Below, in pieces: positions 1-61,819 of a DNA stretch of 61,819 bases; the first letter of the stretch is position 1, and every line of letters begins with the position of its first letter. The stretch is taken from NCBI GenBank assembly GCA_947630925.1, contig CANRJM010000011.1, forward strand, positions 1 through 61,819, read 5' to 3'. The notes below the pieces were generated by a model. That model was not told the DNA's origin. It did no database searches and saw only the letters and a program-made list of their open reading frames with translations. Source of the DNA: an uncultured Lachnospiraceae bacterium. GTDB taxonomy: Bacteria > Bacillota > Clostridia > Lachnospirales > Lachnospiraceae. Made by a program: the position numbers and the translations under genes.

Positions 1-585
1 GGGGACAATACGCTGCTTGCGCATTGCGTGGGAGCAGGCAAGACGTTTGAGATGATTGCCGCAGCAATGGAGAATAAACGGTTAGGGCTGTGCCAAAAGA
101 GTTTATTCGTAGTGCCAAACCATTTGACGGAGCAGTGGGCAAGCGACTTTTTACGCCTGTATCCGGGAGCCAACATTTTAGCCGCCACGAAAAAGGACTT
201 TGAGCCTGCCAACCGGAAAAAATTCTGTTCAAGGATAGCGACGGGGGATTATGATGCGGTCATTATCGGGCACTCGCAGTTTGAGAAAATACCGCTTTCC
301 ACTGAAAGACAGGCGGCAATGATTGAAAGGCAGATATCGGAGATTGAGCTGGCAATCGAAGTCACAAAGGCGGAAAAAGGAGAGCGGTACACCATTAAGC
401 AGATGGAGAAAACAAAGAAATCACTGACTGCGAGACTGAGCCGTTTAAACGATGCAAGCCGGAAAGACAATGTTGTCACTTTCGAGCAGTTAGGCGTTGA
501 CAGGCTGTTCGTAGACGATGAGGGTGTTATAATAGGGACAAATCAGAAGAAACCTAGTAAAATCAAGGGGTTGCAGATGATTTAG
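1..585 (+). pseudogene. Truncated conjugative-element SNF2-type helicase (5' end outside window)
   Basis: The reading frame is open from base 1, so the gene starts upstream of the window. The fragment has a Walker A motif (VGAGKT, about residues 10-15), then a [10 protein letters not shown] segment and an [12 protein letters not shown] segment, which I recognise from the large helicase/methylase proteins of Firmicutes integrative conjugative elements. In intact relatives the sequence continues with the DEAH box (VDEAH) and a long C-terminal helicase half. Here the match stops right after FVD; a short unrelated tail follows and TAG ends the frame at 583-585. The break lies inside Walker B, so the protein cannot be a working helicase. 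Downstream is more decayed mobile DNA (TnpV and PIN remnants). The family call rests on motif memory; the truncation is seen directly. Confidence 0.8.
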
Positions 586-642
586 TCCTATTATTTTTTG
601 CAACGAAACAATAAAACTTAAATTAATCAAGGAGGGATTGGA

Positions 643-1010
643 ATGGCAAGTCGGGAACAGAGGAAGTTATAGAAGGCAGATATAGGTGAAATAATAGGCA
701 TTATGGACAGGAGGCAGATTATGGGTAAAGAGCTGGCTGAGGTTATTGAGGAAAATGAAATTGTATATCATTTGGAAGAAGATGGATGTTATTATCCGGA
801 TGTAAGGCTGCCACACTACAACATAGGAAAATACGGACTGATGCGGTGGGTATCTGTTGACAAACTGCAGAAGTGAGTATATCCGGCTGTTGTTGGATGC
901 AAAACTGAATAAATATCTGCATGAGGTGGACGAAGAATGCCATGCAAGGGTAGAAATGCTTGTAGAACAGATGAAAGCAGGGGCGGGAAACTGCCCTTAT
1001 TTTTTAGAGA
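643..1010 (+). pseudogene. Decayed TnpV-like transposon protein gene
   Basis: A good ribosome binding site (AAGGAGGGATTGGA) precedes an ATG at 643, but TAG stops that frame after nine codons. From 721 a readable stretch gives the pattern VTYHLEEDG-CYYPDVRLP-IGKYG typical of TnpV family proteins. It then ends in a stop near 875, and the C-terminal part (LNKYLHEVDEECHARVEMLVEQM) continues in another frame to about 1000. At least one nonsense change and one frameshift, and loss of the end, make this a dead gene. TnpV proteins are small proteins carried by transposons of clostridia; their role is poorly defined. This supports the view that the first 2 kb are an eroding integrated element. Confidence 0.6.
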
Positions 1011-1094
1011 AAATTTGTTCTGTCGTATGACATAAAATTATTGAATGAGCAAATAAATTGTTGGTATACTTTATTTTGATAAGGAGAGGACATT

Positions 1095-1462
1095 ATGCGA
1101 AAACTTAAAGTTTATTTAGACACTTCTGTGGTCAGTTATCTGTATCAGGTGGATGCATCGGAGAAGATGTAGAATACATTGGATTTATGGGAATTATTTA
1201 AAAATAAGGTGTATGAGGTATATATTTCAGATATTGTAATAAGAGAAATTAGCGGATGCAATGAGGAAAAATTGAAAATATTATTGGATTATCTGGACCA
1301 GATAGATTATAATATAATTGAGGCAGATGAAGATACCGTTGAATTGGCCGGGAAGTTTATTGATTTTGGGATTTTGAAACAAAAAAGTTTTGATGAATAT
1401 AAGGACTTACTGATATATCCGCGTCTGTTTTAATAGAAAGTGAGGATGATGACTATGAATGA
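1095..1462 (+). pseudogene. VapC-like PIN-domain toxin, inactivated
   Basis: The ATG at 1095 follows AAGGAGAGG. The N-terminus has the PIN first-acidic-residue motif (YLDTSVVSYL) and reads on to SFDE. Three lesions are visible. Codon 26 is TAG (1170-1172), most simply a CAG-to-TAG change. The middle of the domain, where the remaining catalytic acidic residues lie, is missing between SFDE and YKDLLIY at about 1395-1402. A frameshift near 1415 puts the C-terminal tail (SVLIESEDDDYE, stop 1460-1462) out of frame. Intact PIN proteins are Mg-dependent RNases of type II toxin-antitoxin systems. The tail overlaps the ATG of the next gene by 8 bases, so this was a toxin-first operon. Without the acidic core it cannot be active even if read through. 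Confidence 0.72.
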
Positions 1463-1628
1463 GCCAACAGTAAGTGAACGGTTTGATGTGGAAGATATTA
1501 GAAAAATAAGAGAATATAATTCGCTTCGCCATGTTAAAATGACGCCTGCTGAAATTGTAGAAGATACAAAAAAAGGTGCGGCTGAATTACTTGCACGGCT
1601 GAAGGAAAATAAAATGATGAAAGTATAA
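1455..1628 (+). CDS. Small putative antitoxin, partner of the broken PIN toxin
   Basis: A 57-residue, mostly helical, charged protein. Several ATGs lie close together (1446, 1449, 1455); 1455 is preferred because GTGAGG lies about 8 bases upstream and because it overlaps the stop of the PIN reading frame in an ATGAATGA arrangement, a usual sign of translational coupling. Its position directly after a VapC-like gene and its size suggest it is the cognate antitoxin, but no known DNA-binding fold is evident and this is inference from context. The gene is intact while its partner is dead, as expected when a toxin is lost first: an orphan antitoxin is harmless. Confidence 0.5.
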   Translation: MNEPTVSERFDVEDIRKIREYNSLRHVKMTPAEIVEDTKKGAAELLARLKENKMMKV

Positions 1629-1887
1629 GTTGCAGGGCAGAAAAATTTATTTTTTTGAAAATAAATATCATAATATGGTAACGATAAGTTGTAATGTTTG
1701 TAAATGAGGAATACGGGTATAAAGAAAAATAGTATATTTTATTGAGTATATGTGCGGTTTGTGCAGCATTATTGCTAGCATTTTTTGTGAATATTTTGTT
1801 TAAAATAAAGACAGATAGTATACTCAGGGCTGAATGAGCAGCAGGCGATGCGCTTAATTATGTTGCCGCAATGGAAAAAGAAAACAC

Positions 1888-1916
1888 TTGAAACGCCGCA
1901 CAGAATATGGTATATT
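1888..1916 (+). promoter_or_regulatory. Promoter of the antisense RNA
   Basis: TTGAAA (1888-1893), a 17-base spacer and TATATT (1911-1916) form a near-consensus sigma-A promoter. Transcription would start near 1923 and run towards the holin-like toxin gene on the other strand. No reading frame with a ribosome binding site follows, which supports an RNA product. Confidence 0.65.
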
Positions 1917-1922
1917 GAACGT

Positions 1923-2062
1923 AAAGAAGGACACCTGCTGGTAACAGGTGTCCCCCAAAACGGAGTTGCCCACTCCAATGGTGGATTCTCCCGGATGATG
2001 ACTTTGCTCTTATGAGCGCTGCCTATCCTGTGGATCAGACAGGATAGGCAGTTTTATTTCTT
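1923..2062 (+). ncRNA. Putative antisense RNA antitoxin (RatA-like arrangement)
   Basis: From the promoter at 1888-1916 a transcript of about 140 bases would end at a perfect 13-bp hairpin (2019-2031 with 2039-2051) followed by TTTTATTT, a convincing intrinsic terminator. The RNA lies opposite the 3' untranslated region and last few codons of the toxin gene at 2054-2173, so the two RNAs could pair over about 135 bases. This is the layout of txpA/ratA-type type I toxin-antitoxin loci, in which the antisense RNA pairs with the 3' end of the toxin mRNA and leads to its decay. The geometry is read from the sequence; RNA function is inferred. Confidence 0.55.
1925..1955 (-). terminator. Terminator of the toxin mRNA
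   Basis: On the minus strand a perfect 9-bp stem (GGACACCTG with CAGGTGTCC, 1929-1937 and 1945-1953, loop of 7) is followed by TTCTTTA. It would end the toxin transcript just beyond the start point of the antisense RNA, giving the two RNAs almost full overlap. Confidence 0.5.
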
Positions 2063-2173
2063 CTTACTGTCTCTCTTATCGAGAAAGGTCAGAAACGCAA
2101 CAATCAGACTACCAAAGGAAATCAGTAAGCCAATTATCCCTATAAATATCAATACGATATCCGCAGCTGTCAT
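2054..2173 (-). CDS. Holin-like small membrane toxin (type I toxin-antitoxin)
   Basis: A 39-residue peptide, MTAADIVL then a single hydrophobic helix of about 22 residues, then a charged end (LDKRDSKKK). Start ATG at 2173 has an upstream GGAAGGGAGGTGCGTGAT ribosome binding site. The size, one membrane span and lysine-rich tail match the putative holin-like toxins (TxpA/BsrG-type) of Firmicutes, which damage the cell membrane when made in excess. A long 5' leader of about 80 bases, a 3' region of about 125 bases and an opposing promoter (1888-1916) fit a type I system. It is too short for usual gene finders. It is intact, unlike the protein-antitoxin locus beside it. Direct toxicity is not shown by sequence. 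Confidence 0.68.
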   Translation of the reverse strand: MTAADIVLIFIGIIGLLISFGSLIVAFLTFLDKRDSKKK

Positions 2174-2262
2174 ATCACGCACCTCCCTTCCTATGTATTC
2201 CGGTGAACCGGTCATTGGCTCGGGAGGCTACCACCCTGTCATGGGTACTTTCCGTAATTTGG

Positions 2263-2292
2263 ATTTTATCATAGTCCAACAGGAATTTCCAA
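2263..2292 (-). promoter_or_regulatory. Putative promoter of the holin-like toxin
   Basis: On the minus strand TTGGAA (2292-2287), an 18-base spacer and TAAAAT (2268-2263). The start point would be near 2256, leaving a leader of about 80 bases before the ATG at 2173. Confidence 0.45.
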
Positions 2293-2412
2293 TCAGATTC
2301 TCTTTTCATGGAATATGTGAAAAGTGCTTCGATATCAATCTCAAAACAATCTCACGGAGCAAAAGAAAAGACTGGAAAATACCTATTTTACGCACTTTCC
2401 AGTCCAAATATC

Positions 2413-3165
2413 CTATTCTCCTTCTATGGTGCTAAACAAAGATTTAATGGAATCAGGGATGCTGACAATTCCATTTTTTGATTCATCCGCAGTTGCGACA
2501 GAGATATCGGCATCAATAGGATGATTATGGTAATAGTCGTCTTGAAAATGTTGTACGGATTCATTAATGGAAAGCATTTTTTGATCGAGAAAGGAAATGA
2601 TATTTGCACATTCCCGCAATTCGTCCTGAATCCCCTGTGGCGCTTTTCCTTCAAATTTATAATAAATCTTATGTTCTAAGCTTGCCCAGAAATCCATAGC
2701 AATTGTCCGTATCTGAATTTCCACTTTTGTATCAATAACGTCGTTTGATAAAAATATAGGAATCGATACAATCATATGATAACTGGTGTAACCGTTAGGT
2801 TTTGGATTTGCAATATAGTCTTTGATTTTAATGACAGTAACGTCATTTTGTTTTGCGATGGCATCGGCAATCCGATATATATCAGATGTAAAAGAGCAAA
2901 TAATTCGAACGCCTGCCACGTCGTTTATATAACGTAAAATATTTTCCAACGTAAGTTCTTTTTTCTTATGGCGAATTTTACGGGCAATGCTTTGTGTAGA
3001 TTTAATTCGTGAAGTAATATGCTCAATCGGATTATACTGGTGCGCCAGTTTAAATTCATTATTTAATATCTCCAATTTTGTGCAGATTTCTTTTAGTACT
3101 GCATTATAAAGCAATAAAGCGCGATTCCACTCTTCTTCTTCATTGTAGTATAGTAATTCGCCCAT
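2413..3165 (-). CDS. Small alarmone synthetase, RelA/SpoT-domain GTP pyrophosphokinase
   Basis: A 250-residue protein with only the synthetase domain of the RelA/SpoT family. Visible motifs are RIKSTQSIARKIRHKK (substrate-binding basic region, about residues 52-67), INDVAGVRI (about 81-89), KDYIANPKPNGYTSYH (about 116-131) and VEIQIRT-AMDFWASLEHKIYYKF. It transfers pyrophosphate from ATP to GTP or GDP to make (p)ppGpp. No HD hydrolase, TGS or ACT domains are present, so it belongs with RelP/RelQ-type enzymes, which respond at the level of transcription or by allostery rather than on the ribosome. Start ATG at 3165 follows AGGAGG with five bases between. It lies 22 bases after a glycosyltransferase gene, probably as one transcript. 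I do not assign relP or relQ because I cannot separate them here. Confidence 0.88.
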   Translation of the reverse strand: MGELLYYNEEEEWNRALLLYNAVLKEICTKLEILNNEFKLAHQYNPIEHITSRIKSTQSIARKIRHKKKELTLENILRYINDVAGVRIICSFTSDIYRIADAIAKQNDVTVIKIKDYIANPKPNGYTSYHMIVSIPIFLSNDVIDTKVEIQIRTIAMDFWASLEHKIYYKFEGKAPQGIQDELRECANIISFLDQKMLSINESVQHFQDDYYHNHPIDADISVATADESKNGIVSIPDSIKSLFSTIEGE

Positions 3166-3187
3166 GGCTGCCTCCTAAATTGTAAAA

Positions 3188-4204
3188 TTAATTAAATGAA
3201 TAAATTTTGTTAAAAAAGTGATATCCATAAATAATGATTTTTTTGCCGACGGTACTTTTTAACTGCAAAGGAAGACCAAATTTACGGTTTCGGATAATTT
3301 GGTAAATCTTTTTATTTTTATTTTTCAGGTATTCCCATAATTCATCCCTCTTTGCGAGATTTTCCTTAGAACCTTCATTTACCAAAAGAGCGGAGCTTAC
3401 AATCATCATCATGGATAAATATTTTAACATGTAACTCTGTAATTTTTTATTTTCCAAAGAAAGAAAATCGTGAGAATCAATCATAATTTTTGTAATCTTA
3501 ATCTGTTGATCAATGCGGCTCGTCATAACTGCTTCATTCACAGACTGATCGTCTCTTCCAATAAAATAGCGGTATAGGTCCACATTCAGGTAATACATTC
3601 GCTTAACATAAGGAAGCGGTGTAAATGCAAAGATATTATCGACATAAAAAGTATGCTCCGGCAGTTGTAACTTACAATCCCGTAGCAACTGCGTCCGATA
3701 CATCAGGGAATGCATTAAGAGATTCTGGCTCATTTTAAAGTGTTTCACTTCATTCCATGTAAAAAATTGATTGCTCGGAAGAGCGCTTTTATAATTAATG
3801 GATTTTTGTTTGTTTATACTTGGCTTTTCATAAACATAGTTACTGATGATCAAATCCAGAGGAATCGATTCTTTAGCAACATATTTGATAAAGCGAACAA
3901 TTTTTTTCAGACTTGTTTCATCAAACCAGTCGTCGCTATCTAAGACTTTAAAGAAAAGACCGCTTGCATTTGCAATGCCTGTATTGACGGCAGAACCATG
4001 ACCGCCGTTTTCTTTATGGATAGCACGAATCGTATCCGGGTACGTTTTTTCATATTCTTTTGCAATTTTGAGGGTATTATCGGAAGAGCCGTCGTCCACG
4101 ATTAAAATCTCAATGTCTTCTTTGCAGACAAGTGCGCTTTCAATTGCATGGCTCATATATTCCTGTGAATTATAACATGGTATTGTAATTGTAATCAGTT
4201 TCAT
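3188..4204 (-). CDS. Family 2 glycosyltransferase
   Basis: A GT-A fold glycosyltransferase of 338 residues. The N-terminus (LITITIPCYNSQEYMSHAI) is the standard nucleotide-sugar binding start, followed by LIVDDGSSDNT and the metal-binding DXD-type motif VLDSDDWFD at about residues 93-101. It should move a sugar from a nucleotide donor onto a cell-surface glycan or lipid; the acceptor cannot be told. No membrane spans are evident, so it acts on the cytoplasmic side. The start at 4204 is chosen because GAGG lies 8 bases upstream and the family's first strand begins right after it; an upstream ATG at 4267 lacks such a site. It is followed at 22 bases by the alarmone synthetase gene. Confidence 0.85.
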   Translation of the reverse strand: MKLITITIPCYNSQEYMSHAIESALVCKEDIEILIVDDGSSDNTLKIAKEYEKTYPDTIRAIHKENGGHGSAVNTGIANASGLFFKVLDSDDWFDETSLKKIVRFIKYVAKESIPLDLIISNYVYEKPSINKQKSINYKSALPSNQFFTWNEVKHFKMSQNLLMHSLMYRTQLLRDCKLQLPEHTFYVDNIFAFTPLPYVKRMYYLNVDLYRYFIGRDDQSVNEAVMTSRIDQQIKITKIMIDSHDFLSLENKKLQSYMLKYLSMMMIVSSALLVNEGSKENLAKRDELWEYLKNKNKKIYQIIRNRKFGLPLQLKSTVGKKIIIYGYHFFNKIYSFN

Positions 4205-4388
4205 TTGATACCTCATTTCTGCAATGTTAAAATTTGCATATATAGTTAAGCATGTCCTATATTTCATTATAATATGAAATTTGCATAAGGGAAAGTAAAT
4301 ATTAGGAAATTTAGCAGAAATTTAGCAGAAAAATAGAAAGTGGAATATAACGATAGAAGTCAAGCGGAAGTACAAGCACGGATTCTAA

Positions 4389-4417
4389 TTGAAATGCCTT
4401 GCTGTATAGAGTATAAT
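4389..4417 (+). promoter_or_regulatory. Promoter of the lipoprotein/deoC-cdd-pdp transcript
   Basis: TTGAAA (4389-4394), exactly 17 bases, TATAAT (4412-4417): close to a consensus vegetative promoter. The start point would be about 4424, 50 bases before the lipoprotein start. Short spacings downstream suggest the salvage genes may share this transcript. Confidence 0.65.
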
Positions 4418-4475
4418 TTAAATATGCTTAATAAAGACGGATGGTATAATAATGTTAGAGTGAGGAAGAGTAAAG

Positions 4476-5330
4476 TTGAAGAAAATATATTTGCTTTTTG
4501 TCTTGTTGGTATGTTTTTTGTCTGGCTGTAATGTTTTTGGGAGAAAGAGCGTGCCTTTAGAAAAGGATTCGGTAAAAGATACTTTAAAAGCAGAAAGCTC
4601 GCATGAACCCGTTTTCGGTCGGAATGTGCAGAAGAAAGCAGGCACTGGGAATCCTGATGTAGAGAAGATTTCTGTTGGGGAGAGTACGATAGCTTTGCGG
4701 CAGGGAAAATCGAAAAAATATGTAGAAGTGATACGTACAAGAAGTGGTGTGGAAGAGCTGCTCGCCACATTTAAATGGAAAGTAGAAAGCTGCCATATAG
4801 AAGCTTTTAAGAATGTACTTTGCCATGATGGTTTTCTTTTTTTTGTCCGGCAACAATATAATCCATATGGAGCAGAAGTATATTATATAGGGTTGGAAGA
4901 AGAAAAGGCAAGAGTACTGTTTGCTAATCATGCTATTTATGATGAAGATACGAAAACATATCATGCTAGTTTTGATACAGTGCTTGATGTGGATTCTGAT
5001 GGGGAACAGGAGGTAATTTCCAATGTTTATTATTTTGTCGATGGAGGGGCAGAAGCCTGTCTATATGATTATGTAGATGGGAAAGTTATGGAGGGGGCTT
5101 GCCTGGATTTATTTGACTTAAAAAAGGGACAGTATATGAATGGACGTGTGACAGATTTGAAATCAATGTACAACGAAAAAACAGGAAAGGTAGAAATTCA
5201 TTATATCTCTTCTAAAAAGAGGAAATCTGCCATAAAAAAATATAAACTGGATCCAGATAAGATTACCATGAAAAAAAGGGAGTTATTTTGGGTAAGCGAT
5301 GAGATGAAAGATATTGAAAACTATGATTAG
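4476..5330 (+). CDS. Hypothetical lipoprotein
   Basis: A 284-residue protein beginning MKKIYLLFVLLVCFLSGCN: a short signal peptide with a lipobox (LSGC, cysteine at residue 18), so it is a lipid-anchored exported protein. The start codon is TTG at 4476, chosen because GAGGAAGAG lies 7 bases upstream and the signal peptide begins there. About residues 165-180 contain DVDSDGEQEVISNVYYF, resembling the calcium-binding-like DxDxDG loops found in FG-GAP/VCBS-type repeats of extracellular proteins. No catalytic motif is recognised. It is 27 bases ahead of deoC and has a strong promoter upstream. Function unknown. Confidence 0.75.
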   Translation: MKKIYLLFVLLVCFLSGCNVFGRKSVPLEKDSVKDTLKAESSHEPVFGRNVQKKAGTGNPDVEKISVGESTIALRQGKSKKYVEVIRTRSGVEELLATFKWKVESCHIEAFKNVLCHDGFLFFVRQQYNPYGAEVYYIGLEEEKARVLFANHAIYDEDTKTYHASFDTVLDVDSDGEQEVISNVYYFVDGGAEACLYDYVDGKVMEGACLDLFDLKKGQYMNGRVTDLKSMYNEKTGKVEIHYISSKKRKSAIKKYKLDPDKITMKKRELFWVSDEMKDIENYD

Positions 5331-5357
5331 TAGTTTATAGATAGAATGGAGGGTACA

Positions 5358-6023
5358 ATGAAAGAAAATATACTACATAAAGTTGACCATACGTTACTAA
5401 ATCAGACAGCAACATGGGAAGAGATAAAGGAACTTTGTGAAGACGCGATAAAGTATCAGACGGCGTCAGTCTGCATTCCTCCGCTGTATGTCAGTCAGGC
5501 AAGGAAATATGTGGGAGACCGGATGAAAATATGTACGGTAATCGGGTTTCCAAATGGGTATATGACGACGGAAACAAAAAAATTTGAAATAAAAGATGCA
5601 TTGAAGAACGGAGCAGATGAAATTGACATGGTTATTCCGATAGGAAAGTTAAAAAGTAAAAAAGATACAGATATTTTGGAGGAAATCAGAACATTAAAAG
5701 ATATTTGTCAAAATCATATTTTAAAAGTTATTATTGAAACCTGCCTTTTGACAAAAGAAGAGAAAATCAGGATGTGTGAAATCGTGACAGAGTCGGGAGC
5801 AGATTTTATTAAGACTTCAACAGGATTTTCGGAAGCAGGAGCAGTTTTTGAAGATATTGCATTGTTTCGGGAACATATAGGGAATCGGGTAAAAATAAAA
5901 GCGGCAGGAGGAATCGCTTCTTTTGAAGATGCAGAAAGATTTGTGGAATTGGGGGCTTCCCGCCTGGGTACCAGCCGCTTGGTAAAAATAATGAAAGATT
6001 TAGAAAATAAAAGTAGAAGATAA
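5358..6023 (+). CDS. deoC: Deoxyribose-phosphate aldolase
   Basis: Splits 2-deoxyribose 5-phosphate into glyceraldehyde 3-phosphate and acetaldehyde, the last step in breaking down deoxynucleosides. The 221-residue protein is a class I aldolase TIM barrel. The Schiff-base lysine is K152 in FIKTSTGF, the second active-site lysine is K181 in KIKAAGGI, and the conserved aspartate is in DEIDMVI (about residue 90). The start at 5358 is preferred over the ATG at 5346 because that ATG lies inside the ribosome binding site (ATGGAGGG). It is followed by cdd and pdp, a standard pyrimidine deoxynucleoside salvage set. Confidence 0.95.
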   Translation: MKENILHKVDHTLLNQTATWEEIKELCEDAIKYQTASVCIPPLYVSQARKYVGDRMKICTVIGFPNGYMTTETKKFEIKDALKNGADEIDMVIPIGKLKSKKDTDILEEIRTLKDICQNHILKVIIETCLLTKEEKIRMCEIVTESGADFIKTSTGFSEAGAVFEDIALFREHIGNRVKIKAAGGIASFEDAERFVELGASRLGTSRLVKIMKDLENKSRR

Positions 6024-6046
6024 GAATAAAATGCTAGGAGATTAGG

Positions 6047-6640
6047 ATGAAAAAGGCAATTTATGAAAAAACGATATTATTTGCCATGAAGGCAAGAGAA
6101 TATTCTTATGCGCGATATTCTGACTTTCGTGTAGGCGCCTGTCTTGAGGCGGGGTCCGGCGCTCTCTATGGGGGATGTAATATAGAAAATGCATCATATT
6201 CTGTTACAAATTGTGCAGAGCGAACCGCTTTTTTTAAAGCAATCAGCGAAGGGGAGACCACATTTAAAAGAATAGCGATTGTTGGAGGATATCCAAATCA
6301 GAAATTGGAAGATTGCATGCCTTGCGGCGTCTGCTTACAGGTAATGGAAGAATTTTGCGACCCGGATCAATTTGAAGTGATTGTTGCAAAATCAGAGAAG
6401 GATTATAAAGTGTATTTATTAAAAGATTTGCTTCCAATGGCTTTTGGCAGCAAAAATTTAATAGGTAATTGCGAAACGTTCCTATCGTCTATAACCATTG
6501 TGTCATCTGCACAAAACCAACACAGGCACGCTTTCGCTATGTTTCGCCACGCAGCGGTACATAAAGCGCCGCTGCCGCGCCGCTTAAGTACCGGCGGGCT
6601 CGCAATACCTGTTTATGGTTTTGTACAGATTACACAATGA
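6047..6640 (+). CDS. cdd: Cytidine deaminase with C-terminus replaced by an inserted element
   Basis: Converts cytidine and deoxycytidine to uridine and deoxyuridine. The zinc site is complete: NCAERTA (C56, E58) and MPCGVC (C93, C96). Normal enzymes of this type have about 130-140 residues. Here the reading frame continues to residue 197 because a 213-bp palindromic element (6462-6674) entered at codon 138. Its 10-bp target duplication allows the original end to be rebuilt: removing the element and one copy gives codons for GSKNLK and TAG, a 139-residue enzyme. All catalytic residues lie before the insertion, so the protein may still work, with an arginine/histidine-rich tail of about 58 foreign residues. 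It lies between deoC and pdp. Confidence 0.9.
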   Translation: MKKAIYEKTILFAMKAREYSYARYSDFRVGACLEAGSGALYGGCNIENASYSVTNCAERTAFFKAISEGETTFKRIAIVGGYPNQKLEDCMPCGVCLQVMEEFCDPDQFEVIVAKSEKDYKVYLLKDLLPMAFGSKNLIGNCETFLSSITIVSSAQNQHRHAFAMFRHAAVHKAPLPRRLSTGGLAIPVYGFVQITQ

Positions 6641-6674
6641 GGTATCCTATTTTGAATCGTTTTGCAAATACCTA
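6462..6674. mobile_element. 213-bp palindromic MITE-like element inserted in cdd
   Basis: The ends are imperfect inverted repeats: TAGGTAATTGCGAAACG on the left and the complement of CGTTTTGCAAATACCTA on the right. Further in, ATTGTGTCATCTGCACAAAA (6497 onward) is matched in inverted form by a segment near 6611-6638. The centre holds a third, GC-rich palindrome running from GGTACATAAAGCG to CGCTTAAGTACC. A perfect 10-bp direct repeat, AAAAATTTAA, flanks it at 6452-6461 and 6675-6684. It encodes no transposase, so it must have been moved in trans. Folded, the RNA would form one long structured hairpin between cdd and pdp, which could slow or protect the transcript. Confidence 0.78.
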
Positions 6675-6704
6675 AAAAATTTAAAATAGAAAAGAGGGGC
6701 GCAT

Positions 6705-8030
6705 ATGAGAATGTATGATATCATTGATAAAAAAAAGCGGGGAAATGAACTGACAAAAGAGGAAATTAATTTTGTGATTCATGGATATGTGGCAGAGGAA
6801 ATTCCGGATTATCAGATAGCGGCGTTATTGATGGCAATATATTTTCAGGGGATGACAGAGGAAGAGCTGCTATATCTGACAAATTCTATGGCGGTTTCAG
6901 GAGATTTGGTGGATTTATCTGACATAAATGGCATAAAGGTTGATAAGCACAGCACAGGCGGGGTAGGAGATAAGACAACGCTTGTGGTAGCTCCTCTTGT
7001 AGCTGCCTGTGGTGGAAAAGTGGCGAAAATGAGTGGAAGAGGATTGGGTTTTACCGGTGGAACAGTGGATAAGTTAGAGTCTATACCCGGATTTCAGACG
7101 GCGATTGCCGAAGAAGAATTTTTTCATACGGTAAATGAGATTGGTTTATCTGTAATCGGTCAGTCTGCAAACATTGCGCCTGCTGACAAAAAGCTATATG
7201 CCCTTCGGGATGTAACGGCAACGGTAGACAGCATTCCTCTGATAGCGGCTTCTATCATGAGTAAGAAACTGGCGGCAGGAAGCGATAAGATTGTTTTAGA
7301 TGTTACCGTTGGAAGCGGCGCTTTTATGAAAACAAAGGAAGACGCCGTTGCACTTGCTGAAAAAATGGTCGCCATTGGCGAGGGCGCGGGTAAAGAGACC
7401 ATTGCGCTCCTTACGAATATGGATGTTCCCTTGGGGATTTCGGTTGGAAATAATGTTGAGATAGTGGAAGCCGTCAATACATTGAAAGGCAAGGGACCGA
7501 AAGATTTTCAGGAAATTTGTGAGATTTTTGCCATACATATGCTTGTACTTGGAGGAATAGGAGATTTTGCAGCCTGCAAACAGAAAGTAATGCAGGCGAT
7601 TGCAGACGGGACAGCCCTGGAAAAGTTTGCACAGATGGTTAGATGGCAGGGAGGAGACAACACCTATATTTATCATCCGGAAAAGTTGGAAAAGGCGAAG
7701 TACAAAACAGATTTATTAGCAGGAAAATCCGGATATATTTATCACATGGATACGGAATTATGCGGCAGGGCAGCAGTCCTATTAGGTGCAGGACGGGAAA
7801 CGAAGGACAGCGGCATTGATAGTACAGCAGGTATCTGCTTTTATAAGAAAACAGGCGCTCAAGTGAAAAAAGGAGAACTTCTTGCGACATTATATTCTTC
7901 TTCCAGGGAAAAATTAAAAGAAGCGTTGGCATATTTGGAAAAAGGATATGTTTTTGACGATAAAGAGCCGCCAGTATGGAATAGCGTTATAGCAAAAGTA
8001 ACAAAAGATGGTGTGGAAGATTTGTATTAA
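6705..8030 (+). CDS. pdp: Pyrimidine-nucleoside phosphorylase
   Basis: Phosphorolysis of uridine, deoxyuridine and thymidine to the free base and (deoxy)ribose 1-phosphate. The 441 residues match the usual length of the family. The N-terminal helical domain starts MRMYDIIDKKKRG. The phosphate-binding signature KVDKHSTGGVGDK begins at about residue 80, followed by MSGRGLGFTGGTVDKLE, the family signature. The C-terminal domain (about 345-430) is the usual small beta-rich PYNP domain. The start has GAGGGG seven bases upstream. With deoC and cdd it funnels pyrimidine deoxynucleosides into base salvage and central metabolism. Its leader now includes the right arm of the palindromic element. It converges on the next gene with five bases between the two stops. 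Confidence 0.95.
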   Translation: MRMYDIIDKKKRGNELTKEEINFVIHGYVAEEIPDYQIAALLMAIYFQGMTEEELLYLTNSMAVSGDLVDLSDINGIKVDKHSTGGVGDKTTLVVAPLVAACGGKVAKMSGRGLGFTGGTVDKLESIPGFQTAIAEEEFFHTVNEIGLSVIGQSANIAPADKKLYALRDVTATVDSIPLIAASIMSKKLAAGSDKIVLDVTVGSGAFMKTKEDAVALAEKMVAIGEGAGKETIALLTNMDVPLGISVGNNVEIVEAVNTLKGKGPKDFQEICEIFAIHMLVLGGIGDFAACKQKVMQAIADGTALEKFAQMVRWQGGDNTYIYHPEKLEKAKYKTDLLAGKSGYIYHMDTELCGRAAVLLGAGRETKDSGIDSTAGICFYKKTGAQVKKGELLATLYSSSREKLKEALAYLEKGYVFDDKEPPVWNSVIAKVTKDGVEDLY

Positions 8031-8035
8031 ACGGA

Positions 8036-10213
8036 TTATTTTTTTTGATAGGAATCCTGGCTTGTTGTCAGGATTTCACTATTTCTGTAAATATCTAAAA
8101 CAGAATGTTTGGGAATATGAAATGCAGATATATTTTGATTGGAAGCTGTCAGAGAAATCGTCAGAAATGTTCCGTTCTTTTTGTAAAATGCCAAAACCGT
8201 ATTTGGATAGGCTGTGCTTTTACGCAATGTAGTTTGGCTTAACGTATATTGGCGGCTGTAAATAATATCGAAGGTTTGATTTGAAAAGTCCGGAAAGACA
8301 GGAACAGCATACGGTTTGGAATGATCAGCCTGGCAGGAAATCTGGCATAGAGGAGCGGAAAGCAAGGTTTCTTCTGATGATTTCCATAATTTGTCTGCCG
8401 TTGGTGCGATAATAGGATTATTTTTTGTGATGAAATTGTTTGAAGCAGGATATAACAGGTATTTTCCGTCGCATACCATTCCCGCGGTTATAAGGGAAGC
8501 CGTCTGCATATGGTAGGCAGACCAGGTAAAAGAGTCCGTATTAAAACGGTCAAGGAGAAAGTACATACCATTATAAATTTGATAAAGATTAAAGGCATTT
8601 GTTGTAACTTCTTTTTCTGTTTCGCAAAATGTCAGGATGCGGGAATAACAAGAAGATTGTAATTGCAGCCGGCAGGGCAGAAAAGCTCCATTTTTTACGG
8701 CAACGGATGTGATAGAAGAGGCGCCAATAACGGAGGCATCTTTAGATTTGGCACACAGCCTGATGTAGTAGGTATCTTCTGGCAATGCGACAGAAAGATA
8801 GGCGGGAAGGGAAAGTATATCTTTAGAAAGGATGAAAGTATTTTTTTCTAAAATTGTCCGATAAAAGGGAATTTGATTACTTTTATGGTAAATGGATAAA
8901 TCAAGAAATTCGCAAGAGGAACTGTCAAAGGAACTGTCCAATTTTATGGACAGATTTTTTGCATTGACAAAAGGAGCTTTTTTTAGTTTTATGTGAATCA
9001 ATAGGTGATTGGTATGCAGGAGAGAGAAGGAAAAAGTTAATTTAACAGTATTGTAACTTTCGGTAGAATTATTTTGTACGGCATTGTCAGAGACATAAAT
9101 GATGTATTGATCCTTCGTATTTATTTTATTTCCGATTGCTGACCGGTTGGACAGATCCGGGGAATAGGAATTGATATAGGATAATTGCATCGTTTCCTCC
9201 CATACCATTTTTGTGCAGGGAAAGGTTTTTTTATTTTTTATGTCTGTAAAAGAAAGTTTTCCATTGCTATTACTTTTTGCACAGAGAAGCTGCTCTTTTT
9301 TTAAAAAAGAATCCAAACAGGAAGAAAAATTTGTTTTTTTAGAAGAAACCCTTTTTGCGGCTGAAAAAACCTGTACGGTTGCGTTTGGTAAGGGACGGTT
9401 ATTCGTATCTGTAATAAAAAAATGTATGGACGGTAAGTTGTCCTTTGTTGGTTTTAATATGATATTTTCACAAATAACGCCTTTTTTAGAAACTTTTAAG
9501 GAAGAAATGGTATTTTTATCGTATCCTGTTTTTGATACAGTAAGAGAACTCGGGTTTTTAACATGATCAATTTTATAGTAACCATTTTTATCTGTATGGG
9601 AGGTCAATACTTTAGAAGCCGTTTTTAGATGGATAAAGGCATTTTTGATCGGTCTGCCGTTCTGCTGTAAGACGAATCCCGATATGGTCTGTTTGGTCAA
9701 ACGTTCTGTATAGTTGACAGATAGCTTTTTTGGGAAAAGGGAAGATTTTATAAAATAAGTACCGTTTCTGGAAGAGTTTCCGGGACAAAACAGATGCCGT
9801 TTGGAGGCTGGAATCCGGTAGGTAAGCTTTTTGCCGTTTTTAGAAAGTTTTGTAAAAGGAACTGTAACAATAAAAGATTTCTTTTTCTTCGAGGATAAAA
9901 GGAGTTTGCTTTTTGCAACTTCTCTTTTTAAAAGAATGCGGCTGCTGGACAGAGTAATGGTAAACGTCCAGGGATTGAGGGATTTTTTTACTTTAATTTT
10001 TGTATGGGGAAGATATTTTTTTTTCGCGTTTTTTACCGAATGGGTAATTTGTTTTCCGGTCGCGATATCGGAATATTTTTTTGTACAAACGGTAGTGGAA
10101 GAGGATGAACGGGCAGAAGCAGGAAAGGGCGCTTTCCATATACTGAGAAAAAACGCAGGAACCATAAAAAGGGAAAAAAAATATAGATAAATAGAATGCG
10201 ATTTTAATAACAT
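8036..10213 (-). CDS. Large exported protein with carboxypeptidase-regulatory-like domain
   Basis: A 725-residue protein starting with a hydrophobic signal segment (residues about 8-25, ending PFPASA) and otherwise without membrane spans, so probably secreted or loosely surface-bound. Residues about 172-245 (ISGFVLQQNGRPIKNAFIHL, then DKNGYYKIDHV) fit a carboxypeptidase-regulatory-like beta-sandwich. A second, weaker copy begins with IHFFITDTNNRPLPNATVQV at about residue 268. Such domains are structural or adhesive, not enzymatic. The rest is lysine- and serine-rich and unrecognised. It is the last gene of a minus-strand run with the kinase-LRR gene (9 bases upstream) and an Ig-like secreted protein, so the three are probably one unit. 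Function unknown. Confidence 0.7.
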   Translation of the reverse strand: MLLKSHSIYLYFFSLFMVPAFFLSIWKAPFPASARSSSSTTVCTKKYSDIATGKQITHSVKNAKKKYLPHTKIKVKKSLNPWTFTITLSSSRILLKREVAKSKLLLSSKKKKSFIVTVPFTKLSKNGKKLTYRIPASKRHLFCPGNSSRNGTYFIKSSLFPKKLSVNYTERLTKQTISGFVLQQNGRPIKNAFIHLKTASKVLTSHTDKNGYYKIDHVKNPSSLTVSKTGYDKNTISSLKVSKKGVICENIILKPTKDNLPSIHFFITDTNNRPLPNATVQVFSAAKRVSSKKTNFSSCLDSFLKKEQLLCAKSNSNGKLSFTDIKNKKTFPCTKMVWEETMQLSYINSYSPDLSNRSAIGNKINTKDQYIIYVSDNAVQNNSTESYNTVKLTFSFSLLHTNHLLIHIKLKKAPFVNAKNLSIKLDSSFDSSSCEFLDLSIYHKSNQIPFYRTILEKNTFILSKDILSLPAYLSVALPEDTYYIRLCAKSKDASVIGASSITSVAVKNGAFLPCRLQLQSSCYSRILTFCETEKEVTTNAFNLYQIYNGMYFLLDRFNTDSFTWSAYHMQTASLITAGMVCDGKYLLYPASNNFITKNNPIIAPTADKLWKSSEETLLSAPLCQISCQADHSKPYAVPVFPDFSNQTFDIIYSRQYTLSQTTLRKSTAYPNTVLAFYKKNGTFLTISLTASNQNISAFHIPKHSVLDIYRNSEILTTSQDSYQKK

Positions 10214-10222
10214 AAATACCTC

Positions 10223-11776
10223 CTAATAAAAAATAGTGCAGAGCGGGAGCTTTTTTTTGAGAAAAGAAATTTCTCCGCTACGGATGTTTGTGTTGGTAAC
10301 AATCAGATATTGTAATTTATTTAACCCGGACAGGCAGGAAATATTTTTCAACCGATTATTATGGGATAAATCAAGGATAATCAGGGATTTTAATTTTCCA
10401 AGTACAGAAATATCCCGTAAATGGTTGTTAGATAGACTGAGGACTTTTAAGTGATTTAAGTGGGAAAGGCCGGACAGAGAAGTTATGGAATTATCATTTA
10501 AATAGAGTTCTTCCAGATCGGAGAACTTAGTGTATGCGCTGCAGTTTTGAAGTTGTTTATTACCGGCAAACAGTATTTTCTGCACATTTTTGGAAGGCTT
10601 TGGTTTTAAATTGGCGGCAGGCGTTTCTTTTGGTTCAGAAGGAACGGACAGGATGGCGCTCGGAGTAGTAGTTGTTGCGATATAAACAGCCGGGGCGGTA
10701 GAAGCGGTAACATATTGACTGTCAAGCTGTATCTGTGTAGAATCTGCTTTTGGAGAAAATACATAGTAGAGGGTAAAAAGAAAAATACAACTGCATATGA
10801 AGAAAAATCCGTATAGGAAGGCAGAGGCGGACGGAAATTTATGAGAAAGGATTTCTTTTTTAACAGGTGTTATAAACGGAGTACGGTCTTCCGCAAAAAG
10901 GGCTAAATCGCAGGGACTGTCTGCGTCTAAATGTGGAAAAACCACGAGGCGTTGGCAGTCTGTTTCCTGTATATAGTGCGTTATGGCAGCATTTAGGGAG
11001 AAAATTGTATCTTCGCTTGTAAAGACGGCGTCTTCTTTTGGAAACAAAATACGATAAAGGATGGCGTCAGTTTCTGAACAAAATGGCGCGTCTTGCTCTT
11101 TGTGAAGAGCAGGACGGTTTCCGTCATGCAGCAGCATAAACAGAAGTAAGGCATAGCTATATAGATCAGGATAGTAGGGTTGTATAGAAATATCGTATTC
11201 TTTTGGGGGAGCAAAAAAAGGACAGGTGCCTGTCCGCAGATGCCTCTCTGTAAAAAGCGGGACAGGGATAAGGGGACGGCGGGCGTAAGAAGCAGAAGAA
11301 AAATCGCCAAGATAAAAATGTTTTGCGGAATCCATAAAGATATTTTGAGGGCGGATATCCAGATGAAGAATCCCTTGTTTATGTAGGGCGGATATTGCTT
11401 GTCCAATGTCTGAGGCGAACTGCTTCAGCATATCCCATGTCAGCCCTTCCAGAAAGAGAATGTCTGATAATGTTTTGTACTGAGGAAAGACAAGATAGAC
11501 ATATTTTTTATCATCATATTTTTCAACAGGAAGTAAGAGAAAAGCATTGTCCAGAGAAAAAATCTTGTCATAGAGAGTCTTTGGAAAATATTTTCTGGAA
11601 AGAATTTTTAATATATATGTTTTATCATTGGATTTAGAAAGTACTTCGTAAACGGTATTGTGATAATTAACAGAAACAATATCGGAAATGGTATAATTTT
11701 GTAACAGGCGTGATGGCATGGAAAAGCCCGTCTGTTTTTTGTGACATGAAAAATTAATAAAGATCCCCCCCTTCAT
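10223..11776 (-). CDS. Protein-kinase-like domain, one membrane span, extracellular leucine-rich repeats
   Basis: A 517-residue receptor-like protein. Residues about 30-280 form a Ser/Thr-kinase fold: YILKIL (candidate ATP lysine, K57), HLDIRPQNIF (catalytic D140 and N145; HRD is HLD and the usual lysine is arginine) and GDFSSA in place of DFG (D158). One hydrophobic span lies at about 318-340. Residues about 400-510 carry four to five leucine-rich repeats (LEELYLNDNSITSLSGL, LKVLSLSNNHL, LIILDLSHN). The kinase should be cytoplasmic and the repeats outside. The key residues mostly remain, so activity is possible but unproven. Start uncertain: the ATG at 11776 overlaps the upstream gene by 23 bases with no clear ribosome binding site; the ATG at residue 20 is an alternative. 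Confidence 0.75.
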   Translation of the reverse strand: MKGGIFINFSCHKKQTGFSMPSRLLQNYTISDIVSVNYHNTVYEVLSKSNDKTYILKILSRKYFPKTLYDKIFSLDNAFLLLPVEKYDDKKYVYLVFPQYKTLSDILFLEGLTWDMLKQFASDIGQAISALHKQGILHLDIRPQNIFMDSAKHFYLGDFSSASYARRPLIPVPLFTERHLRTGTCPFFAPPKEYDISIQPYYPDLYSYALLLFMLLHDGNRPALHKEQDAPFCSETDAILYRILFPKEDAVFTSEDTIFSLNAAITHYIQETDCQRLVVFPHLDADSPCDLALFAEDRTPFITPVKKEILSHKFPSASAFLYGFFFICSCIFLFTLYYVFSPKADSTQIQLDSQYVTASTAPAVYIATTTTPSAILSVPSEPKETPAANLKPKPSKNVQKILFAGNKQLQNCSAYTKFSDLEELYLNDNSITSLSGLSHLNHLKVLSLSNNHLRDISVLGKLKSLIILDLSHNNRLKNISCLSGLNKLQYLIVTNTNIRSGEISFLKKKLPLCTIFY

Positions 11777-12560
11777 TTGAAATAACGCGGACTAAACAAG
11801 TGCTGTTTGCAATAGCCGGATTCTTGCTTTGCAGATAGATAATAGCGGTTCCTTCTGACAGTCCGTAAAGCAGTTGTTTTTTTACGATGGCAATATTTGG
11901 ATTTGTACTGCTCCATCTGTATGTTTTATCATGGAATATATCTTTACCGCCTTTTATTGTCAGCTTTTTTTTACAGCCCTGTTTTATACACAGGAAATGT
12001 GGGTAAAGGGAAGCTTTTTTTGCAGGATTTGAAGCAGGTGTTGGTGCGGGTGTACTGGTTACATTTTTAAAAATTTTTTTATTTTTTATTGGTTGGCGGG
12101 GAGAGGGAGCAGGGGAAACTATTTTTTTTGTCTTTTTTGCAGATAGATGAATGAAAAGATTCAGAGCCGCCTGATTTGTCAATTTTATAAAGATATATTG
12201 TCCGTTTCCATGTTCTGTCAGAGAACAGATCATCTTTTCTCTGGCTTTTACAAAAGTAGTATGAGTAAGTCTCTTGCCGGAATCGGAAAAAAAGGATACG
12301 TTTAGATGTTTTATTTGTGTGGATGTCAGAGAGACAGTGATAGAAGGGAAATAGGGCACACAGTAATAATAACTTTGATATGCCGGAATCTTATCGGAAT
12401 GTACCGTATGAAAAGAAAGCGTATACGCCTGCGACAGGGAATCCGGTTTTTCGGCAGCAGAAACATTTGCCGGTGCGTTTGTTGTAAAGGCAGGAGTAAA
12501 ATAATGAAATATAAGACATATTATTAAAGAAATAGAGCAAGATATAATAAATTGTTTCAT
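11754..12560 (-). CDS. Exported protein with bacterial Ig-like (BIG2-type) domain
   Basis: A 268-residue protein with an N-terminal signal segment (MKQFIISCSISLIICLIF, residues 1-18, then a likely cleavage region around NVSAAE). The middle part (about 60-145) is an unrecognised beta-rich region, followed by a proline/lysine-rich linker (SPAPSPRQPIKNKK and TPAPTPASNPAKK). The C-terminal 75 residues contain YRWSSTNPNIAIVKK and GLSEGTAIIYL, the pattern of BIG2 Ig-like domains of cell-surface proteins. It overlaps the start of the kinase-LRR gene and is the first gene of the three-gene run ending at 8036. A structural or binding role outside the cell is likely; no enzyme motif is seen. Confidence 0.65.
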   Translation of the reverse strand: MKQFIISCSISLIICLIFHYFTPAFTTNAPANVSAAEKPDSLSQAYTLSFHTVHSDKIPAYQSYYYCVPYFPSITVSLTSTQIKHLNVSFFSDSGKRLTHTTFVKAREKMICSLTEHGNGQYIFIKLTNQAALNLFIHLSAKKTKKIVSPAPSPRQPIKNKKIFKNVTSTPAPTPASNPAKKASLYPHFLCIKQGCKKKLTIKGGKDIFHDKTYRWSSTNPNIAIVKKQLLYGLSEGTAIIYLQSKNPAIANSTCLVRVISNEGGDLY

Positions 12561-12671
12561 GAGCGAAGTCCTTTCTCCGCTTCAAATCCTATTTATATCT
12601 TATAAGATTTTTTCATAAAATGCTATAGGCAGATTTGGCAAAATTAAAGCTTATATTTTGTTACATATGAC

Positions 12672-12706
12672 ATAAAAAAGACAGAGCTTTGTTACTCTGT
12701 CTTTTG
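12672..12706 (-). terminator. Intrinsic terminator after the C39-like protein gene
   Basis: Perfect 11-bp stem, AAAAGACAGAG (12676-12686) with CTCTGTCTTTT (12695-12705), loop of 8. Read on the minus strand it is followed by a run of six Ts. It separates the 838-residue gene from the three-gene run downstream, which therefore needs its own promoter. Confidence 0.7.
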
Positions 12707-12778
12707 GCTTCATTTGCATTATAAACATAATTTTATATCCGTTCCGCAGATGATGTTGGCGGCACAAAACGCCATTTA

Positions 12779-15295
12779 TCAGTTGATATAACTTACAAAT
12801 CTATATCCGGCGTCTTCAAACATACGCTCTGCTGCAGTTAAAGATACTGTTTTTTTGGAATGGGTTGCCGGATCCATCCATGTGACGCTGGAGGAAGTAT
12901 ATTCGGTGATCAAAACGGCGTGGTTATTATTTAACATTCCAATTACAGGCCTTTCGCAGCTTACAAAATACAAAATTTCATCAACCGTACATCCGGTCAG
13001 GTTTACCGGGCAATCCAAATCATTCTTCAACATGGAAAGAATGGAACCGCCCTTTAGTTCGGATACGGTTTTCGTTACCTGCGCCGATTGTAAAAGCATC
13101 TGCGTACAGGCTTTAATTGTTGATTCCGTATCGCTTGGATAGCTGATATTCGATAACTGCTTGCTTAAGAATTTTCCGCCGCGTTCCCATACAATATGAG
13201 AATTGTTATCCATTACAGAACCCATTTGTTCGTCTGCCGTTGTAATGGCTTTGGAAGCGCTGGAAGTAGATTGTGTAATCTCGCCATATGCATAAATATA
13301 ATACTTTTCCGACTGGAATAAATCTTTGTCTTCCAAATGCAGAGTCGTATTTTGTGTGACGAGAATGTTTTTTGTTGAAAAAACTTCCGGTTTCTTTTTT
13401 AAAACAAATCCTGCCGGGAGGGAAAGGTAGGTTTCCGTAAGCGTTTTTTGAGTAACGCGGGTTGTAAGGTTGATGGATGTCTTAGAAATATCCTTTTGGT
13501 TCATAATTGTGTCATCTTTGGCATCTACAAATTTCCCGTTCTGTTTTTTTACGCGTTTTAAATGAATTACGTTATCTTCTACGGTTGCGTTGGTAACATA
13601 ATAGGATTTTATTTTGTATTTTCTTAAAATAGCGCCTTCACAGTCTGAAATGATAAGCTGATATGCCGGTTTTACCACATCCCCTGTTGTCGATTCATAA
13701 ATATCACTATTTTTAATAAAGCCGTATACGATATTGGAGTCGATGGTTCCCAAAACAGAAATATTTTCATTTGCCGGGGCGCTGACCTTTAATTTTTTTG
13801 AAGTATCCAGATTAAGGATAGTAATGGTATTGGTTTGTCCTTTTTCATTGGCGTTGGACCATACAAAGCATTTTGCAGCTTCCAGCATTGTAAAGTTATC
13901 TAAGGCTGCGTGTTCCGTTAAAATATCGTAACGCTTTGAAGTGATATTATAGGCATATACAATATCATTTAATGAAAAATAAAATATATCTTTTTTATTT
14001 AAATAGGAAAACTCTCCTAAATCTTCCTTCAACTGCTGATACGTTGTTGCAAGAGGAATATAAACCCTTTCGTTGATCTGGTTATTTGCAGCATTATAAT
14101 CGTAAAGCAAAATACCGACACGGCCCTCATAATCTCCGCAATTAATATAGCCGTAAAGCATAAAGCTGATATTACCGTTATCATCTATCCGAAGAATCTT
14201 GATATCATGCTGCTCATAATTGTTACGCATCAAATCCGAAGAATCGTGCGAAAAAGTAAAAACCCATGTCAGTTTATTTTTATTCAGGTCATAGTACCAA
14301 AGTTCTCCATTCCGTACAAAAGCAACTTTTTCATTGGAGTCGCTGGAGGAGATATCTAAGTTTTTTTGTTTGGTAATTCCTATTTTAAACTCGCTTTTGG
14401 TCAGGGAAATCAGGTCCGGGTCAAAGAATGCTTCCATGGTACGGTTAAATGCCAAAAGATAAATTCGATTAGCGGAATAACGGACGCGGTAAAATTCTTT
14501 TACATGATAGGTTTCCTGACCGGAGTCGGTATTTGCCTGTACATAGTAATCCTGATAGATGGAAGCAGTTTCAATATTGATTTCTTTGATTGTCGGAACA
14601 ATGTCAGAAATCTTCTTGGGATTTAGCTTTTTCCACATAATCAGGCTGCGGCTGGAATGGATATCGACGTTGGCAAAAGTGGAATCATCATTTGTATTTG
14701 CCTCCAGATAAGGGGAGATATCAAAGGATTTTCCCTTATCAAAGGTTGCCTGATGGAATGCAGTGACAAAATCCAATTTTTCTTTTAAATAACAGTCAGT
14801 GCCATAATATTTTATTCGGGTATAAAAATGTATTTTTTTGCTGTAACTAGTCGTTAATGTGATTTGCAGGCCATATTCCGTACTGGTATCCAGTCCTTCA
14901 TTGATTTTAATATCTGCCGTGCGGAATTTCTGTTTGGTATTAAAAGCGGACAGTTCTTTTGTCTCTAAGATTTTATTGTTTGCGATATCGCACAGTTCAT
15001 AATTCAACTTTTTGATTTTTGATTTGTTCTGTTCGATCTTTACCGTAAATTTTTTGGAAGCATCCAGGGGAGTAATGGACTCGCGTACGGCGCCGCTATT
15101 CATCTCGCTGCTATAGCCATGCAGGGTATTCAGCGTATAGTCATTTACCTGCAGATAGATGACCGGAAAGGTCGAAGCCTGCAGACTGGTCTCTGTAGTA
15201 GTTGCGACAGACAGCTCCGGAATATCCTGTCCAAAGAAAAAAACGGCTCCAATAAATAAAAAGAATAATGCTATAAATTTATATAAATATTTCAA
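12779..15295 (-). CDS. Large exported protein with C-terminal C39-like cysteine-peptidase domain
   Basis: An 838-residue protein with one N-terminal hydrophobic segment (residues about 4-22), probably a signal anchor. The central part (about 320-600) has repeated strands such as KVAFVRNGELWYYDLNKNK and DIVYAYNITSKRYDIL, suggestive of a beta-propeller. The last 130 residues look like a papain-fold C39-type domain: KACTQMLLQSA with a possible catalytic cysteine, then PVIGMLNNNHAVLITEY with a histidine, and VTWMDPATH with an aspartate. The usual glutamine just before the cysteine is not obvious, so activity is uncertain. It precedes the kinase-LRR cluster on the same strand but is separated from it by a terminator. 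A cell-wall or peptide-processing role is possible; I do not recognise the family. Confidence 0.62.
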   Translation of the reverse strand: MKYLYKFIALFFLFIGAVFFFGQDIPELSVATTTETSLQASTFPVIYLQVNDYTLNTLHGYSSEMNSGAVRESITPLDASKKFTVKIEQNKSKIKKLNYELCDIANNKILETKELSAFNTKQKFRTADIKINEGLDTSTEYGLQITLTTSYSKKIHFYTRIKYYGTDCYLKEKLDFVTAFHQATFDKGKSFDISPYLEANTNDDSTFANVDIHSSRSLIMWKKLNPKKISDIVPTIKEINIETASIYQDYYVQANTDSGQETYHVKEFYRVRYSANRIYLLAFNRTMEAFFDPDLISLTKSEFKIGITKQKNLDISSSDSNEKVAFVRNGELWYYDLNKNKLTWVFTFSHDSSDLMRNNYEQHDIKILRIDDNGNISFMLYGYINCGDYEGRVGILLYDYNAANNQINERVYIPLATTYQQLKEDLGEFSYLNKKDIFYFSLNDIVYAYNITSKRYDILTEHAALDNFTMLEAAKCFVWSNANEKGQTNTITILNLDTSKKLKVSAPANENISVLGTIDSNIVYGFIKNSDIYESTTGDVVKPAYQLIISDCEGAILRKYKIKSYYVTNATVEDNVIHLKRVKKQNGKFVDAKDDTIMNQKDISKTSINLTTRVTQKTLTETYLSLPAGFVLKKKPEVFSTKNILVTQNTTLHLEDKDLFQSEKYYIYAYGEITQSTSSASKAITTADEQMGSVMDNNSHIVWERGGKFLSKQLSNISYPSDTESTIKACTQMLLQSAQVTKTVSELKGGSILSMLKNDLDCPVNLTGCTVDEILYFVSCERPVIGMLNNNHAVLITEYTSSSVTWMDPATHSKKTVSLTAAERMFEDAGYRFVSYIN

Positions 15296-15472
15296 GGGTG
15301 TCCTCCTCGCAGTAAATAGGAATTATTTTAAACGTATAAAAATTGTTATAGTATTAGTATAGTGTTTTTGGAACAAAAAGGCAACTTACTTCATAAATTA
15401 GTTTATAGGAAAATAATAAGGCCGGTAAGTTCATTTTGTATTAGAGATGCGCACCGGCAGAATGGAGAAAAT

Positions 15473-15847
15473 ATGAAGAATCATTCTTATGTGAAGGGAT
15501 GTTGTATGACATTTCCGCTGGAGTTAGCAGAGATTGAGAGTAAAGAGCTTTCTCTGGACAATAAGTACTTATATCCGGTTGAGGTCATGGAGATTCAGGG
15601 ATTGATTGAAGATGCCTGCGACCGGCTGGAGTATGATGGAAGTCTTATGTATGACGAGTATCCGGATAAGATATGTGTGGAGAATATGGCAAAAAATATT
15701 TGCGGAAAATGTAAATGCGCGCATCAGGAAGAAATCAGCAATCGCTGGATGCAGGCGTTGATACAGATGATGTTATGCAGTGAAATGTCATATCGCAGAG
15801 GACGCCGCTATGCGCATAAAAAGAACCTGGGGAAATATGACGATTAG
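15473..15847 (+). CDS. Conserved small hypothetical protein of Lachnospiraceae type
   Basis: A 124-residue acidic, helical protein without signal peptide or membrane span. Start at 15473 follows GGAGAAAAT; an upstream in-frame codon at 15362 has no ribosome binding site. Residues about 55-75 (IEDACDRLEYDGSLMYDEYPDK) and the arginine-rich end (RRGRRYAHKK) resemble short uncharacterised proteins I associate with Lachnospiraceae genomes. A CxxC pair in CGKCKC (about residue 85) could bind metal. A GCCGGT...ACCGGC inverted repeat (15420-15460) sits in the leader just before the ribosome binding site. Function unknown. Confidence 0.65.
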   Translation: MKNHSYVKGCCMTFPLELAEIESKELSLDNKYLYPVEVMEIQGLIEDACDRLEYDGSLMYDEYPDKICVENMAKNICGKCKCAHQEEISNRWMQALIQMMLCSEMSYRRGRRYAHKKNLGKYDD

Positions 15848-15863
15848 ACGGCTGCTGCAGCAT

Positions 15864-16028
15864 TTAGGAAACAGGGATATTAGTAGCATAGGACTGAAAA
15901 GCGGGGATGGCCTTTGATGCAGTAAAACAACCGGAAATGGTCTTAAATAGAGTAAATATCCAACATAAAGAAGCAAGACATAGTGTAAAAAACAAAAAAA
16001 CAGGTTTTTTGAAAAAAAGAGAATTCAT
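15864..16028 (-). CDS. Possible small exported peptide
   Basis: A 54-residue frame starting at an ATG with GAAAGGATG about 9 bases upstream. The N-terminus has two lysines followed by a hydrophobic stretch (PVFLFFTLCLASLCWIFTLF), consistent with a signal peptide or membrane peptide, and the tail reads AIPAFQSYATNIPVS. It lies 62 bases downstream of the rsmI stop on the same strand and could be the last gene of that transcript. It may also be a chance frame; there is no homology I can name. Confidence 0.3.
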   Translation of the reverse strand: MNSLFFKKPVFLFFTLCLASLCWIFTLFKTISGCFTASKAIPAFQSYATNIPVS

Positions 16029-16090
16029 AATAACACATCCTTTCACGTTGTATTTTTATTGTGTCATTATTTTTTCCAGATTTAGAAATA

Positions 16091-16939
16091 TTATTCTTTA
16101 TCCTTTAGAAAAATCTGGTAAATTTCTCTTTTTGATACATTACGATCCGCTGCGGCTTTTTTCATTGCCTCTTTTCTGGTCATACCCTGTGATTCATAGT
16201 AGTATACATGTTCAGGGATAGAAAAGCTTTCCCATTGGGAGTGTTCTTGCGCTTCCAGTGTTTTTGGGGCAATGCCTTCTATTACGAGAACATATTCTCC
16301 CTTTGGAGCGTGTTCTTCAAAGTAGTCTATCGCAGAAGATAAATCAAATAGCTGCACACTTTCATGAAGCTTTGTTAATTCACGGCATAATGTAAGCTTT
16401 CGGTTGCCGAGAGCGTGATACAGCTCAGTAAGCGTTGTTTTCAAATGATGCGGCGCTTCGTATAAAATCGTGGTACGTGTTTCCTTTTTCAGATGTTCTA
16501 AAATCTGATGACGTTCTTTTTTGTTATGGGGAAGAAAGGCTTCGAATGCAAATCGTCTGGTTGGCAGACCTGACAGGGTTAAAGCAGTGATGCAGGCACA
16601 TGCTCCAGGCAGGGAAGTAACAGTAAGGCCGGCAAGATATGCCTGTCTTACAATTTCTTCGCCGGGATCGGAAATAGCGGGTGTTCCGGCGTCTGTAACC
16701 AATGCAATGTTAGCGCCTTCTAACAATTTGTTTACCAAATAGACGGCTTTATCTACTTTATTATGTTCATGATAGCTGGTCATAGGGGTTTTGATATGAA
16801 AGTGATTCAAAAGCTTAATTGTATTACGGGTATCTTCTGCGGCGATTAAATCTACCTCTTTCAGCGTGCGGAGGACGCGGAAGGTAATATCTTCCAGATT
16901 TCCAATAGGGGTAGCGCATAAATATAGGGTTCCTTGCAT
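16091..16939 (-). CDS. rsmI: 16S rRNA (cytidine1402-2'-O)-methyltransferase
   Basis: Methylates the ribose of C1402 in the decoding centre of 16S rRNA using S-adenosylmethionine. The 282-residue protein begins MQGTLYLCATPIGNLEDIT, the hallmark of the family, then AAEDTRNT, VTDAGTPAISDPGE (SAM-binding loop, about residues 79-92) and LPGACA. Start at 16939 is chosen because GGAG lies 8 bases upstream and the family N-terminus begins there; a longer frame from 17029 would run into trmN6. The C-terminal tail (EGMTRKEAMKKAAADRNVSKREIYQIF type) is the normal HTH-like end. The gene lies 16 bases after trmN6 in the same run, as in Bacillus (yabB-yabC). Confidence 0.95.
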   Translation of the reverse strand: MQGTLYLCATPIGNLEDITFRVLRTLKEVDLIAAEDTRNTIKLLNHFHIKTPMTSYHEHNKVDKAVYLVNKLLEGANIALVTDAGTPAISDPGEEIVRQAYLAGLTVTSLPGACACITALTLSGLPTRRFAFEAFLPHNKKERHQILEHLKKETRTTILYEAPHHLKTTLTELYHALGNRKLTLCRELTKLHESVQLFDLSSAIDYFEEHAPKGEYVLVIEGIAPKTLEAQEHSQWESFSIPEHVYYYESQGMTRKEAMKKAAADRNVSKREIYQIFLKDKE

Positions 16940-16955
16940 AGATACAGCTCCATTT

Positions 16956-17699
16956 CTAATGCTCGTAGATATCCAGTAATTGTCTGGTGTAAACGTTGGA
17001 ATCTTCATATACAATAATAGGCGGTTCAATTTTTATCATGGATTTGCCGCCCTTAACAGCTTCTAACAAAACCATATTCGGCTCTTTTTGAATATAAGGA
17101 TATACGAGACACATTCGTTTTGGTTCTAACTGATATTTTATCAGAGTTTGAAAAATTTCTGCCAGGCGGAAAGGACGATGAACCATGTACAAACTTTTTT
17201 TAGGCTTAAGCACATAGGAACTTTCGCGAATGACATCTTCTAAAGTGCAAAAAATTTCGTGGCGTGCAGCGGCTTTTGGAAGATTTGGATTTTTTAGACC
17301 GTGCCGGTCGTTCATGTATGGCGGGTTCGTTACCACGGCGTCGAAGGTTTGATTGCCAAAAAAAGCAGAGGCATTTACCAGATTGCCTGTGGTAATATGA
17401 ATCCGGTTTTCCAGATGATTATAGGCAACGCTGCGCCGCGCCATATCAGCGCTTTCTTCCTGGATTTCCAATCCCTCAAAAAATTCAGCATTTGTTTTAG
17501 CCGCAAGGAGGATTGGAAGGATTCCGTTTCCCGTTCCCAAATCAAGAACTTTTTTACAGTTTTTCAGTTTTGCAAAGGAAGAAAGAAGCACGGCATCCAT
17601 TCCAAAGCAAAATTTATCGGGATTTTGTATAATCTTATACCCATTACGCTGCAGATCATCCAGACGTTCGCCGGGGTGTAAATAACTTTTTGCATTCAT
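16956..17699 (-). CDS. trmN6: tRNA1(Val) adenine-37 N6-methyltransferase-like protein
   Basis: A 247-residue Rossmann-fold SAM-dependent methyltransferase. The SAM loop is VLDLGTGNGILPILLA (about residues 50-65) and the amino-group methylation motif is VVTNPPYM (about 122-129), followed by RHEIFCTLEDVI. It matches the TrmN6/YabB family, which methylates N6 of A37 in some tRNAs; the exact target in Clostridia is less certain. The N-terminal ERLDDLQRNGYKIIQNPDKFCFGMDAVLLSSF is typical. It sits between ricT and rsmI, the order known from Bacillus subtilis, with 23-base and 16-base gaps. Confidence 0.88.
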   Translation of the reverse strand: MNAKSYLHPGERLDDLQRNGYKIIQNPDKFCFGMDAVLLSSFAKLKNCKKVLDLGTGNGILPILLAAKTNAEFFEGLEIQEESADMARRSVAYNHLENRIHITTGNLVNASAFFGNQTFDAVVTNPPYMNDRHGLKNPNLPKAAARHEIFCTLEDVIRESSYVLKPKKSLYMVHRPFRLAEIFQTLIKYQLEPKRMCLVYPYIQKEPNMVLLEAVKGGKSMIKIEPPIIVYEDSNVYTRQLLDIYEH

Positions 17700-17722
17700 A
17701 ATACATTTGTTCCTGTCAGGCT

Positions 17723-18880
17723 TTAATGCGTTTTGTGGTTTCGATAGCTTTTATTTTTACCGCGGTAATTTGCATTCTTCTTATTCCGGCTGCTTTTGTT
17801 GGAAGTTTTTTCCGGATGCCCGGAAAGCTCTTCTTCCTCATGGAAGGGCGATTGTTTCTTGTATGGCTCGTTTTTCGCCTGCCGTTTGTTTTTATAATGC
17901 GGCTTTCTGCTGCTGTGGGAAGACTTTGATGACGCTTCAGAAGATGCTTTTTCATCAGTGTTTTCCTCAATATCTTCATTTTCCAACTGTTCCAGCTCTC
18001 TTAAAGCAACTTCATCTAACTCTTCTTCCGGCAGGTCGGAATTTTTTCGGTTGGCCATACGGTGCTCGTCTTCAAAATACAGCTCATCAGCCGGATATTC
18101 CAGAATTTCTTTTTCATCATTCGCTTTAGTAATAATGACTTTTACTTTTTGCTTTAATACGCTGACATTCCAAACTTCGCCTGTAAATCCATCCGGTGTA
18201 GTTACCTTTGCTCCAATATTTGGCAGAGAGCGGTTCAGGTACTCGTATGCTTCTTCTTCATTTTTCAGGCAGCACATAAGACGTCCGCAGACTCCTGAAA
18301 TTTTTGCCGGATTCAGGGAAAGATTTTGTTCTTTTGCCATTTTAATTGATACCGGAACAAAGTCAGTCAGATAGGTATGACAGCAGAGCGGACGGCCGCA
18401 CATGCCCATACCGCCTAGAAGTTTTGTTTCATCGCGCACGCCGATTTGACGAAGCTCAATACGCGTCCGGAAAACAGACGCCAAATCTTTTACCAATTCC
18501 CGAAAATCAATTCTTCCATCCGCCGTAAAATAAAAAAGCAGTTTATTTCTGTCAAATGTATATTCGCAGTCAATCAGTTTCATATCAAGGCCATGATTTT
18601 TAATCTTTTTCAGACAAATCTCAAAGGCTTCTTTTTCCAACTGCACATTTTCTTCAAAAACTGAGTCATCTTCTGGCGTTGCAAGGCGTATTACTTTTTT
18701 TAAAGGTTGTACAATTTTATCATCTTCCATTTCTTTTGGCGCCAGAGATACCGTTCCAAACTCAATGCCGCGCGCCGTCTCGACCAGAACGTGATCCCCC
18801 TTTTTTATCTGCAGACCGTCGGGATCAAAGTAGTAGGTCTTTCCTGATCTCCTAAAACGTACTCCTATTATAAGTGTCAT
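17723..18880 (-). CDS. ricT: PSP1-domain protein RicT (YaaT)
   Basis: A 385-residue cytoplasmic protein. The PSP1 domain (about residues 1-270) carries a cysteine cluster, GMCGRPLCCHTYL and GVCGRLMCCLKNEEEAY, which in Bacillus YaaT (RicT) helps bind iron-sulfur clusters in the Ric complex with YlbF and YmcA. That complex stimulates RNA maturation by RNase Y and affects sporulation and competence. The last 100 residues are a long acidic then basic low-complexity tail rich in serine, lysine and asparagine, longer than in Bacillus (about 275 residues), probably disordered. Its place after holB is conserved in Firmicutes. Confidence 0.9.
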   Translation of the reverse strand: MTLIIGVRFRRSGKTYYFDPDGLQIKKGDHVLVETARGIEFGTVSLAPKEMEDDKIVQPLKKVIRLATPEDDSVFEENVQLEKEAFEICLKKIKNHGLDMKLIDCEYTFDRNKLLFYFTADGRIDFRELVKDLASVFRTRIELRQIGVRDETKLLGGMGMCGRPLCCHTYLTDFVPVSIKMAKEQNLSLNPAKISGVCGRLMCCLKNEEEAYEYLNRSLPNIGAKVTTPDGFTGEVWNVSVLKQKVKVIITKANDEKEILEYPADELYFEDEHRMANRKNSDLPEEELDEVALRELEQLENEDIEENTDEKASSEASSKSSHSSRKPHYKNKRQAKNEPYKKQSPFHEEEELSGHPEKTSNKSSRNKKNANYRGKNKSYRNHKTH

Positions 18881-18906
18881 AATTGATTTAGTCCTTTCTA
18901 TGCCCT

Positions 18907-19896
18907 TTATTCTTTGATGGTCAAAATAAGTAATTCGATTGCAGTATCAAAATTTACGTTTGCATCCAAACGGATTTTTGCTTTGTCAATCGCTTTAATA
19001 ATGTTTTCTATATCCTCATAGTTGCGGGAAGCCGCCTGCTGGGAAATTGCCTTATATTCTTCCCGATATAAGAGAATATTTGCATCTTTCGTTACTTTAA
19101 ACATCAAAACGTCACGATACCAAAGCAACATCAGATCTAAATATTCTGTGATTTTCCCTTTATGCCGGCTGAGCTCTTTGATAAAAGCCATAATATCAGG
19201 GAGCTCCATCTCATCTATTCTTTTTAACAGGCGAAGTGTATCTTCTTTCATTTCATGAAAATCTTCGGAGGAAGCAAAATCAATTGCTTTGCCTACGTTT
19301 CCCTGGCAAAAACCTGCTGCGATTTTCGCCTGTTCCGGTTCCATCTGAAGATTTTTAATAAGATATTCTGTAATAATCTCTGTGTCCAATGGTTTTGTGT
19401 TTAATAAAACACATCTTGACTGAACCGTTTGAAGCAGATTTTTTGCGTTGTCAGTAATCAATAAAATAACAGCATATTCCGGCGGTTCTTCTATCGTTTT
19501 TAAAAGGGCGTTTTGCGCCTGTTCTGTCATTTGGTCCGCATCCGGTATAATATAAACTTTATGGTTGCTGCTATAAGGTTTAATCGTAATATCGTTGATT
19601 AACTGGTCGCGGATATCGTCTACGCCAATGCTTGCTTTTTCATGTACAATAAAACGAACGTCCGGATGATTGTTTGATTCAACTTGAAGACAGGATTTGC
19701 AGTGGCCGCAAGCGTCCCCCAGTTCTGTTTTATTTTCACAGAGCAGGGTCTTTGTCAGAGCGGAAGCAAGTAATTTTCTGCCGGAACCTGTCTCTCCGTT
19801 GATAATATAGGCATGTGAAATGTTATTTGTTTTTATGCCTTCAAGAAGATGTTTTTTTACTTTATCCTGTCCTATAATATCGTTAAAATTTGCCAT
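18907..19896 (-). CDS. holB: DNA polymerase III delta-prime subunit
   Basis: A 329-residue AAA+ clamp-loader subunit. It starts MANFNDIIGQDKVKKHLLEGI; the GGAG at 8-10 bases upstream of 19896 favours this ATG over the one at 19908. The zinc module is C-GDACGHCKSC (about residues 52-69), the nucleotide-site remnant is NGETGSGRK, and NALLKTIEEPPEY plus the sensor-1 region follow. Delta-prime is the stator of the clamp loader that opens the beta clamp onto primed DNA. The position between yaaR and ricT matches Bacillus. Confidence 0.93.
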   Translation of the reverse strand: MANFNDIIGQDKVKKHLLEGIKTNNISHAYIINGETGSGRKLLASALTKTLLCENKTELGDACGHCKSCLQVESNNHPDVRFIVHEKASIGVDDIRDQLINDITIKPYSSNHKVYIIPDADQMTEQAQNALLKTIEEPPEYAVILLITDNAKNLLQTVQSRCVLLNTKPLDTEIITEYLIKNLQMEPEQAKIAAGFCQGNVGKAIDFASSEDFHEMKEDTLRLLKRIDEMELPDIMAFIKELSRHKGKITEYLDLMLLWYRDVLMFKVTKDANILLYREEYKAISQQAASRNYEDIENIIKAIDKAKIRLDANVNFDTAIELLILTIKE

Positions 19897-19958
19897 AATA
19901 TACTCCATTTCTGCGTAAAAACGCTGATGCTGTTAAATGAATATGCCGTTTTATAGTA

Positions 19959-20399
19959 TTAAGTCAGAATATCTAAAAGCAGACCGCGTATTTCGTCAAT
20001 TTTACTAAGAATAGTAATCGTATCTTTCTCTTCCTGCAGAAGTTCTTCTGCCAGTTCATCTAAAGTCTGGTTTATTTTTTTTATAATGCCGTAGACACGA
20101 TGTCGTCCCTTTCTGTCAAGAAAGTTTTCACGGCTGAATTCATGCGTATGCGTTGCGATTTCGTTCATAAAATTCTGAATCAGCTTTCGGTACTGTTTCA
20201 TGTCCCGGATATCCATACGTTTGCTTAAGCGGTTACCCTGCTGTATAATGTCTTCCATCATGAGGGAAAGCTGTGATTGCAATTCATTTTCTTCCAGGCT
20301 GCTTAACAGGGCAAAGCGAAAAGAACTGTCGGCTTCTGATGAAGTAGGCTGCTGTGTTGTCTGCACCAGTTGCTGCATGGAATTTACTTTTAAATCCAT
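19959..20399 (-). CDS. yaaR: YaaR family protein (DUF327)
   Basis: A 146-residue, strongly helical, charged protein without membrane segments. Features of the family are visible in MEDIIQQGNRLSKRMDIRDMKQYRKLIQNF and the C-terminal ILSKIDEIRGLLLDIL. No enzymatic residues are evident. It sits between tmk and holB as in Bacillus subtilis, where yaaR follows yaaQ; the yaaQ gene is absent here. Function is unknown. Confidence 0.85.
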   Translation of the reverse strand: MDLKVNSMQQLVQTTQQPTSSEADSSFRFALLSSLEENELQSQLSLMMEDIIQQGNRLSKRMDIRDMKQYRKLIQNFMNEIATHTHEFSRENFLDRKGRHRVYGIIKKINQTLDELAEELLQEEKDTITILSKIDEIRGLLLDILT

Positions 20400-20420
20400 A
20401 TCACAAATCTCCTTTCTATA

Positions 20421-21050
20421 TTACAGGAAAAAATGTTTTGTCCTGTTCCAGATATCGTCAGAAACTTGTTCCATACTCTGGTTGCCGTCAATCAGAATAA
20501 TGGTTTCCTGTTCCCGTAATCTATCAATTAATTCAAGATAGCGGTTTCTTACTTCCGTCAGTCTCTCCTTTGTTTCAAATAAATCTTTGTGAAAACGCTC
20601 TTTTGCCATGCGTTCCAAAGTAATATCAGGAGCCACGTCTATAAAAATGTGGCAGTCCGGGTGAAGCGTATCTGCGGCTGCAGCATTTAACTGCATTACC
20701 CAATCCAGAGGGACACGAACGCTCTGATAGGCATAACTGGACAGAAGATAACGGTCACAGATAACATGAATCCCACTTTCAAGTTTTGGGCAGATACCGT
20801 CGGTTTCATTTAAAAGATGGTCCAGGCGGTCGGCTGCAAAGAGGGCGGCAAGCGTCCGCTCATCTGCTTTCATCCGTCCGGAAAGATATTGACGCAGCAG
20901 GGAGCCAATTGGTCCGGTTGACGGTTCCAGTGTTTCATAGCAGGGAGCCTGACATTGCTCTATTCGTTTTTTTAATAAGTTTATCTGCGTGCTTTTTCCG
21001 CTTCCATCAATTCCTTCAAAAGCGATAAAACGTCCTTTCATACGGTTCAT
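20421..21050 (-). CDS. tmk: Thymidylate kinase
   Basis: Phosphorylates dTMP to dTDP with ATP. The 209-residue protein has the P-loop FEGIDGSGKST (about residues 11-21), the substrate motif DRYLLSSYAYQ (about 98-108) and the LID-region arginines (ERMAKER). The ATG at 21050 has GGAGATG upstream; MKGRF at residue 4 is an alternative start. It is followed by yaaR after 21 bases. Besides replication, it completes thymidine salvage linked to the pyrimidine genes at 5358-8030. Confidence 0.94.
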   Translation of the reverse strand: MNRMKGRFIAFEGIDGSGKSTQINLLKKRIEQCQAPCYETLEPSTGPIGSLLRQYLSGRMKADERTLAALFAADRLDHLLNETDGICPKLESGIHVICDRYLLSSYAYQSVRVPLDWVMQLNAAAADTLHPDCHIFIDVAPDITLERMAKERFHKDLFETKERLTEVRNRYLELIDRLREQETIILIDGNQSMEQVSDDIWNRTKHFFL

Positions 21051-21091
21051 AATGGTTCATCTCCTATATACAGGCAATTGCTCCGCAGTTA

Positions 21092-22258
21092 TCAGACGGA
21101 ATCCTGTTGATTAATCCAAATAGCATTCCCTCTGCGACTTGCATCAGAGCAGGCCGCAAATACGGCATCTTCAATGGCATAGGCGCTTTTATATTGAATG
21201 ATCCCTGCATTTAAGGTAAAAGCTTCGGACTGTCTTTGTTGTATCGACGACACAAATTTTTGCGCAGCGCTGAGCGCCTGTTCCTCTGTTGTTTCCGTAA
21301 GAAGACAAACAATCTGGTTGTTTCCAAACCGGGCAATCAGATCCGTAATACGGCTTGTTGCTTTGATAATACTGGCGCAGTAGCAAAGACAGGGAATTTC
21401 TCTGGAATTGTCCTTACAAAGAAGCTGAAATGCAACCAGAGATAATGGATTATGGTGACGTTTAAAACGCTCAATCTCCTTTAATGCTTCGTCATAAAAG
21501 CCGTTTTCGCTTAGCAGACCGGTTAAAGGGTCTTTTTTTGATACTGCGCTTTCATATAAAGAAACCGGATCATAATTTTTCCGCCGCTGTGCCATCAGTT
21601 TAAATTTTAATGTTGCCTGTTTGACAGAACGGATACCCAGACAGACTTTCCAGGAAGTACCGTCATAGGCGGTATATTTATGTGTTGTAGACTGGGCGGT
21701 TTGGGAAGTCTGCAAATCCATATCGTTGACAATTACGGCAAATTCCCTAACCTGATCATAGATGTATTCTCCAATACGGCATCGATTGTATTTGCGGTAT
21801 GGCTGAATACGATAGTCCTGCATTTCAAAGCAGTCACTGACGGCTTCGCGCCATGCGCAAAACTGTGTTTCGGAAATCCGTTGTTGATCTTCTGCAGTCA
21901 GGCAGGAGTAGGCATTTGCCCAGTTTTTGGTATATAATGCATGAAAAAACTGATCTAAAATATTTTTAGCTGTATCATACTGTGTACCGGTTGGCGGCTG
22001 TGTATGAGGAAAAACAAATAACTTGCGCTGCGTGCAGTGATCCTGCCAAAGACGGTGATACTCTGCTCTTTTATCAGCATTGCTTAATATTTCATATGCT
22101 TCGTTGATATCCATCATACGCAAATCTTCGTTAGCATTTCTGCTGCTATCCGGGTGGTACAGGGTACATAACTTATGATAAGCGGCTTTGATAACATCCG
22201 GGGATGCATCATGATGTACCTGTAAAATCTGATAATAATCTTTAAATTGTGAAGGCAA
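21092..22258 (-). CDS. DnaJ-domain protein fused to a degenerate GGDEF domain
   Basis: A 388-residue fusion. Residues about 6-72 are a J-domain (DYYQILQVHHDASPDVIKAAYHKL, with the essential HPD at 35-37), which should stimulate an Hsp70 (DnaK). Residues about 90-230 form a middle region with aromatic and charged residues that I do not recognise. Residues about 243-385 have the layout of a GGDEF domain (DPLTGLLSENGFYDEAL, then ITDLIARFGNNQIVCLLTETTEEQA), but the signature loop is FGNNQ (311-315), so diguanylate cyclase activity is not expected. There are no membrane spans. It is the first gene of the tmk-rsmI run, with its own promoter about 90 bases upstream, 41 bases before tmk. Confidence 0.72.
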   Translation of the reverse strand: MPSQFKDYYQILQVHHDASPDVIKAAYHKLCTLYHPDSSRNANEDLRMMDINEAYEILSNADKRAEYHRLWQDHCTQRKLFVFPHTQPPTGTQYDTAKNILDQFFHALYTKNWANAYSCLTAEDQQRISETQFCAWREAVSDCFEMQDYRIQPYRKYNRCRIGEYIYDQVREFAVIVNDMDLQTSQTAQSTTHKYTAYDGTSWKVCLGIRSVKQATLKFKLMAQRRKNYDPVSLYESAVSKKDPLTGLLSENGFYDEALKEIERFKRHHNPLSLVAFQLLCKDNSREIPCLCYCASIIKATSRITDLIARFGNNQIVCLLTETTEEQALSAAQKFVSSIQQRQSEAFTLNAGIIQYKSAYAIEDAVFAACSDASRRGNAIWINQQDSV

Positions 22259-22341
22259 TCAGAAGCACCTCCTTTTTCCCAAGATATCCTTGCTTCTCCT
22301 CTGTTTTTTGTGCTATTTTTCAGACGTCAACAGTTACTATA

Positions 22342-22370
22342 ATCATACGCTTTTTTGGGCATATTTGCAA
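22342..22370 (-). promoter_or_regulatory. Promoter of the dnaJ-like/tmk/holB/rsmI run
   Basis: On the minus strand TTGCAA (22370-22365), 17-base spacer, TATGAT (22347-22342). The start point near 22335 leaves a leader of about 77 bases. No other good promoter was seen between the genes down to 16091, where gaps are 16-62 bases. Confidence 0.55.
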
Positions 22371-22463
22371 GAGCTTTCCCAGGCAGATACTGCTTATGCA
22401 GTAAGATTTCCGCGCCATTTTTTTCCATGAGACAATATTTTTCGTATCTTTGCGGTTTCCGAC

Positions 22464-22511
22464 CAAATAAAAAAGGAGTTTTTACAGAGATTTTACTCAT
22501 AAAAACTCCTT
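22464..22511 (-). terminator. Terminator of murA
   Basis: Perfect 12-bp stem, AAGGAGTTTTTA (22473-22484) with TAAAAACTCCTT (22500-22511), loop of 15, followed on the minus strand by TTTTTTATTT. It lies 24 bases beyond the murA stop. Confidence 0.72.
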
Positions 22512-22534
22512 CATTTTGTATAAGGTTTGCTTCA

Positions 22535-23836
22535 TCATCCTGCCTTTAATTTAAATTTCTGAACGGCTCTTTCATCATCAACCGGAATTTTTTCCATAAC
22601 AGCGCCCAATGCACCCATTTTTGTTTCAAAGCATTCATAGCCGCGTTCGATATACTGGATAGAATCGATAGTGGTATAACCGTCAGCGACTAATCCGGCG
22701 ACAACCAATGCAGCGCCGGCGCGAAGATCTGGTGCGCTCAGGGAAGCCCCGGATAAATCTTCAGAGCCCTCAATAATTGCAACATTTCCTTCTACTTTAA
22801 TAGAAGCGCCCATGCGGGTAAGTTCATCAACATATTTAAAACGGTTTTCAAAAATACTTTCCGTTACCGTACTGGTACCTTCAGACAGCGCTAAAAGCGT
22901 TGCGATTTGGGGCTGCATATCAGTAGGGAACCCCGGATATGGCAATGTCTTAATCTGTGTATGACTTAAACGTCCTGTTGCTGAAACACGGATTGCGTCA
23001 TCAAATTCTTCAACTGTAGCGCCGATTTCTGTCAGTTTGCCGGAAATTGCCTCTAAATGTTTAGGAATAACATTTTTAATCAGTACATTTCCTTTGGTGG
23101 CGGCAGCAGCAACCATAAATGTGCCTGCTTCAATCTGATCCGGAATAATGGAATATTCGCTGGCGTGTAGTTTTTCTACGCCGTTAATACGGATTTTATC
23201 CGTACCGGCGCCTTTGATATCAGCTCCCATACTGTTTAGGAAGTTGGCAACGTCAACAATATGCGGTTCTTTTGCAGCATTTTCCAATACAGTGCGTCCT
23301 TCCGCCATGCAGGATGCAAGCATAATATTAATCGTAGCGCCTACCGATACAACATCCAAAAATATGTGATTTCCAACAAGATGTTCTGCCTGTGTATCAA
23401 TCATACCTCTTTCAATATTTACCTCCGCACCAAGCGCGCGGAATCCTTTTAAATGTTGGTCAATAGGACGGCTTCCGATATCGCATCCGCCGGGAAGTGC
23501 AACGGTAGCTTTTGCATATTTACCAAGTAATGCGCCGAGCAGATAATAGGAAGCACGTATTTTTCGGATAGAATCAGAGTCTATGGTAAAGTTGGAAATA
23601 GTGCTGCCGTTAATCTTTACAACGTGGGAATTTATACGTTTTACTGTTGCGCCAATACCTTCAATGGTTTCCAAAAGGACATTGATATCTCTTACATCGG
23701 GCAAATTATCAATGACTACAGTGTCGTCGGTCATGATAGCGGCGGCAAGAATACCCAAAGCGGCATTTTTTGCGCCGCTGATTGTTACTTCCCCGCGAAG
23801 AGGGATGCCGCCTTTTATAATATATTGATTTTCCAT
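22535..23836 (-). CDS. murA: UDP-N-acetylglucosamine 1-carboxyvinyltransferase
   Basis: First committed step of peptidoglycan synthesis: transfers enolpyruvate from PEP to UDP-GlcNAc. The 433-residue protein begins MENQYIIKGGIPLRGEVTISGAKNAAL style; start at 23836 is chosen for GAGGTG 6-7 bases upstream. The active-site loop is PGGCDIGSRPIDQHL with the reactive cysteine at residue 118, so fosfomycin sensitivity of this copy is expected. The substrate motif DLRAGAALVVAGL is near residue 368. It is a single gene between a consensus promoter (23991-24018) and a terminator (22464-22511). Low-GC Gram-positives often carry two copies (murA, murAB/murZ); which one this is cannot be told. Confidence 0.94.
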   Translation of the reverse strand: MENQYIIKGGIPLRGEVTISGAKNAALGILAAAIMTDDTVVIDNLPDVRDINVLLETIEGIGATVKRINSHVVKINGSTISNFTIDSDSIRKIRASYYLLGALLGKYAKATVALPGGCDIGSRPIDQHLKGFRALGAEVNIERGMIDTQAEHLVGNHIFLDVVSVGATINIMLASCMAEGRTVLENAAKEPHIVDVANFLNSMGADIKGAGTDKIRINGVEKLHASEYSIIPDQIEAGTFMVAAAATKGNVLIKNVIPKHLEAISGKLTEIGATVEEFDDAIRVSATGRLSHTQIKTLPYPGFPTDMQPQIATLLALSEGTSTVTESIFENRFKYVDELTRMGASIKVEGNVAIIEGSEDLSGASLSAPDLRAGAALVVAGLVADGYTTIDSIQYIERGYECFETKMGALGAVMEKIPVDDERAVQKFKLKAG

Positions 23837-23990
23837 ATTGCACCTCATAAAATTCAATCTAGTCATCAAATTTATTGCGTAATTACAGTTATTATTCCGT
23901 CATTCTCTTTTCCGTTTTGCTTTTTCATGTTTATCTACAAGTGTAGAATACGCTTTTTTCTAATAACCGAAGCATAATTGACATATCAAT

Positions 23991-24018
23991 ATTATAATCA
24001 ATTAATATGATATGTCAA
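23991..24018 (-). promoter_or_regulatory. Consensus promoter of murA inside a 16-bp inverted repeat
   Basis: On the minus strand TTGACA (24018-24013), 16-base spacer, TATAAT (23996-23991): both boxes perfect. The whole promoter is part of an inverted repeat, TTGACATATC and its complement at the two ends (23979-24019), with TAATAT/ATATTA inside. The predicted start near 23984 leaves a murA leader of about 148 bases. A palindrome over both boxes could be a repressor site or form a cruciform in supercoiled DNA. Confidence 0.65.
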
Positions 24019-24052
24019 TAAGAAATGAAAAAGAATAACGGATAGGATTCTC

Positions 24053-25912
24053 TTATTTTTTTCGATTCTCAAAATAAATAAAAGAGTCAATCGCATCAAA
24101 AATATCCTGGAAGGTTTCTCTCGGAGCGGCGTCAATATATTTTTTTAAAATTTCCTGTTGGGCGCTTCCGTGATATTTTCCATAAAAAATGTCAAATAGA
24201 TTGTGACCGCGTACGTAAATCCGAATATCTTCTAAATGTTCTCGGATATCCTGCTTACTGCGGATTTTTATATTCTTTGTGCGTAAAAGCTTTTTCATAC
24301 TGTTCAGTTTATATAAATAATCTTTATATTTTTTATATAGAATATTATAAAAATCTTCTTCGGAATGTATTACGCCAATTTTTGCCATGACTTTTGGCTC
24401 CAAAAAATAATTTTCAAAAGAATAATATTTTAAGATAAGTACATTTTTAGGCTCAACCTTAGGGATATTGCCAATATCTTCCTGTGAACGGCGGTTGTAA
24501 TAGCTGCAAAGCTGCTTCTTCAGATAGTTTGGATTTTTGCCGTCGCTGTCGCGGATCATAAGAAACTGATCTTTTAAATATAATTTATTAATATACTTTA
24601 AATTTGCATACGTTTTAATATTGGTACAGCTATTAACAGGAATAATCGTAATACGCTGCAGATTACCGCTGCTGTCATAAATTTCAGAGTAATATTTTTC
24701 TAATAATAATGGCAGTCGGTTACTATCCTGTTTTCCCTCTACAATAAAAACAAAACTGACATTCATTAAATCATTGGCAGTATATCCCAAATCATCCAGG
24801 ATTACATCTATATTAGTATTTTCTTTGACAATAGTGTAATAGTCCTCATCTAATACAACCTCTTTTATCTGTTTGGTAGAAAAATTAAAGATCAGGTTAG
24901 GGGAATGCGTCGAAAAAATTACCTGATTCTTTTTGGAAAGACGGAAAAGCACTTCGCTCGCCACCTTTTGAAGCTGCGGATGAAGATAGATTTCCGGATC
25001 TTCCATTACAATAATACAGGGGAGAGTGCCGTCTTCTTCAATATAGGTCTCCAGAAGGGACAGCGCGTAAATACTGCGCAGGCCTTCGCTTAAAAAATTA
25101 ATCGGGCCGGTTCTGCCGCCGCGCATTTTATCATAGACTAAAGTATCAACACGAAGAAGGTGCTCCATGTTATAATCCATAACGTATTGAATTTCCTGAG
25201 AGGAACTTCCGTTGGCATAAAAATGTTCATTTACCTTTCTCTCAAATTCTTTCAGGTTGGTATGGAATAATTTGTATTGTAAGAGGCGTGCAGTTTCAAA
25301 AAGGGTTAACTCCTCCGGTGTCTTTTTATTAATCAGGCCGATGCATTGAAAGCAGCGGCTGCAGGTTTTGGTAGCATCAAAAGTACATTGATTATCCTTT
25401 AACTTTTGAAAGGACTCTTTATCATAGAAGCTAAATACATCATTCTGCAACGCCTCGAGATTTCTGCTTTGATCAATATGGTAAATTTTTGGAAAAATAT
25501 CCAAAATAAAGGTATTATTTTTTTGATAACCATCGTTATAGCGTATCTGCCGGTTTGGATTGACCAGACAGGAAAAGGAAATGGAGTTATCCTGAAAAGA
25601 GGGAAGCCGTGTATGGAATTCGGCAAACCATGCGTCAAAGCCGCGAAGTTTGCTGATCACTCCTTTTTCATGAAAGTACTGTAAATCCATGTCGGTAAAT
25701 TCAAGCTTAACAGAAATTTCAATAGAGTGGTTTTTATCCAGATAATCATATGCCGTAACAGGATGCAGGCCTGCAACAAGCAATAAAGCATCAATTACGG
25801 CAGTTTTTCCTGTATTATTCTTACCTACCAAAATAAGGGCGTTTTCTACATCCGAAATCTCAAGTTCACGAATGGACTTAAAATTCTTGATTTTAAGATA
25901 ACATATTTTCAT
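24053..25912 (-). CDS. OLD-family ATPase with TOPRIM nuclease-like domain
   Basis: A 619-residue protein. It begins MKICYLKIKNFKSIRELEI, with Walker A VGKNNTGKT (about residues 29-37), an ABC-like signature FLSEGLRSIYALSLL (about 262-276), Walker B IIVMEDPEIYLHP (about 286-298) and IFSTHSPNLI. The C-terminal third has a TOPRIM-like order: FIVEGKQDSNRLPLLL then IRDSDGKNP. A CRSRCFQC-type cysteine group (KTCSRCFQC, about residue 165) may bind metal. OLD proteins are nucleases involved in phage defence or DNA repair. Start at 25912 follows GGGGG 9-13 bases upstream; a longer frame to 26086 would overlap the flavin reductase. No gajB- or reverse-transcriptase-like partner is adjacent. Confidence 0.82.
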   Translation of the reverse strand: MKICYLKIKNFKSIRELEISDVENALILVGKNNTGKTAVIDALLLVAGLHPVTAYDYLDKNHSIEISVKLEFTDMDLQYFHEKGVISKLRGFDAWFAEFHTRLPSFQDNSISFSCLVNPNRQIRYNDGYQKNNTFILDIFPKIYHIDQSRNLEALQNDVFSFYDKESFQKLKDNQCTFDATKTCSRCFQCIGLINKKTPEELTLFETARLLQYKLFHTNLKEFERKVNEHFYANGSSSQEIQYVMDYNMEHLLRVDTLVYDKMRGGRTGPINFLSEGLRSIYALSLLETYIEEDGTLPCIIVMEDPEIYLHPQLQKVASEVLFRLSKKNQVIFSTHSPNLIFNFSTKQIKEVVLDEDYYTIVKENTNIDVILDDLGYTANDLMNVSFVFIVEGKQDSNRLPLLLEKYYSEIYDSSGNLQRITIIPVNSCTNIKTYANLKYINKLYLKDQFLMIRDSDGKNPNYLKKQLCSYYNRRSQEDIGNIPKVEPKNVLILKYYSFENYFLEPKVMAKIGVIHSEEDFYNILYKKYKDYLYKLNSMKKLLRTKNIKIRSKQDIREHLEDIRIYVRGHNLFDIFYGKYHGSAQQEILKKYIDAAPRETFQDIFDAIDSFIYFENRKK

Positions 25913-25967
25913 AAGTACTTCCCCCTTTATAATATAGTATGAATCCGAAAATAAATGGTGTATGCTA

Positions 25968-26573
25968 TCATTTTGATTTTCTTTTCGGCATACGTTTCTT
26001 TTTCTGAACGGTTTTCTTTTTAACGGAATAACCAAATGTGCCCAGCGCTTTTCCAAGCGTAAAATAGGTACCGTGGGAATATGCAAGCATATGGCTGTCG
26101 TTTAAATGGAAGGTTCCCTTTTCATCCATATATTTTTTATCAACATGGACTGCCGTTACCCTTGCTAAAAACAGATCATGGGAGCCTAACTCTTTTACTT
26201 CGGTAACCTGACATTCAATATTTACGGGAGATTCCTGCACCATTGGGCAGGATACCGTATCTGCGGAGATTGGCGTAAGCCGGCACTCCTTCCATTTGTT
26301 TACGTCTCTCCCGGAACGTACGCCGCAGTAATCTACAGCGGAAACAAGCGCTTCCGTAGTGAGATTGATTACAAATTCCCCGGTTTCTTTAATCATTCGG
26401 TGTGAGTATCGTTCCGGCCGGACGGATATAGAAACCATGGGAGGGTTAGTGCATACCGTGCCTGTCCATGCTGCGGTAAAAATATTTGGAGCTCTGTCCG
26501 GTGCCGCACAACTGACGAGGACGGCGGGCAGCGGGTATAGCATATTGCCGGGTTTAAAGTCTATTTTACACAT
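25968..26573 (-). CDS. Flavin reductase-like FMN-binding protein
   Basis: A 201-residue protein of the flavin reductase family, which binds FMN on a split beta-barrel and passes electrons from NAD(P)H, or is itself a flavoprotein of unknown electron partner. Visible family patterns: MLYPLPAVLVSCA, NIFTAAWTGTVCTNPPMVSISVRPERYSH (about residues 30-58, split here by position only) and FVINLTTEAL. The last 20 residues (KKKTVQKKKRMPKRKSK) form an unusual very basic tail that could bind nucleic acid or membrane. It precedes the OLD-family gene by 55 bases on the same strand and is read away from the Ig-like gene at 26773. Specific substrate unknown. Confidence 0.85.
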   Translation of the reverse strand: MCKIDFKPGNMLYPLPAVLVSCAAPDRAPNIFTAAWTGTVCTNPPMVSISVRPERYSHRMIKETGEFVINLTTEALVSAVDYCGVRSGRDVNKWKECRLTPISADTVSCPMVQESPVNIECQVTEVKELGSHDLFLARVTAVHVDKKYMDEKGTFHLNDSHMLAYSHGTYFTLGKALGTFGYSVKKKTVQKKKRMPKRKSK

Positions 26574-26772
26574 TATAGGTTTCCTTTCTCATTTTAGTTC
26601 TATTTCATATTATGTAAATAGTTTTAGTATACCATAGATCATATCGCCCGCGATATATTTTTTCGGAGAAACCATGCAAGAAAAACTACACAAACAGAAA
26701 AGGATATGTTAAAATAGAATTAATATAACAGAATAGGAACGACAAGATATATTCAGAAGGAGGGTGGATGTT

Positions 26773-27120
26773 ATGCCAAATTATCTGGCATTTGAGTCAA
26801 TGACGGAAGGCCTTGAGGGTAAAGTAAAGCAGGATTTGAAGTTTAAAACGGGTAATTTTTTATGGAAGGTGCGGTTTAATGTTCCGCTGGATCCAAAGAC
26901 AGTAAACAATGTTAATTTATATGTAACAACGCTTAATATGTCACCCCTGAAGACAGCGATCCGCTATAATTCACTGGAAAACGAAATTGAGATAGAACCG
27001 TTAGAGCCATATGCGCAGCATGAATCATATATTCTCAATATTACGACCAAAGTTACCTCTCTTAGTGGGAAACCGTTAAAACAGCCGTTGCAGGTACAGT
27101 TTAAGATTGATGATCAGTAA
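26773..27120 (+). CDS. Small Ig-like domain protein (SbsA-type)
   Basis: A 115-residue protein without a signal peptide, made almost wholly of one SbsA-type Ig-like domain: FNVPLDPKTVNNVNLYV, then IEIEPLEPYAQHESYILNI and a final TSLSGKPLKQPLQVQF. ATG at 26773 is chosen because AAGGAGG lies nine bases upstream; the GTG at 26764 overlaps the ribosome binding site. Such domains usually bracket surface proteins, so a free cytoplasmic copy is odd. It lies 18 bases ahead of the sensor kinase gene and is probably co-transcribed. Function unknown. Confidence 0.7.
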   Translation: MPNYLAFESMTEGLEGKVKQDLKFKTGNFLWKVRFNVPLDPKTVNNVNLYVTTLNMSPLKTAIRYNSLENEIEIEPLEPYAQHESYILNITTKVTSLSGKPLKQPLQVQFKIDDQ

Positions 27121-27138
27121 AAGTGATGAAAAAAAGCG

Positions 27139-28971
27139 ATGAAAAAAAGAAAAAAACAATTTAAATCTAAGCTATTCAATTTTAGCAATAATATCCGGTT
27201 TCATGAGAGAATGCTTCTTATTTATATAATAGGAGGCATTATTCCTTTTGTGGTTGCGCTGCTCTATTCGAATCAAAGAAGCAATGACGCTTTATTGCAG
27301 CAAAATAAGGAAGCGCAGGCAGAGGAAATTTCTTTGATCTGTTCCAGTATTCAGGAAGCTATGTCAGTAGCAGAGAATGTTGCAGACAGGCTTTCCGAGG
27401 ATGAAAAGGTTCGGGAGATTACGTCAAAAGTGCTGAAAAAAGATTACAAAGATGCGGAAACTTTTGAGGAAGACTGTAAGGCGCTTTCTTTTATTGACAG
27501 GTATGAGCAGTATTATCAGGAAGAGATTTCATCCATAAAAATATATGTAAGAAATGAAACAATCGTGTCAAACCAATATTTTAGTTACATGAATAACAAT
27601 ATGCAGAAACAGGATATCGATTTTCCGGAGTATTATAAGAACGGGGATGTTTTCTGGTCTTATACTTATGATAATAATACGTCGGGAAAAAAGATAATGC
27701 AGATGACACGGCAGCTTCGGGATGAACGGGGCGCTGAAATTGGTGTTCTGGCGATACGGCTTCAGCCGAAAAGAACAATGGATAAGGTGCATAATCGAAA
27801 TGACAATACAGTATTGATTTATGCAGACAGGGATATTCTGACGACCAGTTTTTCGATAGGAGAGGAATATGATTTCCTGTTTAAAGAACTAGAGCGTTTT
27901 AAGGCGGACAAAGGAACAACAACGCTTACTTATGGTATTAAAGAGTATTTGGTAACCTATGAAAGAATAATTTCTGCCAGAAGGGCAGAAAACTATTATA
28001 CGGTAGTGGATATTTTGGATTACCAGGAACTTCGTTCCAAAGTCAATCAAACCATTTTTGTAAGCATAAGCATAGGAATCACGGGACTGTTCATATCCAT
28101 TATTTTGATTCTCTTTTTTTCCATAAAGATTGGAAAACGGATGAACCGTCTGCGATTACAGATGCATTTGGTCGCAACGGGGAAATATGAGGAATTAGAA
28201 CCAATTGAAGGTTCCGATGAAGTGGCGCAGTTATATCAGGATTTAGAGCGGATGGCTGAGGACATTCAAAGGATGACGGACAGTATTGTAGAGGAAAAAG
28301 TGCAGAAAGAACGGCTGCACACAAGGCAAAAGGAAGTCGAATTTAAAATGCTGACAAGTCAGATTAATCCGCATTTTCTGTATAATACGCTGGAAACAAT
28401 TCGTATGAAAGCAAAGATTAACAGGGAACCGGAGATTGAGGAACTGGTCAAGAGACTTGCAAAGGTTATGAGGAGAAATATTCAGGTTGGCGATCAAATG
28501 GTCACACTTGGGTCAGAGATTGAACTGCTGGAAAATTATTTTGTGATTCAGGATTATCGGTTTGGCGACAGGATCCATACAGAAATTATCGTGGAGAAAA
28601 ATGTCAATACGGATATTCTGGTCATTCCCCTGATTATGCAGCCTTTTGCAGAAAATGCGTTTGTGCACGGTTTGGAATCCAAGGAGTCGGACGGAAAGCT
28701 TTCTGTCCATATTTCCCGGATGGCGGATGATATTAATATAGAGATAACAGATAATGGAATTGGGATGAACTATTATAAATTAGCCAAAATCAGGAGAAAC
28801 TTAAGAGAGGATAAAAATTTAGAAAAGGAGCATATTGGAATCAGCAATGTCCATCAAAGGCTTATTCTGCTCTATGGGGAGGAGTATGGAGTCTCTATTG
28901 AAAGCAGAGAGGGCAGGGGGACGAGTGTAACGATTCGTTTTCCGGCAGAAACAAAATTTCCGTATGTATAA
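27139..28971 (+). CDS. YesM/LytS-type sensor histidine kinase
   Basis: A 610-residue membrane kinase. Two membrane spans (about residues 24-43 and 303-328) flank an extracellular sensor of about 260 residues, followed by a HAMP region, then the His_kinase domain with SQINPHFLYNTLETIRMKAK (phospho-accepting histidine near residue 412) and a C-terminal HATPase with ENAFVHGLE and NGIGMNY. In Lachnospiraceae such kinases usually pair with an AraC-type YesN response regulator and control nearby sugar ABC transporters. No response regulator is adjacent; the transporter at 30240 downstream is a likely target. The ribosome binding site is weak, suggesting coupling to the upstream small gene. Confidence 0.88.
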   Translation: MKKRKKQFKSKLFNFSNNIRFHERMLLIYIIGGIIPFVVALLYSNQRSNDALLQQNKEAQAEEISLICSSIQEAMSVAENVADRLSEDEKVREITSKVLKKDYKDAETFEEDCKALSFIDRYEQYYQEEISSIKIYVRNETIVSNQYFSYMNNNMQKQDIDFPEYYKNGDVFWSYTYDNNTSGKKIMQMTRQLRDERGAEIGVLAIRLQPKRTMDKVHNRNDNTVLIYADRDILTTSFSIGEEYDFLFKELERFKADKGTTTLTYGIKEYLVTYERIISARRAENYYTVVDILDYQELRSKVNQTIFVSISIGITGLFISIILILFFSIKIGKRMNRLRLQMHLVATGKYEELEPIEGSDEVAQLYQDLERMAEDIQRMTDSIVEEKVQKERLHTRQKEVEFKMLTSQINPHFLYNTLETIRMKAKINREPEIEELVKRLAKVMRRNIQVGDQMVTLGSEIELLENYFVIQDYRFGDRIHTEIIVEKNVNTDILVIPLIMQPFAENAFVHGLESKESDGKLSVHISRMADDINIEITDNGIGMNYYKLAKIRRNLREDKNLEKEHIGISNVHQRLILLYGEEYGVSIESREGRGTSVTIRFPAETKFPYV

Positions 28972-29088
28972 TTTTATAGGTAAAAATGTATAAAAAATAT
29001 GGTTACTTTTACCAATTTTTGGTGTTATACTACTAAAGTACATGTAGACTTGTGCAACTATTTTTTATAAGAAAGTGAGGAAAAGGGA

Positions 29089-29916
29089 ATGAGAAAAACA
29101 TTTAAATCAATTGTCACGGCAGTTATGGCATTGGCACTTACTGTAGCAGCGATTCCGAATACGGCTTTTGCAGATGAGTCGTCAAAGGATGCAATTGCGG
29201 CAGGTAAGGCTGCGTTCGACCCAAGCGGCAAGACAGAGTATCATGCATATCTGCTGTTCCAGGTAGACCAGTCATGGGTATTCAGGGATTCTTTTGCAAA
29301 TCCTGAGACGGGCAGAAGCAATGCAAACTTTAATAAAGTATTAACTACGAAGAATGTGTCAGATGCCATTCCGGTTGATGGCGAGATTACGGATGCAGTT
29401 GTCAAGGGAAATGGTACTTATACAGTAAAGGTTGAAGGATTGAACAGCGTTACAACTTCAGAACCTACGGCAGCGCTCAAGGTTGCAGGCGTTTCGACTG
29501 ACATCCCGTCCAGCAGCGGCATTCAGATTACAAATGTAAAGACAAAGATTGACGGCATGACAAAGTCAGAGCAGCCTAGCGCTATTTTGGATGACGAAGA
29601 AGACGCACGTTCTAAGACGATGACTGTTCTTGTCAATAATTTATACAGAAACACAACAGAGTTAGGAACAGAATTACAGGTTCCAACGGATTCTCTGGAG
29701 ATTACATTTACCGTAGCAGGTTTTGATGTTGACAATCCGGATGCAACGGAAGCAACCCCGACGCCTGCACCTGCAGATACGAGTGCTTCCGGTAATGACA
29801 GTGATTCCGAAGCATCTTTCTTCACAACACCGGGTGGTATTGCATGTATTGTAGTAGTAGCAGTAGTAATAATCGGCGCAGTTGTTATTGTAATATCAAA
29901 AAAGAAGAAAAAATAA
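29089..29916 (+). CDS. Exported surface protein with C-terminal membrane anchor
   Basis: A 275-residue protein with a clear signal peptide (MRKTFKSIVTAVMALALTVA, cleavage likely after AFA), a body of about 190 residues, a threonine/proline/serine-rich linker (ATPTPAPADTSASGNDSDSE, residues about 221-241) and a C-terminal transmembrane helix ended by five lysines (SKKKKK). It should stand on the outer face of the membrane. No LPXTG motif is seen, so anchoring is by the helix. The body (KTEYHAYLLFQVDQSWVFRD) is unrecognised but appears to be a beta-rich binding domain. A strong terminator (29940-29979) follows, and it stands between the kinase and the permeases, suggesting a role in the same uptake or sensing system. 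Confidence 0.75.
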   Translation: MRKTFKSIVTAVMALALTVAAIPNTAFADESSKDAIAAGKAAFDPSGKTEYHAYLLFQVDQSWVFRDSFANPETGRSNANFNKVLTTKNVSDAIPVDGEITDAVVKGNGTYTVKVEGLNSVTTSEPTAALKVAGVSTDIPSSSGIQITNVKTKIDGMTKSEQPSAILDDEEDARSKTMTVLVNNLYRNTTELGTELQVPTDSLEITFTVAGFDVDNPDATEATPTPAPADTSASGNDSDSEASFFTTPGGIACIVVVAVVIIGAVVIVISKKKKK

Positions 29917-29939
29917 TGATTGATAAGGACTGTTGATCA

Positions 29940-29979
29940 GGAGACAAGATGACTCCGTTATCTTGTCTCCTTATTTCTT
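29940..29979 (+). terminator. Intrinsic terminator after the surface protein gene
   Basis: Perfect 11-bp stem, GGAGACAAGAT (29940-29950) with ATCTTGTCTCC (29960-29970), loop of 9, then TTATTTCTT. It separates the surface protein from the transporter genes. Confidence 0.72.
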
Positions 29980-30239
29980 AGTTCAGGAAATCCTCTGTAT
30001 GTAGATTCTGGATTTTGCGTAAAAGAAAGCGCAGATTGTTTTGCTGGAGAGAACAGGGAAAGAGTCTCTCTTTTTTGATATACTCGTAAATATATTAAAA
30101 AATTGTGGCGGAAGTTTGAAAAATGCGTGTATTTTGAATCAATAAATTCTGGTATTCAGGAAAGTTGCCTTTTGGTAAAATATTATAAAAGAGGCACTTT
30201 CTTTACAAGAGGGGTAAATATATAGTTAAGGAGGTTATT
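29980..30239 (+). promoter_or_regulatory. Long leader of the permease operon
   Basis: About 260 bases without a reading frame. A weak terminator-like hairpin (GAGAGA 30047-30052 with TCTCTC 30065-30070, then six Ts) lies 165 bases ahead of the first permease gene, and several -10-like TA-rich blocks occur (for example around 30178-30186). No known riboswitch consensus was recognised. The region ends in AAGGAGG before the ATG at 30240. The control elements cannot be set apart by eye. Confidence 0.35.
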
Positions 30240-31709
30240 ATGAGAGAGGAAAAGATTGAAACGAGGGGAGCTCTGGGCGGTCTGTACTTAATTCAGCGTC
30301 TTTTGTCCGTTGCAATTATTATTATCGCCTTCTTCCCAGTTGCCAATCCCGCTAAGATTTGTGGATTGGTCAGTAATAAGATGTCGTTGTTTACAGCGGC
30401 TGTCTCCTATTCTACCTTGACAGGAGATTTGAGGCGGGCATTCCGTATGGGATGGGTTGACGAATACATATTCGTTATAGCATTTATTGCAGCAATTATC
30501 GCTATGCTTGGCATCGCTGTCACAGCGGCGGGCGTTTGTGCTTCAATGGGAAATCTGAGGCTTCAGAAATTGGGATTGAAGTTTAGCATGATAGGAACAA
30601 TTGTTGAAATTATTGGCTATATAGCCTGTGTTGTGTCCTATCTTCTTCTGAAGAGCAATGTAACACCCGATAAGCTGGGCGAAGTATCGCCGCAATTCCC
30701 AATGGGCGTTATTGTGTATGGTATTTTGGCAATTGTGTTATTGTTGCTTTCTATAGGAATTTTTGTGAAAGCGCCTTCTGTTCCGTTGGGAATGAAGTAT
30801 GATATGGAGTCAAAGTACAAGTTATTTCTTATGTTTCTGCCATTTGCGGTATTTGCATTTTTGTTCTGCTACTTACCGCTTTACGGTTGGAGATATGCCT
30901 TCTTTGATTACAAGTCGGGCGGGACATTGTCTGCTGACAACTTTGTAGGATTTAAGTGGTTTGTCTATTTGTTCCAGAATAAGGCTACCAGAAGGGATCT
31001 TGTCAATGTTATGACAAATACGTTGGCAATCAGTGGATTAAATGTTGTTACAACCTGGATTCCTATGATTTTTGCCGTATTTCTCTGTGAAATGAGAAAC
31101 ATGAAGTTTCGGCGTTTCGTACAGGCGTTTACGACAATTCCAAACTTTATCAGTTGGGTACTTGTATATGCGATAGCGCTTGCTATCTTCTCTACAGACG
31201 GCTTTATCAATACATTCGCAAAACAGGTTGGCCTTTTGGGAGCGAATGATACCGGAAGCAACTATTTGATGGGCGATAGCCTGACCTGGGTTAAGATGTG
31301 GGCCTGGGGAACATGGAAAGGCGTCGGTTGGAGCGCAATCATTTATATTGCCGGTATTTCCGGTATTGACCAGTCCCTGTATGAAGCTGCCACTGTGGAT
31401 GGCGCAGGGCGTTTCCAAAAAATGCGTCACATTACGCTTCCTGGATTAATACCAACTTTCTTTGTATTATTGCTGATGGCGATTGCAGGTATCCTGAGTA
31501 ATGGTCTGGATCAGTATCTTGTATTTTCAAATGCAGATAATGCTAAGCATATTAACGTTTTGGACTTATATGTATATACATTGGGTATTGGTAATGGTTC
31601 CATTCCGCTGTCAACAGTAGTAGGTATGTTTAAGTCGATTATCAGTATTATCTTGTTGTTTGCCGCAAACGGAACTTCTAAGCTTCTGCGTGGCGAAAGT
31701 ATTGTATAG
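30240..31709 (+). CDS. LplB-type sugar ABC permease with extra N-terminal membrane domain
   Basis: A 489-residue integral membrane protein; normal LplB-family permeases are about 300-320 residues. The C-terminal 290 residues are the permease: KYKLFLMFLPFAVFAFLFCY, then the EAA loop SLYEAATVDGAGRFQKMRHITLPGL (about residues 380-404, contact with the ATPase). The N-terminal 185 residues are an added domain with four predicted helices (about 16-32, 75-100, 118-138, 155-178). It forms a transporter with the next permease and the solute-binding lipoproteins; the ATPase is not in the window and is probably a shared MsmX-type protein. The substrate is likely a carbohydrate but is not defined by sequence. 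Confidence 0.85.
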   Translation: MREEKIETRGALGGLYLIQRLLSVAIIIIAFFPVANPAKICGLVSNKMSLFTAAVSYSTLTGDLRRAFRMGWVDEYIFVIAFIAAIIAMLGIAVTAAGVCASMGNLRLQKLGLKFSMIGTIVEIIGYIACVVSYLLLKSNVTPDKLGEVSPQFPMGVIVYGILAIVLLLLSIGIFVKAPSVPLGMKYDMESKYKLFLMFLPFAVFAFLFCYLPLYGWRYAFFDYKSGGTLSADNFVGFKWFVYLFQNKATRRDLVNVMTNTLAISGLNVVTTWIPMIFAVFLCEMRNMKFRRFVQAFTTIPNFISWVLVYAIALAIFSTDGFINTFAKQVGLLGANDTGSNYLMGDSLTWVKMWAWGTWKGVGWSAIIYIAGISGIDQSLYEAATVDGAGRFQKMRHITLPGLIPTFFVLLLMAIAGILSNGLDQYLVFSNADNAKHINVLDLYVYTLGIGNGSIPLSTVVGMFKSIISIILLFAANGTSKLLRGESIV

Positions 31710-31722
31710 GAGGTGAATACAC

Positions 31723-32688
31723 ATGGCAAAGACTGCACAGGAAAAAATTGATGCAAAAAAAGAGAAAGCGTATTATAAAAAACATAAAAAAATGTACCGT
31801 ACAACTCCCGGCGATGTTGTATTCAATATTTTGAACTATACGTTTTTTGGTATATTTACATTGACATGTATTTTCCCGTTCTATTATCTGCTTATCAATA
31901 CGATATCGGATAATGAGCTGGTAAAAAAAGGTTTGATAAACTTTTATCCAAAGGGATTAAACATTGATAACTATATTGCATTGCGTAAAGTAGGCGATTT
32001 GGGAAGTTCATTTATTGTTACGGTCAGCAGAACCCTGATTGGTACTGCGTTGATGGTATTAGCGTCTGCATTTGTTGGCTATTTGGTAACAAAGCAGGAA
32101 ATGTGGCATAGAAGTCTGTGGTATCGATTCCTTGTTATTACCATGTACTTTAATGCCGGTTTGATACCGATATACTTGAATATGGCGCTTTTAGGTTTAA
32201 CACAGAATTATCTGGTATACATTCTTCCTTTGGTTGTACAGCCGTATAATATCATTCTGGTCAAAACGTATATAGAATCGATACCGGCGGAATTGGAAGA
32301 AAGCGCGTTTATAGACGGCGCTTCGTATATGGTAGTATTTCGGAAGTTAATCTGGCCGCTCAGCAAACCAATTCTTGCAACGATTGCAATTTTTGGCGCA
32401 GTTGCCCATTGGAATTCTTTCCAGGATTCCTTGCTTTATATGCAGGGTAACAGCGAACTCTTTACTTTGCAGCACAGATTGTATATTTACCTGAATATGT
32501 CATCTAACATAGCTGCCTTGATGAGTCAGGGTGGTACCGCTGCTCAACAGGCGATGGAGCAGGCATTGAATGCGAAAGTAATAAAATATACGATTTCCAT
32601 GGTATCCGTAATTCCTATTTTCTGTGTATATCCGTTTATGCAGAGATATTTTGAAAAAGGTATTATGCTTGGCGCCGTTAAGGGCTGA
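31723..32688 (+). CDS. YtcP-type sugar ABC permease
   Basis: A 321-residue permease with six predicted helices, starting after a lysine-rich cytoplasmic N-terminus (residues 1-27). The EAA loop is ELEESAFIDGASYMVVFRKLIWPLSKP (about residues 187-213). This is the second membrane half of the LplB/YtcP type carbohydrate transporter. It starts 13 bases after the first permease, with AGGAGG upstream, so the two are surely one transcript. Confidence 0.9.
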   Translation: MAKTAQEKIDAKKEKAYYKKHKKMYRTTPGDVVFNILNYTFFGIFTLTCIFPFYYLLINTISDNELVKKGLINFYPKGLNIDNYIALRKVGDLGSSFIVTVSRTLIGTALMVLASAFVGYLVTKQEMWHRSLWYRFLVITMYFNAGLIPIYLNMALLGLTQNYLVYILPLVVQPYNIILVKTYIESIPAELEESAFIDGASYMVVFRKLIWPLSKPILATIAIFGAVAHWNSFQDSLLYMQGNSELFTLQHRLYIYLNMSSNIAALMSQGGTAAQQAMEQALNAKVIKYTISMVSVIPIFCVYPFMQRYFEKGIMLGAVKG

Positions 32689-32749
32689 TATAGGACTTAC
32701 GGCAAAGTTGGCGTGACTGGCTATATGGTTGAAGGCATAGGAGGAAGAA

Positions 32750-34456
32750 ATGATGTGCAGAAGATTTTTAAAAAAGCTGATATCGATGCTTCTCGCCTTT
32801 AGTATGTCAGTGGGTTCTGCCGGTATACTTACCGGCTGCGGCTCAGACAGCGAAGAAATTGTTATGCTTGATGTCTATAGTCAGCTTACCAGCTATGTTG
32901 GAGTACAAAAGGGATGGATTGCGGACATCCTAAAAGAAAAGTTTCATGTAAAATTAAATATTATTCCTGAAGATCAGGAAAACCCTATGCAGGACGGCAA
33001 CCTGGGAGATATTGCAATATGGGCAAATGAGTCGGGTGGATATCCCGTTGCCGTAAAGAATAATTTTCTTTATGATTGGAATAAGGAGAACCTTCTTTCG
33101 GAATATGGCTCCTATATTAAAAAGCATATGCCATTGGCCCTGCAGAAGAATCGGGAACAAACCTCGAATATTACGGATGGTGCAAAAGATACGCTTTATG
33201 GATTTTCGGGAAATGCCGCAACCTCCTATGAAAACCACGATTCCTTTTTCTATACATGGGATATCCGCTGGGATCTTTATAAAAAATTGGGATATCCGGA
33301 GATAAAAGATTTGGATGATTACTCACAGCTTTTGTCTGATATGCAGAAACTGTGTCCGACAGATGATTCCGGCAATAAGGCATATGCAGTATCTCTTTGG
33401 TCCGACTGGGACGAGGCGATGGTTATGTATGTAAAAGCGATGGCGTCTGCATATTATGGCTATGATGAATTGGGAATCGGTTTGTACGATCCTGAAACGG
33501 GAAAGCTGCATGATGCATTGGAAGAGAATGGTCCATATCTTGAAATGCTTAAGTTTTTTAATCATCTGTATCAGAAGGGGCTGTTGGATCCCGCGTCAAT
33601 GACGCAGACATATGATAAAATGTATCAGAAAGCTAAGAACGGCGGTATATTATCTTCCATTTTTAACTACAGCGGTTCTCAGGTTTATAATTCAAAGGTG
33701 CATGCAAAAGCGGGAAAACTGATGTATCCTATGAAACCGAAAGAGGCTTCGCCAATTGTTTACGGACTGAATCCGCAGGGCAGCGGCTCTATTATATCGA
33801 TTGGCGCTGAAACAGAGTATCCTGATTTATGTATGAAGATTATCAACTGGCTCTGTACACCCGAAGGTTATCTTACAACCTGTTATGGTCCAAAAGGAGA
33901 TTGTTGGGATTATGACAAAGACAACAATACTTATTTTACGGATTTGGGGAAAAAATGCCAGGAAAATCCAAATACCGAATTGGGAGGAGATTATAAAGGA
34001 AGTTTTTTAGATGGTTGTTTACAGCTAACTTTTATAACATGGTCAAATAATGCTAATAATCCGGAGTCAAATGGAGAAACATATAACAGTGAAAACTGGA
34101 AAAGCAATATTCCGAAAGCGGAAACGGATATTGAACGGGATTGGTGCGATGTAACGGGTTGCAGTAATCCAGACGCTTATATGAGCAGGGAAAACTTTGT
34201 TGTTTCTCCGGGAACTTCTTATAAAGAAAGTGAAAAATCGAGTGAATTGGAACAGACATGGTTTCGTGTAACAGACGAAATTAAAAACAGTTCCTGGAAA
34301 GCTATCTATGCCGGATCAGACGCTGCGTTCAGAAAAATCGTAAGTGATATGATGGATAGGTGTGAACAATGCGGCTATAATGATTGTGTAAGCTGGACAG
34401 CAAATGAAGCCGCTAAGCGCAAAAGTTTAGAGGATGAAATTAAAAATAATAGTTGA
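32750..34456 (+). CDS. Solute-binding lipoprotein of the LplA type, copy 1
   Basis: A 568-residue extracellular binding protein. Signal peptide and lipobox: LTGC with the cysteine at residue 30. The mature part begins near VMLDVYSQLTSYVGVQKGW and shares most of its length and many identical blocks with the second copy at 35399 (for example SGNKAYAVSLW, AMVMYVKAMA, YYGYDELGIGLYD, PASMTQTYDKM). Such proteins deliver sugars to the LplB/YtcP permeases. The start has GGAGGAAGAA just upstream; two ATGs in tandem (32750, 32753) are possible starts. It follows the permeases directly. The ligand is not known. Confidence 0.88.
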   Translation: MMCRRFLKKLISMLLAFSMSVGSAGILTGCGSDSEEIVMLDVYSQLTSYVGVQKGWIADILKEKFHVKLNIIPEDQENPMQDGNLGDIAIWANESGGYPVAVKNNFLYDWNKENLLSEYGSYIKKHMPLALQKNREQTSNITDGAKDTLYGFSGNAATSYENHDSFFYTWDIRWDLYKKLGYPEIKDLDDYSQLLSDMQKLCPTDDSGNKAYAVSLWSDWDEAMVMYVKAMASAYYGYDELGIGLYDPETGKLHDALEENGPYLEMLKFFNHLYQKGLLDPASMTQTYDKMYQKAKNGGILSSIFNYSGSQVYNSKVHAKAGKLMYPMKPKEASPIVYGLNPQGSGSIISIGAETEYPDLCMKIINWLCTPEGYLTTCYGPKGDCWDYDKDNNTYFTDLGKKCQENPNTELGGDYKGSFLDGCLQLTFITWSNNANNPESNGETYNSENWKSNIPKAETDIERDWCDVTGCSNPDAYMSRENFVVSPGTSYKESEKSSELEQTWFRVTDEIKNSSWKAIYAGSDAAFRKIVSDMMDRCEQCGYNDCVSWTANEAAKRKSLEDEIKNNS

Positions 34457-34545
34457 CATCGAAATAAGCTAGGGCTGTTCATTGTAGAAAGGACAGCCTT
34501 GCTTCATCTCTTTCGTGGATTCTATAGTATGGAGGCAGATTATTT

Positions 34546-35289
34546 ATGAGCGGTTTTTTTAGTTTGGAAAGTCCTTTTTACAAATTTATGAGCCGGCTGT
34601 GGGATATGTTAAAGCTAAATATTTTATGGCTGCTGTGCAGTGGATTGGCTGCAAAATTTGTATTGGAGTATTTTCTGCTGTATTTTGGGCTTGCGCAGTT
34701 TCGAATACTAAGTTTTTTACCATTGGCGTTTATGGGAGCTGCAACGACAGCAGTATATGTTGTTACGATCCGTATGGTAGATGAGCAGGAAGGATATATT
34801 GCCCGGTCATTTTTTAAAGCGTACAAAGAGAATTTTAAACGGGGATGCATTTTAGGAATCATTCAGATGGTTGCCGTATATGCCGTTTACATTGATTTTC
34901 AGTTTTATAGAAATGTGGATAAAAATAATACGTTATTTTTAATAGTAGGCGTGATTGCGGCTGTATTGACCTTTATGCATACCGTCTATGCGTTTCCGTT
35001 GCTTGCGCGCTATGAGAATACATTACTTAATACGATGCGCAATTCATATGCAATTATGATACGTTTTTTTCCGCGGACCATTTTTCTGGTTATTATTCTT
35101 GCAATAGAATTTATAGTAATTTTTTGGAACAATACGACTGTTTTTCTTGGGATATTGATTGGTCCTGCCAGCATTATGCTTACCATCAGCGGAATTGCAT
35201 TGTATATTTTCCGGCGGATTGAGGAGGAAAATAAGGCGAATATGCAGGAATCAAAGGCAGATGAAATATCTGAAGAGGATAAAGAATAA
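34546..35289 (+). CDS. YesL-type membrane protein (DUF624)
   Basis: A 247-residue membrane protein with about five or six helices, of the DUF624/YesL family. The N-terminal FSLESPFYKFMSRLWDMLKLNILWLLCS is characteristic. YesL-like genes occur next to sugar ABC transporters in Firmicutes but their role is unresolved; help with transporter assembly or sensing has been suggested. It stands between the two paralogous binding proteins, 89 bases after the first. The C-terminus is charged (ENKANMQESKADEISEEDKE). Confidence 0.85.
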   Translation: MSGFFSLESPFYKFMSRLWDMLKLNILWLLCSGLAAKFVLEYFLLYFGLAQFRILSFLPLAFMGAATTAVYVVTIRMVDEQEGYIARSFFKAYKENFKRGCILGIIQMVAVYAVYIDFQFYRNVDKNNTLFLIVGVIAAVLTFMHTVYAFPLLARYENTLLNTMRNSYAIMIRFFPRTIFLVIILAIEFIVIFWNNTTVFLGILIGPASIMLTISGIALYIFRRIEEENKANMQESKADEISEEDKE

Positions 35290-35327
35290 AAAATTAGTTA
35301 AAATAAACAAAAAAACAGTTATTTCTC

Positions 35328-35356
35328 TTGTAAATGTTGTTATTTCCTATTAAAAT
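35328..35356 (+). promoter_or_regulatory. Internal promoter for the second solute-binding protein
   Basis: TTGTAA (35328-35333), 17-base spacer, TAAAAT (35351-35356), inside a short CCTATT...AATAGG inverted repeat. The start near 35363 leaves a leader of about 37 bases before the ATG at 35399, which has AAGGAGG upstream. Copy 2 can thus be made apart from the permease genes. Confidence 0.55.
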
Positions 35357-35398
35357 AGGATTAGGAAATAAAAAATTTTATCAAATAAAGGAGGAACT

Positions 35399-37126
35399 AT
35401 GAAGAAAAAAAATTTATTCAGGAAGTTAATGTCTATGGCATTAGCAAGTAGTATGGTTATTGGTTTAACCTCTACATTGTCCGGTTGTACTAGTGGATCC
35501 GATACGATCACATTAGATGTATACAGCCAGCTTGCAAACTATTCCGGTATCCAGACGGGATGGATGGCAGATCTTCTGTTGGAGAAGTTTAATGTTAAAC
35601 TTAACATTATTTCCGATGGCAATGGCGTGTATGAAACACGTATGGAAAACGGAAACCTGGGCGATATTATTATCTGGGGCAATTCTCCGGATAAATACGC
35701 AACAGCGGTTAAGAACAATCTTTTATTTGACTGGAATGAAGATGGGCTTCTTGACGAGTATGGGCCTTATATCAAAGCTCATATGCCGATTGCCTTGAAG
35801 AGAAATCAGGAGCTTACCAAGGAACTGACAGATAATAAGTCTGACAGTCTTTATGGATTTGCAGACGGCGTTGCAACAAGCAGTGAAGATCATCAGATGT
35901 TCTTCTATAACTGGGATATCCGTTGGGATCTGTATAAGAAGATGGGATATCCAAAGGTAAAGGATCTGGATGATTATTTACAGCTTTTGGTTGATATGCA
36001 GAAGTTATGTCCAAAGGATGATTCCGGTAATAAGACATATGCGGTATCACTGTGGCCTGACTGGGACGATGCTATGGTTATGTATGTAAAAGCTATGGCA
36101 ACTGCATATTATGGTTATGATGAGCTGGGAATTGGTCTATACGATTGCAAGACAGGAACGTATTATGACGCATTAGCTGAGAATGGCCCATACCTTGAAA
36201 TGCTCAAGTTCTTTAATAACCTCAATCAGAAAGGATTGTTGGATCCTGACTCTATGACACAGACATATGATAAGATGATTGAAAAGGTTCAGAACGGCGG
36301 TGTATTGGCCTCTATCTTTAACTACAGCGGTTCTTTGGCTTACAATAAAAAAGCGCATACAGAAGCAGGAAAACTGATGTATTGTATGAAGCCGGAAGAT
36401 GCAAGTCCTATTGTTTACGGTATGAACCCGGCAGGCGGTACCTATGTTACGAGCATTGGCGCTAAGACAGAGTATCCTGATAAATGTATGGAGGTTCTTA
36501 ACTACTTTGCTACTCCGGAAGGAAGAATGACATATTCCTATGGTCCAAAGGGAGAATGTTGGGATTATGACGAAGAAGGTAACACTTACTTTACAGATTT
36601 AGGAAAGAAGTGTAATGAAAACAAGCAGACCAAGATGGGTTCAAAACATGAAGGAACCTTCCATGACGGCGAAATGCAGGCAGCTTTTGCTACATGGGCA
36701 ATTGATGCAGAAAATCCGGATTCAAACGGAGAAACTTATAATTACCAGAACTGGAAGAGCAATGTTCAGGAAGCTGAGACGGATATTGAGCAGGATTGGC
36801 GTGATAAGACGCAGGCAATCAGTATTAATGATTACTTTGAAAAAGGTGCTTATACCGTTGCGCCTGGAACATCATTTAATATTGCAACACAGGATTCCGA
36901 GTTGAAGACAACATGGTCGCAGGTAACGGAAGAAATTAAGAACAGCTCATGGAAAGCAATGTATGCTAAATCAGATGCGGCATATGAGAAAATTGTTAAT
37001 CAGATGATTAAAAATGCAAATGAATATGGATATAAGACTTGCGTTAAATGGAGTAAGCAGCAGGCAGATAAGAGACATCAGATGGAGCTTGCGGTTACTA
37101 GCAAAACACCAGAATCCGATAAATAA
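35399..37126 (+). CDS. Solute-binding lipoprotein of the LplA type, copy 2
   Basis: A 575-residue paralogue of the protein at 32750. Signal peptide with lipobox LSGC (cysteine at residue 30), then DTITLDVYSQLANYSGIQTGW. The two copies align end to end with few gaps, including the C-terminal EIKNSSWKA block, so they arose by duplication and probably bind related ligands. Codon use here is richer in the common codons of strongly expressed genes (for example AAG, GAA and TAT runs), the gene has its own promoter and ribosome binding site, and a strong terminator follows, all in keeping with high expression of a binding protein relative to its permeases. Confidence 0.88.
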   Translation: MKKKNLFRKLMSMALASSMVIGLTSTLSGCTSGSDTITLDVYSQLANYSGIQTGWMADLLLEKFNVKLNIISDGNGVYETRMENGNLGDIIIWGNSPDKYATAVKNNLLFDWNEDGLLDEYGPYIKAHMPIALKRNQELTKELTDNKSDSLYGFADGVATSSEDHQMFFYNWDIRWDLYKKMGYPKVKDLDDYLQLLVDMQKLCPKDDSGNKTYAVSLWPDWDDAMVMYVKAMATAYYGYDELGIGLYDCKTGTYYDALAENGPYLEMLKFFNNLNQKGLLDPDSMTQTYDKMIEKVQNGGVLASIFNYSGSLAYNKKAHTEAGKLMYCMKPEDASPIVYGMNPAGGTYVTSIGAKTEYPDKCMEVLNYFATPEGRMTYSYGPKGECWDYDEEGNTYFTDLGKKCNENKQTKMGSKHEGTFHDGEMQAAFATWAIDAENPDSNGETYNYQNWKSNVQEAETDIEQDWRDKTQAISINDYFEKGAYTVAPGTSFNIATQDSELKTTWSQVTEEIKNSSWKAMYAKSDAAYEKIVNQMIKNANEYGYKTCVKWSKQQADKRHQMELAVTSKTPESDK

Positions 37127-37150
37127 TTTTTTATCGTCGCATAGAACCAG

Positions 37151-37185
37151 AAGGCAGAGTGCAGAAATGCGCTCTGTCTTTTTGT
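37151..37185 (+). terminator. Intrinsic terminator of the transporter region
   Basis: A 12-bp stem with two G-U pairs, AAGGCAGAGTGC (37151-37162) with GCGCTCTGTCTT (37169-37180), loop of 6, then TTTTTG. It lies 25 bases after the stop of the second binding protein. Confidence 0.7.
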
Positions 37186-37266
37186 GATTTTCCCTTTCTT
37201 TATGCATAAACTTCCTAAACGAAAAATATAATGATAATAAGAAAGAAAAAAAGACTGGAGGTAGCT

Positions 37267-37710
37267 ATGTCAAAAACAAGAATTGTTATCCTACAGCTTA
37301 GAGAACTGATATTTACGGGGATTTTTGTAGGATTGGGAATTGTACTGCTTATACTGTTGTTTATTATGTTTTGGCCAGGAAAAAGTGAAAAGGATGAGGC
37401 ATCGCTATCCAATCAATCCGATAAAGTGTATGAGGCGGGCGTCTATACGCAAGAGCTGCAGATCGGAGATGCGACGTTAAATTTGCAGTTGTCCCTGGAT
37501 GAGGATCGTGTAAAATCGGTTGAGATAGTTAATTTAGACGAGAGCGTAGAGACTATGTATCCTTTAATGAAGCCAACGGTTGAGGAAATATCCAATCAGT
37601 TAGCCGCTGGAAAAAGCATGGATGAAATTGTAGTATCAGACGAATCACAGTATACGGAAAAAGTAATTGTGGATGCTGTAAGCAAAATGATAACGGAACA
37701 TGAAAAATAA
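37267..37710 (+). CDS. Membrane-anchored protein resembling an FMN-binding domain
   Basis: A 147-residue protein with one N-terminal helix (about residues 17-38) and an extracellular part. YEAGVYTQELQIGDATLNLQLSLDEDRVKSVEIV and the end (TEKVIVDAVSKMI) look like the fold of FMN-bind domains of RnfG/NqrC type, but the threonine-containing SGAT motif that carries covalent FMN is not seen. It may be a non-flavinylated relative with a structural role. Start at 37267 follows GGAGG at six to seven bases; the frame extends upstream to 37231 without a good site. It stands alone between a terminator and addB. Confidence 0.6.
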   Translation: MSKTRIVILQLRELIFTGIFVGLGIVLLILLFIMFWPGKSEKDEASLSNQSDKVYEAGVYTQELQIGDATLNLQLSLDEDRVKSVEIVNLDESVETMYPLMKPTVEEISNQLAAGKSMDEIVVSDESQYTEKVIVDAVSKMITEHEK

Positions 37711-37739
37711 ACGGTATCAATCCAGGTAGTTGTAAAACT

Positions 37740-37775
37740 TAGGTATACTATTTGGAATTGTTTCGCAATTACCTA
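37740..37775. repeat. 36-bp relative of the ends of the cdd palindromic element
   Basis: This segment matches the right end of the element at 6640-6674 in 30 of 35 positions. Its complement begins with TAGGTAATTGCGAAAC, identical over 16 bases to the left end of that element. It has TAGGTA and TACCTA at its own ends but no clear target duplication. It looks like a solo terminal module or a shrunken copy, between the FMN-bind-like gene and addB. Confidence 0.6.
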
Positions 37776-37830
37776 TAGATTTATGGGATAAAAGGAAAAA
37801 AGGAAAATCCGGATAATGTCATGCGCCGTC

Positions 37831-37859
37831 TTGTCGAATTGTAAATCAGATATTATAAT
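37831..37859 (+). promoter_or_regulatory. Promoter of addBA
   Basis: TTGTCG (37831-37836), 17-base spacer, TATAAT (37854-37859). The start near 37866 leaves a leader of about 30 bases with AAAGGAG before the addB ATG at 37896. No LexA-type GAAC/GTTC box was found over it. Confidence 0.6.
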
Positions 37860-37895
37860 ATAGGAAGATATGGAGAAACGGACAAAGGAGAAACT

Positions 37896-40800
37896 ATGGC
37901 GTTACAATTTATCTTAGGAGGTTCTGGGCGGGGAAAAACATATTATTTGCAGCATTTTATATCAAAAGAGGCAAAAATGTTTCCGAACCGGCAATACATA
38001 TATCTGGTACCGGAACAGTTTACTATGCAGACACAAAAAGCATTCATTGAGATCAGTGAGGAAAAGGGCATTTTAAATATAGATGTCCAAAGTTTTTTGC
38101 GTCTTGCTTTTCGTATATTTGCAGAAACCGGCGCCGGTAACATACCTGTTTTGGACGATATGGGCAAAACCATGGTCTTGAAAAAAGTATTAGGCCAACT
38201 AGAGGATAGGTTGGATTATTTTGGGAGAAATATCCATAAGAAAGGATATGTACAGGAGATAAAATCATTTCTGTCAGAGTTGTATCAGTATGGAGCGGAT
38301 GAAAATACGATAGATGAAATGATTGAAACGGCGAAGGGACATCCGCTTTTAGCCCGAAAACTTACAGATATTAAGCTGATATATCAGGAGTTTTCATCTT
38401 ATCTGCAAGATCATTATATTACGACGGAGGAAATTCTTACAGTGCTTTCTGATGCGGTGGAAGAATCTAAAATTTTACAGGATAGTATTATTTGTCTGGA
38501 TGGTTTTACCGGATTTACACCGACGCAGTACCAACTGATTGAAAAGCTGATGCGGCTGGCAAAGAAGCTCTATGTCACAGTGACGATAGATGAAAGAGTA
38601 ACGATTGCCAAATCAGGTCCGAAACATAGTCTGTTTTATATGAGTCAGCAGACAATCTGCCGGTTGCGTAAGATAGCGAGAAAAAATCGAATAGAAGTGT
38701 GTGCCGAAATATGGACAGGTAAAAAAATAGAAGAAACACGCTTTTCAGAAGCAGAGGATATTTGCGCATTGGAGGAAAATCTTTATCGGTATCCGTTTAA
38801 AGTATATGACCGGATACCGAAGGGGATTTCTCTTCATGTTCTAAAACAGCCGGAAGAGGAGATTGCGTTTGCAGCAGAACAGATTCGCGGTCTTCTTTTG
38901 GATAAGCAATGCCGGTACCGTGATATTGCGGTTGTTACGGGAGACTTGGGAATTTATGGAATGTTAGCAAAAGAAATATTTGGACAGGCACAGATTCCCT
39001 GTTTTATCGACCAGAAAAAAAGTATTCAGGAAAATCCATTTGTTGCGCGGATAATGGCGGTAATTGATATTTTTTTGTCAAATTTTCAGGCGGATAAAGC
39101 GCTGATTTATGTTAAAAACCTGTTTTCTAAGTCGACAGGGGAGCAGAATGATTTGTTGGATAACTTTTTACGTGCAACAGGTGTTCGGGGATACAAAAAA
39201 TGGCAGGAAGTATGGGACTGCAGCAAAGTATTTTATGGAGTTTCCAGTGAGAGACAAAGGGATATCGCCTTGCAGCTTGACAGTATCCGACTGGAAACGG
39301 TAGAACAATTAGGAGGATTATATGAAAAAATTGGTAAGGGGAAACACAGTGTAAGGGAATATGCGCAGGCATTTTGCGAATGGTTTGAGGAACAGGAGTA
39401 TTACAGGGAAATTAAGAAAATTTTGGATGAAGCCGTTTTGGAAGGAAAGGAAGAGATTGCGCGGGAGTACAGCCAGATTTATCAGATTGTGTTGGAGGTG
39501 TTGGAACGTCTGGTGGAACTGCTGGGAGAAGAGCGTATGGACCTGAAAGAATTTAAAGAAATTCTGGATACGGGTTTTAGCGAGGCGCGTATTGGGTTAA
39601 TCCCGCCGGGGGTAGATCAGGTTGTGGTTGGCGATATGAATCGTACTCGTCTATCTGATATTAAGTATTTGTTTTTCCTTGGGATGAATGACAGCAATAT
39701 TCCAAAGGGCGGTGCAAAGGGCGGCGTGATTTCCGATTCTGAACGGCTGTTTTTGACGGAAGAGGAGTTTGAGTTAGCACCGACCATCCGCGACGATATA
39801 TATACGGAGCAATTTTATTTATATTTAGGTCTGACGAAGCCGTCAAAACATTTGTATTTGACGTATTGCGAGACGGGGAATGATGGAAAAGCACAAAATC
39901 CCGCCTATATTATTGACAGACTGCAAAAGATTTTTCCTAAATTGGAAACGGTATGGGAGGAACGGCGAACAGACGACCGTTATCTTTTGGGAAATCATTT
40001 AGGCATAGATTATCTGATTCAGGGATTGCGCAATGGCGGCGATTCGGAGAAAAAATGGCAGGAACTCTATCGTTTTTATGCAGAAGATAAAGAGAGGAAA
40101 AAGACGCTGGATAAGTTGGTGGAGGCTGCTTTTTACAAAGAATCGCAGACAGATTTATCAAAACAGGTAGTCAGAGAATTATATCATGACATCTTAACAG
40201 GCAGTACCTCGCAGTTTGAGAGATATGCGGCCTGTGCGTTTTCTTATTTTATGCGCTATGGACTGGATTTAAAGGAAAGAGCAGAACATCAGGTAGAATT
40301 TTTTGACATTGGAAATATTGTGCATGAAGCGTTGGAGCGTTATACGAAAAGATTACTTCAGGAGGGGAAAAACTGGGACGAGATAACAGAGGCGCAACAG
40401 CATATCCGCGCAAATGAATGTATCAATGCAGTGGTAGAGGAATATAAGAACGGACTTCTCTATAGTACAGAAAGAGATACCTATCTGATTACCCGGTTAA
40501 GGAGGATTTTGCAGCGAAGTATCTGGGCAATTACAGAACAGATGAAATCAGGGAAATTCCAAACGATTGACAGTGAGGTTCACTTTGAGATGCTGCATGC
40601 GACGAAGGGGAAGGATGTAAAAAGTCGGATGGAGCAGCCAGCGGGAGAACACACGCTTCGTCTGATTGGGCGGATTGACCGTGTGGATCAACTGTTGCAG
40701 GGAGATGTTTCCTATATAAAAATCGTCGATTATAAGACGGGAAAGAAAACGATTTCCCTGTCAGATTTGTATTATGGTTTGCAAATGCAGTTGATGATTT

Positions 40801-41378
40801 ATTTAACTGCGAGTGTGGAAGAGAAAAAACAGAAGTCGAAAAAGATTGTCGTTCCTGCCGGTATGCTGTATTACAATATTGACGATCCAATTGTGGAAGG
40901 GAAGGCGGCAGCGGAGGAAATAGAAGGCTCTATTTTAAAGGAGCTTCGCATGGATGGTTTGCTAAACGAAGATGATCCGGTGCTTCCATCTGTTGATCTT
41001 GCTTTTGCAACGGATGGAGACGGCTTGAAACCGGAAGTCACATCTGCAATCGCTCCATTTGCAACCAATAAAGATGGAACGTTAAAAAAGACGTCAAAAG
41101 TAGTAACGACAAAAGATTTTGAAGTACTGATGGCTTTTACGGAAAAGAAACTGCAGGAAATCCATGATGAAATTATGGATGGAAAGATTGCAGTAAATCC
41201 CTATCGGAAGGCAGACGCTGCAGAGGAGACAGGATGCAGTTATTGTCCGTATCATGGTATTTGCCGTTTTGACATACGATTGGAAGGGAATCAGTACCGT
41301 ATCCTAAAAAAGTTGTCAGAGGATGATGTCATGCAAAGGATTATGCAGGAGGAAGAGGATGAAACCCAGTTGGACTGA
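37896..41378 (+). CDS. addB: ATP-dependent helicase/nuclease subunit B
   Basis: A 1160-residue subunit of the AddAB complex, which processes double-strand DNA ends up to a Chi-like site for homologous recombination. N-terminal Walker A GGSGRGKT (about residues 8-15). The iron-sulfur nuclease domain is at the C-terminus: one cysteine in RYAACAFSYF (about residue 785) and three in CSYCPYHGIC (about 1115-1124), with the nuclease core IVDYKTGKK (about 945). Length equals that of Bacillus AddB (1166). The stop overlaps the addA start by 20 bases, so the two are translationally coupled. Some divergence in the middle is normal for the family. Confidence 0.95.
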   Translation: MALQFILGGSGRGKTYYLQHFISKEAKMFPNRQYIYLVPEQFTMQTQKAFIEISEEKGILNIDVQSFLRLAFRIFAETGAGNIPVLDDMGKTMVLKKVLGQLEDRLDYFGRNIHKKGYVQEIKSFLSELYQYGADENTIDEMIETAKGHPLLARKLTDIKLIYQEFSSYLQDHYITTEEILTVLSDAVEESKILQDSIICLDGFTGFTPTQYQLIEKLMRLAKKLYVTVTIDERVTIAKSGPKHSLFYMSQQTICRLRKIARKNRIEVCAEIWTGKKIEETRFSEAEDICALEENLYRYPFKVYDRIPKGISLHVLKQPEEEIAFAAEQIRGLLLDKQCRYRDIAVVTGDLGIYGMLAKEIFGQAQIPCFIDQKKSIQENPFVARIMAVIDIFLSNFQADKALIYVKNLFSKSTGEQNDLLDNFLRATGVRGYKKWQEVWDCSKVFYGVSSERQRDIALQLDSIRLETVEQLGGLYEKIGKGKHSVREYAQAFCEWFEEQEYYREIKKILDEAVLEGKEEIAREYSQIYQIVLEVLERLVELLGEERMDLKEFKEILDTGFSEARIGLIPPGVDQVVVGDMNRTRLSDIKYLFFLGMNDSNIPKGGAKGGVISDSERLFLTEEEFELAPTIRDDIYTEQFYLYLGLTKPSKHLYLTYCETGNDGKAQNPAYIIDRLQKIFPKLETVWEERRTDDRYLLGNHLGIDYLIQGLRNGGDSEKKWQELYRFYAEDKERKKTLDKLVEAAFYKESQTDLSKQVVRELYHDILTGSTSQFERYAACAFSYFMRYGLDLKERAEHQVEFFDIGNIVHEALERYTKRLLQEGKNWDEITEAQQHIRANECINAVVEEYKNGLLYSTERDTYLITRLRRILQRSIWAITEQMKSGKFQTIDSEVHFEMLHATKGKDVKSRMEQPAGEHTLRLIGRIDRVDQLLQGDVSYIKIVDYKTGKKTISLSDLYYGLQMQLMIYLTASVEEKKQKSKKIVVPAGMLYYNIDDPIVEGKAAAEEIEGSILKELRMDGLLNEDDPVLPSVDLAFATDGDGLKPEVTSAIAPFATNKDGTLKKTSKVVTTKDFEVLMAFTEKKLQEIHDEIMDGKIAVNPYRKADAAEETGCSYCPYHGICRFDIRLEGNQYRILKKLSEDDVMQRIMQEEEDETQLD

Positions 41379-44300
41379 GGAGCAGAAGCAGGTAATTCAT
41401 CTGCGTAACAGAAATATGTTGGTGTCTGCGGCAGCAGGTTCCGGAAAAACAGCCGTTTTAGTTGAGCGCATTATTCAGAAGATTACACAGGAGGACAATC
41501 CATGTGATCTGGACAGGCTGTTAGTAGTAACGTTTACGAAAGCAGCGGCGGCGGAGATGCGTGTGCGGATTGGCAATGCATTAGAGGAAAAGCTGCAGGA
41601 AAATCCGGAGAACCAGCACTTACAAAAGCAGGTAAGCCTGCTTCATACTGCGCAGATTACCACGATTGACAGTTTTTGTCAGAGCATCATTAAAAATTAT
41701 TTTCATGTAATCAATCTTGATCCATCGTTTCGCGTTGGAGATGAGACCGAGTTAAAGGTTATGAAGATGGATATTTTTAAAGCTCTGTTGGAGGAAAAAT
41801 ACAGTCAGGCGCGGAAGGAGAACAATGAAAGGTTTTTGCGTTTTACGGATATTTTTTCGCCGGGGCGGACAGATAGTGCGATAGAAAATATTGTGCTGTC
41901 CCTTTTTGAGGCGGCAAACAGCTATCCGTGGCCGGAAGAATGGCTGATGGAATGCGCGGAAATGTATCGGGTAGAAACGCAAGAGGATTTAGAAGAAAAA
42001 GCCTGGGCGAAAAATCTGATTGATTATTTAAGAAAATGTATTGAAAACTTTCTGCAGATGGCAAAGGACGCAGAAAAAATCTGTATGGAGCCAGGAGGTC
42101 CGCAGGCGTATCTGGAAGCGATCCAATCGGACATCCAATATTTAAAAGAATTGCAGGATGCGCATTCATATCAGAAGCTCTGGGAAGTTTTTGCGAAACA
42201 TAATCCTGCAAGACTTCGTGCAGTCCGGGGCAAAGAGGTGGATGAAGAGAAAAAGGAAATAGTAAAAAGGCTTCGGAACGGTTATCTGAAGGAGGGGTTA
42301 AGCAAGCTTCGGAGTAAGTTCTTTTTCCAGTCGTCAGAGGATATGCTTGCAGATATGCAGAAAATGGCGCCTTTTGTCCGGGAACTGATATTACTGACGC
42401 TGGATTTCCAAAAGGCTTTTACAGAGCGAAAAAGGGAAGAAGGGCTGCTTGATTTTGCAGATATGGAACATTTCGCATTGGAAATTCTGGTTTCAAAGGA
42501 TGAAAAGGGGATTTATCCGAGCGAAACGGCATTGGAATTGCAGGAATATTATGATGAGATTATGACGGATGAGTATCAGGACAGCAATTATGTGCAGGAG
42601 CTTCTGCTCACCAGCCTTTGCCGCGCACCGGAGCAGAAACCGTATCTTTTTATGGTAGGCGATGTAAAGCAGAGTATTTATAAATTCCGTTTAGCAAGAC
42701 CGGAACTTTTTATGAAAAAATACGATAGTTATACAGTTGGAAAAGGGCCTTATCAGCGGATTGATCTGCATCAGAACTTTCGGAGCCGTGCGGGTGTTCT
42801 GGAATCGGCAAATTATATTTTTGAACACATTATGAAAAGGGAACTTGGTGGTATTGAATATGATAATACGGCAAGATTAGTACCGGGGGCGGATTATGAA
42901 AAATTGGATTCGTATATGGCGGACAAGACAGAGGTGCTTTTGATAGAAAGCCAGACAGAGAGCGGGATGGTAGAGAAGAAATCTTTGGAAGCGGCAGCCA
43001 TTGGACAGAAAATCCGGGAAATGGTACAGGGTAAAAAACCTTTTTTGATTCAGGACAAGAAGGGGAGCCGTCCGCTGCGTTATGGAGATATTGCCATTTT
43101 GTTACGGGGACTGACCGGTTGGTCGGAAGAGTTTATCGGCATGTTTAATGATATGGGGATTCCGGCATATTCTGAAACAAAGACCGGATATTTTACGACT
43201 TTGGAAGTTGAAACCATATTAAATTTTTTATATATTATTGACAATCCCAGACAGGATATCCCTCTGGCAGCAACGCTTCGCTCGCAGCTTGGCGGCGTAA
43301 CGGATGAAGAGCTTGCATGGATTGGAACCATGCCGCAGGAGATTAACTTTTGGGACAAAATAGAAGATTTTTTGGGCTACCGCGAATGGAAGCGGGGGAA
43401 TGAAACAGCAGGCGAAAAATTTGCACAGCGGGGTATTGATTTTAAAAAACAAAAAGATTTTTGTAAAATGCCGGAAGAAGCGGCGGCATGTTTAGAAAAA
43501 AAATTGTCTGATTTTTTGGATAGATTAAGAGACTATCAGAGATTTTCACAGTCAGGTTCCGTCTATGAATTGCTTCGCAGAATTTATGACGAGACGGGAT
43601 ATTATCATTTTGTTTCTGCAATGCCGGCGGGAGAAAAGCGCCGGGCCAATCTTGATATTTTGTTGCAGCAGGCGGTGGAGTTTTCCAAAAATGGACACGG
43701 TGGAATTTACGGTTTTACAAAGTATATTGAAAACCTGCAGAAATCCGATGTTGATTTTGGAGAAGCTGTCCTTGCTAATGAAAATATGAACGCCGTGCGT
43801 ATTATGACCATCCATAAAAGCAAAGGATTGGAATTTCCGGTTGTTTTTGTGGCGGGCATGGGAAGACAGTTTAATTTGATGGATGTCAGAAGAAGTACGA
43901 TTATCAGTAGTGATTATGGCATTGGATGCGATTTTGTGGATTTGGAAATGCGTTATAAGCAGCCGACGCTCATGAAGCGTTTTCTGGCAAATGATATGCT
44001 TCTTGGGACGCTGGCAGAAGAAATTCGTATTTTATATGTAGCGTTGACCAGGGCAAAGGAAAAACTCTGGATAACAGGAACAGTAAAAAATCTCCCAAAG
44101 CAATTAGAAAACTGGAGAACACAGTCCCATCTTCCGGCATATTATCGGCTGACTACGGCGCAGACATATTTTGACTGGATTATGGCGGCGCTTGCAAAGC
44201 GGCCTGCCATTCGGGATGCAATGGATAACTATATAGAGAAAGCGGAGGATGTGTCCTGTTTTCGGGATAATAGGGATGAACTGTTCGGGATGGAGCTGCT

Positions 44301-45183
44301 TCTGCCCGAAGAGGTTATAACGGAAGAAAAAACGGAGCAGAAAAATCGTACCATACAATATAAACAATTAAAAAACTGGGATATAGATCATACTTATGAC
44401 GAAGAGATGCGCCGTGCAATAGAAGCACAATTGACCTATCAGTATCCGTATGCGTATGATGCCGTATTTCCGGTAAAAGTATCCGTATCGGAGTTGAAGC
44501 GGCGGGAAATGCTTCGCGCACAGGCAGTTGCGGAGGAGGAGGAGATAAAGTTCGAGGATGTTTGCAAAAGCATGGCGCCAAAGCAGACAAAGGAAGCAGA
44601 GACAGATATCCCGCGTCCTTCCTTTATGCGGGAAAAATCAGAGATTTCCGGCGTTGCCCGCGGAACGTTATATCATATGGCAATGGAACATTTTCCATAT
44701 CAGGCTGTTGCAGAAGCAGGAATGCAATGGAATCGTGCGTTATTTGTAACATTTTTAGAGGAAATGGTACAAAAGGGTTATATGCGGCAGGAAGAGGCTG
44801 ATTTATTGGATGTAAGAAAATTTGAAGAGTTTATACGCTCTGCTCTCGGCAGACGGATGGCAGACGCGGCGGCAAAAGGCGTGCTTTATCTGGAGCAGCC
44901 GTTTATGATGGGGGTGCCGGCAAGTACGATTGACGAGAAGCAGACGAGCGAAGAATTGGTCATGGTGCAGGGAATCATAGATGCCTTTTTTATTGAGGAA
45001 GATCATATTATTCTTGTAGATTATAAAACAGACGCCGTAGGGAAGGGACGCGAGCGGGAGCTGATTCAGAAATATCAGACTCAGCTTGACTATTATGCGC
45101 AGGCGCTGGAAAGGCTTGCCGGAAAAAAAGTATCGGAAAAGATTATCTATTCCTTTGCGTTAGGAAAAGAAATTCTGTTGTAG
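41359..45183 (+). CDS. addA: ATP-dependent helicase/nuclease subunit A
   Basis: A 1274-residue UvrD-type (SF1A) helicase and nuclease, partner of AddB. Walker A is SAAAGSGKTAVL (about residues 25-36), motif Ia VVTFTKAAAAEMR, motif II DEYQDSN (about 400), motif IV-V HQNFRSRAGVL and TIHKSKGLEFPVVFV, motif VI LYVALTRAKEKL. The nuclease motif at the C-terminus is ILVDYKTD (about 1213). Start at 41359 follows GGAGGAAGAGG and matches the family N-terminus (KPSWTEEQKQVI); the frame extends to 41323 but that start lies deep inside addB. It converges on nadE with 13 bases between the stops. Confidence 0.96.
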   Translation: MKPSWTEEQKQVIHLRNRNMLVSAAAGSGKTAVLVERIIQKITQEDNPCDLDRLLVVTFTKAAAAEMRVRIGNALEEKLQENPENQHLQKQVSLLHTAQITTIDSFCQSIIKNYFHVINLDPSFRVGDETELKVMKMDIFKALLEEKYSQARKENNERFLRFTDIFSPGRTDSAIENIVLSLFEAANSYPWPEEWLMECAEMYRVETQEDLEEKAWAKNLIDYLRKCIENFLQMAKDAEKICMEPGGPQAYLEAIQSDIQYLKELQDAHSYQKLWEVFAKHNPARLRAVRGKEVDEEKKEIVKRLRNGYLKEGLSKLRSKFFFQSSEDMLADMQKMAPFVRELILLTLDFQKAFTERKREEGLLDFADMEHFALEILVSKDEKGIYPSETALELQEYYDEIMTDEYQDSNYVQELLLTSLCRAPEQKPYLFMVGDVKQSIYKFRLARPELFMKKYDSYTVGKGPYQRIDLHQNFRSRAGVLESANYIFEHIMKRELGGIEYDNTARLVPGADYEKLDSYMADKTEVLLIESQTESGMVEKKSLEAAAIGQKIREMVQGKKPFLIQDKKGSRPLRYGDIAILLRGLTGWSEEFIGMFNDMGIPAYSETKTGYFTTLEVETILNFLYIIDNPRQDIPLAATLRSQLGGVTDEELAWIGTMPQEINFWDKIEDFLGYREWKRGNETAGEKFAQRGIDFKKQKDFCKMPEEAAACLEKKLSDFLDRLRDYQRFSQSGSVYELLRRIYDETGYYHFVSAMPAGEKRRANLDILLQQAVEFSKNGHGGIYGFTKYIENLQKSDVDFGEAVLANENMNAVRIMTIHKSKGLEFPVVFVAGMGRQFNLMDVRRSTIISSDYGIGCDFVDLEMRYKQPTLMKRFLANDMLLGTLAEEIRILYVALTRAKEKLWITGTVKNLPKQLENWRTQSHLPAYYRLTTAQTYFDWIMAALAKRPAIRDAMDNYIEKAEDVSCFRDNRDELFGMELLLPEEVITEEKTEQKNRTIQYKQLKNWDIDHTYDEEMRRAIEAQLTYQYPYAYDAVFPVKVSVSELKRREMLRAQAVAEEEEIKFEDVCKSMAPKQTKEAETDIPRPSFMREKSEISGVARGTLYHMAMEHFPYQAVAEAGMQWNRALFVTFLEEMVQKGYMRQEEADLLDVRKFEEFIRSALGRRMADAAAKGVLYLEQPFMMGVPASTIDEKQTSEELVMVQGIIDAFFIEEDHIILVDYKTDAVGKGRERELIQKYQTQLDYYAQALERLAGKKVSEKIIYSFALGKEILL

Positions 45184-45196
45184 TGTTTCCAGGCAA

Positions 45197-47143
45197 TTAC
45201 AATTCTTCCTCTAATTTATCTAATTCTTTCATCCACAGGCTGACGGATGCATCACTTGGCATTCTCCAGTCTCCGCGGGGCGATAGAGCGACACTACCGA
45301 CTTTAGGCCCATCCGGCAGGCAGGAACGCTTAAATTGTTGAGAGAAGAATCGACGGTAAAAGGTACGGAGCCAGTGGCAAATGGTACGACTGTCATATGT
45401 TCCGGCAAATGTATAGGACGCCAGACGATAAATTTTCGTTGGAGAATATCCAAAACGCATCAGATAATACAGATAAAAATCATGAAGTTCATAAGGGCCT
45501 ACAATATCTTCTGTTTTTTGAGAAATCTCCCCATCCTTTGGCGGCAGCAATTCCGGACTGACAGGAGTATCCAAAATATCTGTCAAAATATCATGCAGTT
45601 TCGTTTCCGTAGATGTTTCGGCATAGTACAGCACCAGATAGCGCACCAAAGTCTTTGGTATGGAACTGTTTACGCCATACATGGACATATGATCGCCGTT
45701 ATACGTTGCCCAGCCAAGGGCAAGCTCTGACATATCGCCGGTGCCAATTACCAGACCGTTTAATTGGTTTGCCAGATCCATCAGAATCAGAGTACGTTGC
45801 CTTGCCTGTGCGTTTTCATAGGTAATATCATGAACATCCTTATTCTGCCCAATATCACGGAAGTGCAGAAGAACGGCTTCGTGAATGGGAATTTCTTTTA
45901 AAGTGGCTCCCAGAGTTTTCGTCAGTTCACAGGCGTTTTGATAGGTACGGTCTGTTGTGCCGAAGCATGGCATTGTGACAGCAAGAATACCGCTTCTGTC
46001 GATGCCGAGCATGTCGAATGCCTTCACTGTAACTAATAAGGCAAGAGTTGAATCCAATCCCCCTGAAATTCCGATGACTGCATTGGTGCAGTGCGTATGC
46101 GCCAGGCGTTTTTTGAGACCCATTGCCTGGATATTTAAGATCTCATTGCAGCGGCGGTTGCGGTCTGCCGTATTCTGCGGAACAAAAGGCGTGGGAGAAT
46201 AGTTACGTGTTAGCGTAGTATTGTTTTTCTCAGTAAAAGAAAATGGCTGAATGCGGTAATTTGTGTTATGCGGCGGCAGCGACTCGAAAGTGCCCATGCG
46301 TTTGCGCTCGCTAATCAGTCTTCCAAGATCAATTTCACTATATGCCATACTGTTTTGGAAACGGACCGTTTCCGTCAGCATAGTTCCATTTTCGGCAATC
46401 AGGTTATGTCCGGCAAAGACAAGATCGGTCGAGGATTCTCCTTCTCCGGCGTCGGCATAGATATAACCGCTGACAAGGCGTGCTGACTGATTGGATACCA
46501 ATTCATGACGATAAATATCTTTTCCGGTAATTTCATTGCTGGCAGAGAGATTTGCGATCACTGTTGCACCGACTAAAGCGTGCAGGCAGGAAGGCGGAAC
46601 CGGCATCCACAAATCTTCACAAATTTCGATGCCAAGCACAAATTCCGGAACATTTTCTGCCTGAAAAAGCAGATTGGTACCAAACAAAATGTCGGTACCG
46701 GCTGTTCCAAGCGCCTCAATCTGGATTGTTTCATATCCAACGGATGGCTTGGAAAAATGGCGCCCTTCATAAAACTCAGAGTAGTTTGGTATATGTTGTT
46801 TTGGCACAATTCCTAAAATTACGCCTTCATGGATTACTGCAGCAACATTATACAGGGAGTTCCGAAGAAAAAAAGGGAAACCAATTATTACAATCATATC
46901 CATCCCCTTGGAAGCAGATAATATTTTTTGGATTCCGCAGAAAACATTTTTTAACAGGCTCTCCTGTAAAAAAAGATCGCCGCAGGTATAGCCGGTCAGG
47001 CAAAGTTCGGGAAATACGGCAAGTTTTGCGCCGATATTTTGCGCCTGCTTCATCCCTTCCAGTATTTTTTCTGTATTGTATGTTACATCTCCGACCAAAA
47101 TATCCGGGGTAATGGCGGCAGCCTTTATAAATCCATCCTTCAT
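45197..47143 (-). CDS. nadE: Glutamine-dependent NAD+ synthetase
   Basis: Makes NAD from deamido-NAD, ATP and glutamine. The 648-residue protein has an N-terminal nitrilase-type glutaminase domain (catalytic glutamate in VFPELCLTGYTCG at about residue 45, cysteine in GIEICEDLW at about 170) and a C-terminal synthetase domain with the P-loop VIGISGGLDSTLAL (about 350-363) and TGDMSELALGW. Ammonia passes from the first site to the second. Start at 47143 is chosen for AAAGGAATGG 7 or so bases upstream; the frame extends to 47167 without a site. Single gene, convergent with addA. Confidence 0.95.
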   Translation of the reverse strand: MKDGFIKAAAITPDILVGDVTYNTEKILEGMKQAQNIGAKLAVFPELCLTGYTCGDLFLQESLLKNVFCGIQKILSASKGMDMIVIIGFPFFLRNSLYNVAAVIHEGVILGIVPKQHIPNYSEFYEGRHFSKPSVGYETIQIEALGTAGTDILFGTNLLFQAENVPEFVLGIEICEDLWMPVPPSCLHALVGATVIANLSASNEITGKDIYRHELVSNQSARLVSGYIYADAGEGESSTDLVFAGHNLIAENGTMLTETVRFQNSMAYSEIDLGRLISERKRMGTFESLPPHNTNYRIQPFSFTEKNNTTLTRNYSPTPFVPQNTADRNRRCNEILNIQAMGLKKRLAHTHCTNAVIGISGGLDSTLALLVTVKAFDMLGIDRSGILAVTMPCFGTTDRTYQNACELTKTLGATLKEIPIHEAVLLHFRDIGQNKDVHDITYENAQARQRTLILMDLANQLNGLVIGTGDMSELALGWATYNGDHMSMYGVNSSIPKTLVRYLVLYYAETSTETKLHDILTDILDTPVSPELLPPKDGEISQKTEDIVGPYELHDFYLYYLMRFGYSPTKIYRLASYTFAGTYDSRTICHWLRTFYRRFFSQQFKRSCLPDGPKVGSVALSPRGDWRMPSDASVSLWMKELDKLEEEL

Positions 47144-47369
47144 AATAACCATTCCTTTCCGACCCAAATCTATTAGATGATTGGTAAAAATACAGATGTT
47201 TTATATTTTTATTTTTTCCTGAAGATATCATTATTATAATCGAATTTTTGTAAAATAGGAAGTCATTAAAATAATCAGGCGGAAAATAAACGGTTCTTTT
47301 CCAATCATTTTCTTTTTTTTCGGGCAATACGGGTAAAAATACAGGTATGATAACTAAAAAATTATGGGT

Positions 47370-47398
47370 ATGTTTGGAAACATATTATATGGTATAAT
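47370..47398 (+). promoter_or_regulatory. Promoter of the M56-like/ABC operon with a palindromic operator-like site
   Basis: An extended -10 box (TGG then TATAAT, 47393-47398) is preceded at the -35 position by a perfect 14-bp palindrome, ATGTTT-GG-AAACAT (47370-47383). A poor -35 hexamer covered by a palindrome suggests activation or repression at this site. Start point near 47405. Confidence 0.5.
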
Positions 47399-47427
47399 GA
47401 AATAAAACAAAATTTAGGAGAGAAAAA

Positions 47428-49608
47428 ATGGATTGGCTATATTGCATATTTTATACGGTACTATCTTTGGCAATCATAACAGCTTTGATTTCTCCGATAG
47501 TGATCATGTTGCGTTTTTTGACAAAAGAACACGAAAAAAAGTACATGATACGGGTGTGGTATCTGGTCTATCTGCGGAGCATCTGTCCGATTGCCCTCTC
47601 CAGTCCGATTTGTTTATTCCCCGCATGGAACCGGCGTTTTCATCTGTTTCTGGAAGAGACGGGTTTAACAATAAAAAATAGTGACGGTATTTTGAATAGC
47701 TGGATAGCAGTATTTCAAAAGGACATTGCTACAACCATGGCATTTAAGGGCTGTAGTATCATCTGGGCGTTTGGAGTTGTCTTCATTCTGTTATTAGCTG
47801 TACTTAGTCAGAGGCGGCTAACCGGACGGCTTCAGTCAGCAAAGTCCCTTGGAGGGAATATTTATGAAACTTCTGCCGTCCCTGTACCGGTCAGGACAGG
47901 CTGGTTTCAGCCAAGGCTGTATATACCCGAAGGAACTTCCTTTCAGGAAATCAAATGGCTGTTAAAGGCAATGGAATATCAGCGGCGTGAAATATGGCAA
48001 AGGATAATGATTACGCTGATTATTGCAATCCAGTGGTTTAATCCGGTTATCTGGCTGTATTATTATTTATGGAATATAGATGCAGAAATGGCAAAGGACG
48101 AACGTCTGATATATCACAAACAAGCAGACGTACTGCGGAATTATGCACAGGCGCTATTCAATTATAGAAAAGCATCCGAAATACCGTTTTCGTTTTCTAC
48201 ATTAACTTTATGTGAGAGACATCCGGAAAAGAGAGCCCGCAGAATGATGTATCAAAAATGGGACACATCTTCGGGCGCTCTATTGGAAGCATTATTGCTG
48301 TCTGTTTTAGCGATTTGGCTGTTTTTATTGGCGCCGATACAAATTGCATGGTCAGGTGGAACGCGGGGTGGTAATAACACGCCGGCGCGGGAGGAGACGT
48401 TATTTGACAATCAACAGAAACAAATGGTTGCAAAGGCGGAAACCGTATCTCCGGAAGGATTGAAGCGGTTATTGCAGTTAGAGATGCTTTCCGGTTCGGA
48501 GTCACAGGACGGCTATGACGGTAATTTCCAAGTGACGATGTATGATTCCATCGGAAATGTCATAGCGGAGAAAAAATTAGAAGAGTTATTTCCTGACATG
48601 GAAAAGGGGACCTTTCATTTTACGAAGGGGCTTGCCCTGCATGTAAAAGATTATAATGGAGACGGTATCCAGGAGTTGGTTCTGGGGCAGCAGATGGAGC
48701 TGTCGCAGGATAAATTTCAGGAGATGCTTCAACATACGGATGAAAAAGTGGGGACAAAGACTGCAGAGACTGCGCAAAAGGCTGCTTCCTATCAAATTGT
48801 TTCTTATACCTTATTAAATATAGAGAATGAGGCATTCCGTGTGGCGTGCAGTGACATTTATGCAGTAACAGAAGAAAAGGGGCAGAAAGAATCAACACAA
48901 TTTGAAGTGCCGGAAAACAGCAATACCATATTTCAAGTTCCATTTGTGGATACGGAGCTTTATTATATATGGGATGAACAGAATGGGGAATATCAGCAGA
49001 AGTATTTGAAGCAGGAGGAATTAGCGGAGTATCTTAAAGGAAACGGTACGGAAGGAGAGACACGGGAACACACCCTGAAAAATACTGCAGGCGATACGCA
49101 GGTATTGGTGTCCGCTAAAAAGGACAATACCGGAAGTGAAGCAATTCAGTCGGTAATACTTCAGCCTGGAGGAAGATCGAAAAAATGGAAAGACATAAAA
49201 GGGTATTTTTGTGATTTGTTCTGGGTTTCTGCAGGAGATGAGGAGAAAGAGCGTTATGCGGTTTTAGTTTATAACGGAACAAAGGCGCAGACGTTTATGA
49301 TTTATGATGTAATGAAAGGAGGGTTATATTATCAGCAGGAGGATGGAAGCGAGAATTTGCAGGAATTGTTTAAGCAATACAATGAAGGAGAGATAACTTT
49401 TAAGGAGGATAAGGCAGTTATTTACAGCTTGAAAGGGAAAAACGGCGATATCCTGTATATTAACTTTGCAGCCGAGGCAGACGGGGGTATAGCAATCCGG
49501 GGAAGTTATCAGTACGACGTCGGGAAAAAGATTTTTAGCAATTTGTCCTATTCCAGGTTTATGGAAGACGGAGCGTCTCCTAATCCAACGGATGCAGTAC
49601 AGGAATAG
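47428..49608 (+). CDS. BlaR1/M56-like membrane protein lacking the zinc site
   Basis: A 726-residue protein. Residues 1-320 have the layout of the M56 (BlaR1/MecR1) family: helices near 7-30, 105-127 and 192-212, then WFNPVIWLYYYLWNIDAEMAKDERLI (M56 'WFNP..DxExxCDE' region). The zinc motif HExxH is replaced by AMEYQRRE before the WFNP segment, so peptidase activity is not expected. A fourth helix (about 290-310) leads to a C-terminal extracellular region of about 400 residues with acidic beta-strands (DYNGDGIQELVLGQQ, a calcium-loop-like motif). It heads an operon with two ATPase-permease fusions, 30 bases apart. It may act as sensor or accessory protein of the transporter. Confidence 0.7.
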   Translation: MDWLYCIFYTVLSLAIITALISPIVIMLRFLTKEHEKKYMIRVWYLVYLRSICPIALSSPICLFPAWNRRFHLFLEETGLTIKNSDGILNSWIAVFQKDIATTMAFKGCSIIWAFGVVFILLLAVLSQRRLTGRLQSAKSLGGNIYETSAVPVPVRTGWFQPRLYIPEGTSFQEIKWLLKAMEYQRREIWQRIMITLIIAIQWFNPVIWLYYYLWNIDAEMAKDERLIYHKQADVLRNYAQALFNYRKASEIPFSFSTLTLCERHPEKRARRMMYQKWDTSSGALLEALLLSVLAIWLFLLAPIQIAWSGGTRGGNNTPAREETLFDNQQKQMVAKAETVSPEGLKRLLQLEMLSGSESQDGYDGNFQVTMYDSIGNVIAEKKLEELFPDMEKGTFHFTKGLALHVKDYNGDGIQELVLGQQMELSQDKFQEMLQHTDEKVGTKTAETAQKAASYQIVSYTLLNIENEAFRVACSDIYAVTEEKGQKESTQFEVPENSNTIFQVPFVDTELYYIWDEQNGEYQQKYLKQEELAEYLKGNGTEGETREHTLKNTAGDTQVLVSAKKDNTGSEAIQSVILQPGGRSKKWKDIKGYFCDLFWVSAGDEEKERYAVLVYNGTKAQTFMIYDVMKGGLYYQQEDGSENLQELFKQYNEGEITFKEDKAVIYSLKGKNGDILYINFAAEADGGIAIRGSYQYDVGKKIFSNLSYSRFMEDGASPNPTDAVQE

Positions 49609-49638
49609 GCAATCTTTAGAGAAAAAGGGAGGAAACAA

Positions 49639-52011
49639 ATGCTTCTTTTACAAAATATCAACAAGTATTATTATACGGATACCTCTGTTACGCAGGCATT
49701 GCGGAAAATAAACCTAGAGTTTCAGACAGGAGAATTTGTCGCCATCACAGGAGAGAGCGGCAGTGGAAAGTCTACTCTGTTAAATGTAATCAGCGGGATG
49801 GATACATTTGATGATGGGGAATTGTATTTTGACGGAGAACCCACGTTTCAGTTTGATGCTTCCGACTGGGAAGAGTTTCAGCGGAACAGAATAGGATTTG
49901 TCTTTCAGGATTATCACTTAATCGGACAGTATTCTGTTTTGGATAATGTAATCAGCGCTCTTATTATTATGGGTTTTCAGAAAGACGAAGCAAGGGAAAA
50001 GGCAAAGCATTATCTGGAACAGGTTGGATTGGCAGAGTTCGAACAACAGAAAACATCTGAATTGTCCAGCGGACAGAAGCAGCGCCTTTCGATTGCACGT
50101 GCTCTGGCAAAGGATACTTCGATTATTGTGGCAGATGAGCCAACCGGAAATCTGGACAGCGAGACAGGGGAACAAATTATTGCGCTGTTAAAAAAAGTGT
50201 CAAAGGATAAACTTGTCATTATGGTAACGCATAATTTTGAACAGGCGGAACCATACGTAACAAGAAAAATACGGCTTCATGACGGTGAGGTTGTTGTGGA
50301 TGTACAGGTAAATGGTACAGAACCCGTAACAAATCAGGAAGAGAAGAAAGCAGAAGAAAAAACGGAAAGACCATTTGTGCCAAAAGAAGAAAACAGAAAA
50401 CAACAAAACAGAATTGCTCTGTTTTTTGCGGGATTAAATTCGAGGACGCAGAGGGGCAGGGCGTTGCTGTTCCGTATATTCTTTTTCTTTACGGCGGCGG
50501 TTTCCTTTGTGTTTATCGGGCAGTTATATAAAAATGCGGACGATACCTTTACCAAGGATTATGACACCTCTGTTTATTGTCAGAAAAATGACAGCAGATT
50601 ATCTGTACGCAGGAAAGACGGCGGCGCATTATCATCGAAAGATATTCAGAAAATGCAGTCTGTACGAAATGTAGTACAGGTAGATCAGTATGACTATGCG
50701 AATGATATTAATTATTATACGGAGGAGGGAAAAGATTATGAATTTTCCTATAGTACGATAAACGCATATGATGATGATTGGGGCGGCTATCAAACTTATG
50801 CATGGGAAGGGCCGACTGACGTAACGGCCCAAAAAACTCCTCAATTTTTGAATAAAAAAAAGTTTATGAAATCCATTACCTGCATATCGAAGGAGGATTT
50901 ATCAAAGGGAAGATTGCCGGAGAATCGTTTTGAGATTGTACTATATGCAGAAGATACCAGAAAATTAAATCAGGAAATGGAAATTTACTTTACTGCAGAC
51001 AATATTATGGGCGAGGTAAATTATTATCATCATAAGTTCCGGGTGGTTGGATTACTAAAGCAAAAGACTTCGCAGATTTATTTTCATGGGGATTTTTGCC
51101 ATATGCTGTCAAACCCTGCGGATGGTGATCAGGCAGATTTGGAGTATGGTCCTTTTCTTAGGCCCTATATGGACTATGTAGAGAAAGATCAGTTTTATGT
51201 TGTAGTTGGAGATGATCTGAAGGGGAATCATGCACGGGCGTCTCAAAATTATATTTTACCAATAGATTCTATCCTGCCGAAACTTCATAATGTCAGAGCC
51301 GAGGATATAACGTTAGAATCGGCGCTTGCAGGAGAGGATCGGTTTACTCTGCGGCTGAATACACAAAGGAAGGGATATTCCAAGGAATTGGAAAAACGGA
51401 ATGGACAGCCTGTCATGCTTAAGGTATCCGGGAAGTCGTTTCAGGATCAGTCCGGTCTTTTTTTGGAGGTCAGCGAGGAATTTTTCCAGAAATATTTTTC
51501 CAGAGGTTCTACGCAGGCGTCTGTTTACATAAAAAACTATACCAAGACGGACAGCGTGATCCGGGCGCTGAAGAAATTGGGATATGTGGCGGTCAGTACG
51601 TATCGTATCAGTTCCATAGACTATAACAGTCAAAAGGTAATGGACCGGCTGATATTTCTCAGTATTTCCGTTGGTATATTGCTTGCCCTGATTTTTGTGG
51701 AGATTTTGATTCTTCGCTCTATGATGAAGATTAAAATGAAAGATTATTATGTATATCAGTCAATGGGAATGCGGCTGGGTATCATGAAGAGGATTAATTA
51801 TTATGAAATGTCACGGTATTGTCTGGAAGCAATGGCGGTCACAATTCTTCTTATGCTTCTGCTGAATCTTTCCAAAATTCCACTGCTTAACAGCATGATG
51901 ATTTATTACGGAGGATTTGCATACGGCACATTTTTTCTTTATAACTTTGGTCTGGAATGTATAACTGTATGGTTTTTTAACTGTCTGCTGAAAGGGAGGA
52001 TGAGGTCATGA
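49639..52011 (+). CDS. ABC transporter ATPase-permease fusion 1 (BceAB/MacB-like)
   Basis: A 790-residue fusion. Residues 1-235 are the ATPase: Walker A GESGSGKST (about 38-46), Q-loop VFQDYHL, signature LSSGQKQR (about 138-145), Walker B IIVADEPTGNLDSETG. After a lysine/glutamate-rich linker (about 240-260) there is one helix (about 278-298), an extracellular domain of about 390 residues and three helices near 675-697, 730-750 and 760-785 in FtsX-type order. The layout is that of MacB-like mechano-transmission transporters, here joined into one chain. The stop codon overlaps the next start in ATGA, so the two are coupled and likely form a heterodimer. Substrate unknown; antimicrobial peptides are a reasonable guess. 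Confidence 0.85.
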   Translation: MLLLQNINKYYYTDTSVTQALRKINLEFQTGEFVAITGESGSGKSTLLNVISGMDTFDDGELYFDGEPTFQFDASDWEEFQRNRIGFVFQDYHLIGQYSVLDNVISALIIMGFQKDEAREKAKHYLEQVGLAEFEQQKTSELSSGQKQRLSIARALAKDTSIIVADEPTGNLDSETGEQIIALLKKVSKDKLVIMVTHNFEQAEPYVTRKIRLHDGEVVVDVQVNGTEPVTNQEEKKAEEKTERPFVPKEENRKQQNRIALFFAGLNSRTQRGRALLFRIFFFFTAAVSFVFIGQLYKNADDTFTKDYDTSVYCQKNDSRLSVRRKDGGALSSKDIQKMQSVRNVVQVDQYDYANDINYYTEEGKDYEFSYSTINAYDDDWGGYQTYAWEGPTDVTAQKTPQFLNKKKFMKSITCISKEDLSKGRLPENRFEIVLYAEDTRKLNQEMEIYFTADNIMGEVNYYHHKFRVVGLLKQKTSQIYFHGDFCHMLSNPADGDQADLEYGPFLRPYMDYVEKDQFYVVVGDDLKGNHARASQNYILPIDSILPKLHNVRAEDITLESALAGEDRFTLRLNTQRKGYSKELEKRNGQPVMLKVSGKSFQDQSGLFLEVSEEFFQKYFSRGSTQASVYIKNYTKTDSVIRALKKLGYVAVSTYRISSIDYNSQKVMDRLIFLSISVGILLALIFVEILILRSMMKIKMKDYYVYQSMGMRLGIMKRINYYEMSRYCLEAMAVTILLMLLLNLSKIPLLNSMMIYYGGFAYGTFFLYNFGLECITVWFFNCLLKGRMRS

Positions 52012-54461
52012 TTACTGTAAAAAATTTAGAAAAATATTTTAATCATGGGAAGAAAAATGAGCTGCACGTTCTGAATGGAATCAATGTCGAATTTCCCCAA
52101 AATGGCCTGGTATGCATCCTGGGGGAGAGCGGTTCCGGAAAGACAACGCTTTTAAATACAATAGGCGGATTGGATTCTTTTGCTTCCGGCAGTATGGAGA
52201 TTGACAGGCATATTTTTCAGAGGTATCAGCCGGGAAAGATAGAAAAAGTGCGCAATAGTACATTTGGTTATATTTTTCAGAATTATTATTTGCTGCAGGA
52301 TTACACCGTATTATATAATGTAAAGCTGGCATTGAGTACATATAATATATCGGAAGAAGAAAAGGAAGAAAGGGCATTATATGTACTGGAAAAATTAGAT
52401 ATGGCAAAGTATAAGAAGAAACTGGTGTCGCAGCTTTCCGGAGGGCAGCAGCAGAGAGTTTCCATTGCAAGGGCATTGGTAAAATCTCCAAAGATTATTC
52501 TTGCGGACGAGCCGACGGGGAATCTGGATGAGGAAAATACGCTTCGCACCATGAGTATTTTAAAGCGTATTTCCAAGGAATGCCTGGTTATTCTGGTATC
52601 TCATGAGAAACGGATTGCGCAGTTTTTTGCAGACAGGATTATTGAGATACAGGATGGAAAAATTATTAAAGATTATGAGAATAAGAATAAAGACGCTTAT
52701 CAGCGTATGGATGACGGCAATATATACCTGAGAGATTTGGAATGCACTGCTTTGGAAGGAGATGGAAATGTTATCCATCTGTATCAGGAAAAAGAATCGC
52801 AGGAAAAAATAAAGCTGAACCTTGCATGGAAAAATGGAAGGCTCTATGTTCAAAATCTACGGGAATATGACGTCCTGCTTGCCGGAGAGGAAGCTGGCTG
52901 CGAGATGTTAGATGAAAGCAAGCCAAATATAGAGCCGGAAAGTATGGAAGAGTACGACTTTTTTCTGCCAGAGTTAAAAGCGTATAAAAAAGCAAACTTA
53001 CGGGGAAGAGAAATTTGGAAGCTGGCTTTGGAAAATATAAGGCTTATGGGGAAAAAGCAGGCGTTTATGATTGGCATACTGCTGATTACGGCAGTCCTGC
53101 TTACCATTTCTTTGGCTAATTTTACAAACGGGTATTTTATCAATAAAAGAGATATTATTACGGAAGATTCTCACTATGTAACGATTCATGCCTCTCCGGC
53201 CCATGGCGGCATAGATGAAGAGGATTATGAGAAGGAGTTTGCGAAATTTTGTAAGAACTATGCATTTCAGGGGAAATATTCTGATATTTTTAAATCAACC
53301 GGCGGAGGACTCAGTCTGCGCTACAATGGATTTATACAGCTTCAGGCGATTGGTTTAGATTTTGATGATTTTTCTTATGTTTCCCTAAGCCATCTGAAAA
53401 AAGCGGATTTAATCTATGGACGGATGCCGGAGAAAAGTACGGAAGTGGTAATAGATAAATGGCTGATTGATAAGGTGTTTGATATTAATAGTCCGTATAG
53501 CCTGCTTTTCAATAATACGAAATCCTTTTTAAATCAGGAATTGGTATCTTCCATTAATGATGATACGTTCCGGATTGTGGGAATTTGTGATGTGGGAGAG
53601 CCGAATCTGTATATCGACCCGTACAAAGCATTAGGATTATCTGCAGGCGGTTATCGAATTGCCAGTCTTCAGCAGTTTCAGGCGCAATATCCTGGAAAAT
53701 ATGATAATATTTCCCTGACTACGGACGAAGTGTTGGTTACGGAAAGCGCATATATGGGATACCAACGCCGTAAAACAGATAGGATTGGTATCGAGAATGC
53801 GGAACATGAGTATTATTCGAGGGATTATAAAATTGCAGGTTGCTTTCCGGACGATTTTGGCGAAGATTATGTATTGTGTGACAAGAGCTGCGAGGAGATT
53901 CGGAATGGGGTAATTGTACGTTTAAAGAGCTATAAAATTTATACGGAAAATCCAGAGGAAACCATACGCGATATCAAAAAAATAGCTTCGCAGTATGACA
54001 AGTTAACCATATCTGCGTTCAGCAATTATTCCAATCAGCTAAGGCAATATAAGGAAGCGCATCAGGATGCCATATCCAGTCGATATCTTATAGCAGTCGC
54101 AGCCGTAGTGGTATCATTGTTTATGATCTATTTTATGATTCGGTCTAATGTATCTTCCCGGGTGGAAGAGCTGACGGTATATCGTCTGTTAGGGATTGCA
54201 AAAAGAAGTATATTAAGTTCCTATTTACTGGAAATGTTTTTCATTACTTCTTATACGGCGCTTCCTGCGGTGGTTATTACAACCGGTGTCATTCGCTTTA
54301 TTGGCTCAATTCCTTCCCTGGAGCTGCAGTTGAACTTTCCGTGGTATGCAGCTCTCGCATTGCTGTTTGCGTTTTATCTGATGAATTTATTTATCAGCAT
54401 TATTCCAGTGTGGAGAACGCTTTCAAAGCCGCCTGCCGTATTGGCGGTTAAAAAGTTTTAG
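52008..54461 (+). CDS. ABC transporter ATPase-permease fusion 2 (BceAB/MacB-like)
   Basis: An 817-residue paralogue of the preceding protein. ATPase domain: Walker A GESGSGKTT (about residues 39-47), signature LSGGQQQR (about 143-150), Walker B IILADEPTGNLDEEN. A long linker region (about 220-340) is followed by one helix (about 350-370), an extracellular domain, and three helices at about 700-720, 745-775 and 785-805. The signature motif is the canonical LSGGQ, unlike LSSGQ in the partner, so the two ATP sites are not equivalent. It ends at 54461, overlapping by four bases the stop of the hybrid sensor kinase on the other strand; no terminator lies between, so the two transcripts would run into each other. 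Confidence 0.85.
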   Translation: MITVKNLEKYFNHGKKNELHVLNGINVEFPQNGLVCILGESGSGKTTLLNTIGGLDSFASGSMEIDRHIFQRYQPGKIEKVRNSTFGYIFQNYYLLQDYTVLYNVKLALSTYNISEEEKEERALYVLEKLDMAKYKKKLVSQLSGGQQQRVSIARALVKSPKIILADEPTGNLDEENTLRTMSILKRISKECLVILVSHEKRIAQFFADRIIEIQDGKIIKDYENKNKDAYQRMDDGNIYLRDLECTALEGDGNVIHLYQEKESQEKIKLNLAWKNGRLYVQNLREYDVLLAGEEAGCEMLDESKPNIEPESMEEYDFFLPELKAYKKANLRGREIWKLALENIRLMGKKQAFMIGILLITAVLLTISLANFTNGYFINKRDIITEDSHYVTIHASPAHGGIDEEDYEKEFAKFCKNYAFQGKYSDIFKSTGGGLSLRYNGFIQLQAIGLDFDDFSYVSLSHLKKADLIYGRMPEKSTEVVIDKWLIDKVFDINSPYSLLFNNTKSFLNQELVSSINDDTFRIVGICDVGEPNLYIDPYKALGLSAGGYRIASLQQFQAQYPGKYDNISLTTDEVLVTESAYMGYQRRKTDRIGIENAEHEYYSRDYKIAGCFPDDFGEDYVLCDKSCEEIRNGVIVRLKSYKIYTENPEETIRDIKKIASQYDKLTISAFSNYSNQLRQYKEAHQDAISSRYLIAVAAVVVSLFMIYFMIRSNVSSRVEELTVYRLLGIAKRSILSSYLLEMFFITSYTALPAVVITTGVIRFIGSIPSLELQLNFPWYAALALLFAFYLMNLFISIIPVWRTLSKPPAVLAVKKF

Positions 54462-57400
54462 AGCTTTTTCATAAGATTTTTAGCATTGTTCCAATCAGAG
54501 TTTTCAATGGAGAACTGCAATTTTTCCAAAAGACTGACTTTTCGCATAGGGAATGCAACGGACAGCAGGATTTTTAGCTGTTCGTTTGCTTTCTGGCGGT
54601 CATGCTCTGCAATGGCGCTTTGCAGATTTTTGATAGCATTAAATGTATCCTGTGTCGTATAGGAGCCTTTTTTCTTTTTCTGGATAATCGGAATATCTGC
54701 CGATGGCGCCGTAAGCAGTTGATGACATTCTTCAATAACGATATGATAAAGAGCGATTACGTTATCATGATGTTCCCGGATATAATCAATGTCGCCGTCC
54801 CCTGCGGCAAACTCAAGAGCTTTTGCTTCATCGGACAGGGAATCGGCACCCAGGGATTTTGCGCTGCTCTTTAAAGCGTGGATATAGATTTTGTAATCTT
54901 TCCAGTTTTCTTTCTGGTAGGCGTCGCAAATTTCTGCAATCTTTTCTTCGCCGGTATCATAAAAGAGAGTCAACAGTTTACGGTATAACGGTTCTAAATT
55001 ATCATTGATGGAAAGACCAGCCTGCCAGTTGATTTCACATAATTCTATATAATCTGTAGAAGTCGCCTGCAGGTTATTTTCACTATTTGTTTCTTTCGCG
55101 GTGTCGTTTTTCTCCGAAAATTCTACCGTAATCGGACGAAGCAAATCCTGAGGCAGATACTTTTGTATGACCGCTTCCAATTTTGTAGAGGAAACCGGTT
55201 TTGACAGATAATCGGTAAATCCTTTTTTCAGATACATTTCTTTTGCACCCTGTATTGCGTTAGCAGTAAGGATAATAATTGGAACCTCTTTGCATAAATG
55301 TTCTGTCTCTTTGATATGCGCAAGGGTCTCAATACCATCCATATTTGGCATCATATGATCCAGGAAAATAATATCATAATGTTTCTTCTGAATCATTTCC
55401 AGACACGCTTTCCCCGAAATTGCTGTATCAATTTGGATATTTGTGGGTTCCAACAATCCTTCGATGACAGTCAGGTTCATCGTATTATCATCTACTACCA
55501 GTATTTTGGCATCCGGCGCTGAAAAATTGGTAGAATGTACCGGTTCTGTTTTGTTGATGCTAAAGAGCGTATTGATATTTCCAATTGGCGCAGGATTAAT
55601 AATCGTTTGTTTTAAAACAAACGAGAAGGTAGAGCCTTTGTTATATTCACTTTCAACTTTAATAGCGCTTCCCATCAGTTCCAAAAGCTGTTTTGTGATA
55701 CTTAGGCCCAGTCCGGTTCCCTGAACCTTTGCGTTTCTTTTTTCGTCAAGCCTTTCAAAAGTTTCAAACAGTTTGCCCAGCTCGCTTTCCTTAATGCCGA
55801 TACCGGTATCCGCAACACTAAATTCAATCCATGCGGCATGATTTTCAATAGAAACCAGAGCAGCGCGAAAAGTAACCGAACCTTTTTCCGTATATTTAAT
55901 GGCATTGCTGACTAAATTTGTAAGAATCTGTTTGATCTTTGTTTCATCGCCAAGCAGTTCTTTTGGGATGTTTTGATCCAGAATAATTTTACTGAGAAGA
56001 TTTTTTTCTTTTGCCCGGATCTGTAAAATGGCAACAACATCCTGAAGCAACTGCTCCGTTTTGTAGTTGTTGTCTACAACGTTCATCTTGCCGGATTCAA
56101 TTTTGGAAAAATCCAAAATGTCGTTTACAATGGCTAACAGTGTATTTCCCGCATTCCGAATATCTGTAGCATATTTTTGGACTTCCGGGCTGATTTTCTG
56201 CCGAAGTATTAGTTCATCCATGCCCATAATGGCATTAATCGGCGTACGGATTTCGTGGGACATATTAGTAAGAAAGAGCGTTTTGGCATTATTGGCGCGC
56301 TCTGCTTCTTGTCTTGCAGACTGTGTCGCTTTCATCTGCTGACGGATAATGGAGATGCTCGCAAGGCGAGCCACCATCCATGCAAAGAAGGCGATAATCA
56401 GCGCGCAGAAAATAAACAAATAAATCCGAAAATAAAGATGCTCAAAAAACTGGGCGTCCTTTTTAATATGGATGACCGTATCCTGCAGGATATGACCGGA
56501 TTCATCCAGAATCTGCATATGGAATTTATAGTTTCCATAGGTTAGATTGGCATAGGTAATATTATTGATTTGATGCTGTCTCTGTGTAATGCCCTGCTCA
56601 TCAAAGCCTTCCATATACATATGGATCAGAGGGTTGGAAAGCGTATAGTTCAGCGCCATCGGCTGAATGGAGATGTGCGTAGCATCTGCCGGAATTTGAT
56701 ATGTACCATAAATGGGATGTAATGGGATTTTATCATTTATGATAATTTCATCTATCCCTAATTTGATATTGGAAGGGGTACTCGCAATATTTGCAAAATC
56801 GCATTTTTTTACACCGTCGTCACAACAGATATAATATGTCTTTCTTCCCTCCGCAAAGTTCCATGCGTTTGATGTGAGGGAAGAATCCAGTCCCCTGCTC
56901 TTATCCAGTAAGATATAATTATATCCTTTATCTTCCAGAAAATCTTTTACCGGTATTACAAAAATACCGACGCTGCTGCTAATCCATGCCTGACCGCCGG
57001 TAACATGGATATCATAGCAATTGTTGTAGGGTAAATTCTCCAGTTTGCGGATGGTATTTCCTTTATGATAATAAATTTCGTTTGTAGTAATGTAGAGCAG
57101 ACCGTTGTCAACAGGAGCAATGCGGGAAATAATCTTATTTTCTAAACCATCAGGGGTATGAATCCGTTCTTTTACCTGTTTGTTTTTAATCATATAGACG
57201 CCGCCTCCGCCGCTGCCTGCATAGATGGTGCCGTCTGCGGTCTGTGTAGCGCATAATATCTGAGGCGTTGAAAGTCCGTTATCCTGTCCGAGGACAGCAT
57301 CTATCACGCCATCTTTTATATAGGTAAGTCCGGTGTTGCTGACTGCAAGAATCGTTCCATCCTGTAATTCCAAGGTATAGCAGAATAGTCCGCCCTGTGT

Positions 57401-58660
57401 TCCCGTGCTTTCATTAAACAGAGTAATCTTTTGGTCTTTCGAGACGCAATATAAACCGGAACTGCTGTAGGTACTAATCCACAAATTTTGTTTGGAGTCC
57501 TGCATAATGTGGCGTATGCGCATACCTTCTAACTGCCGGGTAAGTTTGTTTTTCTTTTGGATGTTATTTTCCTCATCTATAATAATCAAACCGGAATCAC
57601 TTCCGATATATAAATCATGATTTACCTTAATAATTGAATTGACAATAGTAGGTTCCGTATTGGCTTTTTTAAATATGTCGGAAAAAGGATTGCTGGACAG
57701 TTTACAAATTCCCTTTTGCGAGGAAGCAAGCCAAATATTTCCCTGAACATCGCGTAAAGCATCTATCATGGTATTGCTAAATTCTTTCGGGGACAAATTA
57801 TTGGTTTTTCCATTGTTTGTATAATGCACTACGCCGTTTTCTGCGCAGATAAACATTCCCTTTTCGATGCGGTCAGGAATAATATCGTTGATATAAGAAA
57901 GATGGGGAATTGTAAAAATAGGCGAGTATACAATCTTATTGTGAATATATTTCGCAGTGCAAACTGTATTTTCCGAGGTGCCTACCAGAAATACGCCTTG
58001 TGCGGAAGTGGAAATACAACGAAAATATTCCCCGGGATTTTCTTTATAAGAAATCTTGGCAATATTTCTCTGTTTTTTGACATAGAATAAATCTCCGGTA
58101 TTTGTTACGCCGGCAATGCAGTCTTCTTTCGAAGAATATGCCAAATCGTCAATAGAGGAAATGCGTTGGCTGGAAAAAGGAGAGCGGACTTCATTCTCTG
58201 CAGTGATAATGGATAAATAATTTGTTGTACCAACGTAAATATTTTTCTGACCGTCTTCTGTAATACAGCGGACGGAATCGGAAGTCATTCCATCTCTTAC
58301 CGTATAAAAGCGTATTTTCTGTGTATCAGGTTCATAACAGGCAACACCGTTGCTATTGGTTCCAATCCAAAGACGGTTTTGCGTATCGGCATATAGCGCA
58401 GTAACAGTGTTTAAACGGGAGTCGCCTTCAAATTTTACAAACTGATTTCCATTATAATGAAAAAGTCCTGAGTAGCTGCCAACCCAAATATATTCGTCTT
58501 TTGTCTGGACAATTGAAGTGATTTCACTGGAAGTCAGTCCGGAGTTGGCGTCAAATATGGAAATATCATATTCTGAAAGGTCATTCTCTGCGCAAGCGGC
58601 TTTCTGTGAAGAGAAGGAAAAAAATAAAAGTCCCAATAGTAAACATAGCCATCGTTTCAT
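54458..58660 (-). CDS. Hybrid sensor histidine kinase with beta-propeller sensor, receiver and HPt domains
   Basis: A 1400-residue four-part sensor. A signal peptide (about 1-23) leads to an extracellular seven-bladed type propeller made of 'two-component regulator propeller' repeats (ITSIVQTKDEYIWVGSYSGL, LYADTQNRLWIGTNSNGV, and others to about 600). A Y_Y_Y-type domain (about 640-725) and one membrane span (about 735-760) follow. The kinase core has FLTNMSHEIRTPINAIMGMD (phospho-accepting histidine near 802) and LVSNAIKYTEKG (about 912). The receiver has ILVVDDN and FLDHMMPNMDG (about 1090-1100), and an HPt domain HALKSSAKSLGAD is near 1265. No output DNA-binding domain is present, so phosphate must pass to a separate regulator. 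It overlaps the upstream gene by four bases. Confidence 0.9.
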   Translation of the reverse strand: MKRWLCLLLGLLFFSFSSQKAACAENDLSEYDISIFDANSGLTSSEITSIVQTKDEYIWVGSYSGLFHYNGNQFVKFEGDSRLNTVTALYADTQNRLWIGTNSNGVACYEPDTQKIRFYTVRDGMTSDSVRCITEDGQKNIYVGTTNYLSIITAENEVRSPFSSQRISSIDDLAYSSKEDCIAGVTNTGDLFYVKKQRNIAKISYKENPGEYFRCISTSAQGVFLVGTSENTVCTAKYIHNKIVYSPIFTIPHLSYINDIIPDRIEKGMFICAENGVVHYTNNGKTNNLSPKEFSNTMIDALRDVQGNIWLASSQKGICKLSSNPFSDIFKKANTEPTIVNSIIKVNHDLYIGSDSGLIIIDEENNIQKKNKLTRQLEGMRIRHIMQDSKQNLWISTYSSSGLYCVSKDQKITLFNESTGTQGGLFCYTLELQDGTILAVSNTGLTYIKDGVIDAVLGQDNGLSTPQILCATQTADGTIYAGSGGGGVYMIKNKQVKERIHTPDGLENKIISRIAPVDNGLLYITTNEIYYHKGNTIRKLENLPYNNCYDIHVTGGQAWISSSVGIFVIPVKDFLEDKGYNYILLDKSRGLDSSLTSNAWNFAEGRKTYYICCDDGVKKCDFANIASTPSNIKLGIDEIIINDKIPLHPIYGTYQIPADATHISIQPMALNYTLSNPLIHMYMEGFDEQGITQRQHQINNITYANLTYGNYKFHMQILDESGHILQDTVIHIKKDAQFFEHLYFRIYLFIFCALIIAFFAWMVARLASISIIRQQMKATQSARQEAERANNAKTLFLTNMSHEIRTPINAIMGMDELILRQKISPEVQKYATDIRNAGNTLLAIVNDILDFSKIESGKMNVVDNNYKTEQLLQDVVAILQIRAKEKNLLSKIILDQNIPKELLGDETKIKQILTNLVSNAIKYTEKGSVTFRAALVSIENHAAWIEFSVADTGIGIKESELGKLFETFERLDEKRNAKVQGTGLGLSITKQLLELMGSAIKVESEYNKGSTFSFVLKQTIINPAPIGNINTLFSINKTEPVHSTNFSAPDAKILVVDDNTMNLTVIEGLLEPTNIQIDTAISGKACLEMIQKKHYDIIFLDHMMPNMDGIETLAHIKETEHLCKEVPIIILTANAIQGAKEMYLKKGFTDYLSKPVSSTKLEAVIQKYLPQDLLRPITVEFSEKNDTAKETNSENNLQATSTDYIELCEINWQAGLSINDNLEPLYRKLLTLFYDTGEEKIAEICDAYQKENWKDYKIYIHALKSSAKSLGADSLSDEAKALEFAAGDGDIDYIREHHDNVIALYHIVIEECHQLLTAPSADIPIIQKKKKGSYTTQDTFNAIKNLQSAIAEHDRQKANEQLKILLSVAFPMRKVSLLEKLQFSIENSDWNNAKNLMKKL

Positions 58661-59247
58661 AATGAATCCCTCCTCTTTTCTTGATGCTTTTTTCTTATAT
58701 CTTTCAGGTAAAACATACCCTGTACGATAAAGAGCGTCAGGACTTTATCAGGGATATCTACAAAAGCGTAACCGATAAAAAGGGAAATATAGGTTTTGCT
58801 TCCATTTTGCTGCAGCATGGAAACCAAAGAATCTCCCCAAAAATTTTCAATGATTCCATTTCCCGAAAATATATTTATCAGAAAAAGAGAAATGATAGAA
58901 GCTAGCGCCGTTAAAATACCTGCGCTGATCAATTGAAAAATGTCGTAAAATGATATTTTTTTATAAAGAATACTGGCACAGATTGAAATAGGAATACAAG
59001 AAAGCGCATACAGCAGGTTGGCCGGAAAAAGAAGGGAAAACAGGGAAAAGCCAAGCAGACCGACCAGACATCCGGCGGCAGGACCAAACAGACAGGCGCA
59101 AAAAACCGTTCCAATAGAATCCAACCATAAGGGCGCCCGCAATATCACGGCAATCCATTTTCCGGCAAAATTAAATAGTATGCCTATGCAAATTATTAAA
59201 AAATATGTCAAACATATATGAAAAGATATTTTATGGTCTTTGTTCAT
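58657..59247 (-). CDS. ECF S-component-like membrane protein
   Basis: A 196-residue membrane protein with about five or six helices. The segment APLWLDSIGTVFCACLFGPAAGCLVGLLG resembles the substrate-binding S-components of ECF vitamin transporters. Start at 59247 follows GGGGGAATTT; the frame opens further upstream (59280) without a site. The stop overlaps the hybrid kinase start in ATGA with the AGGAGG for the kinase inside this gene, so the two are translationally coupled. No ECF ATPase or T-component is next to it. It may supply a ligand signal to the kinase or be its partner. Confidence 0.65.
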   Translation of the reverse strand: MNKDHKISFHICLTYFLIICIGILFNFAGKWIAVILRAPLWLDSIGTVFCACLFGPAAGCLVGLLGFSLFSLLFPANLLYALSCIPISICASILYKKISFYDIFQLISAGILTALASIISLFLINIFSGNGIIENFWGDSLVSMLQQNGSKTYISLFIGYAFVDIPDKVLTLFIVQGMFYLKDIRKKHQEKRRDSL

Positions 59248-59322
59248 AAATTCCCCCATGTCAAAAGCAAATGCTAGCATCTCATATAAGACTAGTATAG
59301 CATATCTTGAAAAAAAAGGGAA

Positions 59323-60609
59323 TCATTCATAACGAAGAGCATCAATTGGATTTAACTTTGCTGCTTTGTTTGCAGGGTAATAGCCAAAGAAAATACCGAT
59401 TACCATCGAAAACAGGACAGAGATTAGAATAGCGGCAACAGGTACGGCTGTAGCATAACCTAAAATGGAAGCGGCAATCGCTCCTAAAAGGAAGCCCAGT
59501 AAAATTCCCAGACAACCTCCTATCAGGCACAGTATAACGGATTCAATAATAAACTGCAGACGGATAGAGCTGTTTTTAGCGCCGATCGCTTTCCGCGTCC
59601 CGATTTCTCTGGTGCGCTCAGTAATGGAAACGAGCATAATATTCATAACGCCGATCCCGCCGACCAACAGAGAAATTCCTGCGATAAAAGCAATGGCAAT
59701 GGAAACCGTCTGAATCATTTCGTTCATAGACTCCGTCATGGACTCTAGCGTTGAAGTAGATATTTCGTAATTGTCATTAGATGCATAGTATGGGGCAAAA
59801 AAAGTTTCAATCTCATCGGCAAAACCAGTAACGTTTTCAATGCCTGCCCTGGTTACTACAGTAAACTGTGAATAACCTTCGTTGGCATGCGTCTGTTTTT
59901 TCCCGGTAGTAAGCGGAATATATGCATTGGTAGTAACATCCTCATCCGTGGAAGCATTTAAAGTGCTTTCCTCGTATTTATATACGCCGACAATATAGTA
60001 GTCATAGTAGCTATTGTCAATCTTTACACTGATCTTCTGCCATAATGCCTGTTCGTTATTTCCATCAAATATATTTTCTACCGCCTTGTCAGAAATCATG
60101 ATGACCCGTTTATTTCCGGTTAAGTCTGCCTGTTTGATCTTCCGGCCTGCAAGCAAAGTGATATTACTGCTTTTAAAGTAATTCTGGTTGATTCCCATGA
60201 CAGAAATATTTGCATAATCGTTTTTTGCATTTATGGTTCCATTTCCAATCGTTTCACTGATGGAAATGGCGTCGATATAGTCTGGATACTGTGCAGACAG
60301 TTCTTCCAACATATCGTCTGTGATCAGGTCTTCCTCATTGGCAGAAGCTGTCCGGCTGGCGGCGCCAAATTTCATACCGTTTGTTCTGGTTTCGCTTTCT
60401 GCCTCTTTTTGTTTGATGCCTACCGTAATATTGTTTGCACCCATTTCCTGAAAGGAAGTAGAAATGGAAGTCGTTAAAGAAGAACTGACAGTCATAATGG
60501 AAATTACGGAGCCAATTCCAATAATAATACCAAGCATTGTCAGTAAAGCCCGCATTTTATTTGCCAGAAGAGAAGTAAATGCCAGCTTGATGTTTTCAAG
60601 TATCAGCAT
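59323..60609 (-). CDS. MacB-type ABC transporter permease
   Basis: A 428-residue permease with the typical start (LILENIKLAFTSLLANKMRALLTMLGIIIGIGSVI, one helix near 20-42), an extracellular domain of about 230 residues and three C-terminal helices from about 300, with SITERTREIGTRKAIGAK between them and a final AAKLNPIDALRYE. It pairs with an ATPase and usually with an RND-like adaptor in peptide or drug export. The ATPase gene just upstream is truncated (60603-60792), so this transporter is probably no longer functional unless another ATPase serves it. The ATG overlaps the ATPase stop. Confidence 0.85.
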   Translation of the reverse strand: MLILENIKLAFTSLLANKMRALLTMLGIIIGIGSVISIMTVSSSLTTSISTSFQEMGANNITVGIKQKEAESETRTNGMKFGAASRTASANEEDLITDDMLEELSAQYPDYIDAISISETIGNGTINAKNDYANISVMGINQNYFKSSNITLLAGRKIKQADLTGNKRVIMISDKAVENIFDGNNEQALWQKISVKIDNSYYDYYIVGVYKYEESTLNASTDEDVTTNAYIPLTTGKKQTHANEGYSQFTVVTRAGIENVTGFADEIETFFAPYYASNDNYEISTSTLESMTESMNEMIQTVSIAIAFIAGISLLVGGIGVMNIMLVSITERTREIGTRKAIGAKNSSIRLQFIIESVILCLIGGCLGILLGFLLGAIAASILGYATAVPVAAILISVLFSMVIGIFFGYYPANKAAKLNPIDALRYE

Positions 60610-60792
60610 AGTTCACGCCCCCTTTTGATGTCTGTAATATTGCCATCGAATAGTGTAATTACGCGTTCGGTTTCTTTTGCCAATTCTGTGGAATGTGTAA
60701 TTAAAACAACAGTTTTCCCCTCTTTTTCATTCAGTTGATGAAAAATGTCCATGATCAGGCGTCCTGTCTTACTATCCAATGCTCCCGTCGGT
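60603..60792 (-). pseudogene. 3' remnant of the MacB-type ATPase gene
   Basis: Only the last 60 or so codons remain: PTGALDSKTGRLIMDIF then VVLITHSTELAKETERVI and LFDGNITDIK. Walker A, Q-loop, signature and the start of Walker B are lost. Conservation stops at the proline of the ADEPTGALDS motif (about 60792); beyond it the sequence is unrelated and a frame opens only by chance to 60833. The break point coincides with the start of plasmid/ICE-type DNA to the right, so an insertion or recombination event cut the gene. Confidence 0.82.
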
Positions 60793-60833
60793 GCGTTATA
60801 GTTAGTACAACATTGTAACCGAATCGGACACAA

Positions 60834-60871
60834 AAGCGGTAAACCTTGGTTTTTCCCTTGGTCTACCGCTT
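60834..60871 (-). terminator. Terminator of the small mobile-element genes
   Basis: A long imperfect hairpin, AAGCGGTAAACC (60834-60845) with GGTCTACCGCTT (60860-60871) and a CCTTGG/CCTTGG inner part, followed on the minus strand by TTTGTG. It ends the transcript coming from 61358. Confidence 0.5.
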
Positions 60872-60874
60872 ATT

Positions 60875-61135
60875 TTATCTCATTTTTTCTATTTTGTCGT
60901 ATTCATACTCTTTATATCTCGGTGCTTCTCCGTACATTCTTCTGTATTCGCATTCTCCTAACGGTTTTACTCCTGTACTATCAGTTTCAACCCTCAATTC
61001 TTCAATCATATTCTTATATACTTCCATACCGCTACCGTCTGCTCTTGTGAATTTATAACATCTTCCTGTATCTTCTATTTCCCCGACAAATTCATAACTT
61101 CCACTATTTCGTATAGTTAAATAAATTTTATCCAT
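60875..61135 (-). CDS. Small hypothetical protein of a mobile element
   Basis: An 86-residue acidic/basic mixed protein, starting MDKIYLTIRNSGSYEFVGEI and ending in a lysine/glutamate-rich tail. Start ATG at 61135 has GGGAGG ten bases upstream. It lies four bases after the RHH-type protein gene, so both are on one transcript. I do not recognise the family; similar short proteins sit on plasmids and conjugative elements of gut clostridia. Function unknown. Confidence 0.65.
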   Translation of the reverse strand: MDKIYLTIRNSGSYEFVGEIEDTGRCYKFTRADGSGMEVYKNMIEELRVETDSTGVKPLGECEYRRMYGEAPRYKEYEYDKIEKMR

Positions 61136-61139
61136 TATT

Positions 61140-61358
61140 CTATACCTCCCTCTCCATTTTTTCTCTAACCGCTGCCACTACATAGGCATTATTAGAATCT
61201 GCCTTACCCTCTTTTACTTTCTCCGCAATCTCGGCTTTCATGCCTTTAGGTAACGCTAACTCCATTCTGTCATAATTCTTATCCCTGTATTTATTCTTTG
61301 CTCGGGTTGCTGCCGTGGCGGCCCCGTTGTTCCTTGTGTCTATCTTCTTTTCTTCCAT
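61140..61358 (-). CDS. Small DNA-binding protein, probably ribbon-helix-helix (Arc-like)
   Basis: A 72-residue protein with a basic N-terminus (NNGAATAATRAKNKYRDKN), then YDRMELALPKGMKAEIAEKVKEG, the strand-helix pattern of ribbon-helix-helix proteins (RMELALPKG as the DNA-contacting strand), and a second helix NAYVVAAVREKME. Such proteins control plasmid copy number or element transfer and bind short palindromes as dimers. Four ACTT-N4-AAGT-like sites lie directly upstream (61378-61486), fitting self-regulation. Start has AGGAGG six bases upstream. The fold call is from pattern only. Confidence 0.68.
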   Translation of the reverse strand: MEEKKIDTRNNGAATAATRAKNKYRDKNYDRMELALPKGMKAEIAEKVKEGKADSNNAYVVAAVREKMEREV

Positions 61359-61377
61359 TGTGTACCTCCTGTAATTT

Positions 61378-61493
61378 TATACCGTAAGTATATCATACTA
61401 TTTTTACTTACGGAAGTATATAATTTTCACAAACTTACGGAAGTATATTTGTGCAATCTGTCTATTGCTTTTATACTTCCGTAAGTATATAAT
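61378..61493. promoter_or_regulatory. Operator array and divergent promoters of the mobile-element genes
   Basis: Three full palindromic sites of the form ACTT-N4-AAGT occur at 61406-61417, 61433-61444 and 61475-61486 and a half site (CCGTAAGTATAT) at 61382-61393. All share the core ACTTACGGAAGT or its complement. The plus-strand promoter is TTGCTT (61465-61470), exactly 17 bases, TATAAT (61488-61493), and the site at 61475-61486 fills the spacer. A repressor bound there would block polymerase. The other sites cover the minus-strand control region of the RHH-type gene. Confidence 0.7.
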
Positions 61494-61545
61494 ATAATCA
61501 TCAAAGGAACACAATAACAGTTTTCAATACAGGAGGTACAGGGAT

Positions 61546-61776
61546 ATGATTAAATTTGAGGTTGGTAAAACATACAGTATGAGAAGCATTTGCGATAGTA
61601 ATTGTGTATGGACTTATACAGTTACCGCACGAACCGCACAAACAATTACTCTTTCAGACGGTGGCAAGGTTTTAAAGTGCCGTATCAATAAGCAGGTTTC
61701 GGAGTATAACGGTTGTGAATCTGTTTTTCCTCTCGGTCGTTACTCTATGTGTCCTATTTTAAGGGCAACGGCATAG
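61546..61776 (+). CDS. Small hypothetical protein of a mobile element
   Basis: A 76-residue basic, beta-rich protein (MIKFEVGKTYSMRSICDSNCVWTYTV style start), read from an ATG with CAGGAGG ten or so bases upstream and a strong regulated promoter (61465-61493). Similar short proteins are common on conjugative elements of gut Firmicutes; function unknown. It is followed by a GC-rich inverted repeat (CGGGG...CCCCG, 61781-61808), maybe a terminator. Confidence 0.6.
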   Translation: MIKFEVGKTYSMRSICDSNCVWTYTVTARTAQTITLSDGGKVLKCRINKQVSEYNGCESVFPLGRYSMCPILRATA

Positions 61777-61819
61777 CAATTAAACGGGGTGGCGGTCCTG
61801 CTGCCCCGATACTCAAAGA

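Follow-up and report, generated by a model that had tools for sequence, protein, structure and literature searches.

A miniature element between cdd and pdp and a Lachnospiraceae insertion sequence family lying at a fixed distance from Shine-Dalgarno words

Element at the cdd-pdp locus

The window (the whole stretch of DNA analysed, 61,819 bp) contains deoC, cdd and pdp on the forward strand, with a 213-bp insert between cdd and pdp (Table 1). As the sequence-only reading that preceded this analysis had described, the insert is flanked by perfect 10-bp repeats, both copies being AAAAATTTAA. It starts with TAGGTAATTGCGAAAC, its other end reads TAGGTATTTGCAAAAC as the reverse complement, and the two 16-bp ends differ from each other by 2 mismatches. 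The three nested inverted repeats listed in the same reading are a fair description: the inner 24-nt repeat (92% complementary) was the sole long one returned by the repeat search, and the terminal repeats and a GGTAC/GTACC core (6556-6560 / 6588-6592) were recognised by eye. A strong hairpin is predicted on both strands of the element, the RNA fold of the 233-nt span reaching -85.8 kcal/mol (z -8.9), a stability that none of 200 shuffles attained. No sigma-70-like promoter or terminator pattern was found in 6400-6760, on which ground a mobile promoter was rejected, and since the element lacks a promoter pattern, no claim is made on pdp expression. Elsewhere in the window, an unpaired end of this family (TAGGTAATTGCGAAAC, 37739-37775, minus strand) has AAAGGAA (6/7) 15 bp out, no partner end having been seen nearby.

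Table 1. Positions of the genes and sequence features around the element in the window
Feature	Position	Strand	Basis
deoC, upstream gene; name taken from the sequence-only reading	5346..6023	+	open reading frame only
cdd, cytidine deaminase, 197-aa frame; last 58 residues absent from the repaired 139-aa form	6047..6640	+	open reading frame, profile match, relatives
Target-site duplication (AAAAATTTAA), pdp-distal copy; final codons of ancestral cdd	6452..6461		sequence
MITE, 213 bp, without transposase gene	6462..6674	+	more copies in the own genome; 16-bp end common to parent IS
Terminal inverted repeat TAGGTAATTGCGAAAC, 16/16 identical to the parent IS right end	6462..6477	+	end pattern, IS comparison
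Inner 24-nt inverted repeat, left arm	6496..6519	+	inverted-repeat search
Inner 24-nt inverted repeat, right arm	6616..6639	-	inverted-repeat search
Terminal inverted repeat on the pdp side, minus-strand sequence TAGGTATTTGCAAAAC; differs from the 15-bp pattern at 2 positions	6659..6674	-	sequence and pattern
Target-site duplication, copy adjoining the Shine-Dalgarno word	6675..6684		sequence
Fixed 5-bp spacer AATAG from duplication to word; contains the ancestral cdd stop TAG (6687-6689)	6685..6689	+	sequence
Target word AAAAGAG, 6/7 to AAAGGAG, offset +5; begins the purine-rich ribosome-binding region of pdp	6690..6696	+	
pdp, owner of the targeted ribosome-binding site; name taken from the sequence-only reading	6705..8030	+	open reading frame only

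The 197-aa frame of cdd runs into the element and stops there (6638-6640). Removing the element and one repeat gives a predicted Cdd of 139 aa that ends in GSKNLK and is followed by TAG, just as had been proposed from the letters alone, together with the extension of about 58 residues that the present reading frame would add to the protein. Cdd residues 12-137 match the tetrameric cytidine deaminase model (134.6 bits, cut-off 113.65), and a protein search of the own genome and 60 relatives returned cdd relatives in 49 of the 61 genomes. C-terminal ends were read in 30 loci, comprising the own locus, one that is cut off (L089) and 28 readable relatives; the tail past the aligned region is 3-17 aa in all 28 and 62 aa here, contradicting the possibility, named earlier as fatal to the insertion model, that relatives share the long cdd. 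In three relatives (L092, L094 and L102), an apparent pdp start (ATG...MYD/MYN) follows an uninterrupted cdd end with no element, and purine-rich words stand before pdp in L094 and L102 (both judged by eye).

Copies in the genome and the parent insertion sequence

A DNA search of the genome to which the window belongs (G000; 2.42 Mb in 55 contigs, a draft 93.5% complete) with the 233-base query returned 36 matching stretches at E<=0.001, a number that includes the window copy and exceeds the number of copies, because palindromic copies match on both strands. Given these 36 stretches, the insert is not a chance sequence, and the further copies dispose of the other objection foreseen in the sequence-only reading, that the sequence might occur nowhere else. 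Seven other places have 90-96% identity over 179-217 of the 233 query bases, shorter copies look like internal deletions, and the clear duplications are 10-12 bp long with 0-2 mismatches. The 15-bp end pattern, allowing at most 2 mismatches, matched 52 times in this genome against 17 for its reversed control. The 213-bp element had no match in either the phage or the plasmid collection.

Two side observations were made in these searches. Five genomes of the same genus (G001, G013, G012, G004 and G026) contain copies of a stretch resembling element query bases 74-119, possibly representing other MITE families with a common core. In addition, two stretches of G000 (C1:183621 and 184591; L118) lie 970 bp apart and are identical over the 135 bases compared; they resemble tandem flagellin-type genes.

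The parent element is about 1.75 kb long and belongs to the IS1182-like DDE insertion sequences, and intact copies occur in many Lachnospiraceae; in the 93.5%-complete draft of G000 only a transposase remnant was found, so that mobilisation of the MITEs in trans there is something we infer. The IS ends are unlike, TAGGCGTTTGCGAAAC and TAGGTAATTGCGAAAC, with 13 of 16 bases common, and the transposase-5' end is TAGGCGTTTGCG. The right end has the same 16 bases as the MITE, which thus agrees at 16/16 positions with that end and at 13/16 with the left. The TAGGTA...TACCTA ends named in the sequence-only reading are only the outermost part of this 16-bp end. MITEs and parent IS also have similar duplication lengths and the same target register. 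The identification as a MITE, a short element with terminal inverted repeats and a target duplication, without a transposase gene and present at many unrelated sites, is supported by the G000 copies with like ends and duplications, by the parent IS with the same end and by the orthologous cdd ends.

The transposase matches the NCBIfam IS1182 model at E 3e-17 and 3e-21, with 62.5 and 75.8 bits below the curated 270, and contains DUF772 (PF05598; 44.6 and 48.1 bits, cut-off 23.1). It has an RNase-H-like fold with invariant D, D and E and the Y(2)R(3)E(6)K spacing, which together with D, D, E is the signature of Tn5/IS4-type DDE transposases. A sequence search of solved structures gave none at E<=1. 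With the transposase as tblastn query, no phage record matched, whereas 5 plasmid records did, and in 2 of these the match spans at least 80% of the query. In one IS (L137), both end regions were free of inverted repeats of at least 12 nt.

Target sites

For the insertion sites of the parent IS, 80 loci were taken, the best 80 of 135 confirmed relatives from a scan of named genomes, labelled mostly as Lachnospiraceae or clostridial bins and in one case as Bacteroidales. A script blind to the flanking words chose the ends together with the best duplication of 8-13 bp, with no more than 1 mismatch allowed. Both ends and a duplication were obtained in 36 of the 80 loci, and because L181 and L222 are the same site, 35 distinct sites remained; three of these (L147, L156 and L195) share duplications with L137, L139 and L141, the loci where the idea arose.

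On the transposase-5' side of these 35 sites, AAAGGAG, a Shine-Dalgarno word, starts exactly 5 bp beyond the duplication in 30 when at least 6/7 bases are required, and in 26 at 7/7. No such word starts at offsets 0-4 or 6-16 on that side at any of the 35 sites, and on the opposite side one stands at +5 in a single reversed case (L194); the background rate is 1725 of 692276 positions, or 0.25% per position. G occupies +4 in 27/35 sites, +8 in 33/35 and +9 in 35/35, and variants such as GAAGGGAG, TAAGGAG and AAAAGAG are tolerated. The duplication varies from 9 to 13 bp while the 5-bp spacer stays constant, which indicates that the word fixes the position of the near cut, that of the far cut being variable. 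The full IS turns its transposase 5' end toward the word, and MITEs, which have like ends, enter both ways.

Three exceptions (L203, L205 and L209) encode a longer transposase of 495 aa and have GAGG at +6 to +9, again placing GG at +8/+9; another copy (L172) abuts the end of a further copy with the duplication between them, and its contig ends before any word is visible. These three and L285 appear to be sister elements with the longer transposase that use GAGG rather than AAAGGAG, and comparing them with the AAAGGAG users could map the word-reading residues. Among the other 44 loci, 15 had no readable left end or not enough flank; the word lies 14-18 bp from the end in 27 of the 29 usable ones, with L219 and L211 as misfits, and in a copy on a Roseburia plasmid the distance is 17 bp. 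A search for an empty site of the L207 insertion in 7 genomes gave no intact match and two weak pieces in one (G355).

Plasmid pCY360 of B. proteoclasticus (L285, 2692-6238) shows the arrangement of L172 complete: two head-to-tail IS copies at one ribosome-binding site with only a duplication between them, in the order of a 14-bp far duplication, the first copy, another 14 bp, the second copy, 11 bp and then ATATTGGAGGG before ATG. This arrangement reads as two insertions at one site that have a common near edge and different far edges, and the stacking suggests that the duplication restores the target.

The MITEs lie in the same register. In G000, 15 end pairs could be delimited (14 MITE-like and an 826-bp IS remnant), and the word stands at exactly +5 in 12, including the remnant and the window copy (6/7, AAAAGAG); among the remaining three, one shows the word at +4, C1:122203 is without duplication and the duplication of C5:117123 is doubtful. 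The eight long copies, the window copy included, were judged by eye to face the word with one end in four cases and with the other in four. Exact GAAAGGAG words number 164 in G000 against 147 for the reversed control. A genome of another genus (G227) has 86 exact TAGGYAATTGCGAAAC ends, and its MITEs have the word at exactly +5 in 19 of the 24 facing end pairs among the matches listed; the five misses include L263 and L264, which look like copies of one repeated region, and L275, with an indel in the duplication. Five G227 interiors compared by eye had nothing in common with the window copy. The smallest elements there (L268 and L280) measure 55 bp, with 23 bases between two 16-bp ends, which is very small for a mobile element.

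Across 299 Lachnospiraceae-wide genomes, the own one included, a pattern of reversed Shine-Dalgarno word, 2-32 free bases and end matched in 37 genomes at 120 places, and the reversed-pattern control gave 0 throughout. Among 104 distinct strings, from the 105 of the 120 places that were listed, the gap is 13-20 in 103, of which 16-18 in 81, and 29 in one. The end alone occurs in 74 of the 299 genomes at about 475 places against about 40 for the reversed control, a count to be read with two ends per element, one of which faces the word, and with many listed ends close to a contig end.

A start codon 3-14 bases past the word, followed by at least 40 open codons, was found at 22 of 31 word-bearing IS sites and at 29 of the 79 AAAGGAG words elsewhere in these loci (Fisher p 0.0015), so that selection or extra context may add to the pattern. 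One IS (L166, around 4857-6614) splits an N6_Mtase gene, its upstream piece matching profile positions 2-150 and its downstream piece 154-308, and the word there belongs to the coding sequence of the host, in which the methylase domain carries on. Since this word does not act as a ribosome-binding site, what is read seems to be the word in the DNA rather than translation. Another copy (L147) lies probably inside a Uma2-like gene, the downstream piece matching Uma2 from profile position 47; this case is less sure than the former, because its upstream 56-aa piece matches nothing.

Discussion

Given the ends, duplications, register, orientation and spread, and the repair of cdd, it is very likely that the element is a MITE of a Lachnospiraceae IS whose Tn5-like DDE transposase chooses its target by the Shine-Dalgarno word (G)AAAGGAG. 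We infer that the transposase itself reads the word. The transposase complex would be held on (G)AAAGGAG, cut the near side 5 bp upstream of AAAGGAG (4 bp upstream of GAAAGGAG), make the cut in the other strand about 9-13 bp beyond that in the same direction and join the element ends, and filling of the gap would produce a duplication of the same 9-13 bp length. Word and spacer being left intact, the gene would keep its ribosome-binding site and the same site would be open to repeat insertion. The unlike IS ends would set the orientation, with the TAGGCGTTTGCG end toward the word, and the MITEs, probably mobilised in trans by the parent transposase, could enter both ways by virtue of their like ends.

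At 6452-6684, the target would be the ribosome-binding site of pdp, and it is this site, not cdd, that appears to fix the insertion point. The pdp word starts right after the ancestral cdd stop, so an insertion 5 bp upstream had to hit the last cdd codons; because the stop codon directly precedes the word, the insertion gave cdd its 58-residue tail. Judged from the sequence, the long Cdd and the hairpin before pdp are thus best regarded as by-products of the landing rule.

Several other explanations have to be weighed against direct reading of the word by the transposase. Indirect targeting, in which the transposase is recruited to the purine tract by a host factor or a DNA feature such as a nucleoid protein, bent or melted DNA, or a complex linked to RNA polymerase or the ribosome, is unlikely, although the word tolerates changes and TnGBS-type elements keep fixed distances to sigma-A promoters, for which contact with RNA polymerase has been proposed (PMC3942029). 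The word within the methylase coding sequence, where there is no translation start, counts against a ribosome-linked factor only. Random insertion, with selection retaining only harmless copies just upstream of ribosome-binding sites, could explain why a gene follows the word more often at insertion sites than at other AAAGGAG words; it is nonetheless highly improbable, since selection gives no single-base register of the kind seen at 30 of 35 sites, the far edge varies by 4 bp while the near register is fixed, and the copy splitting the N6_Mtase domain, and probably the one in the Uma2-like gene, still stand at the word. The strong hairpin on both strands between cdd and pdp might recall a regulatory RNA of pyrimidine salvage, a riboswitch-like leader or attenuator, but this is hardly credible with copies at other loci, either side up and with duplications, and without a promoter or terminator pattern around the element; it was rejected after an Rfam scan of 5900-7200 that gave no match up to E 1. 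That AAAGGAG is part of the element or travels with it, as its adjoining most copies examined might suggest, is virtually excluded, because the word stands beyond the duplication at just one side, the spacer and the duplication vary between sites, the methylase word is host coding sequence, and two relatives have purine-rich words before pdp without an element.

Direct reading of Shine-Dalgarno DNA by the transposase of a widespread Lachnospiraceae IS/MITE family, as the comparison of sequences suggests, would probably represent the first system aimed at ribosome-binding sites, with one fixed upstream cut, the ribosome-binding site spared and the target regenerated by the duplication so that copies stack at one gene. 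The kind of element is already known, since it is an insertion sequence with MITEs, and the landing rule seems to be the new part. Known targets of bacterial transposons include att sites, REP palindromes, hairpins and promoters; the target here would be the ribosome-binding word itself, to the base. Among the titles and abstract openings listed from the open-access literature, no Shine-Dalgarno-targeted insertion was found, and the novelty is to be read within that scope.

Such a rule would provide a landing site before many genes, most of which are left uncut, and could offer a reason for MITEs between operon genes and for altered gene ends such as that of cdd. It also carries a warning for annotation, in that transposon sequence can make up a C-terminal tail, as with the 58 residues of Cdd. 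With a 16-bp end, a smallest copy of 55 bp and a word of 7-8 bp, the family could serve as a compact, testable system for how a Tn5-fold transposase gains sequence-specific targeting.

Comparison with known systems can be drawn from the consulted portions of the sources. Correia elements are small, multi-copy and mapped predominantly just upstream of genes (PMC10969869, a review from which the terms ribosome and Shine-Dalgarno are absent); like these and other bacterial MITEs, the present elements are small and multi-copy, and unlike them they have different ends. A Turicibacter group I intron has a GGAGG homing site and a different mechanism (PMC4227781). Insertion sequences that target REP land in a sequence abundant between genes (PMC1525189); an abundant sequence is likewise the target here, but theirs is a repeated palindrome, not a ribosome-binding site. 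The IS1182 family, including IS1272, resembles the present family in the DUF772 domain and a significant but low NCBIfam match, and differs in that the bit scores fall far short of the curated value. IS1272/TnSha1 is described as inserting into hairpins and deleting part of the target, with no duplication (PMC4923244), whereas 9-13 bp duplications at a linear, non-palindromic word are found here. The prokaryotic Mutator-like elements TnGBS, ISLre2 and ISKra4 insert 15-17 bp upstream of a sigma-A promoter, in one orientation if their ends differ and in both if they are alike, and for the TnGBS type the authors propose contact with RNA polymerase (PMC3942029). The present family is like these groups in being a DDE element at a fixed distance from a gene-expression signal with end-dependent orientation, and unlike them in that its transposase matches DUF772 and IS1182 models and its signal is a Shine-Dalgarno word, theirs being the -35 region of a sigma-A promoter.
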